Assembly (NCBI RefSeq): GCF_016586355.1
Contig: NZ_BLYI01000047.1
Span: 1 to 64,000, forward strand
Reading direction: 5' to 3'
Source: Anaerostipes butyraticus
GTDB taxonomy: Bacteria; Bacillota; Clostridia; Lachnospirales; Lachnospiraceae
DNA length: 64,000 bases
A program made the position numbers and the translations under genes. The notes below the pieces were generated by a model that was not told the DNA's origin, made no database searches, and worked only from the letters and a program-made list of their open reading frames with translations. Of the stretch, positions 1 to 64,000 are shown piece after piece (position 1 is the first letter of the stretch; each line of letters opens with the position of its first letter).

Positions 1-98
1 ATCAGATGGTGGAGGAATTTGCATATGTCACATATAATCATGTGCGCCCACATAGTTTCAATGGGTATCAAACACCATATCAAGCTCGAATTGCATAA
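1..98 (+). mobile_element. 3' end of an IS3-like transposase (integrase core), cut by the window edge
   Basis: The reading frame from base 3 to the TAA at 96-98 encodes a tail containing YNHVRPHSFNGYQTP. The pattern YN-x-x-RPH-x-x-x-x-x-x-TP is typical of the C-terminal end of rve-type (DDE) transposases such as IS3 or IS481. Only the last 31 residues are inside the window, so the family and intactness are unknown. The element abuts an apparently truncated gene, which suggests that it inserted there. Confidence 0.65.
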
Positions 99-166
99 AT
101 CGATATTTTTTAGCCACAAGTGTTACAAAAACGCTTGACCACAACAAAACAGAAACACCAGATGAA

Positions 167-607
167 TTGTTCGAAATACCGACTTTTGAAACATATACAG
201 ATGAAAAATTTAAATATCAAATAGATATTCCGTCTACATTTAAATCTCAGCCAAATACAACAAAAGAAGATAAACAGTATGTTGCATTGGATAAAAGAGC
301 GACTATCAAAATATGTGCTAGATATTTTGATAAGGATATACCGACAGAATTCTCTCTTAAAGAGTATATTAAAATGTATGAGAATGGCACTATTTTTTAT
401 AAAGATGATAGAATGGAAAAAGAGCATTGGTATGCAATATCAATGAAGATAGCAAATGTTTATAGATATAAGAAATGTATTATTACATCAGAGAATACCA
501 TTGTGTATGTTGAACTGGTTTTTCCAGAAGATCAAGGTGAGATATATAATAATGTGTATGATTATACAACTCATATAGAAAAATCATTTAAAACATATAG
601 AGGGTAG
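167..607 (+). pseudogene. Hypothetical protein, probably 5'-truncated by the upstream IS
   Basis: A 146-residue hydrophilic product read from a TTG codon with no ribosome site. The frame is open further upstream (from about base 56) and reads smoothly through a Thr/Asp/Glu-rich stretch. The real N-terminus, possibly a signal peptide, has therefore probably been lost to the transposase fragment that ends at 98. No catalytic motif is visible. Composition is AT-rich, like the other accessory genes here. I do not recognise the family. Confidence 0.5.
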
Positions 608-745
608 AAGAAATAATAAATTTATTTTAAAAAACGAAAGAATATCATCTCATATTAATGATTTTTTCAATATATAAATATTTGTTAATAACTAATAACA
701 AAATTTTAAATTAAGATACATTTCTACAAGAAAAAGGTGATGAAA

Positions 746-1282
746 ATGAGTGCAATGCAGGAAATACAGTATATTTATAAAGATGTATCGGAGTGGTTAA
801 AGTTTGCAGAAGTAAAGCATGCTGGACTATTTGCAGTGTGGACAGCTATTTTAATTTCTCTAGTTTCGGAGAAAGATTGGTTCAATGAACCGCTAGTGGA
901 AAATACCTTTTTATTAATTATAGCTTTTGGGGGCAGCTTGATTAACATTATTTCATTTATTCCATTTTTAAACAGATCTCAGTATATTAAGGAAAAGTGT
1001 TACCAAAAGTACTGTAAATATGCAAATAATAGTGTATTTTATCAGTCAGTGTTTGTAGCTACATATAGTAAGATAGGGATACAAGATTCAGTTGAAAAAT
1101 ATATTAGGATGTTAGAGAAAAAAGGAGTACATTTTGAAAATATTCAGCTAGAAGAAGATTATCTGAAACAGATAATCGAAGTATCAACAGTTGCGACAAT
1201 AAAAATATATTTATTCAATGTTGCTGTCAAATATGTTTTCGGTGCAGCAATACTCTATTTTATTATAGTTACTGCCTTATGA
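746..1282 (+). CDS. Pycsar-type transmembrane effector (PycTM-like, DUF5706-like)
   Basis: 178 residues. It begins with an amphipathic helix carrying W-L-K-F-A-E-x-K-H-A, the signature I associate with Pycsar effector (PycTM) proteins. Three hydrophobic segments follow: about residues 28-45, 53-77 and the extreme C-terminus. In known Pycsar systems a cyclic pyrimidine nucleotide made by the partner cyclase activates the TM effector, which damages the membrane and stops phage spread. The partner cyclase starts 36 bp downstream on the same strand. The start is set at ATG 746, 8 bases after AAGG; GTG 737 and ATG 740 are less well placed. Family assignment rests on motif and neighbour, not on a search. 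Confidence 0.75.
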   Translation: MSAMQEIQYIYKDVSEWLKFAEVKHAGLFAVWTAILISLVSEKDWFNEPLVENTFLLIIAFGGSLINIISFIPFLNRSQYIKEKCYQKYCKYANNSVFYQSVFVATYSKIGIQDSVEKYIRMLEKKGVHFENIQLEEDYLKQIIEVSTVATIKIYLFNVAVKYVFGAAILYFIIVTAL

Positions 1283-1318
1283 ATATTTTAGAGTATTGTT
1301 AATGAGGAGATTAGAACT

Positions 1319-2797
1319 ATGAAAAAGGTGAAGAATGGTATCGTACCTTTGCAAGGGGTTGCGGTTTCAATTGATATGTGTAGCTCAACAAAAAAATTTA
1401 TTGAAATAGAAAAAAATAAGCAAGGAGGAAATCTTTCACGAAACCAAATTGCAACGTTTCAGATTGTTGAAAAAATGTATCAGGCTATAATGTATGCTTT
1501 TGAACCTTATAAAAATATGGCTCATATTATTCAATTCACAGGTGATGGTGCTTTGCTCTTTTTCTCAGAGGAGTTAGGACTTTCCACAGCGGAAAGTGCA
1601 GTAGAATTTGGTATTAATTTTTTGAATATATGGAAAAAATTTTGCGTTTGGTCGGATGAGTTCAAGCAAATTGTGTTTAGGGTTTGTCTTGAAAAAGGAG
1701 AAGTTCAAACAAATCCAATAAGTGGATTATGGAATGGGCTTGTGTTGAATTATGCAAGCAAAATGGAACATAAAAAGAGAACGAAATTAGATACTAATCG
1801 AATTACAATTTCAGAAAAAGTAATGGAATCTTTATTAGAAAATCATGTGTATAAATATTTGTTTCTTAAAACAGAAGAATATAAGATTTCATTGGATAAA
1901 AAAATAGGTTTATATAATATAGAAGTATTAGATACAATGCAAGTTTCCGCTTTAGTGGAAAGAAATCAAAATAAAGGGAAATATTTAAAAAAAGTGCCAA
2001 TATGCATGTGTATTGTTGCAACAGAAACGGATTATGAAAGAATAGAGGCGGTGCTATTAGCTATCGAAGTTCAAACTTTTTTACCCAAATATGTTTTAAT
2101 ATATACTTCTGATGCAAATGTAAGAAAGTTGAAGAAAAAATCATTTTCATTTAAATGTAAATTTTTTCTTTCAAAAATTAGCGTAGACAGAGCACATGCT
2201 AGAAATATTTTAATGGACTATGTTTTAAAGATGAAAGAAGTAGAAGCAATATGTTTTTGTGATGGAGATACATTAATTGCACCAAAATGTATTCAAATAT
2301 CATATCAATTATTTCAAGCAAATAAAGATGTTGTTTTTGGGATGCCGCGAATCGATTTAGATAAGGCTTTGTCAAAAAATGAAATTAAGTATATAACAAA
2401 TATATTTCTTGCAAGAGATAATTATAGTCAGCCGTCACATCTTTTTTATTGGAGTGCAGAACATTCAATGAAAGTTGCAAAGGAAATTACTACTAATTTT
2501 TTGTATCTGGGGTCATATTTTCTTTTTGTTCCTATGAATATTTGTAAAGTAGTGGGGAAATGGGATGAGAATTTTTCTGGATGGGGAGAAGAAGATATTG
2601 ATTTTACATATAGAATTTTTTTACGGGGAAACCGATTGATTGTACCACGAAAAGAAGGTTTTTTGGCATTACATCTTACTCATGAGAGTGGTGAAGATGT
2701 AAAAGAAATTGTTGATAATGCAAAATATTTGTTGAGTAAATATCCCGAGATGAAGGAATATCGAAAATTATTTTACCAATTAATAGGATTAGACTAA
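1319..2797 (+). CDS. Pycsar-like class III nucleotidyl cyclase fused to a GT2 glycosyltransferase domain
   Basis: 492 residues in two parts. Residues about 8-205 form a class III cyclase domain. Metal-binding aspartates lie in SIDMCSST (Asp19) and in FTGDGALLFF (about residue 76), and GLVLNYASKM provides the Asn of the transition-state region. Residues about 225-492 look like a GT-A glycosyltransferase: a VPICMCIVAT first strand, a DGD metal motif near 315, and GWGEEDIDFTYRIFLRGN near 420, which resembles the acceptor-side motif of galactosyltransferase-like GT2/GT7C enzymes. GAGGAG lies 9 bases before the ATG. The upstream TM effector makes this a Pycsar-like operon. I know of no description of this fusion. 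The GT part could modify a host or phage glycan, or sense one. The nucleotide product (cUMP, cCMP or other) cannot be read from sequence. Confidence 0.75.
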   Translation: MKKVKNGIVPLQGVAVSIDMCSSTKKFIEIEKNKQGGNLSRNQIATFQIVEKMYQAIMYAFEPYKNMAHIIQFTGDGALLFFSEELGLSTAESAVEFGINFLNIWKKFCVWSDEFKQIVFRVCLEKGEVQTNPISGLWNGLVLNYASKMEHKKRTKLDTNRITISEKVMESLLENHVYKYLFLKTEEYKISLDKKIGLYNIEVLDTMQVSALVERNQNKGKYLKKVPICMCIVATETDYERIEAVLLAIEVQTFLPKYVLIYTSDANVRKLKKKSFSFKCKFFLSKISVDRAHARNILMDYVLKMKEVEAICFCDGDTLIAPKCIQISYQLFQANKDVVFGMPRIDLDKALSKNEIKYITNIFLARDNYSQPSHLFYWSAEHSMKVAKEITTNFLYLGSYFLFVPMNICKVVGKWDENFSGWGEEDIDFTYRIFLRGNRLIVPRKEGFLALHLTHESGEDVKEIVDNAKYLLSKYPEMKEYRKLFYQLIGLD

Positions 2798-2827
2798 AAA
2801 TTTGGAAAGTATAGAATAATAAAAATT

Positions 2828-3491
2828 AGCATGGATGTCCAGAGTACAAATTATACTTTATGTGTAATGGAATCAGTGATTAATGCAGAAAACCGCACAT
2901 TTGCGAATATCAAGATAATACCGAATTATAAAAATATCCTGATGTTCATTGAAAAGCTCAAGTCTAAGCTGGAATTTCATGAAAGGTATCTGAAATGAGG
3001 TATAACACATAAAACGAAAAAATTGTATCTATTACAGAAAAAACCTTAGTTCTTGGGATTAATGTTGGAAGTGAGACTCACATTATGTAAGAGCAATCGA
3101 CTGGTGTAATTTATGAGTATTCAAAAATTCTGCTGACAGTAAGCATGGAAGATTCTCTTAACCGTATATCTCTACAGGGATTTATGCATAGATTTGAAAC
3201 TTGCCAAATCTACAATTCCAGTCTTAAGGAGAGATTACACGTATCCAGAACCGGGTCGTATGGTAGATTAGTATCTACTTTTTTAAAATTAAAGACGTTT
3301 ATGGTAAATTGAATGCAGTAAACAGGCTGATAGTACTTAAGGAGGCAAAATTTCCATTGGAGATCAGAAGGTTGGGAGTGGAAAGGATTGAAGAAAAGAT
3401 TAACAAGGGTTCATATGTGGATAAACTTCTAGAAATCAACGAGATTGGATTAAAAACAGTGTGCGGCTTTTTATATATGTTGGAGGGCTAA
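2828..3491 (+). mobile_element. Degenerate IS110-family transposase remnant
   Basis: The 5' part reads MDVQSTNYTLCVMESV, then FANIKIIPNYKNILMFIE before a stop at about 2997. This matches the N-terminal DEDD domain region of IS110-type transposases. The 3' part (about 3309-3491) reads VDKLLEINEIGLKTVCGFL, like the helix-hairpin-helix Transposase_20 region of the same family. The middle is scrambled by stops and frame changes, and the C-terminus is missing. It is inactive debris between the Pycsar-like pair and the next gene. Confidence 0.65.
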
Positions 3492-3583
3492 AATTGTATT
3501 ATGTAATGTAAGAGTATGATTTATAGAAAATGAAGAAAAATATGAAATTAGTAATTAAGAATGTTTGGGGAGAATATTAAGAA

Positions 3584-4300
3584 ATGAGAGATAAAATAAG
3601 TATTGGGAGTATGTTAACTGAAAAAGAAGAAAAGTTAATATTAGAGCAATTGAAATATTTACAGAATGAAATTATTTCAATTCAGCAAGGATTTATTTCT
3701 TTTGTGTCAATCCCATTGGGTGTATATGCATTAATTGTATACTATATATTGAATATTGCTGATAATCAAGTAAAAGAAATATTATTTTTATTATTGCCTT
3801 TTTTCTTTTGCCTGAGTTTTTACAATATTTTAAAATATACAATTAAAATATTAGGCCTAGAATCGTATCAACGACATTTAGAAAATATGATAAATAGGAA
3901 TCATGAAAAGCCTTTATTTTTATGGCAAAGTTTTTTTGTATATGCAAATGGTTATTCTTTTATAGGTTCTATTGGACAATTTCCATGTATCTTCGTTATT
4001 TTTATCTACTTTACATATAATTTTTTTGAAGTAGCAATAAGTACAGATTCAATTCCAAAAAATATTTTAAATTTTTTAATTATCTTCTATTTATTACAAA
4101 TAGTTTTTCTGGTTTTGATGTTATTTCATTGTTTAAGACAATATTCTTGGATAGAAAATGATTGTAAAAAATTTTTTAACGAGATTAATAACAAGGAATG
4201 GGAAAAAAATTTAGCGGATATAGAAACGATGTATCCTCCATATATTAAAAATATATTGAAGAAAAGTAGAAGAAAATTTAGTGATATTAAAAATGAATAG
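3584..4300 (+). CDS. Hypothetical membrane protein in the defence island
   Basis: 238 residues, very AT-rich. An N-terminal helical part (residues 10-35, rich in Glu, Lys and Gln) precedes four hydrophobic segments at roughly residues 36-58, 64-83, 125-147 and 160-185. A charged cytoplasmic-type tail of about 50 residues follows. A GGGGAG lies about 12 bases before the ATG. It stands alone between an IS110 remnant and a gene fragment, with no obvious operon partner. A helical domain plus several TM segments is common among membrane-acting abortive-infection effectors. That is only a hint; I do not recognise the family. Confidence 0.6.
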   Translation: MRDKISIGSMLTEKEEKLILEQLKYLQNEIISIQQGFISFVSIPLGVYALIVYYILNIADNQVKEILFLLLPFFFCLSFYNILKYTIKILGLESYQRHLENMINRNHEKPLFLWQSFFVYANGYSFIGSIGQFPCIFVIFIYFTYNFFEVAISTDSIPKNILNFLIIFYLLQIVFLVLMLFHCLRQYSWIENDCKKFFNEINNKEWEKNLADIETMYPPYIKNILKKSRRKFSDIKNE

Positions 4301-4344
4301 GAGTATTCAAAACAAGGATGGCAAAGTGAAAGAGGGAAAAATTA

Positions 4345-4492
4345 ATGGCGTTAACGCATGATAGCATGTGGATTGATAAAGGATAAGGGCATATTACGGC
4401 GGAAGAACCATCACATATTCATATCTTGGTGAAGATGTTTCTGCAAAAAGTGGATTATTTATATGTGATTCAACCCATTGTGCTAGTTTAAT
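4345..4492 (+). pseudogene. 5' fragment of a frameshifted gene interrupted by IS66
   Basis: After a purine-rich site, ATG 4345 reads MALTHDSMWIDKG and stops. The next frames continue with ITAEEPSHIH and then EDVSAKSGLFICD, so at least two frameshifts are present. Similarity then ends where the IS66 remnant begins. The text resembles the start of a Cys-containing hypothetical protein. The fragment at 5640-5957 may be the 3' end of the same gene, but this is inferred from position only. Confidence 0.35.
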
Positions 4493-5630
4493 CGTAAGCG
4501 CCAAATATTAATGCGGTCAGATACAAAATTACCCCAGCCTTTTGCGAGTTGGAGTAATTCAATATAATTCACATGCGATTTTTGATAGATTGGAGTTTTT
4601 TCACTCCAAGGGGTCAATTCTGCTAGTTGTTCATCGATTATATCTTTATTTGGCCGATGCTCCAGCAGAAATTTAAGATTGCCATAAATATTCAGCCCAC
4701 GTGCTTTTGCCATCCCAACCATTGTGTAGACTACCGCACTGGCATTCGCTCCGTTCATGCAACTGCTGAACAGCCAGTTCTTCCGCCCTACTGCAAATGC
4801 CCGGGTTGCATTCTCACTGAGATTATTGGTAAAGCTGCAGCGTCCGTCTTCCAGATAGGTCTCCGCCGTATCACGCCGGTTGAGACATAATCAACTGCTT
4901 ATCCATCCGGGTATTCCGGACGGGTTTCTGCTGATCGAGCCACGACCAGAAAGTCTCGAGAACGGGTTTTTCCTTTTCGAGACGCAGTTGCTTTCGTTTT
5001 TCATAATCACCGGGATACTTTTTGTTAATGGAGTCTTCAATGGCAAACAACCGGTTGCAGTACTTGACTCCCTGCACTGCAGGCTAGATGTAGTCATATT
5101 GTTTTCCTTTGGGAACGGCGTCGATAAAGTACCGGCAGATATGCACCCAACAAGAGCAGCGCCGGATCCCAGGCAGATTGTTGTATTCCTGATATCCATC
5201 CGTTTCCAGGTATGCGTTGTAGCCTTCCGGGAACTCCCTTATATGGCTGCCGCTCCTGGCTGGAGAACAGCTATACAGGATGAGCGCTGGAAGTCTGTTC
5301 TCGCCGCGGAACAGCTACATGAATGATTGGGCATGGACCTGGCGCCCTTCCTTGTTCAATACATGAACCCGGGGTTCATCTGCCATTGCAAAGCTACCTT
5401 TAGCAACTCAAGGTGGAAGTAATCATACATTAGCTGGAAATAGTTCTGCGAACAGTAGATGATCCAATTGTCAAGGATGGTCCGGCTGATCTAGGCTCCA
5501 TACTGTTTCCAGTCCTTCTTCTGCCGGTAAAGAGGAAGTCCATTGGTATACTTCTGATACATGGTCCATGCAGCAGTGGATGCTGAGGGAGGACCTTTTC
5601 CAACCAGAGCTGCCGGAACCTGAGATTTTA
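4483..5630 (-). mobile_element. IS66-family transposase remnant (multiple frameshifts)
   Basis: Read on the minus strand. The 5' part (about 5630-5330) gives fragments equivalent to ILDNWIIYCSQNYFQLMYDY and ADEPRVHVLNKEGR, the IS66 catalytic (DDE) region. The middle gives a RLFAIEDSINKKYPGDYEKR segment. The 3' part (4758-4483) gives NGANASAVVYTMVGMAKARG, the C-terminal region where intact IS66 proteins read GAxASAxxYSLxETAKANG. The segments lie in different frames, with stops between them, so the element cannot make a functional transposase. Confidence 0.75.
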
Positions 5631-5639
5631 TGATTATAG

Positions 5640-5957
5640 GCAAAACTTGAGGATCAGGAAATCCGCAAGAATATTTGGCGCTTACTTACAAAAATAGAAT
5701 TTGAAATAAAAGCATCTGACGGTATAAAAGCAATACAGCTGGAAATAAAAGATAAGAATATAGATAAAATAGTAGATGAATTTGTAAAAACATCTAATAG
5801 GTTTGAAAAATATAGTTTCAAAATGCAAAATTATTGTACAGAGAGCGTATGGAAAAATATAAAACAAATATGTTTTACAGTATTTACAGCAGAAGAATAC
5901 ATAACAGAAATAAATGGAACATTTGAAATAAAGAATTTTCAATTAGTAAAAGGATAA
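5640..5957 (+). pseudogene. 3' fragment of a hypothetical gene downstream of the IS66 remnant
   Basis: An open frame beginning after a TAG at 5637 has no usable start codon or ribosome site. It encodes about 105 residues rich in Lys, Ile and Glu, including YCTESVWKNIKQICFTVF, and ends at TAA 5955-5957. A terminator follows. It looks like the C-terminal half of a gene whose 5' part was displaced by IS66. Confidence 0.45.
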
Positions 5958-5976
5958 TTAGACGTATTAACAGAAA

Positions 5977-6014
5977 GAAAAGAAGATAGACAAAAATAGT
6001 TTATCTTCTTTTTT
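5977..6014 (+). terminator. Rho-independent terminator after the gene fragment
   Basis: AAAAGAAGATA pairs with TATCTTCTTTT across a 14-base loop, and the T-run continues to 6014. It separates the debris from the Septu-like operon. Confidence 0.6.
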
Positions 6015-6168
6015 AATATATTAAAAGTAAATAACTGTTTCATGGTATAATAAAAATACATTTGAGCAGATCTAAAATTTGACCGATTTTAAAAATGAAA
6101 ATCTTGTAGAATAATAATGTGTTGCAGTTAACCATTTGTATGTGATTGATAAGGAGTTTAAAACGGAT

Positions 6169-8235
6169 ATGGACTTAATTTATATTTATATTGATAAGTA
6201 CAGAACTTTTGAAAAGCAGGAGTGTGCCTTTTCAAATAAATTTGAAGTAAGCTATAACGCTGAGACGAAAGATTTAACAATAACAAGAAATAAGGATTAT
6301 TTTGATATTTACCCAGGGAATATTCTAGGTATAAATGCAGTCCTGGGAAAGAATGCTTCAGGGAAGACTTCCTTTATGTCTTTAATTGGAGAGAGAATAG
6401 ACGATAGGAAAAATCGTGGTGAAATATATGTCAGACCTGAAAAACCGCATGAACCGTTAGAAATATTATCAAAAGGAGACAAAATGATTAATGCAGAAGA
6501 AGGAAAGTTTGTTTCAAAATATTTCCTTGTGTACTATTATGGAAAAGATGATAAAGATGAGGATTTATTCATTTTAGAAACCTGCTGTCCAGAGGAATAT
6601 ACTTCGATTTTTGAAAATAGAGATATTTTGCTCGACAGAGAAGATAAAGAAGTTGGGAGAAGAATAGATTATTATATTGAAAAAGGCTGGATGTCATGTG
6701 TATTTAAAATAGATGACAATAAAAATATTTGGTACAATAATACGCAGAATTATAAAATGGATGGGTTCAGTCCGGAAATGGATTCTTCTATTATTTTTTT
6801 CAAGAATTCTGTGAAAAAAGATCTGTTTAGATTTAATATTCGAGATGAAGAAGAAAATATTATTTCAGTTAAGCGAATAGAATCAGTGATGGAAGATGTC
6901 TCTTTTTTTCAGAAGATTGATTTTTTGATAGAACAAATGAAACGAAGGACAGATACTATTTACAATGATAAAAAATATATTTTGCGACTTAAAATGGCAG
7001 AAAGATTTTGGAACGATCATGAGGAACAACTTGGTTTTAATCTCGAAGAAGCAATTCCAGATTACAGATATTATTTAAAAGAAATTTCTGAAGTTTCTGA
7101 GGAGCAAAAAATGGTTTTGGCATTTTTGAATAAATATGTTAACTATATTTTAAGTATGGTTGTTAAAGAAGGACTATTAAATAATGAGCAAATAGAATGT
7201 ATTAATGCAATAGAAAGTGTTGATAAAAATGCAAAAACATACGATGATTTAAAGGAAATATATCACAAGCAGATAGGCTGTATTTATGAATACTATAACC
7301 AGAAAGATGTTAATTTGGACAATTTTATGATCGTGGAAAAATCTTTTGAAGATTTCTTAAAGGAAGCTCTTAAGAATAATATAGAATTCGAATATAAAAT
7401 TCAGGGATTGGAAATAAAATTTCAGAAAGAATCTAATATCAAGACGCCTGAGATAAAAAAATTTTTTGATAATTGTATCGATGAATATTTGAACAAAGCT
7501 AAGGAAGATCTACCTTCAATATTAGAAAATTTCTTGACGGTAGATATATTATGGCTGAGTGCTGGAGAAGAAGCAAACTTGGCATTATTTACGGCAATCC
7601 ATAATCAGATAATGGTGAAAACACCACATAAAAGGAAATACATATTTTTATTTGATGAAATAGAGAGATATATGCATCCGGAAATGTGTCGATGTTTAAT
7701 TAATGATTTAATAGATTTATTAAATTCATATAATGATAAACAATTTCAGATTTTGATATCCAGTCACTCTCCGTTTATTGCATCAGATATTAAAAACAAT
7801 AACGTGATTTGTCTTGAACGAAGAGGAACTAAGACGGAAATATTTACAGCTTCCAAAGCTACTTTAGGACAAAATATTCATACAATTTTAAAAGAAAACT
7901 TTTTTCTGAGTTCTACATTTGGGAAATATGCTATAAAGATTATGGAATTAGTAGAAAAGTGCTTGAATGTAGATGAATTGAATGAAGCGGCGGAAATAAT
8001 AAATTCTTTTATAGGAATGACGGACCAGGGTGATAGTAAAAGGACGATAGAGACCAGCGAAGAGGTAATACAATTTTTAGAGACAGTGATTAATTCTATT
8101 GGAGAGAAGACTATTCGATATTATTTTAAAAAGAAGTTAAATGAAAAGACTAAAAACTTATCAATCGATGAAAGAATCCAATATTATAAACGAGAAATAG
8201 AAAAACTCCATATGGAAGGAGAGAATAATGGTTAA
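6169..8235 (+). CDS. ptuA: Septu-like AAA/SMC-type ATPase (PtuA-like)
   Basis: 688 residues. Walker A (GKNASGKT) is near residue 60, an ABC-type signature (WLSAGEEANL) near 462, Walker B (LFDEIE) near 494 and the switch histidine (ISSHSPF) near 530. A long helical insert fills the middle. Together these form the AAA_15/AAA_21 arrangement of anti-phage ATPases. The product begins MDLIYIYIDKYRTFEKQ, as PtuA-type proteins commonly begin with a MELxYLxIxKYKNIEN-like block. ATG 6169 was therefore chosen over TTG 6136, although AAGGAG is 12 bases upstream. It overlaps the HNH nuclease gene by 8 bp. In Septu the ATPase and nuclease form one complex that degrades phage DNA. A retron-like partner was not seen, so standalone Septu is the best reading. 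Confidence 0.75.
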   Translation: MDLIYIYIDKYRTFEKQECAFSNKFEVSYNAETKDLTITRNKDYFDIYPGNILGINAVLGKNASGKTSFMSLIGERIDDRKNRGEIYVRPEKPHEPLEILSKGDKMINAEEGKFVSKYFLVYYYGKDDKDEDLFILETCCPEEYTSIFENRDILLDREDKEVGRRIDYYIEKGWMSCVFKIDDNKNIWYNNTQNYKMDGFSPEMDSSIIFFKNSVKKDLFRFNIRDEEENIISVKRIESVMEDVSFFQKIDFLIEQMKRRTDTIYNDKKYILRLKMAERFWNDHEEQLGFNLEEAIPDYRYYLKEISEVSEEQKMVLAFLNKYVNYILSMVVKEGLLNNEQIECINAIESVDKNAKTYDDLKEIYHKQIGCIYEYYNQKDVNLDNFMIVEKSFEDFLKEALKNNIEFEYKIQGLEIKFQKESNIKTPEIKKFFDNCIDEYLNKAKEDLPSILENFLTVDILWLSAGEEANLALFTAIHNQIMVKTPHKRKYIFLFDEIERYMHPEMCRCLINDLIDLLNSYNDKQFQILISSHSPFIASDIKNNNVICLERRGTKTEIFTASKATLGQNIHTILKENFFLSSTFGKYAIKIMELVEKCLNVDELNEAAEIINSFIGMTDQGDSKRTIETSEEVIQFLETVINSIGEKTIRYYFKKKLNEKTKNLSIDERIQYYKREIEKLHMEGENNG

Positions 8236-9328
8236 GACATTTTTGCCGGGCGATTTGCCAACAATGAAAGTGATTGACGATATATATTCAAAGCTATCAG
8301 AAAATGTTCTGAAAGAAATCCAAGGAGAACAACTGCAATGTAAATATAAGAATGATGCTATTTTTTTGGATACAAAAGAAAAGATAAAAACGTTTTTATT
8401 GTCAAAAAATTTCTATGAGTATAAATTCAACGAAGAAGGAAATTTCTATCAGGACCTTATCTATCTGCATGGGAATATAAAAGTTGACAATCTTTTATCA
8501 GGAAACACAGATTCAGAGGAGATAAAAGTATTTTTGCGGAAATATCCAAAAGAAGAATATGGAAAGGAGTATGATATTTTAGAAACGGGTTATAAAGGAA
8601 AAAAGATTTCAGAAATAAGGCAGCAGGAAAATGATTCTTTTCCAGAAAGTGCAGAGTATCAATTAATAAAAAAAGCTTTTGATTATGGAAAGATTCATGC
8701 TGATGATAGAAATAGTATTTTGAATGCAATGGATGTTCCGGTATGTCCGTATTGTAATATGAATTATACGATGAAGTATGGAAAAGAACGGAATGCAGCA
8801 GATATTGATCATTTTTATATAAAAAGCAGATATCCACAGTACGCCTTATGCCTTTACAATTTTGTCCCAGCATGTCCGGTTTGTAACAGTAAACTAAAAG
8901 GGAAAAAGGATACGACCCGCCAGACACATGTGTTCCCACATGAGGAAAGTTATGGTAAAGAAGCTGAATTTGAAATTTTGAATTTAATTGAATTAAGCTC
9001 TGGCAAGAGTGAAAAAGCAGAATTAAAGCTTATAAACCATGGAAATAATCCAAAGATTGATAACTCGGTGGAAACTTTTAAAATTAATGAGTTATATGAT
9101 TTTCATAGCAGTTACGCGAAAGACTTGTTGGATAAAGTGTGGATTTATAATGATTCTTATATGGAAGAACTTAAAAGGTTTATATCAGAAAAAAGTGAAG
9201 ACATCAAAGGTATCAAAGATATTAAAGAATTGATCTTTGGCAGAGATGAACCGGAAGAAATATATGCCAGAAAATCCTTAGGGAAATTAAGGATGGATTT
9301 GCTAAGGCAGCTTGGTGTATATGAATAA
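8228..9328 (+). CDS. ptuB: Septu-like HNH endonuclease (PtuB-like)
   Basis: 366 residues. The HNH core lies at about residues 172-230: CPYCNMNYT, then DIDHFYIKSRYP, then CPVCNSKLKG. The two CxxC pairs form the zinc knuckle and DIDH carries the catalytic histidine. It is somewhat longer than the shortest PtuB proteins, with an N-terminal helical region of about 150 residues. GGAAGGAGA stands 5 bases before ATG 8228, inside the end of the ATPase gene. The overlap implies translational coupling and a shared complex. Its role as the DNA-cutting subunit follows from the family and the neighbour. Confidence 0.75.
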   Translation: MVKTFLPGDLPTMKVIDDIYSKLSENVLKEIQGEQLQCKYKNDAIFLDTKEKIKTFLLSKNFYEYKFNEEGNFYQDLIYLHGNIKVDNLLSGNTDSEEIKVFLRKYPKEEYGKEYDILETGYKGKKISEIRQQENDSFPESAEYQLIKKAFDYGKIHADDRNSILNAMDVPVCPYCNMNYTMKYGKERNAADIDHFYIKSRYPQYALCLYNFVPACPVCNSKLKGKKDTTRQTHVFPHEESYGKEAEFEILNLIELSSGKSEKAELKLINHGNNPKIDNSVETFKINELYDFHSSYAKDLLDKVWIYNDSYMEELKRFISEKSEDIKGIKDIKELIFGRDEPEEIYARKSLGKLRMDLLRQLGVYE

Positions 9329-9419
9329 ATAATTTACAATTTTTTACACTTATAATAGAAAAGTATTAAATAGTATGTTAATATGAAAACAAATAATACC
9401 AAAGCAGTGAGGTGAGATT

Positions 9420-10032
9420 ATGGGAAATAGCAGGAATAATAATTTGAACAAGGTTTTTTCAAGGAATATTTTCCGATGCTGCTTTGAAAAAGGTTTTGAT
9501 TCTACATATGAAAAGGTGATAAAAGAATATATTACATTTGCAGATAATAAATCGAATTATGATTTGATTTGTGAGATTTATAATATTTTGAAGAAGCAAT
9601 ATAGAAATGAATATTATTATAAAAATACATTATTAAATAAATTATTATTAGGTGTTCATAGTTTGAATACGACCACTGCACTGACAGAATTACCAATTGC
9701 AGATTGCAAGGCAGATTTTATCTTAATTAATGGAAAAGCTGTTGTGTATGAAATAAAAACGGAATTAGATAATTTTGACCGGCTGGAGAATCAAATCAAT
9801 AACTACTATAAAGCCTTTGATCATGTGGCGGTTGTGACATGTAAGGAATCATTGAATGATTTAAAAGAAAAAATAGAATCATTCACAATAAGTCGGTGGG
9901 TATTTATGTCCTGCAGAGACGAGGGACAATTACGACGGTGCAAAATCAGAAACATATACGGCAGATTTAAATTCAGAAGTTCTGTTTAGAATCCTGAGAA
10001 AGCGCGAATATGAAATGAAGAGAGAGAGGTGA
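9420..10032 (+). pseudogene. sce7726-family (PD-(D/E)XK-like) protein, frameshifted at its 3' end
   Basis: The first about 155 residues are coherent and carry the sce7726 core: TELPIADCKADFILI followed by VVYEIKTELDNFDRL, with the D...E-x-K nuclease pattern. From about 9893 the original frame turns into unlikely text ending at 9989. One neighbouring frame gives VGIYVLQRRGTITTV and another gives ADLNSEVLFRILRKREYE, the expected kind of continuation. At least two indels have therefore hit the 3' third. It stops at 10032, just before the CRISPR leader. The first part uses ATG 9420 after GAGGTGAG. Confidence 0.6.
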
Positions 10033-10048
10033 CAAAACTTTAATAATA

Positions 10049-10214
10049 CAAAAAATTTACCAGCTGAAAAAATGAAAATCACAGAAAAGGCCTTAAAATA
10101 CGTGGTTTCTGCCAGAAAGACATTTTTTCATAAATAGCTGGTAAAAATTGCGAAAACAGCGGGAATACACGGAAAAGGAAAGCATCAGAAAGAAAAAAGC
10201 GCGATTTTCCGTTG
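10049..10214 (+). promoter_or_regulatory. Leader of CRISPR array 1
   Basis: AT-rich sequence immediately before the first repeat, homologous over about 160 bp to the sequences before arrays 2 and 3. It contains a perfect inverted repeat, TTTACCAGCT (10056-10065) and AGCTGGTAAA (10136-10145), conserved in all three leaders, and ends GATTTTCCGTTG before the repeat. Confidence 0.85.
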
Positions 10215-11820
10215 GTTAAACAATAACATGAGATGTTTTTAAATATCAGAGTTGGAAGTGCCTGAATGATTCCGTTCGCTAAGTTAAACAATAACATGAG
10301 ATGTTTTTAAATCACAGTCCTTTTGTCAGGCCTACGTTCATGCTGGCGTTAAACAATAACATGAGATGTTTTTAAATGAATATTATGCGTAATAAAAAAG
10401 CAGGGCTTTTATAGTTAAACAATAACATGAGATGTTTTTAAATCAGTTGTTTATCACTGTTGCGTACCAAACATCCTGTTAAACAATAACATGAGATGTT
10501 TTTAAATCACGAAAAGTATACTAAACAGACACAAGCAACTAGTTAAACAATAACATGAGATGTTTTTAAATAGAAAAATTTTAGAATTTAAAAAATACGG
10601 TAACCTGGTTAAACAATAACATGAGATGTTTTTAAATACCAGTGATTATCTATAAAGATGTGATGAATCCAAGTTAAACAATAACATGAGATGTTTTTAA
10701 ATGCTTGCAGGCGCAGGGTGGCGGTAAGATATACACAGGTTAAACAATAACATGAGATGTTTTTAAATTGCAGATGTTTCTTAAGGACTTCTACCGCACT
10801 TTCTGTTAAACAATAACATGAGATGTTTTTAAATGACGGCAGCAGAAATCAATCTGCAATATGCGAAAGAGTTAAACAATAACATGAGATGTTTTTAAAT
10901 AAACTAGTTGCCCATTAGCTGGTTGATACACAGGACGTTAAACAATAACATGAGATGTTTTTAAATATTTATCGTCCACGACCTCTGGGTCATCTGAGTA
11001 CAAGTTAAACAATAACATGAGATGTTTTTAAATGTTTTTCTGTTGCTTCTTCCAGATCATCCGGTATGTTAAACAATAACATGAGATGTTTTTAAATATT
11101 TTATTTGTGATTGAATCAGTCGATGTATCAATCGTTAAACAATAACATGAGATGTTTTTAAATCCCGTCCAGCTACTTCCAGCCTTAATTCCAAAAAGGT
11201 GTTAAACAATAACATGAGATGTTTTTAAATGAGTCCGGCGTTGTCTATTATCTTTTTGACAGCGTTAAACAATAACATGAGATGTTTTTAAATCTGGGAC
11301 GTAAACGGAAAGAGTTGTCCGGCACCATGGTTAAACAATAACATGAGATGTTTTTAAATTGTATTCTCCTGCCTTATACATATCATGCGCGCCTGGTTAA
11401 ACAATAACATGAGATGTTTTTAAATATTTTGTCGGTATATAATTTTCTGGTATTTCAATCTGGTTAAACAATAACATGAGATGTTTTTAAATTCCCGGAC
11501 TTGACTCTAAGTAAATTGTTTGACGCAAGTTAAACAATAACATGAGATGTTTTTAAATCGCCTACTATCTTATCTGTATTAGCGTCTATTTTGTGTTAAA
11601 CAATAACATGAGATGTTTTTAAATTATGGTCTATCTCCAACCCCAGCAGCTCTTTCGGAAGTTAAATAATAACATGAGATGTTTTTAAATCAACACAGAC
11701 TGCGTTCGGGATGACTTATATGCAGTTAAACAATAACATGAGATGTTTTTAAACAAGTCTTTTTTTGTTGCCACCAGAACGTTGGCATTGGTTAAACAAC
11801 AACATGCGTTGTCTCTGAAA
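10215..11820 (+). CRISPR. CRISPR array 1 (type I-B), 24 repeats plus one degenerate terminal repeat
   Basis: The 30-bp repeat begins GTTAAACAAT, has AACATGAGAT in the middle and ends GTTTTTAAAT, and recurs every 63-68 bp. I count repeat starts at 10215, 10283, 10348 and so on to 11725, then a decayed copy at 11791-11820. That gives 24 spacers of about 33-38 bp. Variants sit at the trailer end (AATAAT at 11661, a final C at 11754), which agrees with the leader being on the left. The middle G (CATGAG) distinguishes this array from arrays 2 and 3 (CATAAG). The repeat closely resembles clostridial I-B repeats. Confidence 0.97.
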
Positions 11821-11894
11821 ATTCCTGGAAGTAGTAGAGATACTGTCACAGACGTATTACAAAAGAATAGAAAAGTATCTAAATACATTTATAA

Positions 11895-12189
11895 TAATGT
11901 AAGCAGAAGAAAAAATTGCATATGGGGATGAACAGACTATGACTTCAGAAGAGAAAAATCTATACAATAGAAGATATTTACAAATTACCAGAAAGGTCAA
12001 AGAGCGGAATTGTTTGATGGCTGGATGTATATGATGGCGTTGCCGGGTAGAAAGTAGCAGCTTGTTTTTGAGTTGAATTATGCAATTAAAGAATATATTG
12101 AAACAGTAGAAGAATATACTTTTGAAAATATTGTACTGGCGGAGATTTATGAGAATTTCAGTGTTGATTTTAAAGAAATAGATTTATGA
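11895..12189 (+). pseudogene. Uma2-family (DUF820) endonuclease remnant
   Basis: Fragments in shifting frames read EEKIAYGDEQTMTSEEK, then YTIEDIYKLPER, then LFDGWMYMMALPGRK, then LVFELNYAIKEYIE, and finally IVLAEIYENFSVDFKEIDL before a stop. The order and wording match Uma2 proteins (PD-(D/E)XK fold), but frameshifts, in-frame stops and an internal deletion have removed the catalytic core. It lies between the trailer of array 1 and the candidate regulatory RNA. Confidence 0.55.
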
Positions 12190-12211
12190 AGGTTCAGAAT
12201 GGAAGTTTTAG

Positions 12212-12240
12212 TTGAAACATCTGAAAGAATATTATATATT
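12212..12240 (+). promoter_or_regulatory. Promoter of the candidate Cas-regulating RNA
   Basis: TTGAAA (12212-12217), a 17-bp spacer and TATATT (12235-12240) form a near-consensus sigma-A promoter. It would start a transcript near 12247, just before the first degenerate repeat at 12261. Confidence 0.65.
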
Positions 12241-12260
12241 AAAAAAGAAATAAAGCACAA

Positions 12261-12290
12261 ATAGAACAATAATATAAGATGTTTTTAAAT
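12261..12290 (+). repeat. Isolated degenerate CRISPR repeat (5' half of the CreR unit)
   Basis: It starts ATAGAACAAT and ends GATGTTTTTAAAT, aligned base for base with the 30-bp array repeat. The 3' end, which would supply the crRNA 5' handle TTTTAAAT, is intact. It is 440 bp beyond the last repeat of array 1. Confidence 0.85.
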
Positions 12291-12316
12291 ATGATAAGGG
12301 ATTGAATTTGTGTTTT

Positions 12317-12342
12317 AGTAAACCGTAACATACGATGTAAGG
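12317..12342 (+). repeat. Second, more decayed CRISPR repeat (3' half of the CreR unit)
   Basis: AGTAAACCGT followed by AACATACGATGT aligns with positions 1-22 of the array repeat. The TTTTTAAAT end is replaced by the stem of a terminator. Confidence 0.65.
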
Positions 12343-12365
12343 CACTAAGTAAAGTGCCTTTTTTT
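12339..12365 (+). terminator. Terminator of the candidate CreR
   Basis: AAGGCACT and AGTGCCTT form a perfect 8-bp stem with a 6-base loop, followed by a T-run. It ends the small RNA before the target site, so the RNA does not contain both copies of the 18-nt match. Confidence 0.85.
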
Positions 12366-12377
12366 GTGCACAATTAT

Positions 12378-12400
12378 AATTCAATCCCTTATCATTGACA
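12378..12400 (-). promoter_or_regulatory. Predicted CreR target (protospacer and PAM) in the cas promoter
   Basis: The minus strand reads TGTCA then ATGATAAGGGATTGAATT, identical to the first 18 nt of the pseudo-spacer. TCA (complement of 12396-12398) is in the PAM position. The PAM overlaps TTGACA (12395-12400), so Cascade bound here would cover the -35 box. Confidence 0.75.
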
Positions 12401-12423
12401 ATTGATATAGAGAGTGATAAACT
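12395..12423 (+). promoter_or_regulatory. Promoter of the cas operon
   Basis: A perfect -35 TTGACA (12395-12400), a 17-bp spacer and TAAACT (12418-12423) as a moderate -10. Transcription would start near 12430, giving a 5' leader of about 45 nt before the cas6 start. Confidence 0.65.
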
Positions 12424-12473
12424 ATAGGCATAAGGAAACACAAAACTTAAGTCGATGCGGAAAGGAGGAAAAT

Positions 12474-13169
12474 GTGTTTATTTTTGAATGCAGAATCCGG
12501 GTGCGGTTAAACTGCGATATTATGTACCCTAAAATTCCGGAAAAGATCACATATTTTATTGATTCTATATTAGCCAAAGACTATCTGGATTATCATGTCA
12601 GTAAAGAATATAAAAACTATGTTCATGATATGCTTTGGCCGATTGAGGGAGATGGCGTGTATAAGCAGGGAAAGATATATGCGTTTCGCATCCGGACAAT
12701 CAGTCAGGAGATGGCAGAATATTTTATGGAGCATCTGTCTTATCAGCAGACAAAAGAATTTACCGGGGTATCCACTGATATCAAGATTTTGCCCAAGAAG
12801 CTGTTGGAAAAGATTTATTCCATTACGCCGATTGTAATTAAGAATCCGGAATTTGGATACTGGAGAGGGCATATGACAGTTCCGGAGTTCGAAGAAAGAT
12901 TAAAAATCAATCTGATAAAGAAGTACCGGTTTTTTACTGGAAATGAACTGGGAGATGATTTTGAATTTTGTAATTTAATGGAGTTTAAGAATAAAAAACC
13001 AATCAAACTTCCATATAAAAACATCTGCCTGCTGGGAGATAAGATATGCTTTCATGTGGCGCCGAATCCAAAAGCACAAATGCTGGCACAGCTGGCTTTG
13101 GGAGTAGGAATTGGCGAAGGCGGTTCCCGAGGAAACGGCTTCATGAATTATCAGTATATGCAGAGATAA
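12474..13169 (+). CDS. cas6: CRISPR endoribonuclease Cas6 (type I-B)
   Basis: 231 residues. Cas6 cuts the pre-crRNA inside each repeat, leaving an 8-nt 5' handle. The C-terminus has the Gly-rich loop GVGIGEGGSRGNGFM, typical of Cas6 RAMP folds, and HVAPNPKAQMLAQLALG just before it. The start is taken as GTG 12474 because AAAGGAGG (12461-12468) lies 5 bases upstream; the frame upstream of it overlaps the promoter. It is the first gene of the cas operon, and cas8b starts within 16 bp. If CreR is real, Cas6 would also process it. Confidence 0.9.
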   Translation: MFIFECRIRVRLNCDIMYPKIPEKITYFIDSILAKDYLDYHVSKEYKNYVHDMLWPIEGDGVYKQGKIYAFRIRTISQEMAEYFMEHLSYQQTKEFTGVSTDIKILPKKLLEKIYSITPIVIKNPEFGYWRGHMTVPEFEERLKINLIKKYRFFTGNELGDDFEFCNLMEFKNKKPIKLPYKNICLLGDKICFHVAPNPKAQMLAQLALGVGIGEGGSRGNGFMNYQYMQR

Positions 13170-13184
13170 GGGGAGGTGAGAGTT

Positions 13185-14966
13185 GTGCTGAAAGAAGCTA
13201 TGGAAGTTTTTGGACGTTCATTGGAGAAAGAGTCGGGAAGACTGGTGCTGGATTCACACATCCCGAAACCCGGGACATATCGTCTCATAGAGATGGATGA
13301 GGATGAATGGAAGATCATAAAAACACTGGATCTTTATTTTGACAGGAAGAAACAGGAGATGGTTGGAAAAAATGATGCCTCCTACCTGCTGATTCGTGAA
13401 TTGGATTACAATAGTAAATTGATTGTCATGAATAAACCAGTCGATCCAAAAAAAGTAATACATTCGAACAATTATCTTTCTCTGGCGGTGAAAAAGAACA
13501 GCATTTCAGAAGGGAAATTGACCCGGGAGATTCTGGAGAAATACTATGAAATTCTGGAAAATCCTATTCAGAAATATGAGAAAAAGCGAAAAGCCAGAAG
13601 ACTGTATGAAGAGGTGGAGCAAAGAATCGGCCAGCCCGATTTGGAAACATTAAATAAGATAAAGCATTATGTTATGACACATGACATCTGGGAAGGAATT
13701 GATCTGGATTCAAAAGATTATGTCAAATTATTTTTTATTTTTCCTGATCCAAAGAAAACGAAACAGTATTATGAGACGGAAAATGAACGCTATCTGATTC
13801 CCAATATTTACAACAGCAATGATTTTAATGAAGAGGAAGAAGAAGGAATCAAGGGACTTCCTAATAATAATATGGGAATGAACAGCAAAAAGCCTTTTTT
13901 GGAAAATAAGACAAGGAAAGTCAAGGTTCCTTATTTATTGAATCAAGAGGATGTCTTGCTGCAGGCGAAATTTTTTGACTATTTGATGGGCCAGGTATCG
14001 CAGGGACGGACTAACATATATATCGATACGGATGAGGAAGAACCGGAAATTCGTTCTTATTCAGATACGGAAGAACCGGGAAGCATGCTGGGTGGATATT
14101 ATCTTAAGTGCAGAAAAGGAAAAAATGAAGCGGAGATTATTTCCGGAGCGGCGCTATGCGATTATAAATCCAAGTTGGATACGATGTTTAAGCTGAAAAA
14201 TTATATGAGAATTCCAGATGAAATCATCGAAAAATATCCGGTGTCAAAAGTTGAAAAGATAAATATAGGAACATTATGGGAGCTTAAGAGTGTTATAGAT
14301 GATATTTTCTTTGCAGGGAAACTGAAATATAACTTCTATACAGATGCGAAGGATATGAGTATCAATGAGCCGGTTTTGAAACGATGTATACTGGAAAATA
14401 GAGATACATTAGCATTATGGTTCTGGCAGGGAGAAAAAAATCGGATCGAAATGGTGTTTGACAAGTTTTCTTTGGAATTGATCAAAAATTCCATTCGAAG
14501 GGAGAGAATGCTGCTGGCAAATCATCAATTCAATTTGCGGTGGTCTCTGCTGGAATATTTAAATCCGGAAAGGAAGATAGGAGAAAGAATGAAAGATTGC
14601 AGACAGTTATTAAGGGAACATATTAATTCTGATGTAGATACTGAGTGGGAATTCTCATCGGATGCAGAATATTGTTATGCCATTGGACAGGCAGTCAGTT
14701 ATATGCTGTCGTTAAGTAAAATGAAAAATAAGACCGATGCGTTTATTAATCCATATTTAAATGCGAAAAGCGCGGATGTGATAAAAATGAGATTAGAGCA
14801 GTTATACAAAAAATACAATCATAGTATTACGCATACCAATAATGGGAGAGAGGAACAGCTGCTTTCACACTTAATGGTTTATGAACCAGAACAGATACTG
14901 ACAGAATATATTATGGCAGGTTTCACGGCGAGATCATTGATTTATGAAAAGAATGAAAAACAGTAA
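13185..14966 (+). CDS. cas8b: Cascade large subunit Cas8b (Csh1-like)
   Basis: About 593 residues, the usual size for Cas8b. It would recognise the PAM and help open target DNA within Cascade. No catalytic motif is expected; the assignment comes from position between cas6 and cas7, length and overall composition. The SD GGGGAGG (13170-13176) sits 8 bases before GTG 13185, which I prefer to the GTG at 13176 that overlaps the SD itself. The C-terminal helical region is likely the part equivalent to the small subunit, since no separate cas11 is present (an internal start could supply it). Confidence 0.85.
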   Translation: MLKEAMEVFGRSLEKESGRLVLDSHIPKPGTYRLIEMDEDEWKIIKTLDLYFDRKKQEMVGKNDASYLLIRELDYNSKLIVMNKPVDPKKVIHSNNYLSLAVKKNSISEGKLTREILEKYYEILENPIQKYEKKRKARRLYEEVEQRIGQPDLETLNKIKHYVMTHDIWEGIDLDSKDYVKLFFIFPDPKKTKQYYETENERYLIPNIYNSNDFNEEEEEGIKGLPNNNMGMNSKKPFLENKTRKVKVPYLLNQEDVLLQAKFFDYLMGQVSQGRTNIYIDTDEEEPEIRSYSDTEEPGSMLGGYYLKCRKGKNEAEIISGAALCDYKSKLDTMFKLKNYMRIPDEIIEKYPVSKVEKINIGTLWELKSVIDDIFFAGKLKYNFYTDAKDMSINEPVLKRCILENRDTLALWFWQGEKNRIEMVFDKFSLELIKNSIRRERMLLANHQFNLRWSLLEYLNPERKIGERMKDCRQLLREHINSDVDTEWEFSSDAEYCYAIGQAVSYMLSLSKMKNKTDAFINPYLNAKSADVIKMRLEQLYKKYNHSITHTNNGREEQLLSHLMVYEPEQILTEYIMAGFTARSLIYEKNEKQ

Positions 14967-14982
14967 TTAGGAGGGATTTGAG

Positions 14983-15930
14983 ATGATGAAAAAACGTGTA
15001 TATGGAATCTTAGGAATTTCGTCTATTATGGCAAATTGGAATGCAGGTTTTGATGGATATCCAAAAACGACGTCCAGCGGAGAGACATATGGAAGTGATA
15101 AAGCCTTGAAATATCCAATGAAAAAAATGTGGGAGGAACAGGGAGAGAAAGTTGTCTATATTAAATCTATGAGACTGGAACAGGGGAAAAAGGGAGAGAT
15201 TCGGCTGATTCCCCGGAGTTTAAAGGAACGTTATGAATTTTTGTTTCAGGTAGAAGATTTGAAACAATGTAAAGATACGCAGGAAGTACTGAAAAACTTA
15301 TTTCAGGCTGTGGACGTAAAGAATTTTGGAGCCACATTTGCAGAGTCCGGCAATAATATTTCAATCACAGGAGCGGTACAATTTGGCCAGGGATTCAATC
15401 TGTATGATGAAACATTTCCACAGGAACAGTCAATCCTGTCACCGTTTCGTGATGCAACGAAAGCAACGGAAAAAGACGGTGAGGCAAAAAATTCAACATT
15501 GGGTACCAAGATTGTAAGTGATGAAGCCCATTATTTTTATCCTTTTGTGATCAATCCTCTGGCATATAAGGAATTTATGGAAATGGGAGTTACGGAGGGA
15601 TATACGGAAGAAGATTATCTTAAGTTTAAAGAAGCAGCCTGCGTAGCAGCAACGGCATTTGCCACTAATGCAAAAGAGGGTTGTGAAAATGAATTTGCAT
15701 TATTTATAGAAACGGACCCGAAGTTATATCTTCCGAATTTGACGAGCTATCTTCGGTTTGAACGGCGGGAAGGAAAGAATCTCATTCGTTTAGACTTAAA
15801 TGATCTGGCAGAAGAATTGGGAGATCGAATTGATTCAATAGAAATTTATTATAACCCTGCAACAACAGAGATGGATCATAACCTGAAAGGAGCGGTATAT
15901 TACGACATTATCACACGAAAAGAGGTATGA
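14983..15930 (+). CDS. cas7: Cascade backbone protein Cas7 (Csh2-like)
   Basis: 315 residues. It forms the helical backbone that coats the crRNA spacer. The N-terminus (RVYGILGISSIMANWNAGFD) and the later SDEAHYFYPFVINPLAY block fit the Csh2/Cas7b family of subtype I-B. GGAGGG precedes ATG 14983, with a second ATG one codon on. The gene overlaps cas5 by 4 bp. Confidence 0.92.
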   Translation: MMKKRVYGILGISSIMANWNAGFDGYPKTTSSGETYGSDKALKYPMKKMWEEQGEKVVYIKSMRLEQGKKGEIRLIPRSLKERYEFLFQVEDLKQCKDTQEVLKNLFQAVDVKNFGATFAESGNNISITGAVQFGQGFNLYDETFPQEQSILSPFRDATKATEKDGEAKNSTLGTKIVSDEAHYFYPFVINPLAYKEFMEMGVTEGYTEEDYLKFKEAACVAATAFATNAKEGCENEFALFIETDPKLYLPNLTSYLRFERREGKNLIRLDLNDLAEELGDRIDSIEIYYNPATTEMDHNLKGAVYYDIITRKEV

Positions 15931-16634
15931 GCATGCGGGTATTAAAGTTTGATTTAAAAGGAAAAACAGCATTTTTTAAATCTCCGGAAGTGAATCTGTG
16001 CTATTTTACCTATGGAAATATCCATAAACCAGTGCTGCTTGGAATATTTGGAGCAATTATGGGGTATAAAGGATACAACAACGGATATGATGTGTATCCG
16101 GAATATTATGAGCGTCTGCAGCACTTGAAAGTTTCGATAATCCCAGGAGAAGAAAGAGGTGTGTTTGATAAAAAATTTCAAAATTTTAACAATTCAGTTG
16201 GATATGCTTCACAGGAGCAGGGAGGGAATCTGATTGTAAGGGAACAGTGGCTGGAGAATCCTAAATGGACTATTTATGTAAGCTTAAATAGTGATGAAAG
16301 CCTCAAATTGGCAGATATGATAAAAAACAGGGAATGTGTGTATATGCCGTATTTAGGAAAAAATGATCATCCTGCTGTAATAGAAAACGTGGAGATTCTT
16401 TCAATAGAGAAAACGGAAGCAGAAAATCAAAGAATTCATAGTCTGGCGCCGGCTGATGATCTGGAGTTCGACTGGGACGATGCATTATATCGCTATGAGG
16501 AGTATCTGCCGTCTGCTCTGACGGAAAGAACCAATCAGTATCAGATGAAAAAGTTTGTGCTTACAGATGCAGAAGTCATTGCTGCGAAGGTTCCGGTTTA
16601 TCAGGATGGAGGAAAAAATATTGTGTTTTATTGA
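15927..16634 (+). CDS. cas5: Cascade protein Cas5 (type I-B)
   Basis: About 235 residues. Cas5 caps the crRNA 5' handle in Cascade. The RAMP-type N-terminus VLKFDLKGKTAFFKSPEVN and the SGxxGAI-like GIFGAIMGYKGYN loop fit Cas5h/Cas5b. The ATG at 15927 overlaps the cas7 stop; ATG 15933 is better spaced from AAAGAGGT, so the true start may be 6 bases later. Its 3' end overlaps the cas3 start. Confidence 0.9.
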   Translation: MSMRVLKFDLKGKTAFFKSPEVNLCYFTYGNIHKPVLLGIFGAIMGYKGYNNGYDVYPEYYERLQHLKVSIIPGEERGVFDKKFQNFNNSVGYASQEQGGNLIVREQWLENPKWTIYVSLNSDESLKLADMIKNRECVYMPYLGKNDHPAVIENVEILSIEKTEAENQRIHSLAPADDLEFDWDDALYRYEEYLPSALTERTNQYQMKKFVLTDAEVIAAKVPVYQDGGKNIVFY

Positions 16635-19155
16635 ATTAAAGACAGTTTTGGCAAATGAGTATCCGATATATGCACATAAGAAGGATTCTAAGAAGGAATT
16701 ATTAGAAGAACATATAGAAAGATGTGAATATTATTTTAGGAAAATATATGATCAGAAAAAACTGGGTGCTGTGGTCCATCGATTCGGCAGGATGCTCAAC
16801 TTTCATGATAGCGAATTTATTGATACATTCCTGCAGGATTTGCTGTTTCAAATGATTGTGTTTCATGATCTGGGAAAATGCAATCCTTTGTTTCAAAAGC
16901 GGAAGATGCAGAATCCGGATATACCGGATGATTGTGAGACAGCCTGCGGGACGGAACATTCGCTGCTTTCATCGATTCTGTATATTGATTATTTCTGGGA
17001 TAAAATAGAGGAATATTCCCTTGAAAAGAGGGAGAAGAAACAATTAAAGATCCTGGCAGCAGAACATGCTTTTATCATTTCAAGGCATCATGGGAATTTA
17101 AATGAATTCGAGACATATATAAAGAAGCTGAAAGGCCTGGAAGCAAAAGAAATTATTTTGGCATTACAACAGAATCGTATTCCGGGATTCAAAGGACTGA
17201 GATGTCTGGAAGATCATACGATAGAAAAAGTATTAAATGACAGGATTTATAAAGGAAGAAATAAACTGTCGAGAGAGCAGGAATGCGCAAAATATTTTTA
17301 TTATCGTATGGTGTATTCTCTGTTAGTCGCATGTGATTACTATGCGACAACAGAGTTTACAAAAGATATGAAACTGCAGGATATAGGAAAGGGGTGTTCG
17401 ATCGATAAATTTCAATCAGCTTATGAAAAATCTGAAATTTTAAAATCCATTCGAAAATATGAAAGAGAACAATATTCTTCTGCAAAAGACGATAGCTTTC
17501 AGATGAAAAAAATGAATGATTTGCGAAGTGAAATATTCCTGGATGTTGAAAATGTTTTAAAAGATCATCAGGATCAGTCGGTTTTCTTCCTGGAGGCACC
17601 GACAGGGAGCGGGAAAACCAATATTTCTATTAATGCCAGTTTTCAGCTGATGAAAGGCGAGAATAAATTAATGTATATATATCCGTTTAATACACTGGTG
17701 GAGCAGACAAAACAAACTTTGCAAAAGCTTTTCCCGGATAAAGATTTGCAGAAACAGATTGTAGTCGTGAATTCTTTGACTCCGATTGCAGAGGAACAGG
17801 AAAATACAGATGACTCTGAAAAATATTATCAAAAATCTTTGCTGGATCGTCAGTTTTTGGATTATCCATTTATTCTGTCGACACACGTCAGTTTTTTTAA
17901 CTTACTATTCGGCAGCAGGAAAGAAGATATATTTGGATTTTTTCAGCTGTCACAGGCGATTATCGTTTTGGATGAGATTCAAAGTTATAGGAATGAAATA
18001 TGGACAGAGATTATGATAATGCTGAAAGCCTGCGCTGAATTGATGAATATGAAAATTATCATTATGTCAGCAACGCTGCCGAGATTGGAACAGCTGGGCG
18101 GGGATGATACGGGTGTAACGTATCTTTTAAAGGACAGCCGGATTTATTTTCAGCATCCGGTTTTTCAAAAGCGTGTATCTGAAATTTCATTTGAACTATT
18201 GAAAGAAAACTTAGCGATGGAGACATTGTTGGAACATGTTATAAAAACAGCAAAAGGGAATCCAAAATCAAAAATTTTGATTGAATTTATCACAAAAAAA
18301 TCAGCCTATAAATTTTATAATCTTTTGTCTGAGCACAAGGAATTAAAAGTGCCAGTTCAGTGTATTACAGGAGATGATTCTTTGTATGAACGGGAAAAAA
18401 TATTGAGGCCAATAAAAGAAAAGTCAATACAGGGTATGCTTCTGGTGGCGACTCAGGTGATTGAGGCAGGAGTTGATATTGATATGGATATTGGATACAA
18501 AAATATTTCCAAACTTGACAGTGAAGAACAGTTCCTGGGCCGCATTAACAGGTCATACAAGAAAGAAGGGAAAGTATATTTCTTTCATTTGGACGAGGCA
18601 AAGAGAATTTATCGAAATGACTGTCGTATGACAGAAGAACTTACTTTGAAGCATTCAGAAATGCAGAAGGTTCTGATGGATAAAAACTTTTCTGAGTATT
18701 ATGAAAAAGTATTTGAGATTCTTAAATCCAACAGAAACGAGAGCACAGACAGAGAAGGATTGAACTACTTTTTTGATAAGGATGTGCAGCGGTTAAATTA
18801 TCCGGAAGTCAGCAAACGTATGGCGCTGATCGAAGATGATCAGTGGAGTATGAGTATTGTTGTGTGCAGAAAATTAATGTTTGATGATGGCACATACCTG
18901 GATGGAGAAGAAGTATGGGAACGATATAAAAGTTTGCTGATGAATTCTAATATGGCATACGCAGAGAAGCAGGTGAAATTATCAATTGCAAGAAGTCAGT
19001 TAAGCTATTTTACATATCAAATAAAACGTAATTATAATCTGGCATGTGATGATAACATCGGAGAGTTGTTTTGTATTAAGGACGGAGAAAGATTTTTTGA
19101 AAATGGGAAAATAGATCTTGAAGAATTGGAGAAGCATAATAGTTTGTTTTTATAA
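16621..19155 (+). CDS. cas3: CRISPR nuclease-helicase Cas3 (HD plus SF2 helicase)
   Basis: About 844 residues. The N-terminal HD nuclease has FHDLGK near residue 81, then EHSLLSS and ISRHHG. The helicase has Walker A APTGSGKT near 326, the DEIQ box near 450, MSATLPR, and motif VI QFLGRINRS near 637. Cascade recruits it to unwind and degrade target DNA. The start is TTG 16621: GGATGGAGG lies 8 bases upstream. ATG 16606 is in frame but has no spaced ribosome site. The gene overlaps cas5 by 14 bp. Confidence 0.95.
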   Translation: MCFIELKTVLANEYPIYAHKKDSKKELLEEHIERCEYYFRKIYDQKKLGAVVHRFGRMLNFHDSEFIDTFLQDLLFQMIVFHDLGKCNPLFQKRKMQNPDIPDDCETACGTEHSLLSSILYIDYFWDKIEEYSLEKREKKQLKILAAEHAFIISRHHGNLNEFETYIKKLKGLEAKEIILALQQNRIPGFKGLRCLEDHTIEKVLNDRIYKGRNKLSREQECAKYFYYRMVYSLLVACDYYATTEFTKDMKLQDIGKGCSIDKFQSAYEKSEILKSIRKYEREQYSSAKDDSFQMKKMNDLRSEIFLDVENVLKDHQDQSVFFLEAPTGSGKTNISINASFQLMKGENKLMYIYPFNTLVEQTKQTLQKLFPDKDLQKQIVVVNSLTPIAEEQENTDDSEKYYQKSLLDRQFLDYPFILSTHVSFFNLLFGSRKEDIFGFFQLSQAIIVLDEIQSYRNEIWTEIMIMLKACAELMNMKIIIMSATLPRLEQLGGDDTGVTYLLKDSRIYFQHPVFQKRVSEISFELLKENLAMETLLEHVIKTAKGNPKSKILIEFITKKSAYKFYNLLSEHKELKVPVQCITGDDSLYEREKILRPIKEKSIQGMLLVATQVIEAGVDIDMDIGYKNISKLDSEEQFLGRINRSYKKEGKVYFFHLDEAKRIYRNDCRMTEELTLKHSEMQKVLMDKNFSEYYEKVFEILKSNRNESTDREGLNYFFDKDVQRLNYPEVSKRMALIEDDQWSMSIVVCRKLMFDDGTYLDGEEVWERYKSLLMNSNMAYAEKQVKLSIARSQLSYFTYQIKRNYNLACDDNIGELFCIKDGERFFENGKIDLEELEKHNSLFL

Positions 19156-19175
19156 TAGTAAGAGGACTGGCTGTC

Positions 19176-19688
19176 ATGGGAAGGGAGCGGTATCTGATGG
19201 AAATTAATGGTACATTAGTGAACTACTATTTTCATTGTAAAAGACAATGCTATTTACACGGAAATCGGATTAATTTAGAAGATAACAGTGAAATTGTAAA
19301 AGTAGGAAAAGCACTGCATGAGAGAAATTTACAAAGAGATAGTGATGAGATAGCGATAGAAAATATAAAGCTGGATAAACTAACAAAAAATTTTTTAGTA
19401 GAAATAAAAAAATCGGATGCAGATGCAGAGGCGGCATCATGGCAGCTTTTATATTACTTAAAAATTTTAAAAGAAAAAGGGATTAAAAGAAAAGGGAAAT
19501 TAGAGTTTATAGAAAAAAATAAGTCGAAGAAAAAAACAATAATTGTAGATTTAACAGCAGACAAGGAAAAGGAGCTGCAGAGATATGTCGAAGAAATAAA
19601 AATGTTGCTTGATTCAGAGGAGATACCAGAGCGATTAAATAAAACCAGCTGTCGAAAATGTTCATATTATGAATATTGTTATATTTGA
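19176..19688 (+). CDS. cas4: CRISPR adaptation nuclease Cas4
   Basis: 170 residues, RecB-like nuclease with an iron-sulfur cluster. An N-terminal Cys pair (CKRQC) and the C-terminal CRKCSYYEYC supply the cluster ligands. KVGKALHERN and a central AEAASWQLLYYLK helix fit the Cas4 family. It trims PAM-containing prespacers for Cas1-Cas2. AAGAGGA lies 9 bases before ATG 19176. It is 20 bp after cas3 and 15 bp before cas1. Confidence 0.92.
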   Translation: MGRERYLMEINGTLVNYYFHCKRQCYLHGNRINLEDNSEIVKVGKALHERNLQRDSDEIAIENIKLDKLTKNFLVEIKKSDADAEAASWQLLYYLKILKEKGIKRKGKLEFIEKNKSKKKTIIVDLTADKEKELQRYVEEIKMLLDSEEIPERLNKTSCRKCSYYEYCYI

Positions 19689-19703
19689 TGGAGGCGGTAT
19701 AAG

Positions 19704-20702
19704 ATGGGAAGTACACGTTACATAACCACAATGGGAGAATTAACCAGAAAAGATAATTCATTATGCTTTCGTAAAAATGGAAGAAATGTTTATATTCCAA
19801 TTGAGAATACTAAAGAAATATTTTGTCTGAATGAAATTACTATTAATTCTAAACTCTTGGACTTTTTAAGTAAAAATCATGTGGTTGTACACTTTTTTAA
19901 TTATTATGGAAACTATAGTGGGACTTATTATCCCAGGGATCAATATTTGAGTGGCAGGCTGTTGATAAAACAGGTTGATAAGTTCCAAAATCAAAGATTA
20001 CCAATTGCAAAAGCTATTGTAAAGGGAATAGGAGAAAATATAAAAGAAGTGTTGTATCATTATTATAAGCATGATAAAAAAGAAGTAAAAATAACAATAG
20101 ACTGGATTACGAAGGTATTTTATCGGAATGTGGAAAAGGCAGAATCCATTGAAGAACTTATGAGTTATGAAGGCGAGTTGTGGGCAAAGTTTTATGCATC
20201 ATTTCAATATTTTTTACCGGAAGATTTTATTATGTCCAAAAGAGTAAAAAGACCTCCAGATAATCCGATTAATGCGCTGATTTCATTTGGCAATACCTTG
20301 TTATATGCCAAAACTATTTCTGCAATTTATAGAACACATCTGGATCAAAGAATCAGTTATTTGCATCAGCCAGCTGAGAGAAGATTTTCTTTAAGTTTAG
20401 ATATGAGTGAGGTGTTTAAGCCAGTGATAGTATTTCGAACTATTTTTGAATTAGTGAATAATAGAAAGATAAAAGTTGAAAATCATTTCAATAAGGAATT
20501 GAATTATTGTATTTTGAATGATGAAGGCAGAAGGATATTTATAGAAGCTTTTGAGGAGAGAATGGAATCAACGTTTGTTCATCCTAAATTACGCAGGAAG
20601 GTATCATACCGGACAGCTATAAAATTAGATTGTTATAAATTAATTAAAAATATTTTGGAGAATAAAGAATTTAAGCCTTTTTCATTAAAGGAGAAAATAT
20701 AA
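19704..20702 (+). CDS. cas1: CRISPR integrase Cas1
   Basis: 332 residues. Metal ligands are visible as the Glu in SYEGELWAKFY, the His in ISYLHQPAERR and the Asp in SLSLDMSEVFKP. It inserts new spacers at the leader end together with Cas2. GGAGGCGG precedes the ATG. The stop codon directly abuts the cas2 ATG. Confidence 0.96.
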   Translation: MGSTRYITTMGELTRKDNSLCFRKNGRNVYIPIENTKEIFCLNEITINSKLLDFLSKNHVVVHFFNYYGNYSGTYYPRDQYLSGRLLIKQVDKFQNQRLPIAKAIVKGIGENIKEVLYHYYKHDKKEVKITIDWITKVFYRNVEKAESIEELMSYEGELWAKFYASFQYFLPEDFIMSKRVKRPPDNPINALISFGNTLLYAKTISAIYRTHLDQRISYLHQPAERRFSLSLDMSEVFKPVIVFRTIFELVNNRKIKVENHFNKELNYCILNDEGRRIFIEAFEERMESTFVHPKLRRKVSYRTAIKLDCYKLIKNILENKEFKPFSLKEKI

Positions 20703-20993
20703 ATGAGAAGACAAAAAAATTATAATTACGCATTCTTATTTTATGATGTTGGAGAAAAGCGTGTGCAGAAAGTGTTTAAAGTATGTAAAAAGTATTTGTC
20801 TCATTTTCAATATTCAGTATTTCGAGGAGAATTGACGCCATCTAACTTGATCAAGCTAAAAGAAGAATTAAAAAAAGTCATAGTAGAAGAGGAGGATTTT
20901 ATATGTATTATTAAATTAGTAAATGACAATGTATTCGGTGAGGAGATATTAGGGAATCCATCAGGTAATACAGGTGAAGACTTAATAATATAA
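20703..20993 (+). CDS. cas2: CRISPR adaptation protein Cas2
   Basis: 96 residues with the ferredoxin-like pattern YAFLFYDVGEKRVQKVFKVC at the start and YLSHFQYSVFRGEL after it, as in Cas2. It is the structural partner of Cas1. The ribosome site AAAGGAG lies at the end of cas1, and the ATG follows the cas1 stop without a gap. The leader of array 2 begins within a few bases. Confidence 0.95.
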   Translation: MRRQKNYNYAFLFYDVGEKRVQKVFKVCKKYLSHFQYSVFRGELTPSNLIKLKEELKKVIVEEEDFICIIKLVNDNVFGEEILGNPSGNTGEDLII

Positions 20994-20997
20994 AGAA

Positions 20998-21156
20998 ATT
21001 TACCAGCTGAAAAAAGAAAAATCACAGGAAAGGCCTGAAAATACGAGGTTTCTGCCAGAAAGAAGTTTTTTGTGAATAGCTGGTAAAAGTTGCGAAAATA
21101 GCGATAATATAAGGAAAAATGAAGCAGCAAAAAGAAAAAAGGACGATTTTCCGTTG
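20998..21156 (+). promoter_or_regulatory. Leader of CRISPR array 2
   Basis: Homologous to the leaders of arrays 1 and 3: TTTACCAGCT near its start, AGCTGGTAAA about 75 bp later, and GATTTTCCGTTG directly before the first repeat. Confidence 0.88.
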
Positions 21157-22427
21157 GTTGAACAATAACATAAGATGTTTTTAAATGCCATACGCTCACT
21201 ACATGTTTGAAGGAGAAGTTTAGTTGAACAATAACATAAGATGTTTTTAAATTTCCTTTAGTTGCATTTTTTAGCAATTCTATCTGCGTTGAACAATAAC
21301 ATAAGATGTTTTTAAATTCTTGGCTTGGGGTACAAATGATGATACTGGTGGGGAGTTGAACAATAACATAAGATGTTTTTAAATATGATTGTATATTCCA
21401 TTTAATACTCCTTTATGCGTTGAACAATAACATAAGATGTTTTTAAATTCCCCAGATTGCCATGGAAAAGAAATGTTATTTGGTTGAACAATAACATAAG
21501 ATGTTTTTAAATGAAACAAGTAATTATCAGATTGAGATATTACAAAATGTTGAACAATAACATAAGATGTTTTTAAATGAAATGACCTTTTCGTCATTAT
21601 CTTCGATTATCACGGTTGAACAATAACATAAGATGTTTTTAAATGTGTTCCAAGGTTTTCTACTAATGTGCCTGTTGCAAGTTGAACAATAACATAAGAT
21701 GTTTTTAAATAACGCCTTTGTGATGGTTGTTATCTGCTCTAAACCGTTGAACAATAACATAAGATGTTTTTAAATTCTACTTTTAAGTAGGATGCTTCCT
21801 GATATCTTGGTTGAACAATAACATAAGATGTTTTTAAATGGCTGTGCCGGTTTCAGCTCCCACGACTGGACAAGTTGAACAATAACATAAGATGTTTTTA
21901 AATGCTCTGAAAGGAGAAAAAGGTGACAAGGGAGACAAAGTTGAACAATAACATAAGATGTTTTTAAATATCTGTACGGTATGGAGAGGTTTATCCTTAT
22001 TCTTGTTGAACAATAACATAAGATGTTTTTAAATAATTCAACTTGTGAAATACTTCCTATGTAATACATAGTTGAACAATAACATAAGATGTTTTTAAAT
22101 TCCTTGTCCGGCTGTGCCAAAAGTCCGGTTTCCGCGTTGAACAATAACATAAGATGTTTTTAAATTCGTAACCCATCCATCTGCATCTATCCCGTGGCTC
22201 GGTTGAACAATAACATAAGATGTTTTTAAATAGATATTGAGCGGGAAAACTATGACAGAGAGTATTAGTTGAACAATAACATAAGATGTTTTTAAATAAT
22301 TTTAATGGCTTGCGACATTGACGGCGAGGACGGTTGAACAATAACATAAGATGTTTTTAAATGTTACATTTCTTCCTGTGCTTGCTGAATAATCTCTGTT
22401 GAACAATAACATAAGATGTTTTCATTT
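21157..22427 (+). CRISPR. CRISPR array 2 (type I-B), 20 repeats
   Basis: The repeat starts GTTGAACAAT, continues AACATAAGAT and ends GTTTTTAAAT. It differs from array 1 at positions 4 and 16, and from array 3 at position 4. Repeat starts run from 21157 to 22398, with 19 spacers of about 34-37 bp. The last repeat is decayed at its 3' end (GTTTTCATTT). The spacer at 21904-21939 reads as collagen-like Gly-Glu-Lys-Gly-Asp-Lys codons. The spacer at 22035-22070 is shared with array 3. Confidence 0.97.
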
Positions 22428-22710
22428 AAGTAGCAATACCATAAATTCTGATGAAATTATTAATTATTACGATATTAATCTATTGTTGGTTTTTGTAATC
22501 TGAAAAATATTTGCAAAAGAATGCAGATGATATGTTATCATATAGGTGCCATTTTTATTAAGTAGGTATGGCAAGTAATATTCAACATTCCAATTTTATC
22601 ATAAATTTATGAGGGGTTATTCTATTTTGGGAAAAAACTCATGTTTTATTGGGGTATGGCGTTTTGTATCAATACTTATGATTGATCATAAGAAAGAGGT
22701 GTGAGAAAAA

Positions 22711-24414
22711 TTGAAAAATAAAAAATTGCCTGTTGGTATTGAAAATTTTGAGGAATTCCAAAGAGAAAATTTTTATTATGCAGATAAAACACTTTTTATA
22801 AAGGAACTGTTAGAAAATTGGGGAAAGGTAAACTTGTTTACACGACCAAGACGTTTTGGAAAGTCACTTAATATGAGTATGATAAAATGCTTTTTTGAAG
22901 TTGGCTGTGAGAGAACTTTGTTTAATGGTTTGAAAATTATGCGGGAAAAAGAATTGTGTGAAAAATATATGGGACAATTTCCGGTTATTTTCATTAGTCT
23001 CAAAGGCGTGGATGGGTTAAATTATAAAGCAGCAAATGCGGCATTGTGCAATATAATTGGAAGAGAAGCTTTAAGATTTCAGTTCCTTCAGAAAAGCAGC
23101 CATCTTTCTGAGGAAGAAAAAGATTCGTATCGTCGTTTGATTAAGATTGGGTCTGATAGTCAGGCATTTTTTGATATGACAGATTCGATATTAACAGATA
23201 GTCTGCAAATTCTTACACAGCTTTTGGAAAAACACTACGGTCAAAAAGTAATTTTATTGATTGATGAATATGATGTTCCGTTGGACAAGGCATTTCAGCA
23301 AGGATATTATAATGAAATGGTATCATTGCTTCGAAATATGCTGGGGAATGTATTAAAGACGAATGATGCACTTTATTTTGCGGTCCTGACAGGATGTCTT
23401 CGTATCTCTAAAGAAAGCATTTTTACGGGACTAAACAATTTGAAAGTACATACAATTTCAGATGTCAGATATGATGAATATTTTGGGTTTACAGATGCAG
23501 ATGTAGAAAAGATGCTGAAATTTTATGATATGTCGTCTTATATGGATATAATAAAAGAGTGGTATGATGGATATATATTTGGCAATGTAAATGTATATTG
23601 CCCATGGGATGTGATTAATTACTGTGATGAACTTTTAGCTAACCCTCAAACACGGCCCAAAAATTATTGGGCAAATACGAGTGGAAATGCTATGGTACGA
23701 CGTTTTATCGGGAAAGCCGATAAAAACACAAAGAATGAGATTGAAAAACTGTTGGATGGGAGAACCATTTTGAAGGCAGTGAAAGAGGAATTGACATATC
23801 CTGAACTTGATGATTCCATTGACAATCTTTGGAGTGTGTTGTATGCGACAGGATATTTGACGAAAAGACATTCTGATCTGGAAGATGAAGAGTTGATGAA
23901 ATTAGCAATTCCAAACAAGGAAATTCGTAAGTTGTTCACTGATTTGGTCAAAGACTGGTTTCAGGAAACAACGCTTGCGGACACTTCCAGAATCAATCGC
24001 TTTTGCAGTGCTTTCTCAAGAGGAGATGCGGCATTGATTCAAGATATGCTGAATGATTATTTGTGGAATTCCATCAGCGTGCGTGATACTGCAGTAAGAA
24101 AAAATATGAAGGAAAATTTCTATCATGGAATGCTTTTAGGTATGTTAAATAGTCAGGAAAATTGGATGACGCAGTCCAATGCAGAGATGGGGGAAGGATA
24201 TAGTGATATTTCTGTTTGTACCCCGGAAAGGACAGGAATCATAATTGAACTTAAATATGCGCATGATGGAAATTTGCAAGCGGCTTGTAAAGCAGCATTA
24301 AAACAAATAGAAGAACGGAAATATGATGTTGGTCTGCAGCGGCAGGGAATGAAAAAGATAATGAAATATGGGATTGCATTTTATGAAAAAGAATGTATGG
24401 TGGTTATGAGGTGA
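22711..24414 (+). CDS. AAA-ATPase-like protein with C-terminal PD-(D/E)XK domain
   Basis: 567 residues. The N-terminal AAA-ATPase-like domain has LFTRPRRFGKSLNMS as P-loop and VILLIDEYDVPLDKA as Walker B. The C-terminal part contains GIIIELKYAHDG, the E-x-K of a PD-(D/E)XK nuclease-like domain (PDDEXK_9 type). The family is abundant in gut Firmicutes and Bacteroidetes and its role is unknown. It starts at TTG 22711 after GAAAGAGGTG. A clear paralogue lies at 46267-47964 on the minus strand. Its place between arrays 2 and 3 may be chance. Confidence 0.85.
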   Translation: MKNKKLPVGIENFEEFQRENFYYADKTLFIKELLENWGKVNLFTRPRRFGKSLNMSMIKCFFEVGCERTLFNGLKIMREKELCEKYMGQFPVIFISLKGVDGLNYKAANAALCNIIGREALRFQFLQKSSHLSEEEKDSYRRLIKIGSDSQAFFDMTDSILTDSLQILTQLLEKHYGQKVILLIDEYDVPLDKAFQQGYYNEMVSLLRNMLGNVLKTNDALYFAVLTGCLRISKESIFTGLNNLKVHTISDVRYDEYFGFTDADVEKMLKFYDMSSYMDIIKEWYDGYIFGNVNVYCPWDVINYCDELLANPQTRPKNYWANTSGNAMVRRFIGKADKNTKNEIEKLLDGRTILKAVKEELTYPELDDSIDNLWSVLYATGYLTKRHSDLEDEELMKLAIPNKEIRKLFTDLVKDWFQETTLADTSRINRFCSAFSRGDAALIQDMLNDYLWNSISVRDTAVRKNMKENFYHGMLLGMLNSQENWMTQSNAEMGEGYSDISVCTPERTGIIIELKYAHDGNLQAACKAALKQIEERKYDVGLQRQGMKKIMKYGIAFYEKECMVVMR

Positions 24415-24446
24415 GTTTAAAATGAAAGGAATAGGAGATACAATAA

Positions 24447-24607
24447 AATTTACCAGCTGAAAAAGATAAAATCACAGGAAAGACGTGAAAATACGCGGTT
24501 TCTGTCAGAAAAATATTTTTTCATGGATAGCTGGTAAAAATTACGAAAACAGCGAGAATACAAGGAAAAATGAAACATCAGAAAGAAAAAAGGATGATTT
24601 TCCATTG
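24447..24607 (+). promoter_or_regulatory. Leader of CRISPR array 3
   Basis: A third copy of the leader: TTTACCAGCT near 24450, AGCTGGTAAA about 75 bp later, and GATTTTCCATTG before the first repeat. It starts about 30 bp after the AAA-ATPase gene. Confidence 0.88.
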
Positions 24608-26524
24608 GTTAAACAATAACATAAGATGTTTTTAAATTTTCCTGTGGATGTTCCAGAAACAACTTGATTAATTGTTAAACAATAACATAAGATGTTTTTA
24701 AATTTAATGGGCGTTATGTGACTGTAGCATGTAAATAGTTAAACAATAACATAAGATGTTTTTAAATAAAAGTGACGTTTCGGAGGTTACAATGCTTGCA
24801 CTCGTTAAACAATAACATAAGATGTTTTTAAATCATCTCCGCCATTCATTAGCGCTTCTTCGATCGGTTAAACAATAACATAAGATGTTTTTAAATTGCT
24901 CCATGGCTGTATTTTTTAAGGTTCCGGTCAAAGTTAAACAATAACATAAGATGTTTTTAAATTATATTGGACAATTACACCTTTTACTGCAGAGGTCTGT
25001 TAAACAATAACATAAGATGTTTTTAAATAGGATTTTAACACCGCAACAATTTACAGCATATTCTGTTAAACAATAACATAAGATGTTTTTAAATGAAAAA
25101 GACAGTACCTTTCCTGTGTACTGCCTTTTGTTAAACAATAACATAAGATGTTTTTAAATAATTCAACTTGTGAAATACTTCCTATGTAATACATGTTAAA
25201 CAATAACATAAGATGTTTTTAAATCTCTCTGATAATTCTCTAAATATGAAAGACAAAAGTTAAACAATAACATAAGATGTTTTTAAATTAGGAAAGAAGG
25301 TGATAGAATGGATTTAGTAAATCGTTAAACAATAACATAAGATGTTTTTAAATTGCTGGATAAGCTGGAACAGGCGCTCGAGTCCTTACAGTTAAACAAT
25401 AACATAAGATGTTTTTAAATCTTAGAAGATGAAGGATATATCAAACGCCGGAAAAAGTTAAACAATAACATAAGATGTTTTTAAATATTCTTTCATAACT
25501 GCGTGCAACTCCCCGGAAACGTTAAACAATAACATAAGATGTTTTTAAATTTCGATGTAGAATCCGATTGAGAATCAAATAGATACAGTTAAACAATAAC
25601 ATAAGATGTTTTTAAATGCTTGATAATGCGCAGGAAAGTCTGAAAGAGTTTGAAGTTAAACAATAACATAAGATGTTTTTAAATTAAACTGTATGTCCTA
25701 AACTTTTCAATATCTTAATCGTTAAACAATAACATAAGATGTTTTTAAATCCTTCCTAATGTGGGAAACTTGATGAATTTCCACGTTAAACAATAACATA
25801 AGATGTTTTTAAATTAATAACCAATATAAAGTTTTTCCGGGAATTCATAGTTAAACAATAACATAAGATGTTTTTAAATTGCGTACTTTTACAACTCTAA
25901 TCCACCCATGAGTTGTTAAACAATAACATAAGATGTTTTTAAATTTGGAACATTTGCAGGATAATTTGCCCACTCAATGTTAAACAATAACATAAGATGT
26001 TTTTAAATCCCCCTTTTAAGGGTTTCTTTACATTTTATTCTTCGTTAAACAATAACATAAGATGTTTTTAAATGATTGGTGCGACCGTATATATTACGGG
26101 TTCGGCAAGTTAAACAATAACATAAGATGTTTTTAAATAATTGAAGGTGTCCACACTGGTGAAAGCGGTGTAAAGTTAAACAATAACATAAGATGTTTTT
26201 AAATGCAGTATGAAGATTATATGAATCAGTTTGACGAATGTTAAACAATAACATAAGATGTTTTTAAATAATGTATTGTAATTATCCGGAAAACATTTAA
26301 GTGTTAAACAATAACATAAGATGTTTTTAAATTGTACTCAGTTCGGGGATGTATCCTTATACATCTAGTGTTAAACAATAACATAAGATGTTTTTAAATT
26401 TTTTATAGTCCGCAATGACAGGGATTGATAATCCTGTTAAACAATAACATAAGATGTTTTTAAATAAGGCTTGTTGTAATGTTTTGTCATCCACTGCCAG
26501 ATGTTAAACAATAACATAAGATGT
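24608..26524 (+). CRISPR. CRISPR array 3 (type I-B), 30 repeats
   Basis: The repeat starts GTTAAACAAT, continues AACATAAGAT and ends GTTTTTAAAT. Starts run from 24608 to 26503, with 29 spacers of about 33-37 bp. The last repeat breaks off after GATGT at 26524. Spacer 9 (25160-25194) equals spacer 14 of array 2 apart from one extra base at the latter's 3' end. The spacer at 25095-25129 is itself a terminator-like hairpin sequence. The spacer before 25324 spans a ribosome site and ATG, so it probably comes from the start of a phage gene. Confidence 0.97.
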
Positions 26525-26718
26525 ATGAATTTATTGAAAAAACTAAATAGAAACTTACATATAAAAATATATTTTATACAGTTTGTGCTATATGAATGTC
26601 AATATGTTAAAATTCTTTGTATGTATAATTCAGAGAAGAAATGCAATCATTATGTTAAAATTATCTGATATTGAGCAACGATAAGGGTACATAAGGAAAA
26701 CAATTAAGGAGGTTTCAT

Positions 26719-27411
26719 ATGCCTGGTTTTATTCTTCATTTGACTGCGGGCGTCATAGCGCTTAATACGCTGCAGGATTATAATGTTCATATAGATTCCA
26801 AGGAAAGAAATGATTTTCTGATTGGATGTCTGCTTCCGGATGCCACAAAGAACAAAGATGCTTCTCATTTTCGGAATCCTAAATATCATGGAAATATTGT
26901 AGAGTATCCGGATCTGGAATTGTTTGATCAGAAATATCACGCATTAAAAAGCGATACCAGCTGTCAGGGATATGAGTTCCATCTCTATATTGACAGAGTA
27001 TTTTTCAAGGATTATCTGCCGCAGATTGTAGAGTTTCAGGATACAAAGGGGCGGAAAGTGGAGAAGTGGGATGAAGTTACCTGGGCGGTGTTGAAAAAAT
27101 CGGGAAAAAGGTTATCAGTTAAACAGTTTTTTTCCGGGGAATATTATTATGGTGACTACACAAAGATGAACTGCTATCTAATTGATAAGTACCATATTCC
27201 GTTGAACCTAAATACGGAAGTAAGAAATCCGGGAATTGAAGAAGTAGATTACGGAAAATCCAGAGATATTCTGGAGGAGCTGAAGGGATATTTAAATGTT
27301 CCGAAAGAGGCAGTTTCAGATTTAAAAGTGTTTGATGTGGAAGAACTGCAGTCTTTTTTGAAAAAGAGAACCCAGGAATGGTGTAAAAGGAAGATGAGAA
27401 ATTCTATTTGA
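26719..27411 (+). CDS. Hypothetical protein, possibly zinc-dependent phospholipase C/hydrolase-like
   Basis: 230 residues, no signal peptide. The N-terminus MPGFILHLTAGVIALNTL, then FLIGCLLPDATKNKDASHF, and later FHLYIDRVFF give a set of His and Asp residues. Their spacing recalls the zinc-dependent phospholipase C-like family found in Clostridia. That match is tentative. A strong AAGGAGG stands 7 bases before the ATG. It follows array 3 and precedes the frameshifted precursor-like gene, with no clear link to either. Confidence 0.6.
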   Translation: MPGFILHLTAGVIALNTLQDYNVHIDSKERNDFLIGCLLPDATKNKDASHFRNPKYHGNIVEYPDLELFDQKYHALKSDTSCQGYEFHLYIDRVFFKDYLPQIVEFQDTKGRKVEKWDEVTWAVLKKSGKRLSVKQFFSGEYYYGDYTKMNCYLIDKYHIPLNLNTEVRNPGIEEVDYGKSRDILEELKGYLNVPKEAVSDLKVFDVEELQSFLKKRTQEWCKRKMRNSI

Positions 27412-27480
27412 CAGGATGAAAGGTGCTGATATAAAGGATAGTCATAAAGAGAAAGAAATTATCTGAGGAGGTAGTGGAAA

Positions 27481-27844
27481 ATGCGAAAGAAATGGGAACA
27501 GCCAGAAATGAGAATTCAAAATTTTGTGCCAGATGAATATGTATCTGCCTGCGAAGTATTTAGAAGATGGGAAAGTTCTTTATGGCGCCAGTATAACGAT
27601 AGATATGGCTTATGAAAGGATCCCGGCAGGAATTGATAATTACATACAAGATGATATAATCCAAAACCCTCATTTGATTTACATGGGAAGTTTCTATCAT
27701 GACAAGGCGATGACGCAGCCGGATGCAACGGCAAATGGGCATTTAGAACTGGAAGATTATGGCCCTAAAGAATGCGTAAAGGAGAACGACAAGAGTCCAT
27801 GGGGATACCATTATCATTTTAAAGAATATACCAATCATTCTTAA
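27481..27844 (+). pseudogene. Frameshifted member of the PNEYVA small-protein family (copy A)
   Basis: ATG 27481, after GAGGAGG, reads MRKKWEQPEMRIQNFVPDEYV and then SAC. The frame soon runs into a stop near 27615. The next frame carries the rest of a typical product, starting about KYLEDGKVLYGASI and ending HFKEYTNHS at 27844. A single indel near 27550-27570 would restore a protein of about 120 residues. The N-terminal block and final Ser match the copies at 41170, 45703 and 48319. Confidence 0.6.
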
Positions 27845-27870
27845 TAGTACATAGACAGTAAATAATAAAT

Positions 27871-27908
27871 CTAAGCTGATGGAATAGAGATATTCTGTCA
27901 GCTTATTT
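27871..27908 (+). terminator. Terminator after the frameshifted precursor
   Basis: AAGCTGATGGAATA pairs with TATTCTGTCAGCTT with a mismatch near the middle, followed by ATTTTATT. It closes the unit before the HXS locus. Confidence 0.6.
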
Positions 27909-27993
27909 TATTGTAAAGGAGTTTTTTTGATATAATACTTTAAAATTTATGTTATAAAGTAATAAGAATAGATGAGTGATAGAATAGGAAAAA

Positions 27994-28047
27994 TGTCAAT
28001 TTATGGTCGCATTTGTCAATTTTAGGTGAAAATAAGTATGATATACT
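27994..28047 (+). promoter_or_regulatory. Candidate activator site and promoter of the HXS locus
   Basis: Two direct repeats, TGTCAATTTATGG (27994) and TGTCAATTTTAGG (28014), are exactly 20 bp apart. A TATACT -10 follows at 28042-28047, and no good -35 lies 17 bp before it. Repeats two helical turns apart that replace a -35 suggest an activator-dependent promoter. The HTH gene at 28199 is the obvious candidate regulator. Confidence 0.35.
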
Positions 28048-28075
28048 TTTTAATATGAAAAGAGTACGGAGGATC

Positions 28076-28180
28076 ATGACTGAAATGTTGGGGGAGTTGC
28101 CAGAAGTTTATCAATTTTCTTATAAAGATAAAAAATACATTCCAAAAGTTCCTTCTTTTTTTATTTATAAGGTTATATAA
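28076..28180 (+). CDS. Small ORF (34 aa) upstream of the HXS regulator
   Basis: ATG 28076 follows ACGGAGG by 4 bases. The product contains LPEVYQFSYKDKKYIPKVP and ends at TAA 28178-28180, just before the HTH gene's ribosome site. It could be a leader peptide or a small component of the locus. There is no recognisable domain. Confidence 0.4.
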   Translation: MTEMLGELPEVYQFSYKDKKYIPKVPSFFIYKVI

Positions 28181-28198
28181 GAAAGGAGGATTGTTTTT

Positions 28199-28867
28199 AT
28201 GCTTTATAATGAATTGATTGAGAATATATGCATTCGATATTTTAAGATTTTGAAGACTGAAGCTAAAATTCCGCAGAAAGAAATCGCAAAGTATATTGGA
28301 GTATCAGATTGTCTGATCAGTAAGTGGAAAAATAGAAATCGAAGAATCAGTGCAGAGTATTATAAAAATATTCAGAATTTTTTTATTAAGCAGGAGTTCG
28401 ATCCTTGTTTTGAAAGGCACAGACGCTGGCTGCTGCAGCATTTTGATGATGTTGATGCCGCTATTTCACCGCAGGAATTTTGGGAAAAACTGTTTCAAGG
28501 GCAATTAAAAAGTAATATTGTCAGCATGGATACTTTTATAGAAATCCTGCATTTAATCCTGAAAGAGCGTTCGGATCATCGTTACAGCGTAGAAATGATT
28601 ATGAAGACGAATCAGAATAAATGTGTAGAAGATAAGCGGATCCAGATAACAAATGGGGATAAGTCTCTGGAGGTAGCTTTTAAGGATATGGATACGTTAG
28701 CTGTTAAGAGTGAAAGGAAAAAACTTTTGATTGACCGGCAGCAGTTAAAAAGTCTGAATCAGATTCATTCGTTCAGGGTTGTGTGTTCCTATGATATTAC
28801 AGAAAAGCAGTTGATATTTCTGAATCAGTGTGCGGAAAAGGTGGAAGAATGTCTGAAGGTGTTATGA
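28199..28867 (+). CDS. HTH (Cro/C1-type) regulator of the HXS locus
   Basis: 222 residues. Residues about 22-55 form a helix-turn-helix: IPQKEIAKYIGVSDCLISKW, then a basic RNRRIS. The remaining about 165 residues have no motif that I recognise. AAAGGAGG lies about 10 bases before the ATG. The stop overlaps the hxsD start (ATGA), so it is the first larger gene of the operon and probably controls it. Binding to the direct repeats at 27994-28026 is a guess. Confidence 0.65.
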   Translation: MLYNELIENICIRYFKILKTEAKIPQKEIAKYIGVSDCLISKWKNRNRRISAEYYKNIQNFFIKQEFDPCFERHRRWLLQHFDDVDAAISPQEFWEKLFQGQLKSNIVSMDTFIEILHLILKERSDHRYSVEMIMKTNQNKCVEDKRIQITNGDKSLEVAFKDMDTLAVKSERKKLLIDRQQLKSLNQIHSFRVVCSYDITEKQLIFLNQCAEKVEECLKVL

Positions 28868-29220
28868 AAAGTTATGCGAAAGAGTTATATGAAAAGGAAG
28901 TAGTGGTGAAAGCTGCATATGCTTTTACAGACCGCGCTTATATTCATCTGGATGTCAGGGGAGAGAATTATCTGGTAAGTCTTGTACCAAAAGGGGAGGA
29001 ACAGGAAGAACGGCTGTATGCAGAATTTGAAAATGAACTGATCGCACAGGAAACGAGACGGATGGTGTCTGAGCGGACGAAGCATATCCGTGAGATGATT
29101 GTGGCGAGGGCTTTATCTTCTACGATGATTGATTTAAAGAATGAGGGAGCAGATGAGGAAGAGAATCTGTTTGATGCGGATGCCATTTTGACAGATTGGT
29201 ATGAAGAGTATGAAAAATAA
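28864..29220 (+). CDS. hxsD: His-Xaa-Ser system protein HxsD
   Basis: 118 residues. The family signature is visible: an aromatic VVVKAAYAFTDRAYIHLD start, then FENELIAQETRRMVSERTK and IREMIVARAL, where HxsD proteins carry a NEL(I/L)DQxLR and ETxxIRxLI pattern. It starts at ATG 28864, which overlaps the upstream stop and has GAAGG 4-5 bases before it. HxsD always accompanies the two radical SAM enzymes HxsB and HxsC. It may act as an adaptor or binding protein, but its exact role is not known. Confidence 0.8.
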   Translation: MKSYAKELYEKEVVVKAAYAFTDRAYIHLDVRGENYLVSLVPKGEEQEERLYAEFENELIAQETRRMVSERTKHIREMIVARALSSTMIDLKNEGADEEENLFDADAILTDWYEEYEK

Positions 29221-29440
29221 ATTATATCTGAATAAAAATTTATATGGAAAGAAGTCCATACAAGAAGCAAGAAAAGCCTATGAAAAATTGGCAGATATTC
29301 AATTGGACAGCAGAAATGAATACTGGGTTTGTTCTTTTTTTCAGTGTGTCTATGGTGAAGAGAGGACAATGCAGGAATTTGAGAATTATCTGATTGGTCT
29401 TACGAATCAGGAAAGGGAACAAAATGATGATGATATGTGA
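29201..29440 (+). CDS. HxsD-like small protein
   Basis: At most 79 residues, overlapping the end of hxsD. ATG 29210 is an alternative start. LYLNKNLYGKKSIQEA, then YWVCSFFQC and TMQEFENYLIGL, give a conserved-looking core with two Cys and an EFENYLI motif reminiscent of the NELI part of HxsD. It is probably a second, diverged HxsD-type component. Expression is likely by translational coupling. Confidence 0.55.
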   Translation: MKSMKNKLYLNKNLYGKKSIQEARKAYEKLADIQLDSRNEYWVCSFFQCVYGEERTMQEFENYLIGLTNQEREQNDDDM

Positions 29441-30464
29441 GATTTGTCTGCTGATGATTATAGGAGTATTGGGAATCTATGCGGCAGTGACGGATATCAG
29501 GCGGGGAGTTATACAAAATAAGTGTTTGCTGTGGGCGGTTATTTTGGGAGTCGGAGTCAATATAGTGTACTATACCAGGTTTGCCGCAGGATTTTTACCA
29601 GTATACGGGCGTAATCTGCTGATAATTTCTATTTTGTCTGTTTCATTGTATGGACTTCATTTTTGGGCTGCCGGAGACAGTAAACTGCTGATTGTTATTA
29701 CATTTTTGTTTCCGGCAAGATTTTATGATACGGGATATCAGATGGCTGTGCCGGGGATTTATAATGTGGTGCTGATTTTTCTTCTGGCATATTTTTATGT
29801 GCTGGCAGATTCTGTCGTTCAATATATAAGGGGAAGAGAATTTCATCACAGTGTGAGGCTGAATGGGACATATGTGAAAATGTTTTTAAAGCAGTATTTG
29901 ATTAGTTTTTTGTATCTTCATGGCTTAAGTCTGCTGCTTCAGAGAGGTCTGGGAGAGATTTATAATAGAAATCAGGTGCTTTTTACTTTTTTGAATCTTT
30001 TTGCGGCTGTTTTGATCCAGAGCAAAGAAGTGTTCAAAAAAAGAATGGTTTTGCTGGCAGTGATTTGTATTAATATTATGCTGTTTATTACATCGGAAAA
30101 GACAGGTTTTCAGCCTTGGATGCTGAGAAGCTATGGCATTTTGTTTCTGGTGCTGCTGCTCCGGTATTTTGTCAGCGGCTATAATTATCGGGAAATTCCG
30201 ACAAGAGAAGCTGCCAGAGGAATGGTGCTGTCCTATGGTACTGTGGCGAAATTTATGCCCTCCAGGGTCAAAGGGCTGCCGCGTCAGACCAGTGAAGATA
30301 TGAGATACAGGATTACCGAGGAAGAGACACAGGCAATTAAACGCTGGGAATCCAGTAAATATGGAGAAGAGACGATTGTGATTGTCAGGAAAATCCCATT
30401 TGCTGTTTTTATTATTTGTGGAACGTTTGTATTTTTAGGAATAAGGGTTTTGGTAGCATGGTAG
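29424..30464 (+). CDS. Prepilin-peptidase-like (A24) membrane protease in the HXS operon
   Basis: About 346 residues with some eight hydrophobic segments. The first Asp lies in AAVTDIRRGVIQNKCL, where A24 peptidases of the CpaA/TadV type have xxxDxxxxxIPN. The second Asp is in WAAGDSKLLIVI, the GxGD motif with Ala in first position. ATG 29424 follows GGAAAGGGAAC and overlaps the HxsD-like gene. No pilin-like gene is in the window. Its place between hxsD and hxsC suggests that it cleaves or handles the His-Xaa-Ser product. The C-terminal 70 residues, ending in another TM segment, are additional to the core. Confidence 0.65.
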   Translation: MMMICEICLLMIIGVLGIYAAVTDIRRGVIQNKCLLWAVILGVGVNIVYYTRFAAGFLPVYGRNLLIISILSVSLYGLHFWAAGDSKLLIVITFLFPARFYDTGYQMAVPGIYNVVLIFLLAYFYVLADSVVQYIRGREFHHSVRLNGTYVKMFLKQYLISFLYLHGLSLLLQRGLGEIYNRNQVLFTFLNLFAAVLIQSKEVFKKRMVLLAVICINIMLFITSEKTGFQPWMLRSYGILFLVLLLRYFVSGYNYREIPTREAARGMVLSYGTVAKFMPSRVKGLPRQTSEDMRYRITEEETQAIKRWESSKYGEETIVIVRKIPFAVFIICGTFVFLGIRVLVAW

Positions 30465-31555
30465 GACGAATCGTAGATTGGAATTTTGGAGAACGTCTGC
30501 TGCGTGTTGTATGCGGACTGCCGGAGAAGGATTTGGAAACAGGAATTCCGATATTTTGGATAACAGAAGAAGAGACTGTATTTCGGGATGTGGATGGATC
30601 CTGGTATCCTTTGAAATGGAAGTATGGCGATGAGGAACTGCAGACAGGGGATGTCCTTACGATTGGACAGGATGGGAAAATAAGTCGAAATTATTCGGCG
30701 GACAGTGGTGAAGTCGATATTTTTGTAACGAATCATTGTAATTCCAACTGTGTAATGTGCCCGCTGTCAGAGACTGTGCGCCGTCAGGAACAGAAATATT
30801 ATCTGAGATGGCTCTGGGATTTTATCTGTATTCTGCCGGATGATGTGGAGTATATCAATATTACGGGCGGGGAGCCGACATTGAGGAAGAAAGATTTCTT
30901 AGAAATTTTGGAATATTTAAAGGGAAAATTTCGGTATTCCGGATTTCAGCTGCTGACCAATGGACGTTCTCTGGCGGATGAAATGTTTTTAGAGCAGGTG
31001 CTGGAGCAAACGCCGAGAGGTATGCGGTTTGCCATTCCGCTCCATGCGTCCAGAGTAATGGTGCATGATGGAATTACCCAGGCAAAAGGAAGTTTCCGAC
31101 AGACGGACCGGGGAATTCGAAATCTTTTAAAACAGGGACAAAAAGTAGAAATACGTGTGGTGATATCGAGAAAAAATATAGCGTATTTAACAGAAACGGC
31201 GGCTCATATTGTGTCGAATTATCCCAGAGTGTTTTGTGTGAATTTGATTGGAATGGAAATGATGGGAAGCGCAGCCGTCCGCCGGGAGGAGCTGTGGGTG
31301 GATTATCCGGAAGTGTTTAAAAGAGCTGAGGCAGCTGTTAAGATTTTGATTGCCCATGGAATTGATGTACAGCTGTACAATTTTCCGTTATGTGCAGTGA
31401 AGAAGGGATACTGGCCGCTGGCAGTGAAGAGTATTACTGATTATAAAGTCCGGTATATGCCGGCGTGTGATGACTGCAGAGTAAAAGAAATATGCGGAGG
31501 ATTTTTCGCATCTACGAAACATCTGATGAAGCCGGAAGTGAAACCGGTGAGGTAG
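30458..31555 (+). CDS. hxsC: His-Xaa-Ser system radical SAM maturase HxsC
   Basis: 365 residues. The radical SAM cluster motif is in FVTNHCNSNCVMCPLSE (Cx3Cx2C, about residues 98-105). YINITGGEPT is the GGEP SAM-binding motif. A C-terminal ACDDC...IC group could bind a further cluster. The N-terminal 90 residues precede the barrel, as in HxsC. ATG 30458 overlaps the stop of the protease gene; an earlier in-frame ATG at 30416 would extend into it. HxsC and HxsB are paired enzymes thought to modify a His-Xaa-Ser repeat protein. To my knowledge the chemistry is not settled. Confidence 0.85.
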   Translation: MVGRIVDWNFGERLLRVVCGLPEKDLETGIPIFWITEEETVFRDVDGSWYPLKWKYGDEELQTGDVLTIGQDGKISRNYSADSGEVDIFVTNHCNSNCVMCPLSETVRRQEQKYYLRWLWDFICILPDDVEYINITGGEPTLRKKDFLEILEYLKGKFRYSGFQLLTNGRSLADEMFLEQVLEQTPRGMRFAIPLHASRVMVHDGITQAKGSFRQTDRGIRNLLKQGQKVEIRVVISRKNIAYLTETAAHIVSNYPRVFCVNLIGMEMMGSAAVRREELWVDYPEVFKRAEAAVKILIAHGIDVQLYNFPLCAVKKGYWPLAVKSITDYKVRYMPACDDCRVKEICGGFFASTKHLMKPEVKPVR

Positions 31556-31560
31556 GGAAT

Positions 31561-32952
31561 ATGAAGAGCAATTATTTTAACTTTAAGAAGTTTCAGGACA
31601 GATATCTGATTTCAAACGAGCAGGGAAGATATTATTTTCTGCGGCCTAAAGATTTTGAGGCGTTTGTAAAAGAAGACTATGCGGCAATGGATCCGAAGGT
31701 TGTTGAGGATCTGAAAGACAGGTTCTTTCTGTATAACTCAGAAGAATCCGTTTTTGTGGAAAAGGCAATGGAGGCTTACAGAGGAAATAAGCAGTACATT
31801 TTTGACGGAACATGTCTGCATATTTTCGTTCTGACCAATGCCTGCAATATGTGCTGTGTTTATTGTCAGGCACAGGATTCTTCCCAGGAACTGAAGGGTA
31901 CTATGGATGAGGACACGGCAAGGAAAGCGGTGGAAATTGCGCTTCAGTCGCCGGAACACTATCTTACTTTTGAGTTTCAGGGTGGAGAGCCGCTGATTCA
32001 TTTTGAAATGCTTCGCTTTATTGTGGAATACAGCGAAGCCAGGAAGAACGATAAAGAGATTCAGTATTCTCTGGTGACAAATACCCTGCTTTTGACAGAT
32101 GAGATGATCCGGTTTTTCAAACAGTATGATATATCAGTGTCAACTTCGCTGGATGGACATCAGACGCTGCATGACCATAACCGGCCGATGAGGAACGGCG
32201 GAGGGACTTTTGAGATTGTGCGTAAAAATGTGAAAAGGCTGCAGGATGCAGGAGTGCATGCCGGTGCGATTCAGACGACAACGAAACAGAGCCTTGAGGA
32301 TCCGGGGAAGATTATACAGGCATATCTGGAGATGGGGTTTGATCATTTGTTTATCCGGCCTCTGACGCCGCTTGGTTATGCAAAGGAACACTGGGATGAG
32401 ATTGGATACGAACCGGAGGAATTCGTTGGGTTTTACCGGAAAATCCTCAGGATGATTTTGGAGTGCAATAAGAAAGGGCTCAAAGCTGCAGAGGGTCATG
32501 CAAGGATTTTTCTTCGCAAGATCATAGCAGGATATTCGGATAATTATATGGAACTCCGGTCTCCCTGCGGGGCTGCAGTCGGGCAGATGGCATATTATTA
32601 TGATGGAAATATTTATACCTGTGACGAAGGAAGGATGGTTGCAGAAATGGGAGATTCCATGTTCTGTCTTGGAAATGTGAGGGAATCTTCTTATGATGAA
32701 TTAATGGATCACCGTATCTGCAAAGTTACATGCCAGGCTTCGGTGCTGGAAGCGCTGCCGGGCTGCTGTGACTGTGTATACCATCCGTACTGCGGAGTGT
32801 GTCCGGTGATCAACTATGCATCCAATCAGAATATTTATGAGAGACAGGCAAATTCCTATCGCTGCAGCATTTATAAAGGAATGCTGGATACGATTTTTGA
32901 AATATTGTTCACGGATTCTGAGGCTTTTCAGATTTTTGAAAGCTGGATTTGA
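31561..32952 (+). CDS. hxsB: His-Xaa-Ser system radical SAM/SPASM maturase HxsB
   Basis: 463 residues. The Cx3Cx2C motif is in TNACNMCCVYCQ (about residue 97), with FEFQGGEPLIHFEM as the SAM motif. A SPASM-type C-terminus has CGAAVGQ...YTCDEGR and then CCDCVYHPYCGVCPV. The start is ATG 31561, 6 bp after the hxsC stop, preceded by GAGGTAGGGA. It acts with HxsC and HxsD on the repeat protein encoded at 33884. Confidence 0.87.
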   Translation: MKSNYFNFKKFQDRYLISNEQGRYYFLRPKDFEAFVKEDYAAMDPKVVEDLKDRFFLYNSEESVFVEKAMEAYRGNKQYIFDGTCLHIFVLTNACNMCCVYCQAQDSSQELKGTMDEDTARKAVEIALQSPEHYLTFEFQGGEPLIHFEMLRFIVEYSEARKNDKEIQYSLVTNTLLLTDEMIRFFKQYDISVSTSLDGHQTLHDHNRPMRNGGGTFEIVRKNVKRLQDAGVHAGAIQTTTKQSLEDPGKIIQAYLEMGFDHLFIRPLTPLGYAKEHWDEIGYEPEEFVGFYRKILRMILECNKKGLKAAEGHARIFLRKIIAGYSDNYMELRSPCGAAVGQMAYYYDGNIYTCDEGRMVAEMGDSMFCLGNVRESSYDELMDHRICKVTCQASVLEALPGCCDCVYHPYCGVCPVINYASNQNIYERQANSYRCSIYKGMLDTIFEILFTDSEAFQIFESWI

Positions 32953-32969
32953 GAGGAGGCAGGAAGATT

Positions 32970-33872
32970 ATGAAAACATTGGGGAAAAGGCTGACGATTG
33001 TCGGGGTGAGCCTTTCGGTTCTGTTTATTGCATTTGTTGCTCTGCTTGTCTGCTTTGGAAATGAGGGAAGCGAAGATGCCATAAAGCAGGGAAAAGAGCA
33101 GTATAAGGAACTGGAAAACGGAATATATATCGGGGAAATGCTCAACGGCAAATTAGAAGGAAAAGGAAATCTGCAGTACTATGTCGGAGATGTGTATTCC
33201 GGTGAATTTGCGGATAACCAGAAGAATGGAGAGGGTGAGTATACCTATGCAGACGGTTCGGTCTATACGGGCGGATATAAAGATGGAAAGCGCGAAGGCG
33301 ATGGAACGTTTCAGTTTGCGGATGGAAGCGTATATAAGGGCCAATGGCAGAATGATTATATTCAGGGAGAAGGAGAATATAAGAAAAATAATGGGGATGT
33401 TCTGAAAGGAGTATTTAAAGAAAATGCTCTGGCAGATGGAACATACAAGTATGCGGATAATGAGGGGACGTATACGCTTCAACTGAAAAATGGCAGACTG
33501 ACAGGAGAAGCCAAAGCGGTCTTGTCAAATGGAGATACCTATGACGGAAAAGTGGAAAATGGCAAATTCAGCGGAACCTGCAGTATTACTTACGATGATG
33601 GAGATACTTACAGCGGCGGAGTGGCCCAGGGGTTAAAAAGCGGAACCGGCACGTATCACTGGAAAGGAGACGGAGATTATTACAGCGGAAAATGGAATAA
33701 GGATAAGATGAGCGGAAGCGGCGAATATCATTATACCAAAGAAACATTTCCATATATTAAAGGAAATTTCCAAAGCAATAAACCCAATGGAACATGTACT
33801 TACTATAAATCGAAGTCTGTAAAATATACCACTTACTGGAAAAAGGGTTCCTGTACAAAAGTTTCAAAGTAA
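32970..33872 (+). CDS. Membrane-anchored MORN-repeat protein
   Basis: 300 residues. An N-terminal TM segment (about residues 11-32) is followed by around ten MORN-type repeats of 22-24 residues, such as YSGEFADNQKNGEGEYTYAD and YKGQWQNDYIQGEGEYK. No enzyme domain is visible. MORN repeats serve as binding or scaffold surfaces. It lies 17 bp after hxsB, inside the operon, so it may present or hold the His-Xaa-Ser protein at the cell surface. ATG 32970 follows GAGGAGG. Confidence 0.8.
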   Translation: MKTLGKRLTIVGVSLSVLFIAFVALLVCFGNEGSEDAIKQGKEQYKELENGIYIGEMLNGKLEGKGNLQYYVGDVYSGEFADNQKNGEGEYTYADGSVYTGGYKDGKREGDGTFQFADGSVYKGQWQNDYIQGEGEYKKNNGDVLKGVFKENALADGTYKYADNEGTYTLQLKNGRLTGEAKAVLSNGDTYDGKVENGKFSGTCSITYDDGDTYSGGVAQGLKSGTGTYHWKGDGDYYSGKWNKDKMSGSGEYHYTKETFPYIKGNFQSNKPNGTCTYYKSKSVKYTTYWKKGSCTKVSK

Positions 33873-33883
33873 GGAGAAAGAGG

Positions 33884-34408
33884 ATGGATGATAATTTATT
33901 TCCAAAGATAAAAAAGTCAATCGAAGATTTCATTTATGAAGAGGAAGGAAACATTACGAGAAATAAAGTGATTACGATCGGTACTATGATGCTGATTCTG
34001 AGTCTGCTGATGTATGATGAAGTATTTGCGGCCCATAGATCTCACAGCTCTCACAGATCGCATAGTTCCCACCGATCCCATAGTTCCGGATCGGGAGGGC
34101 ACAGCAGCCATGAGAGTCATGTGTCACATTCCAGTCATGTTTCGTCTACGGAACACAGCAGCCACGGTTCTCACAGTAATCATGGCTCCCACAGCAACCA
34201 TTCCAACCACTCATCTCATGCAAATACGAGCCATTACAGCGCAGATGACAGTGCAGGAATCCATTCAAATTCAACGGTTTCTACAACGATTGAAGATTTT
34301 GATCTGGAGGCGGTGTCCGGAATCCTGGCGCCAAATAACAATACAGTTGTGGATGTGAGCAATGCGGCAGATGCGGCAATCAGCGTTCCGCCGGAGATAC
34401 AGGAGTAG
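33884..34408 (+). CDS. His-Xaa-Ser repeat protein (HxsA-like substrate)
   Basis: 174 residues. Residues 1-25 are charged (EDFIYEEEGNITRNKV), then a hydrophobic stretch ITIGTMMLILSLLMYDEVF is followed by a possible cleavage site at FAAH. Residues about 50-120 are almost only His, Ser, Gly and Asn, with some fifteen His-x-Ser triplets. The last 50 residues are acidic and Val/Ala-rich. This is the pattern expected of the substrate of HxsB/HxsC. It lies directly after the MORN gene and 3 bp before the next gene. Confidence 0.82.
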   Translation: MDDNLFPKIKKSIEDFIYEEEGNITRNKVITIGTMMLILSLLMYDEVFAAHRSHSSHRSHSSHRSHSSGSGGHSSHESHVSHSSHVSSTEHSSHGSHSNHGSHSNHSNHSSHANTSHYSADDSAGIHSNSTVSTTIEDFDLEAVSGILAPNNNTVVDVSNAADAAISVPPEIQE

Positions 34409-34411
34409 CGT

Positions 34412-35443
34412 ATGAAATTAAAGAAACGAGAGAAAAAAGAGAAGAAACTAAACAAAGCATGGATTTTTATTAAAAAAGGCATTGCAATCTTCATCAGCGG
34501 AATTATAGTATTTTCATTCTTTATTATGGAACCAGGGCTGATACCGTATGCACCGATACTGCTGATTCTGTATTTGATTTTGGCGGTCTGGTTCTGGATA
34601 AAGATGGAGGTAAAACCGGTGCGGAAGTTTCTGGTTCTTTTGCTGCTGCTGTATGGAATGCCGACTGCTTCTATAGAAATGAAGGCTGACCGGTTTACGA
34701 AATATACAAAAGAAGATCACAAAGATGAGTTAAACGAATTCCTGTCTGATGCAGTGTATGGTAATCGTGAGGAATGTTTTGAACATTACGAGACAGAAAT
34801 GCTGGGGATACGCAACAATATGGCTTTGTCTGGAGCGGCGGTCAGTAAGAACTATCTGAATAAAATGGGAGACAGGAAAATTTATCGTACAGAAAAAGAT
34901 CAGACACTGGTTATTGAGAAAAATGGGAAGAACGAATATACATCAAAGAATAAGACCGGAGAAATCATAGCTGACAGTGAGCAGGTCTTTTACATTAATC
35001 GTGATGAGAACCAGCGCCTGGAACGGCTGGATTTGAAAACAAAGCAGTCTTCTGTAGTAATGAAAGACGGCGTAGAAAAATTTGCGGTACTGGGAGATGA
35101 TATCATTGCGCTGAATCTGAAAGGGGAGCTGTATCGTCTTCGCTGGAAAGATAAAGAGCAGGAAAAACTGGCAGATTATATACAGGGTTTTTATGTAGGG
35201 AAGAAACTTTTTGTGCAGAACAGTACGCAGATTGTATCAATGTCTTATGAAGGGAAAAATCAGGAACTGCTGGAGAAGAATGCGGCACTGAAAGGGTACG
35301 AGGACGGAAAAGTATATTATATTTATCTGGATACAAAGAAAAATAAATCCGGGGAAGAGTATGTTCTTTATGAAAAAGATATCGACCTCGATGAAAACAG
35401 AGTGGTAAAGAGAAGCAAAATGCCGATACAGAATATATATTAA
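34412..35443 (+). CDS. Membrane protein with extracellular beta-propeller-like domain, last gene of the HXS operon
   Basis: 343 residues. A Lys/Glu-rich start is followed by three hydrophobic segments (about residues 22-44, 47-64 and 70-85). A soluble domain of about 250 residues then shows repeating short strands (YINRDENQRLERLDLKT, then DDIIALNLKGELYRLRW), as in DUF5050-like propellers. The ATG lies 3 bp after the previous stop, so it belongs to the same transcript. Function is unknown; surface assembly or sensing of the modified protein is possible. Confidence 0.6.
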   Translation: MKLKKREKKEKKLNKAWIFIKKGIAIFISGIIVFSFFIMEPGLIPYAPILLILYLILAVWFWIKMEVKPVRKFLVLLLLLYGMPTASIEMKADRFTKYTKEDHKDELNEFLSDAVYGNREECFEHYETEMLGIRNNMALSGAAVSKNYLNKMGDRKIYRTEKDQTLVIEKNGKNEYTSKNKTGEIIADSEQVFYINRDENQRLERLDLKTKQSSVVMKDGVEKFAVLGDDIIALNLKGELYRLRWKDKEQEKLADYIQGFYVGKKLFVQNSTQIVSMSYEGKNQELLEKNAALKGYEDGKVYYIYLDTKKNKSGEEYVLYEKDIDLDENRVVKRSKMPIQNIY

Positions 35444-35460
35444 TAAATTTAAAATGGTAA

Positions 35461-35489
35461 TTGACTTTATAAGGATACCACTTTATAAT
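35461..35489 (+). promoter_or_regulatory. Promoter of the ADP-ribosyltransferase-like module
   Basis: TTGACT, a 17-bp spacer and a perfect TATAAT make a strong sigma-A promoter. Transcription would start near 35496, about 100 bp before the first gene. Confidence 0.7.
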
Positions 35490-35599
35490 AGATTATACAA
35501 AATTCGACATTTTAGTCTGTTATAATAAGTGTCGTTATGGAAGAGAGAAACAGAAAAGAGATTGATACGTGTATACGATACAAAAGAAGCGGTGATATT

Positions 35600-35797
35600 A
35601 TGACAATAGGTACGATGGAAAAGATTTACAGGAAACAGGCAAAAGGAATGAAGGAATATATAGACCAGTTACGTTCAATGCCTGTTGAGCAGGCAAAGGA
35701 AATTTCAAAGTCCAATTTAATGAAGGCGGGAATTATTAAAGAAGACGGGACATTAACCGATCGTTATCCTTATAGCAGGAAAAGGAGAAAGAAATAG
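35600..35797 (+). CDS. Small protein, candidate antitoxin of an ART-like module
   Basis: 65 residues from ATG 35600 (a longer frame from 35537 has no ribosome site). It is helical and charged (IYRKQAKGMKEYIDQLRSMP) and ends in a basic tail, YSRKRRKK. It is immediately followed, without a gap, by the PARP-like protein. The arrangement of small charged protein then enzyme under one strong promoter looks like a toxin-antitoxin pair. No DNA-binding motif is evident. Confidence 0.55.
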   Translation: MTIGTMEKIYRKQAKGMKEYIDQLRSMPVEQAKEISKSNLMKAGIIKEDGTLTDRYPYSRKRRKK

Positions 35798-36394
35798 ATG
35801 TATCATCATTCTCCCAATTTAGTTTTGGGTTTTCATGGCTGTACAAAGAAAGTTTTTAAAAAGATTTTATTTCATCATGAAGAATTAGAATTTAGTAATA
35901 ATTCTTATGATTGGCTGGGAAATGGTATATATTTCTGGGAGAACAGCTATGATCGTGCTATGGATTGGGCAAAGGGACATTGCAAAGATGAGGAACCTGC
36001 TGTAATAGGGACTGTTCTGGATTTAGGATTTTGTTTGGATTTAATGGATTATGCTTCTATGCAAGTGTTAAAAAATGGCTATGATCTATTAAAAGAGGAA
36101 TCAAGAATTTTCAATACGGAACTTCCAGTCAATCGAAATATTGGGAAAAACACAGATTTGCTTATAAGAGAATTGGATTGTGCCGTCATAGAGAGAATTC
36201 ATTTGTATAATCATATGGTAGATGGAAATGATGAATATGACAGTGTAAGGGGAGCTTTTATTGAAGGGAAACCTGTATATCCGGGATCTGGATTCCGAGA
36301 CAGAACGCATATACAGATTTGTGTAAGAAATCCAAATTGTATAAAGGGGTATTTTGCTCCCAAGATTGAAAATGAGAATTATTCGTCAGTTTAG
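35798..36394 (+). CDS. PARP-like ADP-ribosyltransferase-fold protein, candidate toxin
   Basis: 198 residues. LGFHGCTKKV near residue 11 resembles the HG(T/S) of the H-Y-E class of ADP-ribosyltransferases. WLGNGIYFWENSYDRAMDWA near residue 45 resembles their GxGIYF-x-x-x-x-x-A-x-x-YA block. The Glu in RELDCAVIE (about residue 134) is the best candidate for the third catalytic residue. No transmembrane or secretion signal is present, so it would act in the cytoplasm. The target is unknown. The upstream 65-residue protein may neutralise it. Confidence 0.6.
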   Translation: MYHHSPNLVLGFHGCTKKVFKKILFHHEELEFSNNSYDWLGNGIYFWENSYDRAMDWAKGHCKDEEPAVIGTVLDLGFCLDLMDYASMQVLKNGYDLLKEESRIFNTELPVNRNIGKNTDLLIRELDCAVIERIHLYNHMVDGNDEYDSVRGAFIEGKPVYPGSGFRDRTHIQICVRNPNCIKGYFAPKIENENYSSV

Positions 36395-36417
36395 TTTTGA
36401 AAATACTGGAAATGAAG

Positions 36418-36457
36418 AAAAAGCGGCTGCTGATACGATGTATCGCTGGCCGTTTTT
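36418..36457 (+). terminator. Terminator after the ART-like gene
   Basis: AAAAGCGGC...GATAC and GTATC...GGCCGTTTTT form an imperfect stem followed by T residues. Confidence 0.5.
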
Positions 36458-36484
36458 CGTTATAATAACAACGAGGTGACAGTA

Positions 36485-36949
36485 ATGATATTACGAAGAA
36501 AACTCTTTATCATTTTTACGTTGATCTGGATGGCTTTCATTTTCTCTTTTTCCTCAAGATCCGGCGATGTGTCTTCTCAGGACAGTAACCACGTGGGGAT
36601 GATCATAGGGGAGGTTTTCATTCCGGGGTTTGAGCAATGGAACGATACAAAACAGGATGATTTTGCGGATGCAATCGATCATCCAATCCGAAAAACTGCC
36701 CATGCCATGGAATATGCGGTTCTTGGATTTTTGACAGCTGGGATTTTCGCAGACGGAAGGAAATCCTGGAAATGGAGAATGGTTCTTCCGTGGCTGATCG
36801 CTGCCGGATACGCGGCGACAGATGAATTCCATCAGCTGTTTGTTCCGGGAAGGAGCGGTCAGATATCCGATGTGCTGCTTGACAGTGCCGGGGCATTGTC
36901 AGGTGTATGGATTATGACTGGACTGGAAAAAATAAGAAAGAAAAGATGA
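36485..36949 (+). CDS. VanZ-like family membrane protein
   Basis: 154 residues. FIFSFSSRSGDVSSQDS, then RKTAHAMEYAVLGFLTAG and DEFHQLFVPGRSGQISD are the standard VanZ-like motifs (SS, RKxAHxxEY, DExHQ-x-x-x-PGR). Four hydrophobic segments are present. The ATG at 36485 is 6 bases after GAGGTG. In vanA operons VanZ gives low-level teicoplanin resistance, but most VanZ-like proteins have no known role. Nothing here indicates glycopeptide resistance. Confidence 0.85.
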   Translation: MILRRKLFIIFTLIWMAFIFSFSSRSGDVSSQDSNHVGMIIGEVFIPGFEQWNDTKQDDFADAIDHPIRKTAHAMEYAVLGFLTAGIFADGRKSWKWRMVLPWLIAAGYAATDEFHQLFVPGRSGQISDVLLDSAGALSGVWIMTGLEKIRKKR

Positions 36950-37039
36950 TTTCTGGACATCGTAAGACTATTTTTTCAGAATGAAACGTATTATAATGGA
37001 GTAAGGAAAATATACAGCACGCACAGAAGGACGTGAAAA

Positions 37040-37942
37040 ATGGGACATCTTTTAAAAAGAAGAAAAAGGATTTTTATGGCAGCAGGAATTGTGCTTGCGG
37101 CAGTCATAGCGATTGCTGTGTTTATAAAAGTTGAAATTTATATTTCATATAACAGTCTTGAAGCAGAGGAGTATACAATATCATCAGATCGTATCAATTC
37201 TGAAGTGAAGCTTGCTTTGATCTCGGATCTGCATGATCATACCTTTGGTGAAAAGAATGAGGAACTGGTGCAGATGCTGAAAGGGCAGGGGCCCGATTTG
37301 ATTTTGATGGCTGGGGATATGATTAACGATATCAGCAAAGACAGTCATGTGGCGGTGGAATTAATTGAGCAGGTGAAGGATATTGCACCAGTATATTATT
37401 CTCTTGGAAATCAGGAGGAAGATTATATCGGACGGGGAACGTCAGATCTCCTGAATGAATTAAAGGAAGCCGGCGCTATTGTACTGGACGAATCATATCA
37501 GGATATCCAGGTAAATGGAAATGCGATACGTCTTGGCGGTATGTATGATTATGCGTTTGCGCTGGATGGGAATAATACAACAACGAAAGAAAGTATGAGA
37601 CCATCGCTATATCAGTTCCTGACAGATTTTCAGGATACGGATTCCTATCGGCTGATGATGGCGCACCGGCCGGACAGTTTCATTTTTGGTGACGCAGCCA
37701 AAACATGGGATATTGATCTGGTGGTGAGCGGGCACAACCACGGCGGTCAGGTGATTCTGCCGGTGCTGGGAGGAATCTATGGAGGAGATCAGGGCTGGTT
37801 TCCGAAGTATGTTGATGGAATCCATCATTTTAAGACGTTGAAAAATATGATCATTACCAGAGGACTGGGCAGCGGAAAAGAAAAACTGCCGCGATTTAAT
37901 AACAAACCGGAAGTAGTCATTATACATTTAGAGAAGGAATAG
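37040..37942 (+). CDS. Membrane-anchored metallophosphoesterase
   Basis: 300 residues. One N-terminal TM (about residues 12-31) is followed by a calcineurin-like core: LISDLHDH, then LILMAGDMIND, YSLGNQEED (usually GNHE), MMAHRPD and VVSGHNHGGQ. The Gln in place of the usual His in the GNHE motif is a deviation, but it is seen in some members. The active site would face outside. It is 4 bp before a HprK-like gene, so the two are co-transcribed. Confidence 0.85.
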   Translation: MGHLLKRRKRIFMAAGIVLAAVIAIAVFIKVEIYISYNSLEAEEYTISSDRINSEVKLALISDLHDHTFGEKNEELVQMLKGQGPDLILMAGDMINDISKDSHVAVELIEQVKDIAPVYYSLGNQEEDYIGRGTSDLLNELKEAGAIVLDESYQDIQVNGNAIRLGGMYDYAFALDGNNTTTKESMRPSLYQFLTDFQDTDSYRLMMAHRPDSFIFGDAAKTWDIDLVVSGHNHGGQVILPVLGGIYGGDQGWFPKYVDGIHHFKTLKNMIITRGLGSGKEKLPRFNNKPEVVIIHLEKE

Positions 37943-37946
37943 AAAG

Positions 37947-38789
37947 ATGAAATACAGGATTGGAGATTTTACGTTTGAAATATGCGCGAAAGAAGGGCTG
38001 GAATTTCCCGAACATTTTCAGCTGTTTCAGACAGATGCAGGTGCAGAGACAGATGTGGTATATCGACTGGAAATTGTAGATCAGCTGCCGGAAATAGAGG
38101 GAGAGTGCATCTCTCAGAGACCGGATATCCAGATTTTTGAAAAGGATGGACTGGAATCCAGAAGGCTCAGCATTGTGGGAATGCCGGTGGTATATGGCGT
38201 GTATCAGGAAATCAGCGGGGAAGAGATTCACTGTTTCCTGCACAAAGACTTCCTGCATATGCTGTCAGCAGATACGATCTTTGTATCTTTGTTTGCATTG
38301 GAAAAGCAGATGATTGCCAGACAGTCTGTAATTCTGCATTGCTCTGTGGTAAAAACAGGAGATCAGGTGATGCTGCTCAGCGGTCCCAGTGGGATTGGAA
38401 AATCGACCCATGCGGATCTCTGGGTAAAATATAAGAACGCCGAGGTAATCAACGGAGACCGGACGCTGATTTGTAAAAAAGGAGATCAGTGGATGTCGCT
38501 GGGATGGCCGATCTGCGGGTCTTCAGAAATCTGTCACAATGAATATTATCCAATCAGCAGAGTAGTTTTCCTGGGACAGGCAAAGGAAAATCAGGGCCGG
38601 AGACTGTCCTATGTGGAAGGAATCAAACATCTGATCAGCCAGACGACGGCTAACAACTGGAATGCGGATTTTGTGCAGAAAGTGTGGCAGATCATAGAAG
38701 AAATGGCAGCAGATGTGCCGGTGTATGAATATGCATGTAATATGGAAGAGGCAGCAGTAGAAGAGTTGGGGAAATTAGTCGAAGCATAG
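37947..38789 (+). CDS. HPr-kinase-like P-loop protein, copy 1
   Basis: 280 residues. The P-loop is GPSGIGKSTHADLW near residue 147, and VINGDRTLI about 28 residues later is the Walker-B-like Asp region. WPICGSSEICHN and ISQTTANNWN are shared with the copy at 40235, a clear paralogue. Proteins of this kind in lasso-peptide clusters (the paeninodin kinase type) phosphorylate the C-terminal Ser of the precursor. Here it lies beside a PqqD, radical SAM and precursor operon. It is too short at the N-terminus to be a standard HPr kinase/phosphorylase, and no HPr-type gene is nearby. Confidence 0.75.
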   Translation: MKYRIGDFTFEICAKEGLEFPEHFQLFQTDAGAETDVVYRLEIVDQLPEIEGECISQRPDIQIFEKDGLESRRLSIVGMPVVYGVYQEISGEEIHCFLHKDFLHMLSADTIFVSLFALEKQMIARQSVILHCSVVKTGDQVMLLSGPSGIGKSTHADLWVKYKNAEVINGDRTLICKKGDQWMSLGWPICGSSEICHNEYYPISRVVFLGQAKENQGRRLSYVEGIKHLISQTTANNWNADFVQKVWQIIEEMAADVPVYEYACNMEEAAVEELGKLVEA

Positions 38790-38795
38790 ATTTCA

Positions 38796-38842
38796 GAAAA
38801 AAAGCGGGGAATGAAGGGAAAACCTTCAAGTCCTCGCTTTTT
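38796..38842. terminator. Bidirectional terminator between convergent operons
   Basis: AAAAAGCGGGGA and TCCTCGCTTTTT pair with one mismatch, with A-runs and T-runs on the two sides. It serves the HprK-like gene on the plus strand and the pqqD-like gene on the minus strand. Confidence 0.65.
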
Positions 38843-38862
38843 AAAGTGGGTGACTGGAGTAA

Positions 38863-39129
38863 TCAAAAATCAATCATACCAATTTTTTTTAGAGATGTCA
38901 GGAATTCGGTGACATCTTTTTTTGCGGTTTCCTGGTCAACTTCAAATTCTGATGTGACTAAATCAATCATTTCATCGGGTCCGGAGCATTCCGCCATATG
39001 CTCCCACATAAATCCGGCAACAGAATTAACAGTAATCATACCGTTAAAATGCTGGGCAGCTGTTCCTGTTGGAACAATAACTAATTCGCCGGCAATATCT
39101 CTGATGATGAAATTAGGGTTAATTTTCAT
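38863..39129 (-). CDS. PqqD-family protein (RiPP recognition element)
   Basis: 88 residues. The PqqD fold pattern is clear: GELVIVPTG, then FNGMITVNSVAGFMWEHM, and VDQETAKKDVTEFLTSLKKI near the C-terminus. Such domains bind the leader peptide and bring it to the enzyme. It is the last gene of a minus-strand operon (small precursor, HprK-like, radical SAM, PqqD), and its ATG overlaps the radical SAM stop by 4 bp. The likely ligand is the PNEYVA-containing N-terminus of the precursor family. Confidence 0.85.
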   Translation of the reverse strand: MKINPNFIIRDIAGELVIVPTGTAAQHFNGMITVNSVAGFMWEHMAECSGPDEMIDLVTSEFEVDQETAKKDVTEFLTSLKKIGMIDF

Positions 39130-40238
39130 TCGATAGGTTCTCCTTTTTTGATTTTATATAAGTATTGCAGATAAGCATCGGTTAATTGGCAGTAATAATC
39201 AGGCACACCGCTCACATTTCCAGTTTCGCTTTCCGCAGCTGCGGCACATCTGCCGCATAAAATACGTTTTTTGCATTCGTGACATTTTTTGGACAAATAT
39301 GTATGAGATATTGTGTCCACTAATTGTGTCCAAGCAGTTGAAAAATCATTTTCAAAGACAGAGATCAAAGGATTTTGCGTGAAACTGCAGGCACTCATGG
39401 TTCCATCATAATTAATCCAGAAAACACTGTTGCCGGAACGGCATGTAAATCCTGGAACATAAACATCCTTTTGTTCATAAGCATGATATTGAGCTAATGA
39501 ATAGTCAGCATAATCTGTAAATTCATCTTTCATCTGATATTTTTGGATTTTAACTCGCATTAAGGCCGCTTCCTGAGGAGTGAGACGATATTTTTCATTT
39601 CCTATGTTGTTTTCTCGTACAGGAGGGAACATATAATATCCAAATTCAATTGGAATATCCAGTTTTTCAGAAACATTACAGATTGCATTAAAATCATGTT
39701 TATTATACGGCGTCAGACTGCAGTTGAATTTTACATCAATATGATATTTTTTCAGGAGTTCTACGCCGCGCATGACTTGTGTAAAACCATGAGGATTCCC
39801 GCAGAGCTTTTGATAGGTCGCATCCGAAGCGCCATATAATGTAATGTTGATTCTGCGGGGAGGATTTTCGGATAAATATTTTGCGATTTCTTCTGTGATC
39901 AAAGTTCCGTTGGAGTTAATGGAAACAAAAATTCCCATATCCTTTAAAGACAGATATAATTTCTTGAAATCAGGATAGAGAAAAGGTTCTCCACCAGTCA
40001 GAAGGAGAAACAGCATTCCCATATCTTTTGCCTGTTCAGCTACGCTGAGCCATTCTTTCCATGAATGCATTGGCGCATGACGTTCCATTTCATCTCGTGT
40101 CATCTTTGCGAAACACATTTTGCAGTCCATATTGCAAAGTGGCAGCAGTTCAATATTTCCGGCAATCGGTATTTGCTTCAGATCCGCACGGTTACATAAC
40201 TGCTGTTCCATTGGATTCAAATAATTTAATGGATTCAT
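39126..40238 (-). CDS. Radical SAM/SPASM peptide maturase, copy 1
   Basis: 370 residues. ELLPLCNMDCKMCFAK carries the Cx3Cx2C cluster and FLLLTGGEPFLYP the SAM motif. The SPASM-like C-terminus has FTCRSGNS, TMSACSF, CHECKKRILCGRC and a late YYCQ, enough ligands for two auxiliary clusters. It is a paralogue of the enzyme at 48830 (shared PRRINITLYG-x-x-D, NGTLI). It overlaps both neighbours by 4 bp, so it is tightly coupled to the HprK-like and PqqD genes. It probably installs a thioether or carbon bond on a precursor; the product is unknown. Confidence 0.85.
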   Translation of the reverse strand: MNPLNYLNPMEQQLCNRADLKQIPIAGNIELLPLCNMDCKMCFAKMTRDEMERHAPMHSWKEWLSVAEQAKDMGMLFLLLTGGEPFLYPDFKKLYLSLKDMGIFVSINSNGTLITEEIAKYLSENPPRRINITLYGASDATYQKLCGNPHGFTQVMRGVELLKKYHIDVKFNCSLTPYNKHDFNAICNVSEKLDIPIEFGYYMFPPVRENNIGNEKYRLTPQEAALMRVKIQKYQMKDEFTDYADYSLAQYHAYEQKDVYVPGFTCRSGNSVFWINYDGTMSACSFTQNPLISVFENDFSTAWTQLVDTISHTYLSKKCHECKKRILCGRCAAAAESETGNVSGVPDYYCQLTDAYLQYLYKIKKGEPIE

Positions 40239-41089
40239 AGTTCGCTCCTTAGTACATTAGAAAGAGTCGTCACAGCATCGGGCTCTTTGGTGCATGAGTA
40301 ATGATATACAGGAATTTGAGATACAAAATTGCTCCAGAGCTGGATCACCTGATCTACAAAATGCTGGTTCCAAAAGTTAATAGTTGTTTCACTCATAAGC
40401 AGTCTGACTGCCTGGGCAGGAAGAATTGGGGTCAGCAGATTATCTTTCCCCTGTTCCAAATATATAATGCTGCTGATCGGTGCTTCTTTATTCAGACAAA
40501 TTTTAGAAGAACCGCAGATTGGCATGCCGCAGGCAAGCCATTGGCCGTTTCGATATTGAATCAGAGAGCGGTCTCCGTTGATAATTTCAGCATCAGCATA
40601 TTTTTTCCACAATTCTGCCTGCGTAGATTTACCGGTACCTGAAGGTGCCGTAAAAAGAATGGCTTTTCCATCTTTTATAATGAAAGAGGAATGGAGAATC
40701 ATAGCATTCTTTTTTAAAAATAATTTTTCGGCAGCGAGAGCGTTAAAAATCATATACTGGTTTGTCAGAGTATGTTCATATTTTTTATAATAAAAAATTT
40801 CTTTGAGTTTTGAAGTTTCTCTGTATAACATATGAGGCTCATCGTGCATCCAGAAAAAATGCTGACGGTCTTCTCCGGATTCGTGCCGGTAAATGATCTG
40901 ATCCTGCCCGTGATAAATAATATCGCCGGTAGGTTTTGGTAATTCCGGTACTAAGTAAAAATCGTAGCAGGCATCAAAAGTATCAGGTTTATCAGACATA
41001 AAAAACTGGGAAATATATTCATTCCATATCAGATCAATATCCGAACGAATCTGAAATGTAATGTCAGCTACTTTTATGTTTTTTATCAT
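40235..41089 (-). CDS. HPr-kinase-like P-loop protein, copy 2
   Basis: 284 residues. APSGTGKSTQAELWKKY forms the P-loop (about residue 149), followed by EIINGDRSLI and MPICGSSKICLN, as in copy 1. It is encoded between the precursor and the radical SAM enzyme, overlapping the latter. This suggests that it acts on the same peptide. Phosphorylation of the precursor's terminal Ser, as in paeninodin-type lasso peptides, is the testable guess. It could instead have lost kinase activity and serve as a binding protein. Confidence 0.75.
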   Translation of the reverse strand: MIKNIKVADITFQIRSDIDLIWNEYISQFFMSDKPDTFDACYDFYLVPELPKPTGDIIYHGQDQIIYRHESGEDRQHFFWMHDEPHMLYRETSKLKEIFYYKKYEHTLTNQYMIFNALAAEKLFLKKNAMILHSSFIIKDGKAILFTAPSGTGKSTQAELWKKYADAEIINGDRSLIQYRNGQWLACGMPICGSSKICLNKEAPISSIIYLEQGKDNLLTPILPAQAVRLLMSETTINFWNQHFVDQVIQLWSNFVSQIPVYHYSCTKEPDAVTTLSNVLRSEL

Positions 41090-41107
41090 AGTTATTTTCC
41101 TCTATAG

Positions 41108-41139
41108 AAAAACAAGAAGAAGTTGCCTTCTTCCTGTTT
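41108..41139 (-). terminator. Hairpin between precursor B and its maturation genes
   Basis: On the minus strand, AACAGGAAGAAG pairs with CTTCTTCTTGTT (one mismatch) before a short U-run. Read-through would give more precursor than enzyme transcript, a common RiPP operon arrangement. Confidence 0.55.
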
Positions 41140-41169
41140 CATGATTCATATTTTATTGTTATTCGTATC

Positions 41170-41589
41170 CTATGATAACTGGTATTTCTCTGCCATACTC
41201 AAATCAATAGTAGTATCATGCATAATGAAAGCACCATTATTTGCATACCAAGGAGAATCATGTTGCTGTTTGTGCAACCTAAAATTTTTATCATCCGGAT
41301 GAGCAGCGAGCCAGTTTTGGCGATTACATCCGTCTTTATATGCACAGGCCTCAAACTGTGTATGGAATACATCTCCTTCTGCAGTACCAACACCCGGATT
41401 AAATTTTACGATACATGCTGCTTGAGAATCCAAGAACATGGTATTATACTGTGTATTTTGATGCCCAGGAGTTTTACAGCGAACCTGTGTCGGCGCTACG
41501 TTGTAGATTGGTTCCTGGCATGCGGCTACATACTGATTTGGCGCAAAAAATTCTGCATACATCTCTGGGTACTCGTAGGTTCTTTTCAT
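41170..41589 (-). CDS. PNEYVA-family small protein, candidate RiPP precursor (copy B)
   Basis: 139 residues from ATG 41589 (an ATG 9 bases earlier is possible). The N-terminus MKRTYEYPEMYAEFFAPNQY, then VAAC, matches the family block. The body has five further Cys (RCK, ACIV, ACAY, GCNR and the leader AC), many Asn/Gln/His, no TM and no signal peptide. It ends KYQLS. AGAAGGGGGATA precedes it, the same sequence as before copy C. It heads the operon HprK-like, radical SAM, PqqD. At 139 residues it is long for a RiPP precursor, so a secreted, modified protein is also possible. Confidence 0.65.
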   Translation of the reverse strand: MKRTYEYPEMYAEFFAPNQYVAACQEPIYNVAPTQVRCKTPGHQNTQYNTMFLDSQAACIVKFNPGVGTAEGDVFHTQFEACAYKDGCNRQNWLAAHPDDKNFRLHKQQHDSPWYANNGAFIMHDTTIDLSMAEKYQLS

Positions 41590-41641
41590 AATTTTCATAT
41601 CCCCCTTCTAAAGTATTAATTTATCTATTTTATTTTTGCTT

Positions 41642-41658
41642 CAGATAAATCATCATTT
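41642..41658 (+). repeat. 17-bp element, copy 1
   Basis: CAGATAAATCATCATTT. Near-identical copies are at 41943-41959 (one mismatch) and 45631-45647 (two mismatches, CAGATAAATGATGATTT). All three lie near the tyrosine recombinase gene. Confidence 0.55.
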
Positions 41659-41942
41659 TTCTAACATCTTCACATGATGTTATCTTACTCCAAAGTAGAG
41701 AAAACATCAAGGTTTATGCGCAAAAGGACAAAATAAGGCGCGTGCGGACGAGTTTACTGCTATAGAACAAATAATGATTTATTACAGTTTCCTGTCTAAT
41801 TTACCATTAAAAGTATTCCCTGAAATTAAAAATCTATAAATCAAACTGCCTTCATGAGGGAGAATCAGCAAAACAGTTCACAAAAAATTCACATTTTTAA
41901 GCGAAAACAGACATATTTTCCTGAAAAAATGAAAAGTGGGGT

Positions 41943-41959
41943 CAGATAAATCATTATTT
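41943..41959 (+). repeat. 17-bp element, copy 2, just before the recombinase gene
   Basis: CAGATAAATCATTATTT, in the same orientation as copy 1 and 18 bp before the recombinase start. Confidence 0.55.
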
Positions 41960-41976
41960 AACTTAGGGAGGCAGAT

Positions 41977-42972
41977 ATGAAAAACCAATTAATTCAGCTT
42001 ATCTTGGATGACATGAATTCTACACTCAATCACACACAATTAAGAAAACTTCGAAAAGTTCTCAGCATTCATTTAACAGCGTTTTCCAGATTAGAACCAG
42101 TGGATTCAAATGACAAGATTTATCAGCTGGAAAACAATGAAATCCTTCAGCGTTTTGTTGCATCTAAGAAACTGGAAGGATGTTCCGCAAAAACCCTTCG
42201 ATATTATTCTACTACAATACAGAAGATGCTGACAGAATTAAATCAGCCCGTCTGTGACATCCAGACCGATGATCTCAGGAACTATCTGTCGGATTATCAG
42301 GCGGTTCATAAAAACAGCCGGGTGACCATAGATAATATCCGCCGTATTTTTTCCAGCTTTTTTGCCTGGCTGGAAGATGAGGAGTATATCCTGAAAAGTC
42401 CGGTCCGCAGAATCCACAGGATCAAAACATCAAGAGTTGTCAAAGATGTTTTCAGTGATGAAGACATCGAACTGCTTCGTGAAAACTGCGAACATCCGCG
42501 GGATTTGGCTATGTTGGATCTTCTGCTCTCGACAGGCATCCGTGTCGGGGAATTAGTCAATCTGGATATTTCAGATGTGAATTTCATAGAACGTCAGTGT
42601 GTTGTGCTCGGAAAAGGGAATCATGAGCGCCTTGTATACTTTGATGCAAAAACCAAACTGCATCTGCAGGAGTATCTGGAAAGCAGGGATTGCAGTTCCA
42701 CTGCTTTATTCACAACCTTCTACAAGCCATACCGCCGGTTAACCATTGCCGCCGTTGAACTGCGGTTGAAGCAGATTGGAGAGAAAGCCCATGTGGAAAA
42801 TGTTCATCCCCACAAATTCAGGCGGACGCTGGCAACTATGGCAATCGATAAAGGTATGCCGGTCGAACAGGTGCAGAGACTCCTTGGACATGTGCGCATT
42901 GATACAACCATGCATTATGCCATGGTAAATGAAGCAAATGTTAAAAATTCACACCGAAAATATATCGGATAG
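41977..42972 (+). CDS. Tyrosine recombinase / site-specific integrase
   Basis: 331 residues. A SAM-like N-terminal DNA-binding domain (ILQRFVASKKLEGCSAKTL) precedes the catalytic domain. The latter has the Arg in STGIRVGELVNLD, HPHKFRRTLATMA (HxxR), LLGHVRIDTTMHY with the second His and the nucleophilic Tyr. All catalytic residues appear intact. It resembles XerC/D-like recombinases that act on local sites rather than large phage integrases. No prophage genes are nearby. Its position, divergent from copy B and flanked by short repeats, suggests local rearrangement of this cluster. Confidence 0.88.
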   Translation: MKNQLIQLILDDMNSTLNHTQLRKLRKVLSIHLTAFSRLEPVDSNDKIYQLENNEILQRFVASKKLEGCSAKTLRYYSTTIQKMLTELNQPVCDIQTDDLRNYLSDYQAVHKNSRVTIDNIRRIFSSFFAWLEDEEYILKSPVRRIHRIKTSRVVKDVFSDEDIELLRENCEHPRDLAMLDLLLSTGIRVGELVNLDISDVNFIERQCVVLGKGNHERLVYFDAKTKLHLQEYLESRDCSSTALFTTFYKPYRRLTIAAVELRLKQIGEKAHVENVHPHKFRRTLATMAIDKGMPVEQVQRLLGHVRIDTTMHYAMVNEANVKNSHRKYIG

Positions 42973-42977
42973 CACAG

Positions 42978-43016
42978 AAGCATGGAAGTGATACAAAGAA
43001 ATCACATCCATGCTTC
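42978..43016. terminator. Bidirectional terminator between recombinase and nucleotidyltransferase
   Basis: GAAGCATGGAAGTGAT and ATCACATCCATGCTTC pair almost fully with a 7-base loop, between convergent genes. Confidence 0.65.
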
Positions 43017-43019
43017 CTG

Positions 43020-44258
43020 TTATTTATCCAATATTTTATACTTTTCCAGTAATCTTACACGTTCCATTCCAATCTGCGTACTGCTCTTCCCGCTACGGTT
43101 TTTCGGTGCAGATTTTCGTTTCAACAAATAGGCACCGATCCTGTGAACGTATCCAACCGGCAGCAAAATCTTCCATTTCTTTGTATATGGATAATGGGTC
43201 TGAATATAATCTTTATCTGGAAACAGCGATGCCAGAATACCCGAAGCCGCACTTGCCTTTTCATTTTCCGCGGCATTTAATGTAATATTGGCACTGTGCA
43301 CACGATCAGCATCACTCTTGCCATAAATACCTCCATCCAGCATATCATTCAGCAGCGGCAGGCTGTCAAATTCCACATCATCAGGCTTAGGAACAGCGAT
43401 ATCATCCCAGGTAAATCCGAAATACTCCACTCCAATGTTCATCAGATTCATGGAAAAATCGTACATTTGATTCTCACGCAGCAGATGGATCAGCGTTGTC
43501 CAGTGAATGTCAGAAGCATAATGCTGCGCAAACAAAAGCATGTCACAAACCTGGCGTACGCCAAAGCCGGAATGTAGAAAATGTTTCAGGCTGTGGCAAA
43601 GCAGATATAAAAAATGCAGCTGAGGATGCAGAGTATGAACATCGGATCCCTGGATATTTACAATCACCGAAGTATCAAAGGCTTCTGTAAAAAGATCATT
43701 GAGATGACCATATGCGCCAGATTCCTTTGCAAACAGATCCATATGCATTTCCAGATAAAGCCCGTTGCCCAGGTGATGGTATCCTACTTCCTGATACTCT
43801 TTCCCCTCATCCAGATTTTCCCGGACAAAGCCTTCCTTTAATAAAAATTCATCCATGCGGGCAAATTGTTCCCGTGGAATTAAAAGATCCTCATCTCCTG
43901 AAATCCGCAGATCCGGATTCGGATAGAGGCTGCGGCATACAATTCCTTTTACCACAAGAGGAGTAAAACCATTCTGCCGCATTTTATCATAAAGCATCAG
44001 AAACAGAGCACTGCACCGCGCCTGATTTCCGGCTTCTTTTAAGGTATGCATCTTCCAGAAATTCTGAAATCCAGGATCTGCCTGTGTAAAAGACGGAAGA
44101 TGAAAAATCTGCTGATAGATTATCGGAGCAACTGACTGTTTCTGAGCAGTCTGAAATAATTTCTCCCATTCTTCCATGGAAAGCTCCTGAAAATCGTTTG
44201 TTTCATTTCCATGCAACGCATCTTTTAAAATAGATAAAAATAATGTTTCGATTTTCAT
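43020..44258 (-). CDS. NTP_transf_5-family nucleotidyltransferase-like protein
   Basis: About 412 residues. FTPLVVKGIVCRSLYPNPDLR, then ISGDEDLLIPREQF gives the GD-x-D(L/I)L pattern of NTP_transf_5 (PF14907-like) proteins. WEKLFQTAQKQSVAPIIYQQ at the N-terminus is also typical. Such proteins occur in several RiPP clusters, including lasso peptides, where they may nucleotidylate a peptide or protein. It lies on the minus strand, convergent with the recombinase. An upstream ATG two codons earlier is possible. Confidence 0.75.
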   Translation of the reverse strand: MKIETLFLSILKDALHGNETNDFQELSMEEWEKLFQTAQKQSVAPIIYQQIFHLPSFTQADPGFQNFWKMHTLKEAGNQARCSALFLMLYDKMRQNGFTPLVVKGIVCRSLYPNPDLRISGDEDLLIPREQFARMDEFLLKEGFVRENLDEGKEYQEVGYHHLGNGLYLEMHMDLFAKESGAYGHLNDLFTEAFDTSVIVNIQGSDVHTLHPQLHFLYLLCHSLKHFLHSGFGVRQVCDMLLFAQHYASDIHWTTLIHLLRENQMYDFSMNLMNIGVEYFGFTWDDIAVPKPDDVEFDSLPLLNDMLDGGIYGKSDADRVHSANITLNAAENEKASAASGILASLFPDKDYIQTHYPYTKKWKILLPVGYVHRIGAYLLKRKSAPKNRSGKSSTQIGMERVRLLEKYKILDK

Positions 44259-44580
44259 AACCACTTATCATCCTTTATTTTTGGTCTTTCTGTCGAGATT
44301 ATTATAAGGGATAAGACATAAAATCACAACCAGAGAATCCCGCCTTCCAGAAATATACATCTTCATATTCTTTACAACGGCAGACAATTGTGATACAATT
44401 TATAATATAATAAATATATGGAAAGAAAAGGAAATTATTCTTGCTTTCTGTTAAACTCTGTGATAAACTGTATCTATCATATGAAAGTTCTTATACGCAT
44501 ATCTATATGCCGTTAAATGGCAGTTCTGCCGCTATTTCAAACAGTAAGGAAAAGATAGATACAGGATCAGCGGATATTCT
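44259..44580. other. Intergenic region without a supported gene
   Basis: About 320 bp between divergent genes. A 97-codon plus-strand frame from 44441 has no ribosome site and unlikely composition, so it was not called. The A/T-rich stretch near 44399-44421 could hold promoter elements. Confidence 0.4.
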
Positions 44581-44605
44581 CTGTGATTTTGTATCAGAAT
44601 CACAG
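44581..44605 (+). promoter_or_regulatory. Inverted repeat over the ribosome site of the Rpn-like gene
   Basis: CTGTGATT and AATCACAG form a perfect 8-bp inverted repeat with a 9-base centre, ending one base into the AGAGGAGG site. It could be an operator or an RNA hairpin that limits translation. Confidence 0.4.
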
Positions 44606-44619
44606 AGGAGGTGTTCTAT

Positions 44620-45510
44620 ATGGGACAGAAAGACCTGGCACAGAAACTACTGGAAGATCATGCAGATGTATTTGCTGATATCTTCAACGTACTGCTCTTT
44701 CAGGGAAAGCAGATTATATGTGCTGACGAATTAGAGAAAACAGCAAATGAATCCCAATATAAAGCAGATACGAATAATCTTCACGAAGAAAGAAGGGATC
44801 TTCTAAAGCTTTGGATCAAAGGGAATAATAAAGCACTGCTGGGGATCGAAAACCAGATGGACGCGGATGACCATATGCCCATAAGGATCATCGGGTATGA
44901 TGGTGTATCCTACCGCAGTCAGCTGTTAAAAGAATGGAAAGGCAGTTATTGTCCTGTCATAACGCTGGTATTGTATTACGGGGATAAATCCTGGAATCAG
45001 CCTTCTGCCCTGGCAGAAGAATTGCCAGAAATCGAGAAACTCCATGGCAGTGACTATCAGTTCCATGTATTTCATATCCCGAATCTGACAGATGAGCAGA
45101 TTCAAATGTTCCAGAGTGATTTTCGGATTGTTGCAGATTTTTTTGCCGCTCAAAAAAGAGGACAGAAATATCGCGGCAGCAGGAAAAAGATTCGGCATGT
45201 GGATGAAATATTAAAATTCATGAAAGTGTTTACAGATGACGATCGTTTTTTGAAAGTAACACTTGATGATAAACAGAAGGAGGATGTCAATATGTGCATG
45301 ATATTGGATCAGATTGAAGAGGAAGGACGGCAAAAGGGAATAGCGGAGGGAAGAAAAACCGGAAGAGAAGAAGGAAAAAAAGAAGGAATTCTGTTATTAT
45401 CAGATTTAATAACAATCTTAATGAAACAAGGGAAAATGGAAGAATTACAACGTGCTGCTCAGGACCAGGCATACTGTGAGCAGTTATTAAAAGAATATCA
45501 ATTATTGTAA
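44620..45510 (+). CDS. Rpn/YhgA-like PD-(D/E)XK family protein
   Basis: 296 residues. LLIEDH-like DHADVFADIFNVLLFQG at the start is the usual Rpn opening. ALLGIENQMDADDHMPIR contains the G-x-E-x-Q core of the nuclease, and SYCPVITLVLYYGDKSWNQP is the conserved WxGPxSL/LYYG region. A charged helical tail (QKGIAEGRKTGREEGKKEG) ends the protein. In E. coli, Rpn proteins promote recA-independent recombination and have DNase activity. These genes are abundant in gut Firmicutes. AGAGGAGGTG stands 8 bases before the ATG. Confidence 0.85.
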   Translation: MGQKDLAQKLLEDHADVFADIFNVLLFQGKQIICADELEKTANESQYKADTNNLHEERRDLLKLWIKGNNKALLGIENQMDADDHMPIRIIGYDGVSYRSQLLKEWKGSYCPVITLVLYYGDKSWNQPSALAEELPEIEKLHGSDYQFHVFHIPNLTDEQIQMFQSDFRIVADFFAAQKRGQKYRGSRKKIRHVDEILKFMKVFTDDDRFLKVTLDDKQKEDVNMCMILDQIEEEGRQKGIAEGRKTGREEGKKEGILLLSDLITILMKQGKMEELQRAAQDQAYCEQLLKEYQLL

Positions 45511-45537
45511 AATTGTTATCACTCTTACTTTAAACAG

Positions 45538-45582
45538 CAGGGAATCTCGAAGGTTAAAATTCAGAGGGATTCCCTGTTTTTT
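45538..45582 (+). terminator. Terminator after the Rpn-like gene
   Basis: CAGGGAATC and GATTCCCTG form a 9-bp stem followed by six T. Confidence 0.75.
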
Positions 45583-45630
45583 GGTCTGGAAATTTACTTT
45601 TCTTCTGTATAGATTACGGAAGAAATTCCT

Positions 45631-45679
45631 CAGATAAATGATGATTTGATTATCTATTCAGTACATAGATAAATTAATA
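45631..45679 (+). promoter_or_regulatory. Upstream element of copy C, inverted relative to that of copy B
   Basis: CAGATAAATGATGATTT (45631) and ATAGATAAATTAATA (45665) match, on the opposite strand, the sequences before copy B. TTGATT (45646) and ATAAAT (45669) at 17-bp spacing could be the promoter. Confidence 0.5.
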
Positions 45680-45702
45680 GCAGAAGGGGGATACGAAGAA
45701 GA

Positions 45703-46128
45703 ATGAAAAAAACGTATGAAACACCGGTGGCATATGCGGAAGAATTTATGCCGAATGAATATGTAGCAGTTTGCTGGGGCGTGGCTTGTTCTACAAACAA
45801 AGCAAATAGGTACGAGGCAAGTATTCATAATTCAGCTCAGGATCATCGAGGTGAATATTGTGGAACAACAGGACATCAGTGGTTAACAGACGTCGACAAT
45901 GATGGTACGCCTGAACGCATGTCAGAAATCGGTACTGATGGTCTTGGAACATTGGCATGTACGATTTATACAGACGGTACCTATGGACAGAAAGGTAATA
46001 TCAGCGAAGTAGAGGTTGGTGATTATATCTACTGGACAACCAGTGCTGGCTCTGGCCGTGATAGACGTACATGGCATCATCAGGGATGGGTAACAGAAAC
46101 TACTCCAGGTCATCCAAACCGTTCTTAA
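45703..46128 (+). CDS. PNEYVA-family small protein, candidate RiPP precursor (copy C)
   Basis: 141 residues. The N-terminus MKKTYETPVAYAEEFMPNEY, then VAVCWGVAC, is followed by a Gly/Asp/Thr-rich body with Cys at YCG and ACT. The end is GWVTETTPGHPNRS. The C-terminal part (YIYWTTSAGSG, RRTWHHQGW) is shared with copy D. There is no signal peptide and no TM. AGAAGGGGGATA lies upstream, with 12 bases to the ATG. A gene for a dedicated enzyme does not follow directly, so the enzymes at 39126 or 48830 would have to act in trans. Confidence 0.65.
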   Translation: MKKTYETPVAYAEEFMPNEYVAVCWGVACSTNKANRYEASIHNSAQDHRGEYCGTTGHQWLTDVDNDGTPERMSEIGTDGLGTLACTIYTDGTYGQKGNISEVEVGDYIYWTTSAGSGRDRRTWHHQGWVTETTPGHPNRS

Positions 46129-46154
46129 TTTTAATATAATCAAACATAGTGATC

Positions 46155-46183
46155 AAAAGATGGAGGTGTCTCCATCTTTTTTT
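46155..46183 (+). terminator. Terminator after copy C
   Basis: GATGGAG and CTCCATC with a GTGT loop and seven T. It is almost identical to the terminator after copy D. Confidence 0.8.
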
Positions 46184-46266
46184 GACCATTGAAAACGATA
46201 AATCGATCTATCCATGTGATTTGTGTCAGGAGTCATTTGTTTGAAATGACTCCCGAATTATTATCT

Positions 46267-47964
46267 TTATTCTGAAAGAATTACCATACAGCTTTTTTTA
46301 CAAAAACAGATTCCGTATTTCAGAATATTGGTATAGCCTTCTTTTTCCAAATCTTTTGCATAATGCTTTTCTTCTATTTGTTTCAGGGCATCTGTGCAGG
46401 CAGATTTCATATCCTTAAAAAACTGTACACGTTTTAATTCTATAATGACAGCAGGTTTTTCTGGATGGTTTGGCTTTAAAATAAGATCTGGGCGTCTGTT
46501 TCCATGTTCTTTATTCGAATCAATCTCATAAGCAGGAATGCCGCCAAGAACACCAAGAAGATATCCGTGATAGAAATTTTCAGCGTTATCATAATAGCTG
46601 ATACTGTCGGATAATTGGTCATTAATAAAGTTTTCGATCCCTGTACAATTTCCGGTTAAAATATCCTGATAGAGTATATGATAATCAGATGCTTTTATCT
46701 TTTCCTGGAACCATTCACGGATAGTGGTACGATAAATATAACGGATTTCCTTGTTTGGAATTTTCATTGTAACATAAATTGTATCGATTTTAAATCGTTG
46801 CCCTGTGGATTTCAGGTATCCGGTAAAAAACAGAAAATTCCAAAGATTGTCCTGAGATTTGTGGACATCTTCATAAGTAATATCTTCATACACTGGTTTT
46901 TCAATCGTATGCCCCGCAATCAATCCTTCAATTTCCTGTTTCACGCTGGAATCAGAAACTTCAATTAGTGTCCGAACAATATTATTAGAAGATGTGTTGG
47001 ACCAGTATGGTTTAGGAAAGAGGGAATCACCTTTTATCATATCTGAAATATAATTGATGACACTCCACGGATTATAGACTTCTGTTTCTCCAAACAAATA
47101 TCCATCATACCAGCGGCCGATTTCTTCCCGCTTCTCAGACAGATGATAGAAGGCAAGCATTTCCTGCACCTCATTTGGCGTAAATCCAAAATATTCTGCA
47201 TAACTTTGGCTCAGAACAGATATAATTTTCAGGTTATTTAGTTCTGTAAAGATACTCTCTTTGCTAATGCGGAGACACCCGGTGATGACGGCGAATTCCA
47301 GGGAATCATTGCTTTTCAGCACAGACTCAAACAGAGAACGGATAAAATCTGTCATTTGGTCATAGAATCCTCTGAAATAGGCATTTTCCAGCGGAACATC
47401 GTATTCATCTAAGAGAACAATTACATTTTCCTTGTGATATGCTTTCAGACAATCGGATAAAAACTTTAATGCTGTCACATAGGAAGCCTCATCAGCAGTT
47501 CCGGACATTAAATTTTCGTATTTGTTTTTTTCATGTTCAAGAAGCTGGCTGCTTTGGAGAACATAACGGTGTCTGGAAAATTCATTGGAAATCTGTTCAC
47601 ATAATTGCGCATGGGCAAGTTGAAATGTTGGCTGTTTGGCGGCTTTTAGGGATAGAGATATAACAGGATATTTCCCCATATGATGCAAGTACTCTTCTCC
47701 GGTACTGATAATTTTCATATTGTTAAAATAATACGCGTTTTCAATCTGTTTTCCATTCCAATCCATTTCGTTCTCAAAAAAGGTTTTCAGCATACTGAGA
47801 GTTAAAGTTTTCCCAAAACGTCTCGGACGGGTAAACAATGTAACTTTGTTCCCGTCATCCAGTAATGACTGAATCAGAAGTGTTTTATCCACATAATAAT
47901 ATGATTTGTCAATTAATTCTTTATAATTTTCTATTCCGATGGCAAGCTTCTTTTTCATCTTCAT
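46267..47964 (-). CDS. AAA-ATPase-like protein with PD-(D/E)XK domain, paralogue of 22711-24414
   Basis: 565 residues. YVDKTLLIQSLLDDGNKVT, then LFTRPRRFGKTLTLSML (P-loop) and VIVLLDEYDVPLENAY (Walker B) match the protein at 22711 throughout. The C-terminal nuclease-like core reads KPAVIIELKRVQFFKD. It lies on the minus strand between copies C and D of the small-protein family. Function is unknown. It may simply be another member of this widespread family that has landed in an accessory region. Confidence 0.85.
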   Translation of the reverse strand: MKMKKKLAIGIENYKELIDKSYYYVDKTLLIQSLLDDGNKVTLFTRPRRFGKTLTLSMLKTFFENEMDWNGKQIENAYYFNNMKIISTGEEYLHHMGKYPVISLSLKAAKQPTFQLAHAQLCEQISNEFSRHRYVLQSSQLLEHEKNKYENLMSGTADEASYVTALKFLSDCLKAYHKENVIVLLDEYDVPLENAYFRGFYDQMTDFIRSLFESVLKSNDSLEFAVITGCLRISKESIFTELNNLKIISVLSQSYAEYFGFTPNEVQEMLAFYHLSEKREEIGRWYDGYLFGETEVYNPWSVINYISDMIKGDSLFPKPYWSNTSSNNIVRTLIEVSDSSVKQEIEGLIAGHTIEKPVYEDITYEDVHKSQDNLWNFLFFTGYLKSTGQRFKIDTIYVTMKIPNKEIRYIYRTTIREWFQEKIKASDYHILYQDILTGNCTGIENFINDQLSDSISYYDNAENFYHGYLLGVLGGIPAYEIDSNKEHGNRRPDLILKPNHPEKPAVIIELKRVQFFKDMKSACTDALKQIEEKHYAKDLEKEGYTNILKYGICFCKKSCMVILSE

Positions 47965-48205
47965 TTTGCATACCTCCGTTATATTCTTTTCTCCTTATTA
48001 GGTGATGGAGAAATTATTTAAGACATTTGTTATAATGTAATCGTGTCATTATAGCAAAGAGGATACGATTACTTTATAATCATAACATATATATTGCGAA
48101 TATGGTGTCTTTGTTTTATAGGAAGGAAAGATCTTATTTTGTGGAATTCTGGTCATATTTCTACTAAAAATGAGGAAATAATCCACAATATTTTCAGATG
48201 GACGC
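47965..48205. other. AT-rich intergenic region
   Basis: About 240 bp between the divergent AAA gene and copy D. It contains TATAAT-like sequences on both strands, but I see no gene and no clear structure. Confidence 0.4.
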
Positions 48206-48234
48206 TTGCTATTTTCACTTTATCAGAGTAAAAT
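48206..48234 (+). promoter_or_regulatory. Probable promoter of copy D
   Basis: TTGCTA, a 17-bp spacer and TAAAAT. Transcription would start about 78 bases before the ATG. Confidence 0.45.
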
Positions 48235-48318
48235 AACACTATGGGAAAGAGTGAGAAAAAGTTAAATATAAAGTTGCGGTAATATAAAAGAGAAGATTTA
48301 GAAGAAAGGGGAGCAAGA

Positions 48319-48753
48319 ATGAAAAAAGCATATAAAACACCAACGGCATGTGCAGAAGAATTTATGCCAAATGAGTATGTGGCGGTGTGCTGGAGCGTAG
48401 GTTGTAAAAATAATACAACATATCATAATCATAATTCGAACGCTCCATACGGTAATCGGTGGACTGTCGAAGAAGGTCCTTATGATAGACCGTTTAGTCA
48501 TGATGGTGACTGTCGTAATGCCAGCAATAATTATTTCCGTGGTAACGCTGATGGATCAAATCTTTCGTTTGTTTATGAAGACAGTCATGATCAGGGAAAT
48601 CTTAGCGGCGGACTTGATCGATGGGTTGATAATGGTGACGGAGTAGTAGGTTCTGGTGATGTTATATATTGGCATACCAGTAATGGCTCCAGGACATGGA
48701 ATCACTGGGGTTATGTACAGACAGCGGATTCTGCGCATCCAAACCGTTCTTAA
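48319..48753 (+). CDS. PNEYVA-family small protein, candidate RiPP precursor (copy D)
   Basis: 144 residues. MKKAYKTPTACAEEFMPNEY, then VAVCWSVGC, opens it. The body is Asn/Asp/Gly/His-rich, with Cys at GDCRN. IYWHTSNGSRTWNHWGYV and a final AHPNRS parallel copy C. AAAGGGGAG lies 6-7 bases before ATG 48319. The radical SAM gene starts 76 bp after the stop, beyond a terminator, which gives a precursor-enzyme pair. Confidence 0.68.
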   Translation: MKKAYKTPTACAEEFMPNEYVAVCWSVGCKNNTTYHNHNSNAPYGNRWTVEEGPYDRPFSHDGDCRNASNNYFRGNADGSNLSFVYEDSHDQGNLSGGLDRWVDNGDGVVGSGDVIYWHTSNGSRTWNHWGYVQTADSAHPNRS

Positions 48754-48777
48754 TGCTACAACGAAACAAAAAATTTG

Positions 48778-48807
48778 AAAAGATGGAGGTTTCTCCATCT
48801 TTTTTTG
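48778..48807 (+). terminator. Terminator between copy D and the radical SAM gene
   Basis: GATGGAG and CTCCATC with a GTTT loop, then a T-run. Partial read-through would link the precursor to its enzyme. Confidence 0.8.
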
Positions 48808-48829
48808 CCTGTAGAAAGTGAGGGGAGAT

Positions 48830-49924
48830 ATGGAGCATAACAATGATATGACAATGGAAAAGATGATGATGACCCGGGCTGCCAGGAATCAGTATCCGAT
48901 CAATGGGAGTCTGGAACTTTTACCTCTGTGCAACATGAATTGTGATATGTGCTATGTTCGTCTGGATCATAAAGAAGTGGAAAAAAGAGGAGGACTCCAC
49001 TCTGTAGAAGAGTGGATAGATCTTGCCAGGCAGATGGCTGATGCGGGGGTTTTGTTCCTTTTGCTGACAGGCGGGGAGCCGCTTCTTTTTCCGGGATTTA
49101 AGAAGCTGTATCTGGAACTGAAAAAGCTGGGAATGATTCTGACAATTAACACCAATGGTACGCTGATTGATGAAGAATGGGCGGATTTTTTTGCGGAGAA
49201 TCTGCCGAGAAGGATCAATATCACTCTTTATGGTTCTGATGATACTGCTTATGAGACATTGTGTCATTATCCGGGGGGATTTGAAAAAACCCGGAAGGCA
49301 ATCAGGCTTTTAAGGGATCGGGAAATCGAAGTAAAGATTAACGGAAGTGTGACCAAAGAAAACTGGAAAGATGTAGATTTTATTTATAAAATAGGAAAAG
49401 AACTGGATGCGCCGGTTCATATGGATACTTATATGCTTCCTGGCATTAAAGAGCGGAATCTGCCGTTTGAACAGCAGTCCCGTCTGAATCCGGAAGATGC
49501 TGCCCTGGCAGAGATCCAGACAAGGAAAGCGGAAATAGTTCCGGAGATTTTTCGACAATATGCAAAACAGATGACAGAGATTCTGAAAAATCAGGATATG
49601 GTGTATTCAGATCAGATTTCCTGCCTGGCAGGGAATTGTTCATTTACTGTGAACTGGCAGGGAGAAATGCGCCCTTGCGTGACATTGGAAGAGCCGTCGG
49701 TTCCGGTTTTTGAGACGGGCTTTTTACCGGCATGGGAGAAAATATCGAAAGATTCTAAAGTTTTTCGATATCATAAGAAATGTACCACCTGCCCGTATCG
49801 GCCGGTGTGTAAAATCTGTGTGGCCAGTGCATATCTGGAAACAGGAAGTTATGATGGAATTCCGGAATATCTTTGTCGGTATGCGGAAGAATATGCCAGA
49901 CTTCTGCAGAAAGAATTGGAATAA
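48830..49924 (+). CDS. Radical SAM/SPASM peptide maturase, copy 2
   Basis: 364 residues. ELLPLCNMNCDMCYVRLD carries Cx3Cx2C, and FLLLTGGEPLLFPGF the SAM motif. SPASM-type Cys lie in ISCLAGNCSF, MRPCVTL, CTTCPYRPVCKIC and YLCRY. It is strongly similar to the enzyme at 39126 over the whole length. ATG 48830 follows GAGGGGA by a few bases. It probably modifies copy D and possibly copy C. No PqqD gene adjoins it, so the PqqD at 38863 may be shared, or an internal recognition domain is used. Confidence 0.87.
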   Translation: MEHNNDMTMEKMMMTRAARNQYPINGSLELLPLCNMNCDMCYVRLDHKEVEKRGGLHSVEEWIDLARQMADAGVLFLLLTGGEPLLFPGFKKLYLELKKLGMILTINTNGTLIDEEWADFFAENLPRRINITLYGSDDTAYETLCHYPGGFEKTRKAIRLLRDREIEVKINGSVTKENWKDVDFIYKIGKELDAPVHMDTYMLPGIKERNLPFEQQSRLNPEDAALAEIQTRKAEIVPEIFRQYAKQMTEILKNQDMVYSDQISCLAGNCSFTVNWQGEMRPCVTLEEPSVPVFETGFLPAWEKISKDSKVFRYHKKCTTCPYRPVCKICVASAYLETGSYDGIPEYLCRYAEEYARLLQKELE

Positions 49925-50019
49925 CTTTAAATGAATGCGGCAAAAAATTGAAATGAAGTCTGGAAACAGCAAAAAAACAGGCAAAGAATACGCGATTGGC
50001 GACGTCATTTGTCTTTTGG

Positions 50020-50060
50020 TGTCATTTGGATATCAATGACAGGAAGAAATATGGTATACT
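50020..50060 (+). promoter_or_regulatory. Candidate operator and promoter of the ABC exporter
   Basis: TGTCATT (50020) and AATGACA (50035) form an inverted repeat. GTCATTTG also occurs as a direct repeat at 50004 and 50021. A TATACT -10 follows at 50055-50060. Confidence 0.4.
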
Positions 50061-50105
50061 ATAAAAGTTCTGTATAACAGAAAGTTTCATAGAAAGAGGT
50101 AGAGT

Positions 50106-51908
50106 ATGGAGATCAATCAAAATGACGGGCAAAATCAGGGGAATCATAAAGTGTCCTTTGAATCTCTGGACGTTCTGATCGGAAGATGGAGGGATGGAAC
50201 ATTTACCGAAATCCTGGATGACTGGAAGTGGATTTTTTCCTACAGCAAACGGTATAAAGGCGCTATTCTATTTTATACGATTCTCGGAATCTTCAGTACT
50301 TCCATGGGACTGGTCAGCAGTGTGGCCAGCAAGTATATGATCGATATTATCACAGGATATCAGACCAGCCGGCTGGGAACGATGATTGCGATTACCCTTG
50401 GAAGTGCCATATTCAGTCTGGTATTTTCCAATGTGATCAACCGTGTGACCACAAAACTGAGTATCTACATTAATAATGATATCCAGGCAGATATTTTCGA
50501 TAAAATCATCGATGCGGACTGGATGAAGATCAATCAGTACAGCAATGGTGACGTACTGAACCGTTTTAACGGAGATGTAACAACGGTCAGCAGCAACGCC
50601 ATCAGCTGGCTTCCAACGATCATCATAGCAATTTATAATTTCATCGCAACCTTTGTGGTGATCTGGCATTATGACAAGATTATGTCTCTGCTGGCATTTG
50701 CCAGTGCGCCGGTCATGCTGCTGATGTCCAAGTTCCTGATTTCCAAGCAGAGGGAGTATGGACAGAAAGTAAGGGAAATGAGCAGTGATATGATGACCTT
50801 TGAGGTAGAGACGTTTTATAACTTTGATACCATCAAATCGTTTGGAATTTCCGGACTGTACAGCCAGAAAATGAGGGAATGGCAGGCGAAATTCAAGGAT
50901 ATCAGTCTGGTGTACAATATGTTTTCCATCAAAACAGGAATTTTTATGTCCATTATGGGAATGATCGTTCAGTATGCGGCATTTGGATACTGTCTGTTCC
51001 GTTTGTGGACAGGGGATATTTCTTACGGAACCATGACTTTGTTCCTGCAGCAGAGGAGTAACCTGAATTCTGCATTTAATAATGTGGTTTCTATTATTCC
51101 GAACTTCCTGAACAGTTCTATTTCTGCCCATCGAATCCGGGAACTGGTGCAGCTGCCGAAGGAAGTACATATTCCGGACAGTTCAGAGCTGGATGCTTAT
51201 GCAGAGGATGGATTTGAGGTCAGAATGAAGGATGTAAACTTTTCCTATGTGAAAGGGAACCGGGTAATTACAGATTCTGCGTTCAAAGCTATGCCGGGTG
51301 AGATCGTTGCTCTGGTAGGCCCTTCCGGAGAAGGAAAGACCACGATGATCCGGCTGATTCTTGGACTGATCCGGCCAGAATCCGGAAAAGCATTTTTAGA
51401 GGCTTCCAATGGAAAGGTCGTGGAGATGAATGCGGATACCAGACATCTGTTTGCCTATGTGCCGCAGGGGAATACGATCTTGTCTGGAACCATAGCGGAA
51501 AATATGCGTATGGTGAAGGAAGATGCTACGGATGAAGAGATTATAGAGGCTTTGAAGATCGGATGTGCATGGGATTTCGTAAAAGATATGCCGGATACGA
51601 TCAATTCCAATATCGGAGAGCGGGGACGCGGATTTTCAGAGGGACAGGCTCAGAGAATTGCCATTTCCAGGGCGGTGTTAAGAGATTCGCCGGTTCTGCT
51701 TCTGGATGAGGCAACATCGGCTCTGGATGTTACGACAGAAAGAAAAGTTCTGAAAAACATTATAAAACAGAGGCCGAATAAGACCTGTATCGTGACCACG
51801 CATCGGCCGAGTGTTTTAAATATGTGCCAGCGGGTATACAGGGTAATGGAAACGAAGGTGACAGAGCTTTCCGAGGAAGAATCCAGCAGGATGGCCATGG
51901 ACTTCTGA
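50106..51908 (+). CDS. ABC exporter, fused permease and ATPase
   Basis: 600 residues. The N-terminal about 350 residues hold six TM segments. The ATPase has GPSGEGKTTMIRL (Walker A, about residue 405), YVPQGN as the Q-loop and VLLLDEATSALD (Walker B). Its signature FSEGQAQR deviates from LSGGQ in one Gly, as in some peptide exporters. No C39 peptidase domain is present, so any leader would need another protease. Standing 180 bp after the radical SAM gene, it is a plausible exporter of the modified peptide. Export of other compounds is equally possible. Confidence 0.85.
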   Translation: MEINQNDGQNQGNHKVSFESLDVLIGRWRDGTFTEILDDWKWIFSYSKRYKGAILFYTILGIFSTSMGLVSSVASKYMIDIITGYQTSRLGTMIAITLGSAIFSLVFSNVINRVTTKLSIYINNDIQADIFDKIIDADWMKINQYSNGDVLNRFNGDVTTVSSNAISWLPTIIIAIYNFIATFVVIWHYDKIMSLLAFASAPVMLLMSKFLISKQREYGQKVREMSSDMMTFEVETFYNFDTIKSFGISGLYSQKMREWQAKFKDISLVYNMFSIKTGIFMSIMGMIVQYAAFGYCLFRLWTGDISYGTMTLFLQQRSNLNSAFNNVVSIIPNFLNSSISAHRIRELVQLPKEVHIPDSSELDAYAEDGFEVRMKDVNFSYVKGNRVITDSAFKAMPGEIVALVGPSGEGKTTMIRLILGLIRPESGKAFLEASNGKVVEMNADTRHLFAYVPQGNTILSGTIAENMRMVKEDATDEEIIEALKIGCAWDFVKDMPDTINSNIGERGRGFSEGQAQRIAISRAVLRDSPVLLLDEATSALDVTTERKVLKNIIKQRPNKTCIVTTHRPSVLNMCQRVYRVMETKVTELSEEESSRMAMDF

Positions 51909-51981
51909 TTGATTGACCGTTTGTCGGAAAAGGTCTATAATAACAAAGAATACTGCAGGCAGATTTTACGGAGGAGTATTT

Positions 51982-52755
51982 ATGAACAGGAAAAAATGGA
52001 AGATTGTCCTCTGTCTGGGAATTGTAATCTGCATTGGATGCCTGGGAGTGTTCGGGTGGATCACTTACAGAAACTACAGGACCCAGAAAGAGCTGGAGGC
52101 AATCAGCAGCAGTGATTTTACACAGAGAGATGGGGAAGAGCCGGACCTGCCGGAGGGAATACGGCATGGAGATGACATAGATTTCAATGAGCTTCAGAAG
52201 ATCAATGATGAGATCTATGCATGGATTTACATCCCGGATACCAAAATTGATTATCCGGTGGCTCAGAATGCGGAAGACGATGCTCATTATCTGAACTATA
52301 ACTATAAGAATGAGCCGGAATTCGCAGGATGCATTTATACGGAAAAGTATAACAAGAAAGACTTTACAGACCCTAATACGGTTATGTATGGTCATAATAT
52401 GAGGAACGGATCCATGTTCCAGAATCTTCATAAGTTTGAGGATGGAGATTTCTTTGACAAACATAAAAATGTCTATGTTTATACTCCGGATAAGATATAT
52501 ACATATACAATTTTCGCAGCGTACAAATATGACAACCGGCATCTGCTGAAATCATTTAATTTTAAGGATAAGGAAGTTTTCGAAAACTACCTTAAAAATG
52601 TGCTTTCAACCCGGCAGATGATCAGTCATATCCGGAAGGATCAGAAGGTGACGGCGGATGACCGGATCCTGACATTAAGTACCTGTGTTGGAGGGGAACC
52701 AGATAATCGATATTTAGTACAGGCGGTGTTAACAGATGAAAGAGACGCAAAATAA
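51982..52755 (+). CDS. srtB: Class B sortase
   Basis: 257 residues. One N-terminal TM (about residues 8-28) is followed by the sortase domain with the catalytic His in VMYGHNMRNGSMF, Cys in LTLSTCVGG and Arg in NRYLVQAVL. The length and the helix before the barrel fit class B. GGAGGAG lies 6 bases before ATG 51982. It overlaps the LCP gene by 20 bp. It would attach sorting-motif proteins to peptidoglycan or polymerise pilins; the protein at 53960 is the nearest candidate substrate. Confidence 0.93.
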   Translation: MNRKKWKIVLCLGIVICIGCLGVFGWITYRNYRTQKELEAISSSDFTQRDGEEPDLPEGIRHGDDIDFNELQKINDEIYAWIYIPDTKIDYPVAQNAEDDAHYLNYNYKNEPEFAGCIYTEKYNKKDFTDPNTVMYGHNMRNGSMFQNLHKFEDGDFFDKHKNVYVYTPDKIYTYTIFAAYKYDNRHLLKSFNFKDKEVFENYLKNVLSTRQMISHIRKDQKVTADDRILTLSTCVGGEPDNRYLVQAVLTDERDAK

Positions 52756-53935
52756 TCAGAATAACAGGGAAGCAGATCAGCTGAACCTGGAGCTGGAAAA
52801 AGAGATTGAAAACCTGGACCGGCAGTCGGGAGAAGAGTTCCAGGGATATGAACCGAAGGAAGAGAAGCCGAAAAAAAAGGAAAAGAAGAAAAAAGAAAAG
52901 AAGAAAAAGACGCCAAAGCAGATCGTAAAGAGGATTCTGATCGTTCTTGCAGTGATCATTATCGTGCCGGTGGCAGCGTTTGTCGCTTTGAGAGTTCTTG
53001 GAAAAAGTTTCCTTTTTTCAGGGAATGTGAACATGAAAAACGCGGTTGATGGCGCGGAAGTCCAAAATAACGGGGATTTGGTTATTTACAAAGGACACAA
53101 ATATCGGTATAATGAGAACATAACGAGTGTTCTGTTTATGGGAGTTGACCGTGAGAAGGTGAACAGCGATGAAAAATATCTGAAGGAGCATGGAGCTGGA
53201 CAGGCTGATACAATGTTTGTCGCAGCGCTGGATACTTCTTCCAACAAGATGTCGCTGATCAGCATTCCGCGTGATACGATGGCAGATATTAAGACATATA
53301 ATGAAAAAGGAAAATATACAGGAACGAAGAAGACTCAGCTGTGTCTGGCGTATGCATATGGAGACGGTGAGAAGTTAAGCTGTACCAATACGGTGGACGC
53401 TGTATCAAAAGTTCTGTATGGAATTCCGATTGATTCTTATGTTTCTATCAATCTGTCAGCGATCAGTGTCCTGAATGACGCGGTAGGCGGTGTGAATGTC
53501 CAGGTGATTGGAGACTTGACAAGTGTGGATCCGGATTTGAAAGAAGGAGCCAACGTCACATTGCTCGGCGATCAGGCAGAGACTTATGTCCGTACCAGAG
53601 AACACGAGCCTTTGGATGCGAACTTAGAGCGTATGAGGAGACAGCAGCAGTATATCACAGCATTTATTCAGAAAGGACTGCATGAGATCCGCAGTGATAT
53701 TATGCTTCCGGTTGATTTGCTGAATCTGATTTCCGATAACGCTGTAACGAATGTCTCAGTACCTAAGCTTACATATTTGGCGACAGAAGCCTTAGGAGTC
53801 AGCTTTTCTTCTGATGACATCCACAGTTTTGACTGTGACATCAAGGAAGGCGACAGCGGATATGCAGAGTATTATCCGGATGAAACAAAGTTGTTTGAGT
53901 TAGTTTTGGACGTGTTCTATACACGTGTTGATTAA
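52736..53935 (+). CDS. LytR-CpsA-Psr (LCP) family glycopolymer transferase
   Basis: 399 residues. A 60-residue Lys/Glu-rich cytoplasmic part leads into one TM (about residues 67-88), then the LCP domain: LFMGVDRE, QADTMFVAALD, SLISIPRDTM and YVRTREHEPL with the Arg and Asp residues that bind the lipid pyrophosphate. LCP enzymes transfer teichoic acids or capsule to peptidoglycan. It sits between sortase and capsule-regulation genes, in line with cell-wall attachment of the polymer. Confidence 0.92.
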   Translation: MKETQNNQNNREADQLNLELEKEIENLDRQSGEEFQGYEPKEEKPKKKEKKKKEKKKKTPKQIVKRILIVLAVIIIVPVAAFVALRVLGKSFLFSGNVNMKNAVDGAEVQNNGDLVIYKGHKYRYNENITSVLFMGVDREKVNSDEKYLKEHGAGQADTMFVAALDTSSNKMSLISIPRDTMADIKTYNEKGKYTGTKKTQLCLAYAYGDGEKLSCTNTVDAVSKVLYGIPIDSYVSINLSAISVLNDAVGGVNVQVIGDLTSVDPDLKEGANVTLLGDQAETYVRTREHEPLDANLERMRRQQQYITAFIQKGLHEIRSDIMLPVDLLNLISDNAVTNVSVPKLTYLATEALGVSFSSDDIHSFDCDIKEGDSGYAEYYPDETKLFELVLDVFYTRVD

Positions 53936-53959
53936 GAGACCAAGTAAGGGGGAATTTAT

Positions 53960-54208
53960 ATGAAAAAGGTATTAGTATTGTTCGCGACAATGGTTATGAG
54001 CTTTGCGCTTGCTGTAACAGTAATGGCAAACGACAGCCCTTCCAAAGAAACAGATTCTACAGGAACGGACTATACAGAACAGCCTTCTGGTACTACAACA
54101 TCACCAAAGACAAGTGATGAAGGAGCACCTGCAGCTCTTGTATATGGAGCATTAGCCGCAGCAGCTATGTCTGTATACGCAGCAAGACGTTTAAAAGAAC
54201 AGTATTAA
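53960..54208 (+). CDS. Small secreted protein, possible sortase B substrate
   Basis: 82 residues. A signal peptide (MKKVLVLFATMVMSFALAVT, cleavage near VMAND) precedes about 30 Ser/Thr/Gly-rich residues. SPKTSDEG, a hydrophobic stretch APAALVYGALAAAAMSVYA and a basic tail ARRLKEQY follow. SPKT resembles the SPxTG-type motif of clostridial class B sortases, with Ser for Gly at the last position. AAGGGGGAA precedes the ATG. A terminator follows directly. Confidence 0.65.
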   Translation: MKKVLVLFATMVMSFALAVTVMANDSPSKETDSTGTDYTEQPSGTTTSPKTSDEGAPAALVYGALAAAAMSVYAARRLKEQY

Positions 54209-54223
54209 TCCAAAGACAAATTT

Positions 54224-54251
54224 CCTCCAGTCGGCAGGCTGGAGGTTTTTT
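54224..54251 (+). terminator. Terminator after the small secreted protein
   Basis: CCTCCAG and CTGGAGG with an 8-base loop, followed by six T. Confidence 0.85.
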
Positions 54252-54400
54252 GCTTTACAGGGATGTTCTGATGTTTTTGCTGATATAGGATTTTCTTTGA
54301 AAATGGATACGATTGTTTGTATGATAGGTATAGATGTAAGAGAGTATTTGTTATATAATAAGAACGTTGAAATTTTCAATAAACAAGGGGTATTTGTAAG

Positions 54401-55153
54401 ATGATAGACATACATACGCATATTTTGCCCGGACTGGATGATGGGGCGAGGGATATGGATGATTCTCTTGCAATGGCAGAGGTCGCGCTGAAAAGCGGCG
54501 TCCATACGGTTGTGGCCACATCACATGCCAATACGGGCGGTTATTTCAGGGAGTATGGTCCGGAGGTTTATGAAGAGCGTCTTCAGGCTTTTCGAAGAGC
54601 CCTGGAGCAGGAAGGCATGCCGCTGACGGTTTTGTCCGGCATGGAGATTTTTACTACGGAAGATGTTCCGGAGCTGATTGAGGACGGGAGGCTGATTCCG
54701 ATCAATCACACATCTTTTTTTCTGATGGAATTCGCATTTGGTATTGAAGCCTTTGAGATGGATCAGATGCTGGGAAATGTGCTTGCCATGGGGCTGACGC
54801 CGGTGATCGCTCATCCGGAGCGTTATGCCTGTGTTCAGGAAAGTCCCGAAAGGGTGAATGGATGGATGAAGAAAGGATGTCTTGCTCAGATCAACCGGGG
54901 GAGTGTCTTTGGAAGATTTGGCGGGCGTGCAAAGGAGTGCGCGGATGCTTTGCTGGAACAACGATGGGTAACGTGCATTGCCAGTGATGCTCATAAACCA
55001 TATGAGCGGACGCCGTATATGGCAGATATCAAGGAATATATGGAAGAGCGGTTTTCCTACCGGTATTCCAGGGAACTGCTGTATGAAAATCCCCGGAAGA
55101 TTTTGATGGGATCGGCATCGGCAGAAAACAACAGATCAGAAATTGTTAGTTAG
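54401..55153 (+). CDS. cpsB: CpsB/YwqE-type PHP-family tyrosine phosphatase
   Basis: 250 residues. MIDIHTHILPGLDDGA carries the metal-binding HxH, followed by VVATSHAN, GMEIF, PVIAHPERY and IASDAHKPYERTP, all standard PHP motifs of CpsB/YwqE. It would remove phosphate from the tyrosine tails of the BY-kinases encoded downstream and so regulate polysaccharide length and output. It is the first gene of the capsule-regulation set. Confidence 0.92.
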   Translation: MIDIHTHILPGLDDGARDMDDSLAMAEVALKSGVHTVVATSHANTGGYFREYGPEVYEERLQAFRRALEQEGMPLTVLSGMEIFTTEDVPELIEDGRLIPINHTSFFLMEFAFGIEAFEMDQMLGNVLAMGLTPVIAHPERYACVQESPERVNGWMKKGCLAQINRGSVFGRFGGRAKECADALLEQRWVTCIASDAHKPYERTPYMADIKEYMEERFSYRYSRELLYENPRKILMGSASAENNRSEIVS

Positions 55154-55165
55154 GAGTATGAAGGC

Positions 55166-56044
55166 ATGAATGTAAATATAGATATGAAGAAATTGCGGAT
55201 CATTTGTTTGATCATATTTGGTGTTGCGCTGGCAGCAAGTCTTATTTTCTGGTTTACGCAGATCAGAAAGGGAGACCGGGTCGGGCCTGTGATCACAATG
55301 GATAAGGATGAGCTGAATGTAGATCTGGACGCCACAGATGAAGATTTTCTGAAAGGTGTGAAAGCAGTGGATGACAAGGACGGAGATGTTACTTCTTCCC
55401 TGGTGGTGGAAAGTGTTTCCAGCTTTCTGGGCGGCGGACGCCGTCTGGTGGTATATGCGGCAGTGGATTCCCACAATAATGTCAGCCGTGCAAACCGGAT
55501 CGTAAAATACAAAGGATATTCTTCTCCTAAATTTACTCTGGAAAAACCTCTGTGTTTTGAGTCAACGGGTTCTACTGAGGATATGAATCTTCTGGAAAAT
55601 CTGAAAGTTAAGGATAAGATTGACGGAGATCTTTCCAATCAGGTAAAGGTTCTGGCGAATTCTACGGTTGATCTGTATACGCCGGGCAACTATCCGATCC
55701 GGCTTCAGGTATCTAACAGTGCCGGAGATACGGTGTCTTTCCAGGCTACAGTTCAGGTGTATGACCGGGAAAATGTATCTGAAATTCCATTTATTCATTT
55801 GACGGATTATCTGGTGTATACCAAGGTTGGAAAAGAACTGAACGCAAGGGATTACATTTCCAAGGTGTGTCTTGGCGGAGATTATGATTCTGATGTGCCG
55901 GGTGATATTGATACAAGCCGGGTAAAAGTCGATGACTCCGAAGTAGATTATGATAAGGCCGGATCTTATGAAATCACTTACTCTGTAAAACAGGGCAAAA
56001 GCCGGACAGGCACAGTAAAATTGATCGTAATCGTGACAGAATAG
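55166..56044 (+). CDS. Membrane-anchored Ig-like (DUF5011-type) protein
   Basis: 292 residues. An N-terminal TM (about residues 9-30) is followed by three Ig-like modules. DDKDGDVTSSLVVES and KDKIDGDLSNQVKV are typical DUF5011 loops, and the last module ends TVKLIVIVTE. It lies 13 bp after cpsB and 14 bp before the first BY-kinase, so it is part of the operon. It probably sits outside the membrane and interacts with the polymer or with the Wzz-like domains. Confidence 0.75.
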   Translation: MNVNIDMKKLRIICLIIFGVALAASLIFWFTQIRKGDRVGPVITMDKDELNVDLDATDEDFLKGVKAVDDKDGDVTSSLVVESVSSFLGGGRRLVVYAAVDSHNNVSRANRIVKYKGYSSPKFTLEKPLCFESTGSTEDMNLLENLKVKDKIDGDLSNQVKVLANSTVDLYTPGNYPIRLQVSNSAGDTVSFQATVQVYDRENVSEIPFIHLTDYLVYTKVGKELNARDYISKVCLGGDYDSDVPGDIDTSRVKVDDSEVDYDKAGSYEITYSVKQGKSRTGTVKLIVIVTE

Positions 56045-56057
56045 GGGGAGTTGTGCA

Positions 56058-57608
56058 ATGAGCGATAATAAGAATATATCAGTGAATGATTATGAAATAA
56101 ATATTGACTTGTACAGCATATTAAAAGATATATGGAAATATGCGGTGGTAATTCTGCTGCTGTCCGCGTCTATGAGCCTTTTTGCTTATGTTTACGTTGG
56201 ACGTAGTTATCATAAGCAGTATGAGGCTTCCAGTACATTTATTGTCAGTGGAAAAGGCAGCAATAATAATGTTTACAGCAACTTAAGTACGACCACAGAG
56301 ATGGCGTCAAGATTTTCTGAGATCTTAAACAGCAGCATTCTTCAGAAAAAAGTTGCCAACGAGCTGAATATGGATTCCTTTCCGGGTACCGCAACGGCTG
56401 AGGTTGTCAAAGAGACCAACCTGCTGGTACTGAGTGTGCAGGCTGATTCTCCGGAAATGGCATTCCGTCTGAATAAGGCAATCATGAACAATTATTCTGT
56501 GGTAACGGATCAGCTGATGGGAAATATCGTGCTGGATGTTCTGCAGAATCCAACGATACCAAGTGAGCCGGTCAATGAGTTCAAGCCGGCGTCTCTGATG
56601 AAAAAGACGTTTCTGGTGACAGCCGCCGGATTGTGCGCGCTGATCGCTGTGATTTCCTTTATGAAGGATACGGTGCGCAAGCCGAAGGAAGTAGCGAAAA
56701 AGCTGGATGCAAAGCTTCTGGAAACAATTTATCATGAAAAAAGGTATAAAACATGGAAAGCGAGGCTTCATCGTAAAAAATCTGAGGTTCTGTTAACAAA
56801 TCCGGGAACCAGTTTCCGATATGTGGAGGATATGAAAAAGCTGGCGAGAAAGGTCAGCAGCCAGATGAAAGAACATCATGCCAAGACGCTGATGGTCACC
56901 AGTGTGACAGAAGAAGAAGGAAAATCTACAATCGCAGCGAACCTTGCTCTGGCACTGGCAGAGGAATCTGCAAAAGTGCTTTTGATTGATGCGGATCTTA
57001 GAAATCCGTCTCAGTATAAAATTTTCGGAATTGACAAAGAGCAGATCAAACAGTTTGGCGAGGTTCTGAATGGAAATGAGAATGTGGAAAATCTTGTAAT
57101 GAATGTGAAAAATTCAGAGCTTCTGCTGATTGCGGATACGATGGTATATCCAAGTTCTACTGAGATGATCGCTTCTCCGATCTTCCGAAAAGTGATTGAA
57201 TTTTTCCGGGATAATCTGGATTATGTTATCATCGATACACCTCCGATGAACCAGGCGGCAGATGCGGAAGAACTGGTAGATATCGTAGATGCATCCTTAT
57301 TAGTTGTAAAACAGCATAAGGCTCTGGTAAAAGATATCAATGAAGCCATTGATGTACTCCGGTCTGGTGAAGGAACAATGCTTGGGTGTGTTTATAATGA
57401 CGCATTCCAGGGATTTGCAGAGACTGCCAAGACATATGGTTATAAATACGGTTATGGTTATGGCTACGGTTACGGCTATGGTTATGGAAGTTATGGCTAC
57501 GGCTATGGCGGGAAATACGGTTATGGCTATGGTTACGGCAAACGCAGCAGCAGAAAGAAATCCAGATCAGAGAAGAAGCTGTCAGACCAGCAGGAGGATA
57601 AGAAATGA
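56058..57608 (+). CDS. BY-kinase with Wzz-like domain and Tyr-Gly-rich tail
   Basis: 516 residues. A Wzz-like part with two TM segments (about residues 27-50 and 178-198) precedes the kinase. The kinase has EEEGKSTIAANLALAL as Walker A, LLIDADLRNPS as Walker A' and YVIIDTPPM as Walker B. The EEEGKS form lacks the usual PGEGKS. The C-terminal about 60 residues alternate Tyr and Gly from about 57437, more than 15 tyrosines, which is the autophosphorylation cluster. Kinase and chain-length domains are fused, unlike the split CapA/CapB pairs. It overlaps the second kinase gene by 4 bp. Confidence 0.9.
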   Translation: MSDNKNISVNDYEINIDLYSILKDIWKYAVVILLLSASMSLFAYVYVGRSYHKQYEASSTFIVSGKGSNNNVYSNLSTTTEMASRFSEILNSSILQKKVANELNMDSFPGTATAEVVKETNLLVLSVQADSPEMAFRLNKAIMNNYSVVTDQLMGNIVLDVLQNPTIPSEPVNEFKPASLMKKTFLVTAAGLCALIAVISFMKDTVRKPKEVAKKLDAKLLETIYHEKRYKTWKARLHRKKSEVLLTNPGTSFRYVEDMKKLARKVSSQMKEHHAKTLMVTSVTEEEGKSTIAANLALALAEESAKVLLIDADLRNPSQYKIFGIDKEQIKQFGEVLNGNENVENLVMNVKNSELLLIADTMVYPSSTEMIASPIFRKVIEFFRDNLDYVIIDTPPMNQAADAEELVDIVDASLLVVKQHKALVKDINEAIDVLRSGEGTMLGCVYNDAFQGFAETAKTYGYKYGYGYGYGYGYGYGSYGYGYGGKYGYGYGYGKRSSRKKSRSEKKLSDQQEDKK

Positions 57609-59011
57609 GTGAGAGATATAATGAGAAGAAAGAGGGGCTGATCGATATCACCGGTTTGATCGATGATTTGATCAAAGGCGCATTTCATATGAAATGGCGT
57701 TTTCTGATTCTGATTATCCTTTGTGTCGTAATATACTGTGGATATAAACGGATCACTTATTCCCCGTATTATGAGGCAACATCAACATTTACGATCAGTG
57801 CCAGCATTTCAGCTGAGGCGTCAGATACTTATATGGATAATGCCACGGCTAATCAGATGGCGAAAACTTTCCCATACATTCTAGAAAGCGGAGTCCTGCA
57901 GGAGATCATAGCGCAGGATCTGGGAAGACAGTCTGTACCGGGAAAGATTGAGGCAGATGTTATGGAGAATACCAATCTGTTTACGCTGAAAGTAACGGCA
58001 GACGATCCTGAGATGGCAAATAAGATTCTGCAATCTGTCGTGAAAAATTATCCGACAGTAGCAGAATTTGTAATCGGAAGTTCACAGCTGACACTGATGG
58101 ACGAGAGCGGAGTCCCGGCTTCCCCGGCAAATCCGTTCAGCTACCGTCATGAAATCATCATCGGCGGTATTATCGGAGTGGTTTTATGCATTCTGCTGGA
58201 TCTTTTGTTTGCGCTTGGAAAGAATACTGTAAAGAAAGAGGAAGATTTCAAACGGCTGTTCAGTGTGAAAAGTCTTGGAACGATTCCTCATGCCAAGTTC
58301 CATAAGAGAAGATCCAAGGTTCAGGAACTGGTGGTGCTGGATAATCCGAGAATTCCAAGGAATTTCCTGGAAGCTGCAAGAACAGTCCGGCGAAGACTGG
58401 AACGGGCAAGCAAAGAGACTGGAATGAAGTCATTCCTTGTGACCAGTGCCATGCCTGGAGAAGGAAAATCTACAGTTTCTGCTAATATTGCCCTGGCTTT
58501 GGCTATGAAAGGCTATAGTGTGATCCTGGTGGATGCCGACTTAAGAAACCCATCCACTGCGAAGGTGCTGGGCATGGAAGAAAAAGAAACCGGAACTCTG
58601 GAAGTAATCAAGGGTGAAGCGGATATTAAAGATGCGGTTCAGCCTTATAAGGATTCCGGTGTTATGGTACTGGCAGGTTCTTCTCCGATTCAGGATACAT
58701 CTGGAGTTCTGAGCGGCGATAATATGAAAGAATTTGTCAAGAAGCTGGAGGAACAGGCAGATTTTGTTATCATCGATACACCTCCGAGTGCTCTTTTATC
58801 TGATGCGGCGATCGTAGCACAGTATGTAGACGGAGCAGTGTTTGTTGTCCGTCAGGATTACACGGAAATCGATCGGATTTTAGATGGAATGGAAATCCTG
58901 TCTGGTTCCGGAGTAGAGATCAAGGGATGTATTTTGAACGATGCAGACGTGAAAGCTGGCGAATCCAGCACATATGGCCACAGTTATCATGCGAAAGCAG
59001 AAACTGCATAA
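57605..59011 (+). CDS. Second BY-kinase with Wzz-like domain
   Basis: 468 residues with the same layout as its neighbour. TM segments lie near residues 30-48 and 180-200. Walker A is AMPGEGKSTVSANIA, A' is ILVDADLRNPS and Walker B is FVIIDTPPS. Its tail has only two tyrosines (STYGHSYHAKAETA), so it differs from the first kinase in its capacity to be phosphorylated. Two complete kinases in tandem suggest that they work as a pair, one perhaps phosphorylating the other. Confidence 0.9.
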   Translation: MSERYNEKKEGLIDITGLIDDLIKGAFHMKWRFLILIILCVVIYCGYKRITYSPYYEATSTFTISASISAEASDTYMDNATANQMAKTFPYILESGVLQEIIAQDLGRQSVPGKIEADVMENTNLFTLKVTADDPEMANKILQSVVKNYPTVAEFVIGSSQLTLMDESGVPASPANPFSYRHEIIIGGIIGVVLCILLDLLFALGKNTVKKEEDFKRLFSVKSLGTIPHAKFHKRRSKVQELVVLDNPRIPRNFLEAARTVRRRLERASKETGMKSFLVTSAMPGEGKSTVSANIALALAMKGYSVILVDADLRNPSTAKVLGMEEKETGTLEVIKGEADIKDAVQPYKDSGVMVLAGSSPIQDTSGVLSGDNMKEFVKKLEEQADFVIIDTPPSALLSDAAIVAQYVDGAVFVVRQDYTEIDRILDGMEILSGSGVEIKGCILNDADVKAGESSTYGHSYHAKAETA

Positions 59012-59032
59012 TTAAGAGAGAAGGAGCGGCAT

Positions 59033-59944
59033 TTGTACAATTTTATGATTAACCCTGCGGCGCGTTCCGGCATGGGAAGAAAAACATGGAAAAAAGTAGA
59101 AAAGATTCTTTTAGAGCAGCAGATTGAGTACCGGGCATATTATACCAAAGGACAGGGAGACGCGAGACGGATTGCCGGAAAGGTTACATCCGGTTCGGAT
59201 CCGGTGAAGCTGGTACTGATCGGAGGAGACGGTACTTTGCATGAAATGGTATCTGGTATTAAAAACTGGGAAAATGTATCGGTTGGTTATATTCCGGTCG
59301 GATCGGGAAATGATTTTGCGAGAGGAATGGGATGGAAGAGATCTCCGAAGAGACAGATAGAGAATATTCTGAGGACTGGAGAGAACTGGCAGATGGACTG
59401 TGGAAAGGTTCAGACAGAACGCGGCGGCGGACGTTTTATGGTCAGCGCTGGAATAGGATATGACGCCGGAGTCTGCTGGAGAGTGAATCATTCTGGATTA
59501 AAGAAGATTCTAAATCGTATGAGACTTGGGAAACTGACCTATCTTATCCTTGGAGCTTATGAGTTATTTGCTTCTAAAAGATTCCGCGGTGAGCTGGAAT
59601 TGGACGGCAGGTGTAAAGTTTTTCTTCGGGACATTCTGTTTTGTTCTGTGCATAATCTTCCTTATGAAGGAGGAGGGGTTCCTTTTTGCCCTAAGGCGGA
59701 TCCAATGGACGGAAAAATGGATGTATGTGTTGTGTCAAGGGTTCCCAAACGGAAACTTCCGGTTCTGCTCCTGCAGGCTTTAAAGGGTCAGCACATAAAA
59801 TACAGAGGTGTGCATGTCTATCGCTGTAAAGAGATAAAGATTCATGCAAGGACGCCTCAGTATTTCCATATGGACGGGGAAGTAATTGGAAAAGTTCGTA
59901 AGGTGAAAATATGTGTAGAAAAAGGAAAGGTACATATGTTATAA
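59033..59944 (+). CDS. Diacylglycerol kinase-like lipid kinase (DagK/YegS family)
   Basis: 303 residues. FMINPAARSGMG, LVLIGGDGTLHEMVSGI and YIPVGSGNDFARGM are the ATP-binding motifs of the family, and MDGEVIG is near the end. It would phosphorylate diacylglycerol or a related lipid and recycle the lipid from LCP or lipoteichoic acid synthesis. The start is TTG 59033 with AAGGAG 6 bases upstream. A strong terminator follows. Confidence 0.9.
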   Translation: MYNFMINPAARSGMGRKTWKKVEKILLEQQIEYRAYYTKGQGDARRIAGKVTSGSDPVKLVLIGGDGTLHEMVSGIKNWENVSVGYIPVGSGNDFARGMGWKRSPKRQIENILRTGENWQMDCGKVQTERGGGRFMVSAGIGYDAGVCWRVNHSGLKKILNRMRLGKLTYLILGAYELFASKRFRGELELDGRCKVFLRDILFCSVHNLPYEGGGVPFCPKADPMDGKMDVCVVSRVPKRKLPVLLLQALKGQHIKYRGVHVYRCKEIKIHARTPQYFHMDGEVIGKVRKVKICVEKGKVHML

Positions 59945-59948
59945 GAGA

Positions 59949-59976
59949 AAACGCCTCGAAAGGAGGCGTTTTTTTA
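59949..59976 (+). terminator. Terminator at the end of the capsule operon
   Basis: AACGCCTC, a 4-base loop and GAGGCGTT, followed by a run of T. Confidence 0.88.
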
Positions 59977-60139
59977 ATGAAATAACTGAAATATTTTGAA
60001 GAAATGTGAATATTTTGGTTATTATAAGTGTATAAACTATATTGATAAATGTTTACAAAGTATTTATCGGATGATATAATATAGAAACAGTACAGGAAAG
60101 TACTGGAAGACAGAAAAAGAATCAGGAAAGGAGGTACGG

Positions 60140-61288
60140 ATGAAGGAAGAGGAATTACTGCAAATGATATCAAATCTGCTGGACGAAAAGTTAAAACCAA
60201 TACAAGAGGGCATACAGAGGCTGGAAGAACGGATGGACAGACTGGAAGAGAGAATGGATCATCTGGAAAAACGGATGGACAGATTGGAAGAGAGAATGGA
60301 TCATCTGGAAGAGCGGATGGACAGGCTGGAAGAGAGAATGGATCATCTGGAAGAACGGATGGACAGACTGGAAGAGAGAATGGATCATCTGGAAAAACGG
60401 ATGGACAGATTGGAAGAGAGAATGGATCATCTGGAAGAGCGGATGGACAGGCTGGAAGAGAGAATGGATCATCTGGAAGAGCGGATGGACAGGCTGGAAG
60501 AGAGAATGGATCATCTGGAAAAGCGGATGGACAGACTGGAAGAGAGAATGGATCATCTGGAAGAAAGGATAGGCCAACTGGAGCAGCGGATAGAGAGCCT
60601 GGAGCAGAAGGTAGAAAACCTGGAGAGACGGATAGAAAGCCTGGAGCAGAAGGTAGAAAACCTGGAGAGACGGATAGAGAGTCTGGAACAGAGGGTAGAG
60701 AATCTGGAGAAGCGGATAGAGAGTCTGGAGCAGAAGGTAGAAAACCTGGAAAGACGGATAGAAAGCCTGGAGCAGAAGGTAGAAAACTTGGAGAAGCGGA
60801 TAGAGAGTCTGGAACAGAAGGCAGAGAATCTGGAGAAGCGGATAGAGAGCCTGGAGCAGAAGGCAGAGAACCTGGAGAGACGGATAGAGAGTCTGGAGCA
60901 GAAGGCAGAGAATCTGGAGAGGCAGATGGAGAGCCTGAAGCAGAAGGTGGAAAAACTGGAGACACGAATGGGGGATCTGGAACGGAAAACAGGAAGTCTT
61001 GAGACGAAAACAGAAGAACTGATCAAAAGAATGGATGCGCTGGAGAGGAGTCATATCATTCTGGCTGGAAAGATTGATAAAGCAGAGCAGAGAATTATGG
61101 ATATCGAATTTATCATTGAGACCAGACTGGCACAGGATATTCATGCGGTTGCGGAAGGTCACTCTTTTGTGAATAGTAAATTAGCATATCTGATTGAGAC
61201 CATGCAGAAGTACCGGGATATTCCGATGGCAGTGCATTATCTGTATTATGAGTTTCAGCAGATGAAACGTCAGAAGACAACAGCGTAG
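60140..61288 (+). CDS. Long coiled-coil protein built from 14-residue repeats
   Basis: 382 residues. A 30-residue start (MKEEELLQMISNLLDEKLKP) is followed by about eight units of RMDRLEERMDHLEE type and about nine units of RIESLEQKVENLEK type. Each unit is two heptads, so the whole centre forms one uninterrupted coiled coil, perhaps 40 nm long. A conserved C-terminal domain of about 90 residues follows (IILAGKIDKAEQRIMDIEF and later VHYLYYEFQQMK). There is no signal peptide. AAAGGAGG precedes the ATG. A spacer or scaffold role is likely. The repeat number may vary between strains. Confidence 0.8.
   Translation: MKEEELLQMISNLLDEKLKPIQEGIQRLEERMDRLEERMDHLEKRMDRLEERMDHLEERMDRLEERMDHLEERMDRLEERMDHLEKRMDRLEERMDHLEERMDRLEERMDHLEERMDRLEERMDHLEKRMDRLEERMDHLEERIGQLEQRIESLEQKVENLERRIESLEQKVENLERRIESLEQRVENLEKRIESLEQKVENLERRIESLEQKVENLEKRIESLEQKAENLEKRIESLEQKAENLERRIESLEQKAENLERQMESLKQKVEKLETRMGDLERKTGSLETKTEELIKRMDALERSHIILAGKIDKAEQRIMDIEFIIETRLAQDIHAVAEGHSFVNSKLAYLIETMQKYRDIPMAVHYLYYEFQQMKRQKTTA
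60228..60566 (+). repeat. 42-bp tandem repeats, block 1
   Basis: The unit begins CGGATGGACAGACTGGAAG and ends with the codons for DHLEE. About eight near-identical copies encode RMDRLEERMDHLEE. The identity is high at DNA level, so unequal crossing-over or slippage is expected. Confidence 0.85.
60585..60960 (+). repeat. 42-bp tandem repeats, block 2
   Basis: The unit begins CGGATAGAGAGCCTGGAGC and continues AGAAGGTAGAAAACCTGGAG. About nine copies encode RIESLEQKVENLEK, with K/R and V/A variants. Confidence 0.85.
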
Positions 61289-61293
61289 TGAGG

Positions 61294-61340
61294 AAGCACA
61301 GGAAGGGCGGAATTAATTCCGGGCCCTTCCTGTGCTTTTC
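61294..61340. terminator. Bidirectional terminator between the coiled-coil gene and the LacI gene
   Basis: AAGCACAGGAAGGGC and GCCCTTCCTGTGCTT are a perfect 15-bp inverted repeat with a 14-base loop, and TTTTC follows on the plus strand. It overlaps the last codons of the minus-strand regulator gene. Confidence 0.75.
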
Positions 61341-62392
61341 CTCTTGATAATAAAAGGTTCAAATTCCAGATTGGTTACAAAACCCCTTGGCTGATTTTTT
61401 GTCTTTGAATCTCTTAAACGGGCAATGATATCAACAGCTTCCCGGCCCTTGGCTTCGATGGAGTGTTCTACAGTTGTAAGAGAGATGCGGTTCATGGATG
61501 CCATAGGAACATTGTCAAAGCCGCAGACAGAAAAATCAGCAGGAACCCGGTATTTCATTTCGTATAAAGCATCTAAGATACCAATGGCGACCATGTCATT
61601 ATATCCGACAAAAGCAGTAGAGTCGGTTCCTTCCATGAGAATTTGTTTTGTCAGGTTAAATCCGGAGGAATATTCCAGAAGGTTTGGCGATAACAGATTA
61701 TATTCCCCGGAAGAAAGAGATCGCAGCGTGACGCAGTTTTCTCCCAAACCGTGATCCTCAAAGGCCCGGCACAATCCTTCATATCGTTTGGAACGGGAAC
61801 GTTCTACACTGCTGATCGGAGTAGAAATATAAGTAATTTTTTTATGTCCGAGAGAGATCAGATGCTCGGCTACCAGGTAGGCAGGCTTGGTGCTGCTGAC
61901 ATGAATGGAGTCGAATATGATCTCATCATTTTTATCTCCGATGTTGACAATAGGCAGAAGTTTTGACATCTGATTTACTTCTGACAGAAAAGATGTTGGA
62001 TAAAGATAGACAATGCCTGCTACTTCCACATCCCGTCTCAGCATGTCAAGATAATACTGTTCAGTGCTGGGATTGCGCAGCGTTGGGGCAACAAATGTCA
62101 GATAACCATAGTCGTGGGCACGTTCTGTGATCGAATGGATCAGGATTGTGTAATAGTGATTGGAAAGGAACGGACACATAATGACAATAACTTCGGATAA
62201 AGAATGCTCTGGTGTGGAGGCTGTCTTTTTTTTATGGTAGCCGAGTTCTTCTGCAGCCATAAAAACCCTTTGGCGGGTTTCTTCTGAAAAAGACACATTG
62301 GGTTTCTGATTCAGAATCATGGAAACAGCAGACTGGGAAACGTTTGCGTATTCAGCGATATCTTTTGTTGTAACTTTCTTTTTTTTACCCAT
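61313..62392 (-). CDS. LacI-family transcriptional regulator
   Basis: About 359 residues. The HTH is TTKDIAEYANVSQSAVSMILN, followed by the hinge region up to QRVFMAAEELGYHK. The rest is a periplasmic-binding-like sensor domain (IVIMCPFLSNHYYTILI, later FVGYNDMVAIGILDALYEM and VCGFDNVPMASM). ATG 62392 is 6 bases after AGGAGG. An earlier in-frame start exists but overlaps the ribosome site. It probably controls itself and the divergent sugar-phosphate genes. The effector is unknown. Confidence 0.93.
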   Translation of the reverse strand: MGKKKKVTTKDIAEYANVSQSAVSMILNQKPNVSFSEETRQRVFMAAEELGYHKKKTASTPEHSLSEVIVIMCPFLSNHYYTILIHSITERAHDYGYLTFVAPTLRNPSTEQYYLDMLRRDVEVAGIVYLYPTSFLSEVNQMSKLLPIVNIGDKNDEIIFDSIHVSSTKPAYLVAEHLISLGHKKITYISTPISSVERSRSKRYEGLCRAFEDHGLGENCVTLRSLSSGEYNLLSPNLLEYSSGFNLTKQILMEGTDSTAFVGYNDMVAIGILDALYEMKYRVPADFSVCGFDNVPMASMNRISLTTVEHSIEAKGREAVDIIARLRDSKTKNQPRGFVTNLEFEPFIIKRKSTGRARN

Positions 62393-62735
62393 CATGATCC
62401 TCCTAATCAAAATTATTTTAATTAATTAAATGTTGTTAATATTTTATGAAAATATTACTAATATTATCGAAATAATATTAATAAAACTATTCTTATCATA
62501 TCATAAGGATGGCGGAAAATACAGAGAAATACAGGGTTTTTTCAAATGAAAATTTTGTGTAAAATTGGATCTGAAAAAATGTAAAAATTCATCTTATTAA
62601 TAATTTTTTAAAATATTAATAAAATCCTGAAAATGTTGGAAAACAGCTCCTGGCGGACGTTTGACAAGGGCGGAGATCCATGTTTTAATGATACCAGAAA
62701 CCAAACGAAGCCATACTTTTTAGGAGGAATAGAAC
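62393..62735. promoter_or_regulatory. Divergent regulatory region with two palindromes
   Basis: 343 bp, strongly AT-rich, no gene. AATATTAT and ATAATATT around a CGAA centre (62460-62479) form an 8+8 palindrome about 70 bp before the LacI start. TTATTAATA and TATTAATAA (62594-62622) form a second. Either could be the operator. AGGAGG lies before the transaldolase ATG. Confidence 0.5.
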
Positions 62736-63392
62736 ATGAGATTTTTTGTAGACACAGCAGATGTAGATCAGATTAGAAAAGCAAATGATATGGGAGTAAT
62801 CTGTGGAGTAACCACAAACCCATCCTTAATCGCAAAGTCCGGAAGACAGTTTGAAGACGTTATCAAAGAAATTACTTCCATCGTAGACGGCCCGATCAGC
62901 GGGGAAGTAAAAGCAACAACGACAGACGCAGAAGGAATGATCAAAGAAGGAAGAGAAATCGCAAAAATCCATAAGAATATGGTAGTTAAGATCCCGACAA
63001 CAATTGAAGGACTGAAAGCTACAAAAGTATTATCTTCCGAAGGAATCAAAACAAACCTTACATTAATCTTCAATCCGAACCAGGCATTACTGGCAGCAAG
63101 AGCCGGTGCGACTTACGTGTCTCCTTTCCTTGGCAGATTAGATGATATTTCCCAGAACGGATTAGATCTTATCGCAGACATCAAAGAAATCTTTGATATG
63201 GCAGGAGATATCGATACACAGATCATCTGTGCAAGTGTCCGCAATCCAATTCATGTTATGGAATGTGCAAAAATGGGTGCAGATATTGCGACAGTACCGT
63301 ATAATGTATTTGAGCAGATGATGAAACATCCTCTGACAGACCAGGGAATTGAAAAATTCCAGGCAGATTATAAGGCAGTATTTGGAGAATAG
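62736..63392 (+). CDS. Transaldolase (TalC/MipB-type, small subfamily)
   Basis: 218 residues. [18 protein letters not shown], then [14 protein letters not shown] and [13 protein letters not shown] with the Schiff-base Lys, and later [19 protein letters not shown] define the short fructose-6-phosphate aldolase/transaldolase family. It transfers dihydroxyacetone units in the pentose phosphate pathway. The ATG follows AGGAGG by 8 bases. The transketolase gene starts 18 bp downstream. Confidence 0.93.
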
Positions 63393-63410
63393 GAAAGGGT
63401 GGTAAATATC

Positions 63411-64000
63411 ATGACAACCGCAGAATTAAAAAAGACGGCCAATGAAATCCGCAAAGACATTATCAAAGCAACACATGCTGCAAAATCAGGACATCCGGGC
63501 GGATCACTTTCAGCAGCAGATATGTTCACTTATTTATATTTCGTTGAGATGAACATTGATCCGAAAAATCCAAAGGATGAAAACAGAGACCGCTTTGTTT
63601 TATCCAAAGGACATGTAGCTCCAGGATATTATTCAGCACTTGCGGAAAGGGGATATTTCCCGAAAGAAGATCTTCTTACTTTAAGGCATATTGATTCTTA
63701 TCTTCAGGGGCATCCGGACATGAAGAAGATTCCGGGTGTTGATATGTCTAGCGGTTCTTTGGGACAGGGAATTTCAGCAGCTGTTGGTATGGCTCTGGCA
63801 GCAAAATTAAAGAACAAAGATTATCGTACTTACACACTTCTTGGAGATGGTGAGATCCAGGAGGGACAGGTATGGGAAGCTGCAATGTTCGCAGGGGCCA
63901 GAAAGCTGGATAACCTTGTTGTGATCGTGGACAATAACGGACTTCAGATCGATGGAAACATTGAGGACGTATGCTCACCATATCCGATTGGTGAAAAATT
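63411..64000 (+). CDS. Transketolase, N-terminal subunit (cut by the window end)
   Basis: The first 196 residues are present. DIIKATHAAKSGHPGGSLS, FVLSKGHVAPGYY and LLGDGEIQEGQVWEAAMF with NNG bind thiamine diphosphate and Mg. It is probably the N-terminal half of a split transketolase, as is usual in Clostridia, with the C-terminal subunit beyond the window. It forms an operon with the transaldolase for pentose phosphate interconversion. Confidence 0.92.
   Translation, partial: MTTAELKKTANEIRKDIIKATHAAKSGHPGGSLSAADMFTYLYFVEMNIDPKNPKDENRDRFVLSKGHVAPGYYSALAERGYFPKEDLLTLRHIDSYLQGHPDMKKIPGVDMSSGSLGQGISAAVGMALAAKLKNKDYRTYTLLGDGEIQEGQVWEAAMFAGARKLDNLVVIVDNNGLQIDGNIEDVCSPYPIGEK

What the first reader, a model, noticed from the sequence alone, without database searches (positions are those of the whole stretch)
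12212..12474. Candidate CreR: a crRNA-like RNA that would repress its own type I-B cas operon
Seen: a promoter (TTGAAA, 17 bp, TATATT), a degenerate repeat, a 26-nt pseudo-spacer, a second degenerate repeat and a terminator stand alone between array 1 and cas6. The first 18 nt of the pseudo-spacer (ATGATAAGGGATTGAATT) match, in inverted orientation, the bases next to the cas -35 box TTGACA. The PAM-side triplet is TCA and overlaps the -35 box. Known: CreR RNAs in some CRISPR systems use partial matches to repress cas promoters, and related clostridial I-B systems accept TCA. Alternative: a plain inverted repeat. However, a terminator separates the two copies and the second copy is upstream of the predicted cas start, so they would not share one transcript.
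Basis: partly seen in the sequence, partly recalled or inferred. Interest (0 to 1): 0.93.

Follow-up and report, generated by a model that had tools for sequence, protein, structure and literature searches.

The report
crRNA-like repressor of its cas operon
A gut bacterium's CRISPR locus carries a tiny stand-alone CRISPR unit whose guide RNA matches the start switch of its own cas genes, most likely to keep the immune system turned down; the principle is already known, and similar units with ever-different sequences turned up in about a quarter of the related CRISPR loci examined.

Summary
A lone two-repeat mini-CRISPR (12261-12346) with its own promoter-like site and terminator sits upstream of a type I-B cas operon. 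The first 18 nt of its 26-nt pseudo-spacer recur exactly, inverted, beside the cas -35 box, with TCA on the PAM side. In 20,000 shuffles of the downstream region the longest PAM-end run was 12. The 18-mer occurs only twice in the genome.

A PAM-blind scan of 81 cas6-upstream regions found a repeat-like element whose guide recurs nearby in 21 loci, this one included; all 21 have PAM TCA. A 22nd hit was an array artefact. Shuffled regions gave 0.26 hits per survey, none with TCA. In two sister pairs guide and target change together at paired positions.

Best explanation: a CreR (cas-regulating RNA), a published kind for types I-B, I-E and V-A. Transcription, Cas6 processing and repression are inferred, not shown. 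Unusual: its target lies on the opposite strand to that of 19 of the other 20 loci, and its nearest kin showed no such element. New member of a known kind.

The parts
12212..12240 (+). promoter-like site of the mini-CRISPR (TTGAAA-17-TATATT)
   Evidence: 10 of 12 consensus bases; consensus match only
12261..12290 (+). psiR1, first degenerate repeat with intact 8-nt 5' handle TTTTAAAT
   Evidence: 25/27/26 of 30 to arrays 1/2/3, last 8 nt 8/8
12291..12316 (+). psiS, 26-nt pseudo-spacer (guide); the 68 immune spacers of the window are 33-38 nt
12317..12346 (+). psiR2, second degenerate repeat, last 8 nt lost
   Evidence: 16-17 of first 22, 2 of last 8
12339..12366 (+). intrinsic terminator, overlapping the end of psiR2
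   Evidence: stem 12339-12360, then T run
12378..12395 (-). target: exact copy of guide nt 1-18 (protospacer)
   Evidence: I3, 18 nt, 100%
12396..12398 (-). PAM TCA (5' of the protospacer on the minus strand)
   Evidence: TCA in 21 of 21 loci
12395..12423 (+). cas operon promoter-like site TTGACA-17-TAAACT
   Evidence: 10 of 12, with TG before the -10
12474..13169 (+). cas6, first gene of the repressed operon (GTG start)
   Evidence: TIGR01877; Cas6b 272.6 bits
13176..20993 (+). cas8b, cas7b, cas5b, cas3b, cas4b, cas1b, cas2b
   Evidence: Cas8b 584 bits
10215..11820 (+). CRISPR array 1 (36-bp-class spacers), upstream

Best explanation
It is a CreR gene. A promoter at 12212-12240 makes a short RNA that ends at 12366 (inferred). 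Cas6 cuts in psiR1 and psiR2, leaving a crRNA-like RNA with an intact 8-nt 5' handle and a 26-nt guide (inferred from anatomy). This RNA loads Cascade (Cas8b-Cas7-Cas5-Cas6). The complex reads TCA and pairs with 18 bp next to and overlapping the cas -35 box (sequence shown, binding inferred), blocking RNA polymerase. The match is too short for Cas3 attack, so the operon is repressed and not cut (inferred from the published 24-26 nt switch in other I-B systems). When immune crRNAs or anti-CRISPRs withdraw Cascade, cas transcription would rise (known for CreR, inferred here).
For: Anatomy and exact 18-nt match with TCA. Unique exact site in the genome. 21 of 81 cas6-upstream regions of related I-B loci hold a repeat-like element plus a guide that recurs nearby, PAM TCA in 21 of 21, found without asking for a PAM and again when the best of all sites was picked by total matches alone. 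Controls: 2 hits in 1,680 cross-locus pairs, neither TCA; 0.26 hits per shuffled survey over 50 surveys, none TCA. Coupled guide/target changes in sister pairs L092/L097 (positions 3, 9) and L077/L088 (7, 9), with drift at 6 and 12. One immune spacer of the window (21840) matches a viral contig 31/34 with TCA. TCA is a working PAM in C. pasteurianum I-B (TTTCA; PMC4860712, passages). Guides of 26 nt or less repress without cleaving in P. thermoglucosidasius I-B, 24 nt in H. hispanica (PMC10551041, passages). psiR1 keeps, psiR2 loses, the Cas5-binding last 8 nt, as in haloarchaeal CreA (PMC9458426 section 13). Targets touch a promoter-like site in 17 of 21 loci against 9.4 expected for random places.
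Against: No RNA or reporter data. No close relative of this very locus is held: the nearest Cas8b is 55% identical and the five nearest rows show no such element, so co-variation is shown for the family, not for this guide. The window's target strand is opposite to 19 of the other 20. In 4 of 21 loci no promoter-like site was found at the target, and in L045 and L105 the target lies before another small ORF, not before cas6. Two other viral matches to the first 20 nt of a spacer (L130, L131; 24/37 and 23/37) had TGC and TAC, not TCA; they look like related coding sequence, not true protospacers. The mismatch pattern at 6/12/18 (31 of 41 mismatches) is partly built in, since the scan tolerated those positions.
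Confidence: 0.88

Rival explanations
1. A plain inverted repeat: the two 18-nt arms have nothing to do with CRISPR, for instance a cruciform, operator or RNA stem.
For: The arms are perfectly complementary, 69 nt apart.
Against: One arm begins exactly at the 3' end of a degenerate repeat and the other exactly after TCA. A terminator lies between them. In 20 relatives the same guide-target-TCA relation holds, in 19 with the target on the cas-sense strand and in both guide orientations, so stem formation is not the common feature.
Confidence: 0.04
2. CreA of a CreTA addiction pair: the guide represses a toxin, not cas.
For: Same anatomy as creA. Some relatives have guides aimed at another small ORF (L045, L105).
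Against: The targeted promoter is followed by about 50 nt and then cas6; the only ORFs that start there are of 2, 10 and 12 codons besides the cas6 frame. A minimal toxin as short as six codons is known (PMC8501985 abstract), so a 10-codon ORF at 12455 cannot be ruled out by length alone.
Confidence: 0.04
3. Decayed end of array 1, or an accidental self-targeting spacer, without function.
For: Repeats are degenerate and array 1 ends 440 bp upstream. The nearest relatives lack the element.
Against: An accidental spacer would be 33-38 nt and match along its length; this one is 26 nt and matches from the PAM end only. Decay would not keep the 8-nt handle 8/8 while the rest drifts, nor give TCA in 21 of 21 loci.
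Confidence: 0.03
4. The guide acts mainly on the minus-strand promoter-like site TTGTCA-17-TATAAT (12401-12373), which would make a transcript antisense to creR; cas repression is secondary.
For: 11 of 12 consensus bases, and its 17-nt spacer is exactly guide nt 1-17.
Against: Consensus sites arise by chance here (5 found, 2.2 expected at 9 of 12 or better). The cas promoter shares the site. No gene lies downstream on the minus strand up to array 1 among ORFs of 80 aa or more.
Confidence: 0.05

Closest known systems
CreR, cas-regulating RNA (Liu et al. 2023, Cell Host Microbe 31:1481; paper not held; known here through PMC12737573 section 9, and passages of PMC12948488 and PMC13131331)
   Same: Lone mini-CRISPR beside the cas operon, crRNA-like guide with partial complementarity to the cas promoter, no toxin gene apparent; types I-B, I-E and V-A are covered by the published kind.
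   Different: Host is an Anaerostipes-group gut bacterium; whether the 2023 paper includes clostridial loci could not be checked. 18 contiguous matched nt with no break at positions 6, 12 or 18; target on the opposite strand to most relatives found here.
CreA of CreTA (haloarchaeal I-B)
   Same: Two degenerate repeats, handle kept in psiR1 and lost in psiR2, PAM beside a promoter target, seed pairing.
   Different: Haloarchaeal CreA pairs at nt 1-5 and 7-11 with PAM TTC and represses a toxin; here 18 nt, TCA, and cas6 follows. In haloarchaea psiR1 is the more diverged repeat; here psiR2 is.
Truncated-guide repression by type I-B Cascade (P. thermoglucosidasius, PMC10551041)
   Same: Guides of 26 nt or less repress without cutting.
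   Different: Engineered guides with full matches; PAM TTA.

Membership tests
CreR | crRNA-like gene: spacer-like sequence with repeat-like flank(s), outside the array, at the cas locus | tested here: met
CreR | 5' handle of the repeat conserved in psiR1 | tested here: met
   8 of 8 nt
CreR | partial complementarity, from the PAM end, to the cas promoter | tested here: met
   18 of 26 contiguous nt, overlapping the -35
CreR | PAM recognised by the cognate effector beside the target | tested here: met
   TCA in 21 of 21 loci; one immune protospacer of this locus with TCA; only 1 good protospacer from 8 spacers scanned
CreR | guide and target co-vary | tested here: met
   family level; not testable for this exact guide for want of close kin
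CreR | small RNA made and processed by Cas6 | not testable with these tools
   promoter-like and terminator signals only
CreR | effector-dependent repression of cas, relieved by crRNAs or anti-CRISPRs | not testable with these tools
   needs a reporter
CreTA | toxin gene behind the targeted promoter | tested here: inconclusive
   cas6 follows; only 2-, 10- and 12-codon ORFs start in the leader; a six-codon toxin is known elsewhere

The most novel reading that the evidence does not exclude
In clostridial type I-B loci CreR genes are not inherited but repeatedly re-made from the local array: they come and go (18 changes, at least 13 forced, on a Cas8b tree of 81 loci), guides are unrelated outside sister species, guide gene and target switch strands, and complementarity is held below the 24-26 nt at which I-B Cascade begins to call Cas3. 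The window would be one such separate origin, with the guide aimed at the opposite strand of its promoter.
Probability: 0.35. Interest if true: 0.65.

Novelty: new member of a known kind. Interest (0 to 1): 0.5.

Why it matters
If true, this locus sets its own Cascade level by RNA-guided feedback, so crRNA load and anti-CRISPRs would tune cas expression in a gut commensal. The 21 aligned cases give a ready test set: PAM, seed and permitted guide length can be read from nature, and the match-length ceiling (runs of 14-23 nt) can be tested against the published repression/cleavage switch. They also show that lone degenerate repeats near cas genes should be annotated as regulators, not as array debris.

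Tried and rejected
Immune PAM: array 1 against phages at E 0.01, no match; array 2 matched 187 phage records at E up to 5, the best listed ones through a repetitive tail-fibre stretch (only H5's annotation was opened); array 3 gave weak matches only; plasmids gave mainly the repeat itself or weak matches. Eight spacers were scanned in viral contigs: 2 of 8 had a match, 1 a good protospacer.

Hairpin around psiR1: the predicted RNA pairs its leader with the tail of psiS over 12 bp. The same kind of stem beats shuffles at 0.05 or better in only 4 of 21 loci (WIN, L035, L105, L071), so it is not a shared feature.

Phylogenetic clustering of the element: none (185 of 500 shuffles as low). Weak cases: among the 60 regions without a strong hit, 10 matches at 9 of 10 seed positions or better, 2 with TCA (L076, L091); not counted.

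Rows dropped before counting: 106 fetched loci plus the window; L025, L029, L030 had no Cas7 match; 15 duplicates removed, 89 left; 6 without cas6 upstream; L049 and L064 had under 100 nt before cas6; 81 scanned. One search returned only the best 80 of 221 relatives. L127 (GTA) was set aside as a register shift inside an array.

Full report
Observation. The window (G000:C47:1-64000, a 3.17-Mb genome of the same genus as Anaerostipes hominis by the tool's kinship table) holds a type I-B operon cas6-cas8b-cas7-cas5-cas3-cas4-cas1-cas2 at 12474-20993 and three CRISPR arrays. The first 18 nt of psiS are repeated inverted at 12378-12395 with TCA on the PAM side inside the cas -35. In 20,000 shuffles of the downstream region the longest PAM-end run was 12. 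The exact 18-mer has no third copy in the genome; in the window one other place (48587, plus strand) matches all ten seed positions, but with GTC in the PAM position.

Anatomy. psiR1 keeps the last 8 nt of the repeat, which form the 5' handle bound by Cas5, while psiR2 keeps the first part and loses the last 8. This is the rule described for haloarchaeal CreA repeats (PMC9458426, section 13 read), although there psiR1 is the more diverged repeat overall and here psiR2 is. The pseudo-spacer is 26 nt, outside the 33-38 nt range of the 68 immune spacers of the window.

Comparative test. After removing duplicates and loci without enough sequence before cas6, 81 regions of up to 830 nt were scanned (63,747 nt). 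Every repeat-like 30-mer on either strand was taken as a possible psiR1 (168 candidates), and the sequence after it was sought elsewhere in the region, asking for identity at guide positions 1-5 and 7-11 and at least 13 matches, with no demand on the PAM. 22 regions gave a hit. One (L127, GTA) is a register shift inside an array. The other 21 (WIN, L035, L045, L052, L054, L055, L056, L061, L063, L069, L071, L077, L081, L084, L088, L092, L097, L105, L112, L113, L126) all have TCA. When for these 21 the best site was chosen by total matches over 18 nt alone, it had TCA in 21 of 21; in L045 the runner-up was close (15 against 16) and in L077 it tied. Guides tried against other loci gave 2 hits in 1,680 pairs, neither with TCA. 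Dinucleotide shuffles gave 0.26 hits per survey over 50 surveys, none with TCA.

Co-variation. In the sister pair L092/L097 guide and target differ together at positions 3 and 9, and in L077/L088 at 7 and 9; at 6 and 12, positions that do not pair in Cascade (PMC8501985, section 15 read), guide and target drift apart. In the 21 cases 31 of 41 mismatches within the first 18 nt fall at 6, 12 or 18, but the scan tolerated those positions, so this is weaker evidence.

Geometry. The target overlaps or abuts a promoter-like site in 17 of 21 loci, against 9.4 for random places. In 11 of 21 the -35 starts 22-33 nt downstream of guide position 1, and 5 of these promoters match the consensus 12 of 12. 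The window differs: its target is on the minus strand and the PAM, not the far end, covers the -35. Only L045 shares the minus strand, and its target lies before a 36-codon ORF and not before cas6.

Why repression and not cutting. In P. thermoglucosidasius I-B, guides with 26 nt or less of complementarity repress and no longer cleave; the switch in H. hispanica is 24 nt (PMC10551041, passages). The window has 18 contiguous matches and 21 of 26 in all. Across the 21 loci the runs, allowing breaks at every sixth position, are 14-23 nt within the 24 nt measured, although some loci have further scattered matches (for example 24 of 27 in L097).

PAM. TCA is one of the PAMs shown to work in C. pasteurianum I-B (as TTTCA) and was predicted for C. 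tetani and C. thermocellum (PMC4860712, passages). For this locus, spacer 21840 matches a viral contig 31/34 with TCA. Two contigs that share the first 20 nt of spacer 25354 have TGC and TAC but match only 24/37 and 23/37.

Distribution. On a Cas8b tree of 81 loci the 21 carriers need 18 changes, at least 13 forced by well-supported branches, and are not clustered (185 of 500 shuffles as low). The window's five nearest rows show no such element by this scan. Gain and loss appear frequent.

Comparison with the known. CreR RNAs mediate autorepression in types I-B, I-E and V-A through partial promoter complementarity (PMC13131331 passages; PMC12737573 section 9). The founding paper is not held. 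In the searches made no held paper on clostridial CreR was seen in the listings, but that says little because the founding paper could not be read. I therefore file it as a new member of a known kind, with repression itself untested.

Verdict. Interest is moderate: the kind is known; the recurrent, PAM-invariant turnover and the opposite-strand target are the new points.

Noticed in passing
window 12373-12401, minus strand: Promoter-like TTGTCA-17-TATAAT (11 of 12) whose 17-nt spacer is exactly guide nt 1-17; would read antisense through creR.
   Followed up: no
window 12247-12317: Predicted creR RNA pairs its leader with the psiS tail over 12 bp, enclosing psiR1; rare among relatives.
   Followed up: partly
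window 11905-12215: Decayed ORF between array 1 and creR with several stops; it reminded me of Uma2-type nucleases (recalled; Pfam gave no support for its pieces).
   Followed up: partly
L105 (Clostridium tetanomorphum), about -366 before cas6: The guide targets the start of a 67-aa HTH_11 protein gene (27.2 bits, cut-off 25) lying between guide gene and cas6: RNA control of a possible regulator.
   Followed up: partly
L045 (Clostridium tertium), about -318 before cas6: The guide targets sequence before a 36-codon basic ORF between array and guide gene; possible CreTA-like pair.
   Followed up: partly
L126, -255 to -150 before cas6: The guide gene sits downstream of its own target promoter, so cas promoter and guide would form one self-limiting unit.
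   Followed up: no
L135 803-902 (Clostridioides sp. plasmid NZ_CP067354.1): A lone two-repeat mini-CRISPR on a plasmid with no cas gene in the listed annotation; repeat nearly that of this window's arrays. No target with TCA and full seed was found on the plasmid pieces or in the 81 cas-upstream regions.
   Followed up: partly
window 22035 and 25160: Arrays 2 and 3 share a spacer (35-36 nt), pointing to exchange or repeated acquisition between arrays.
   Followed up: no
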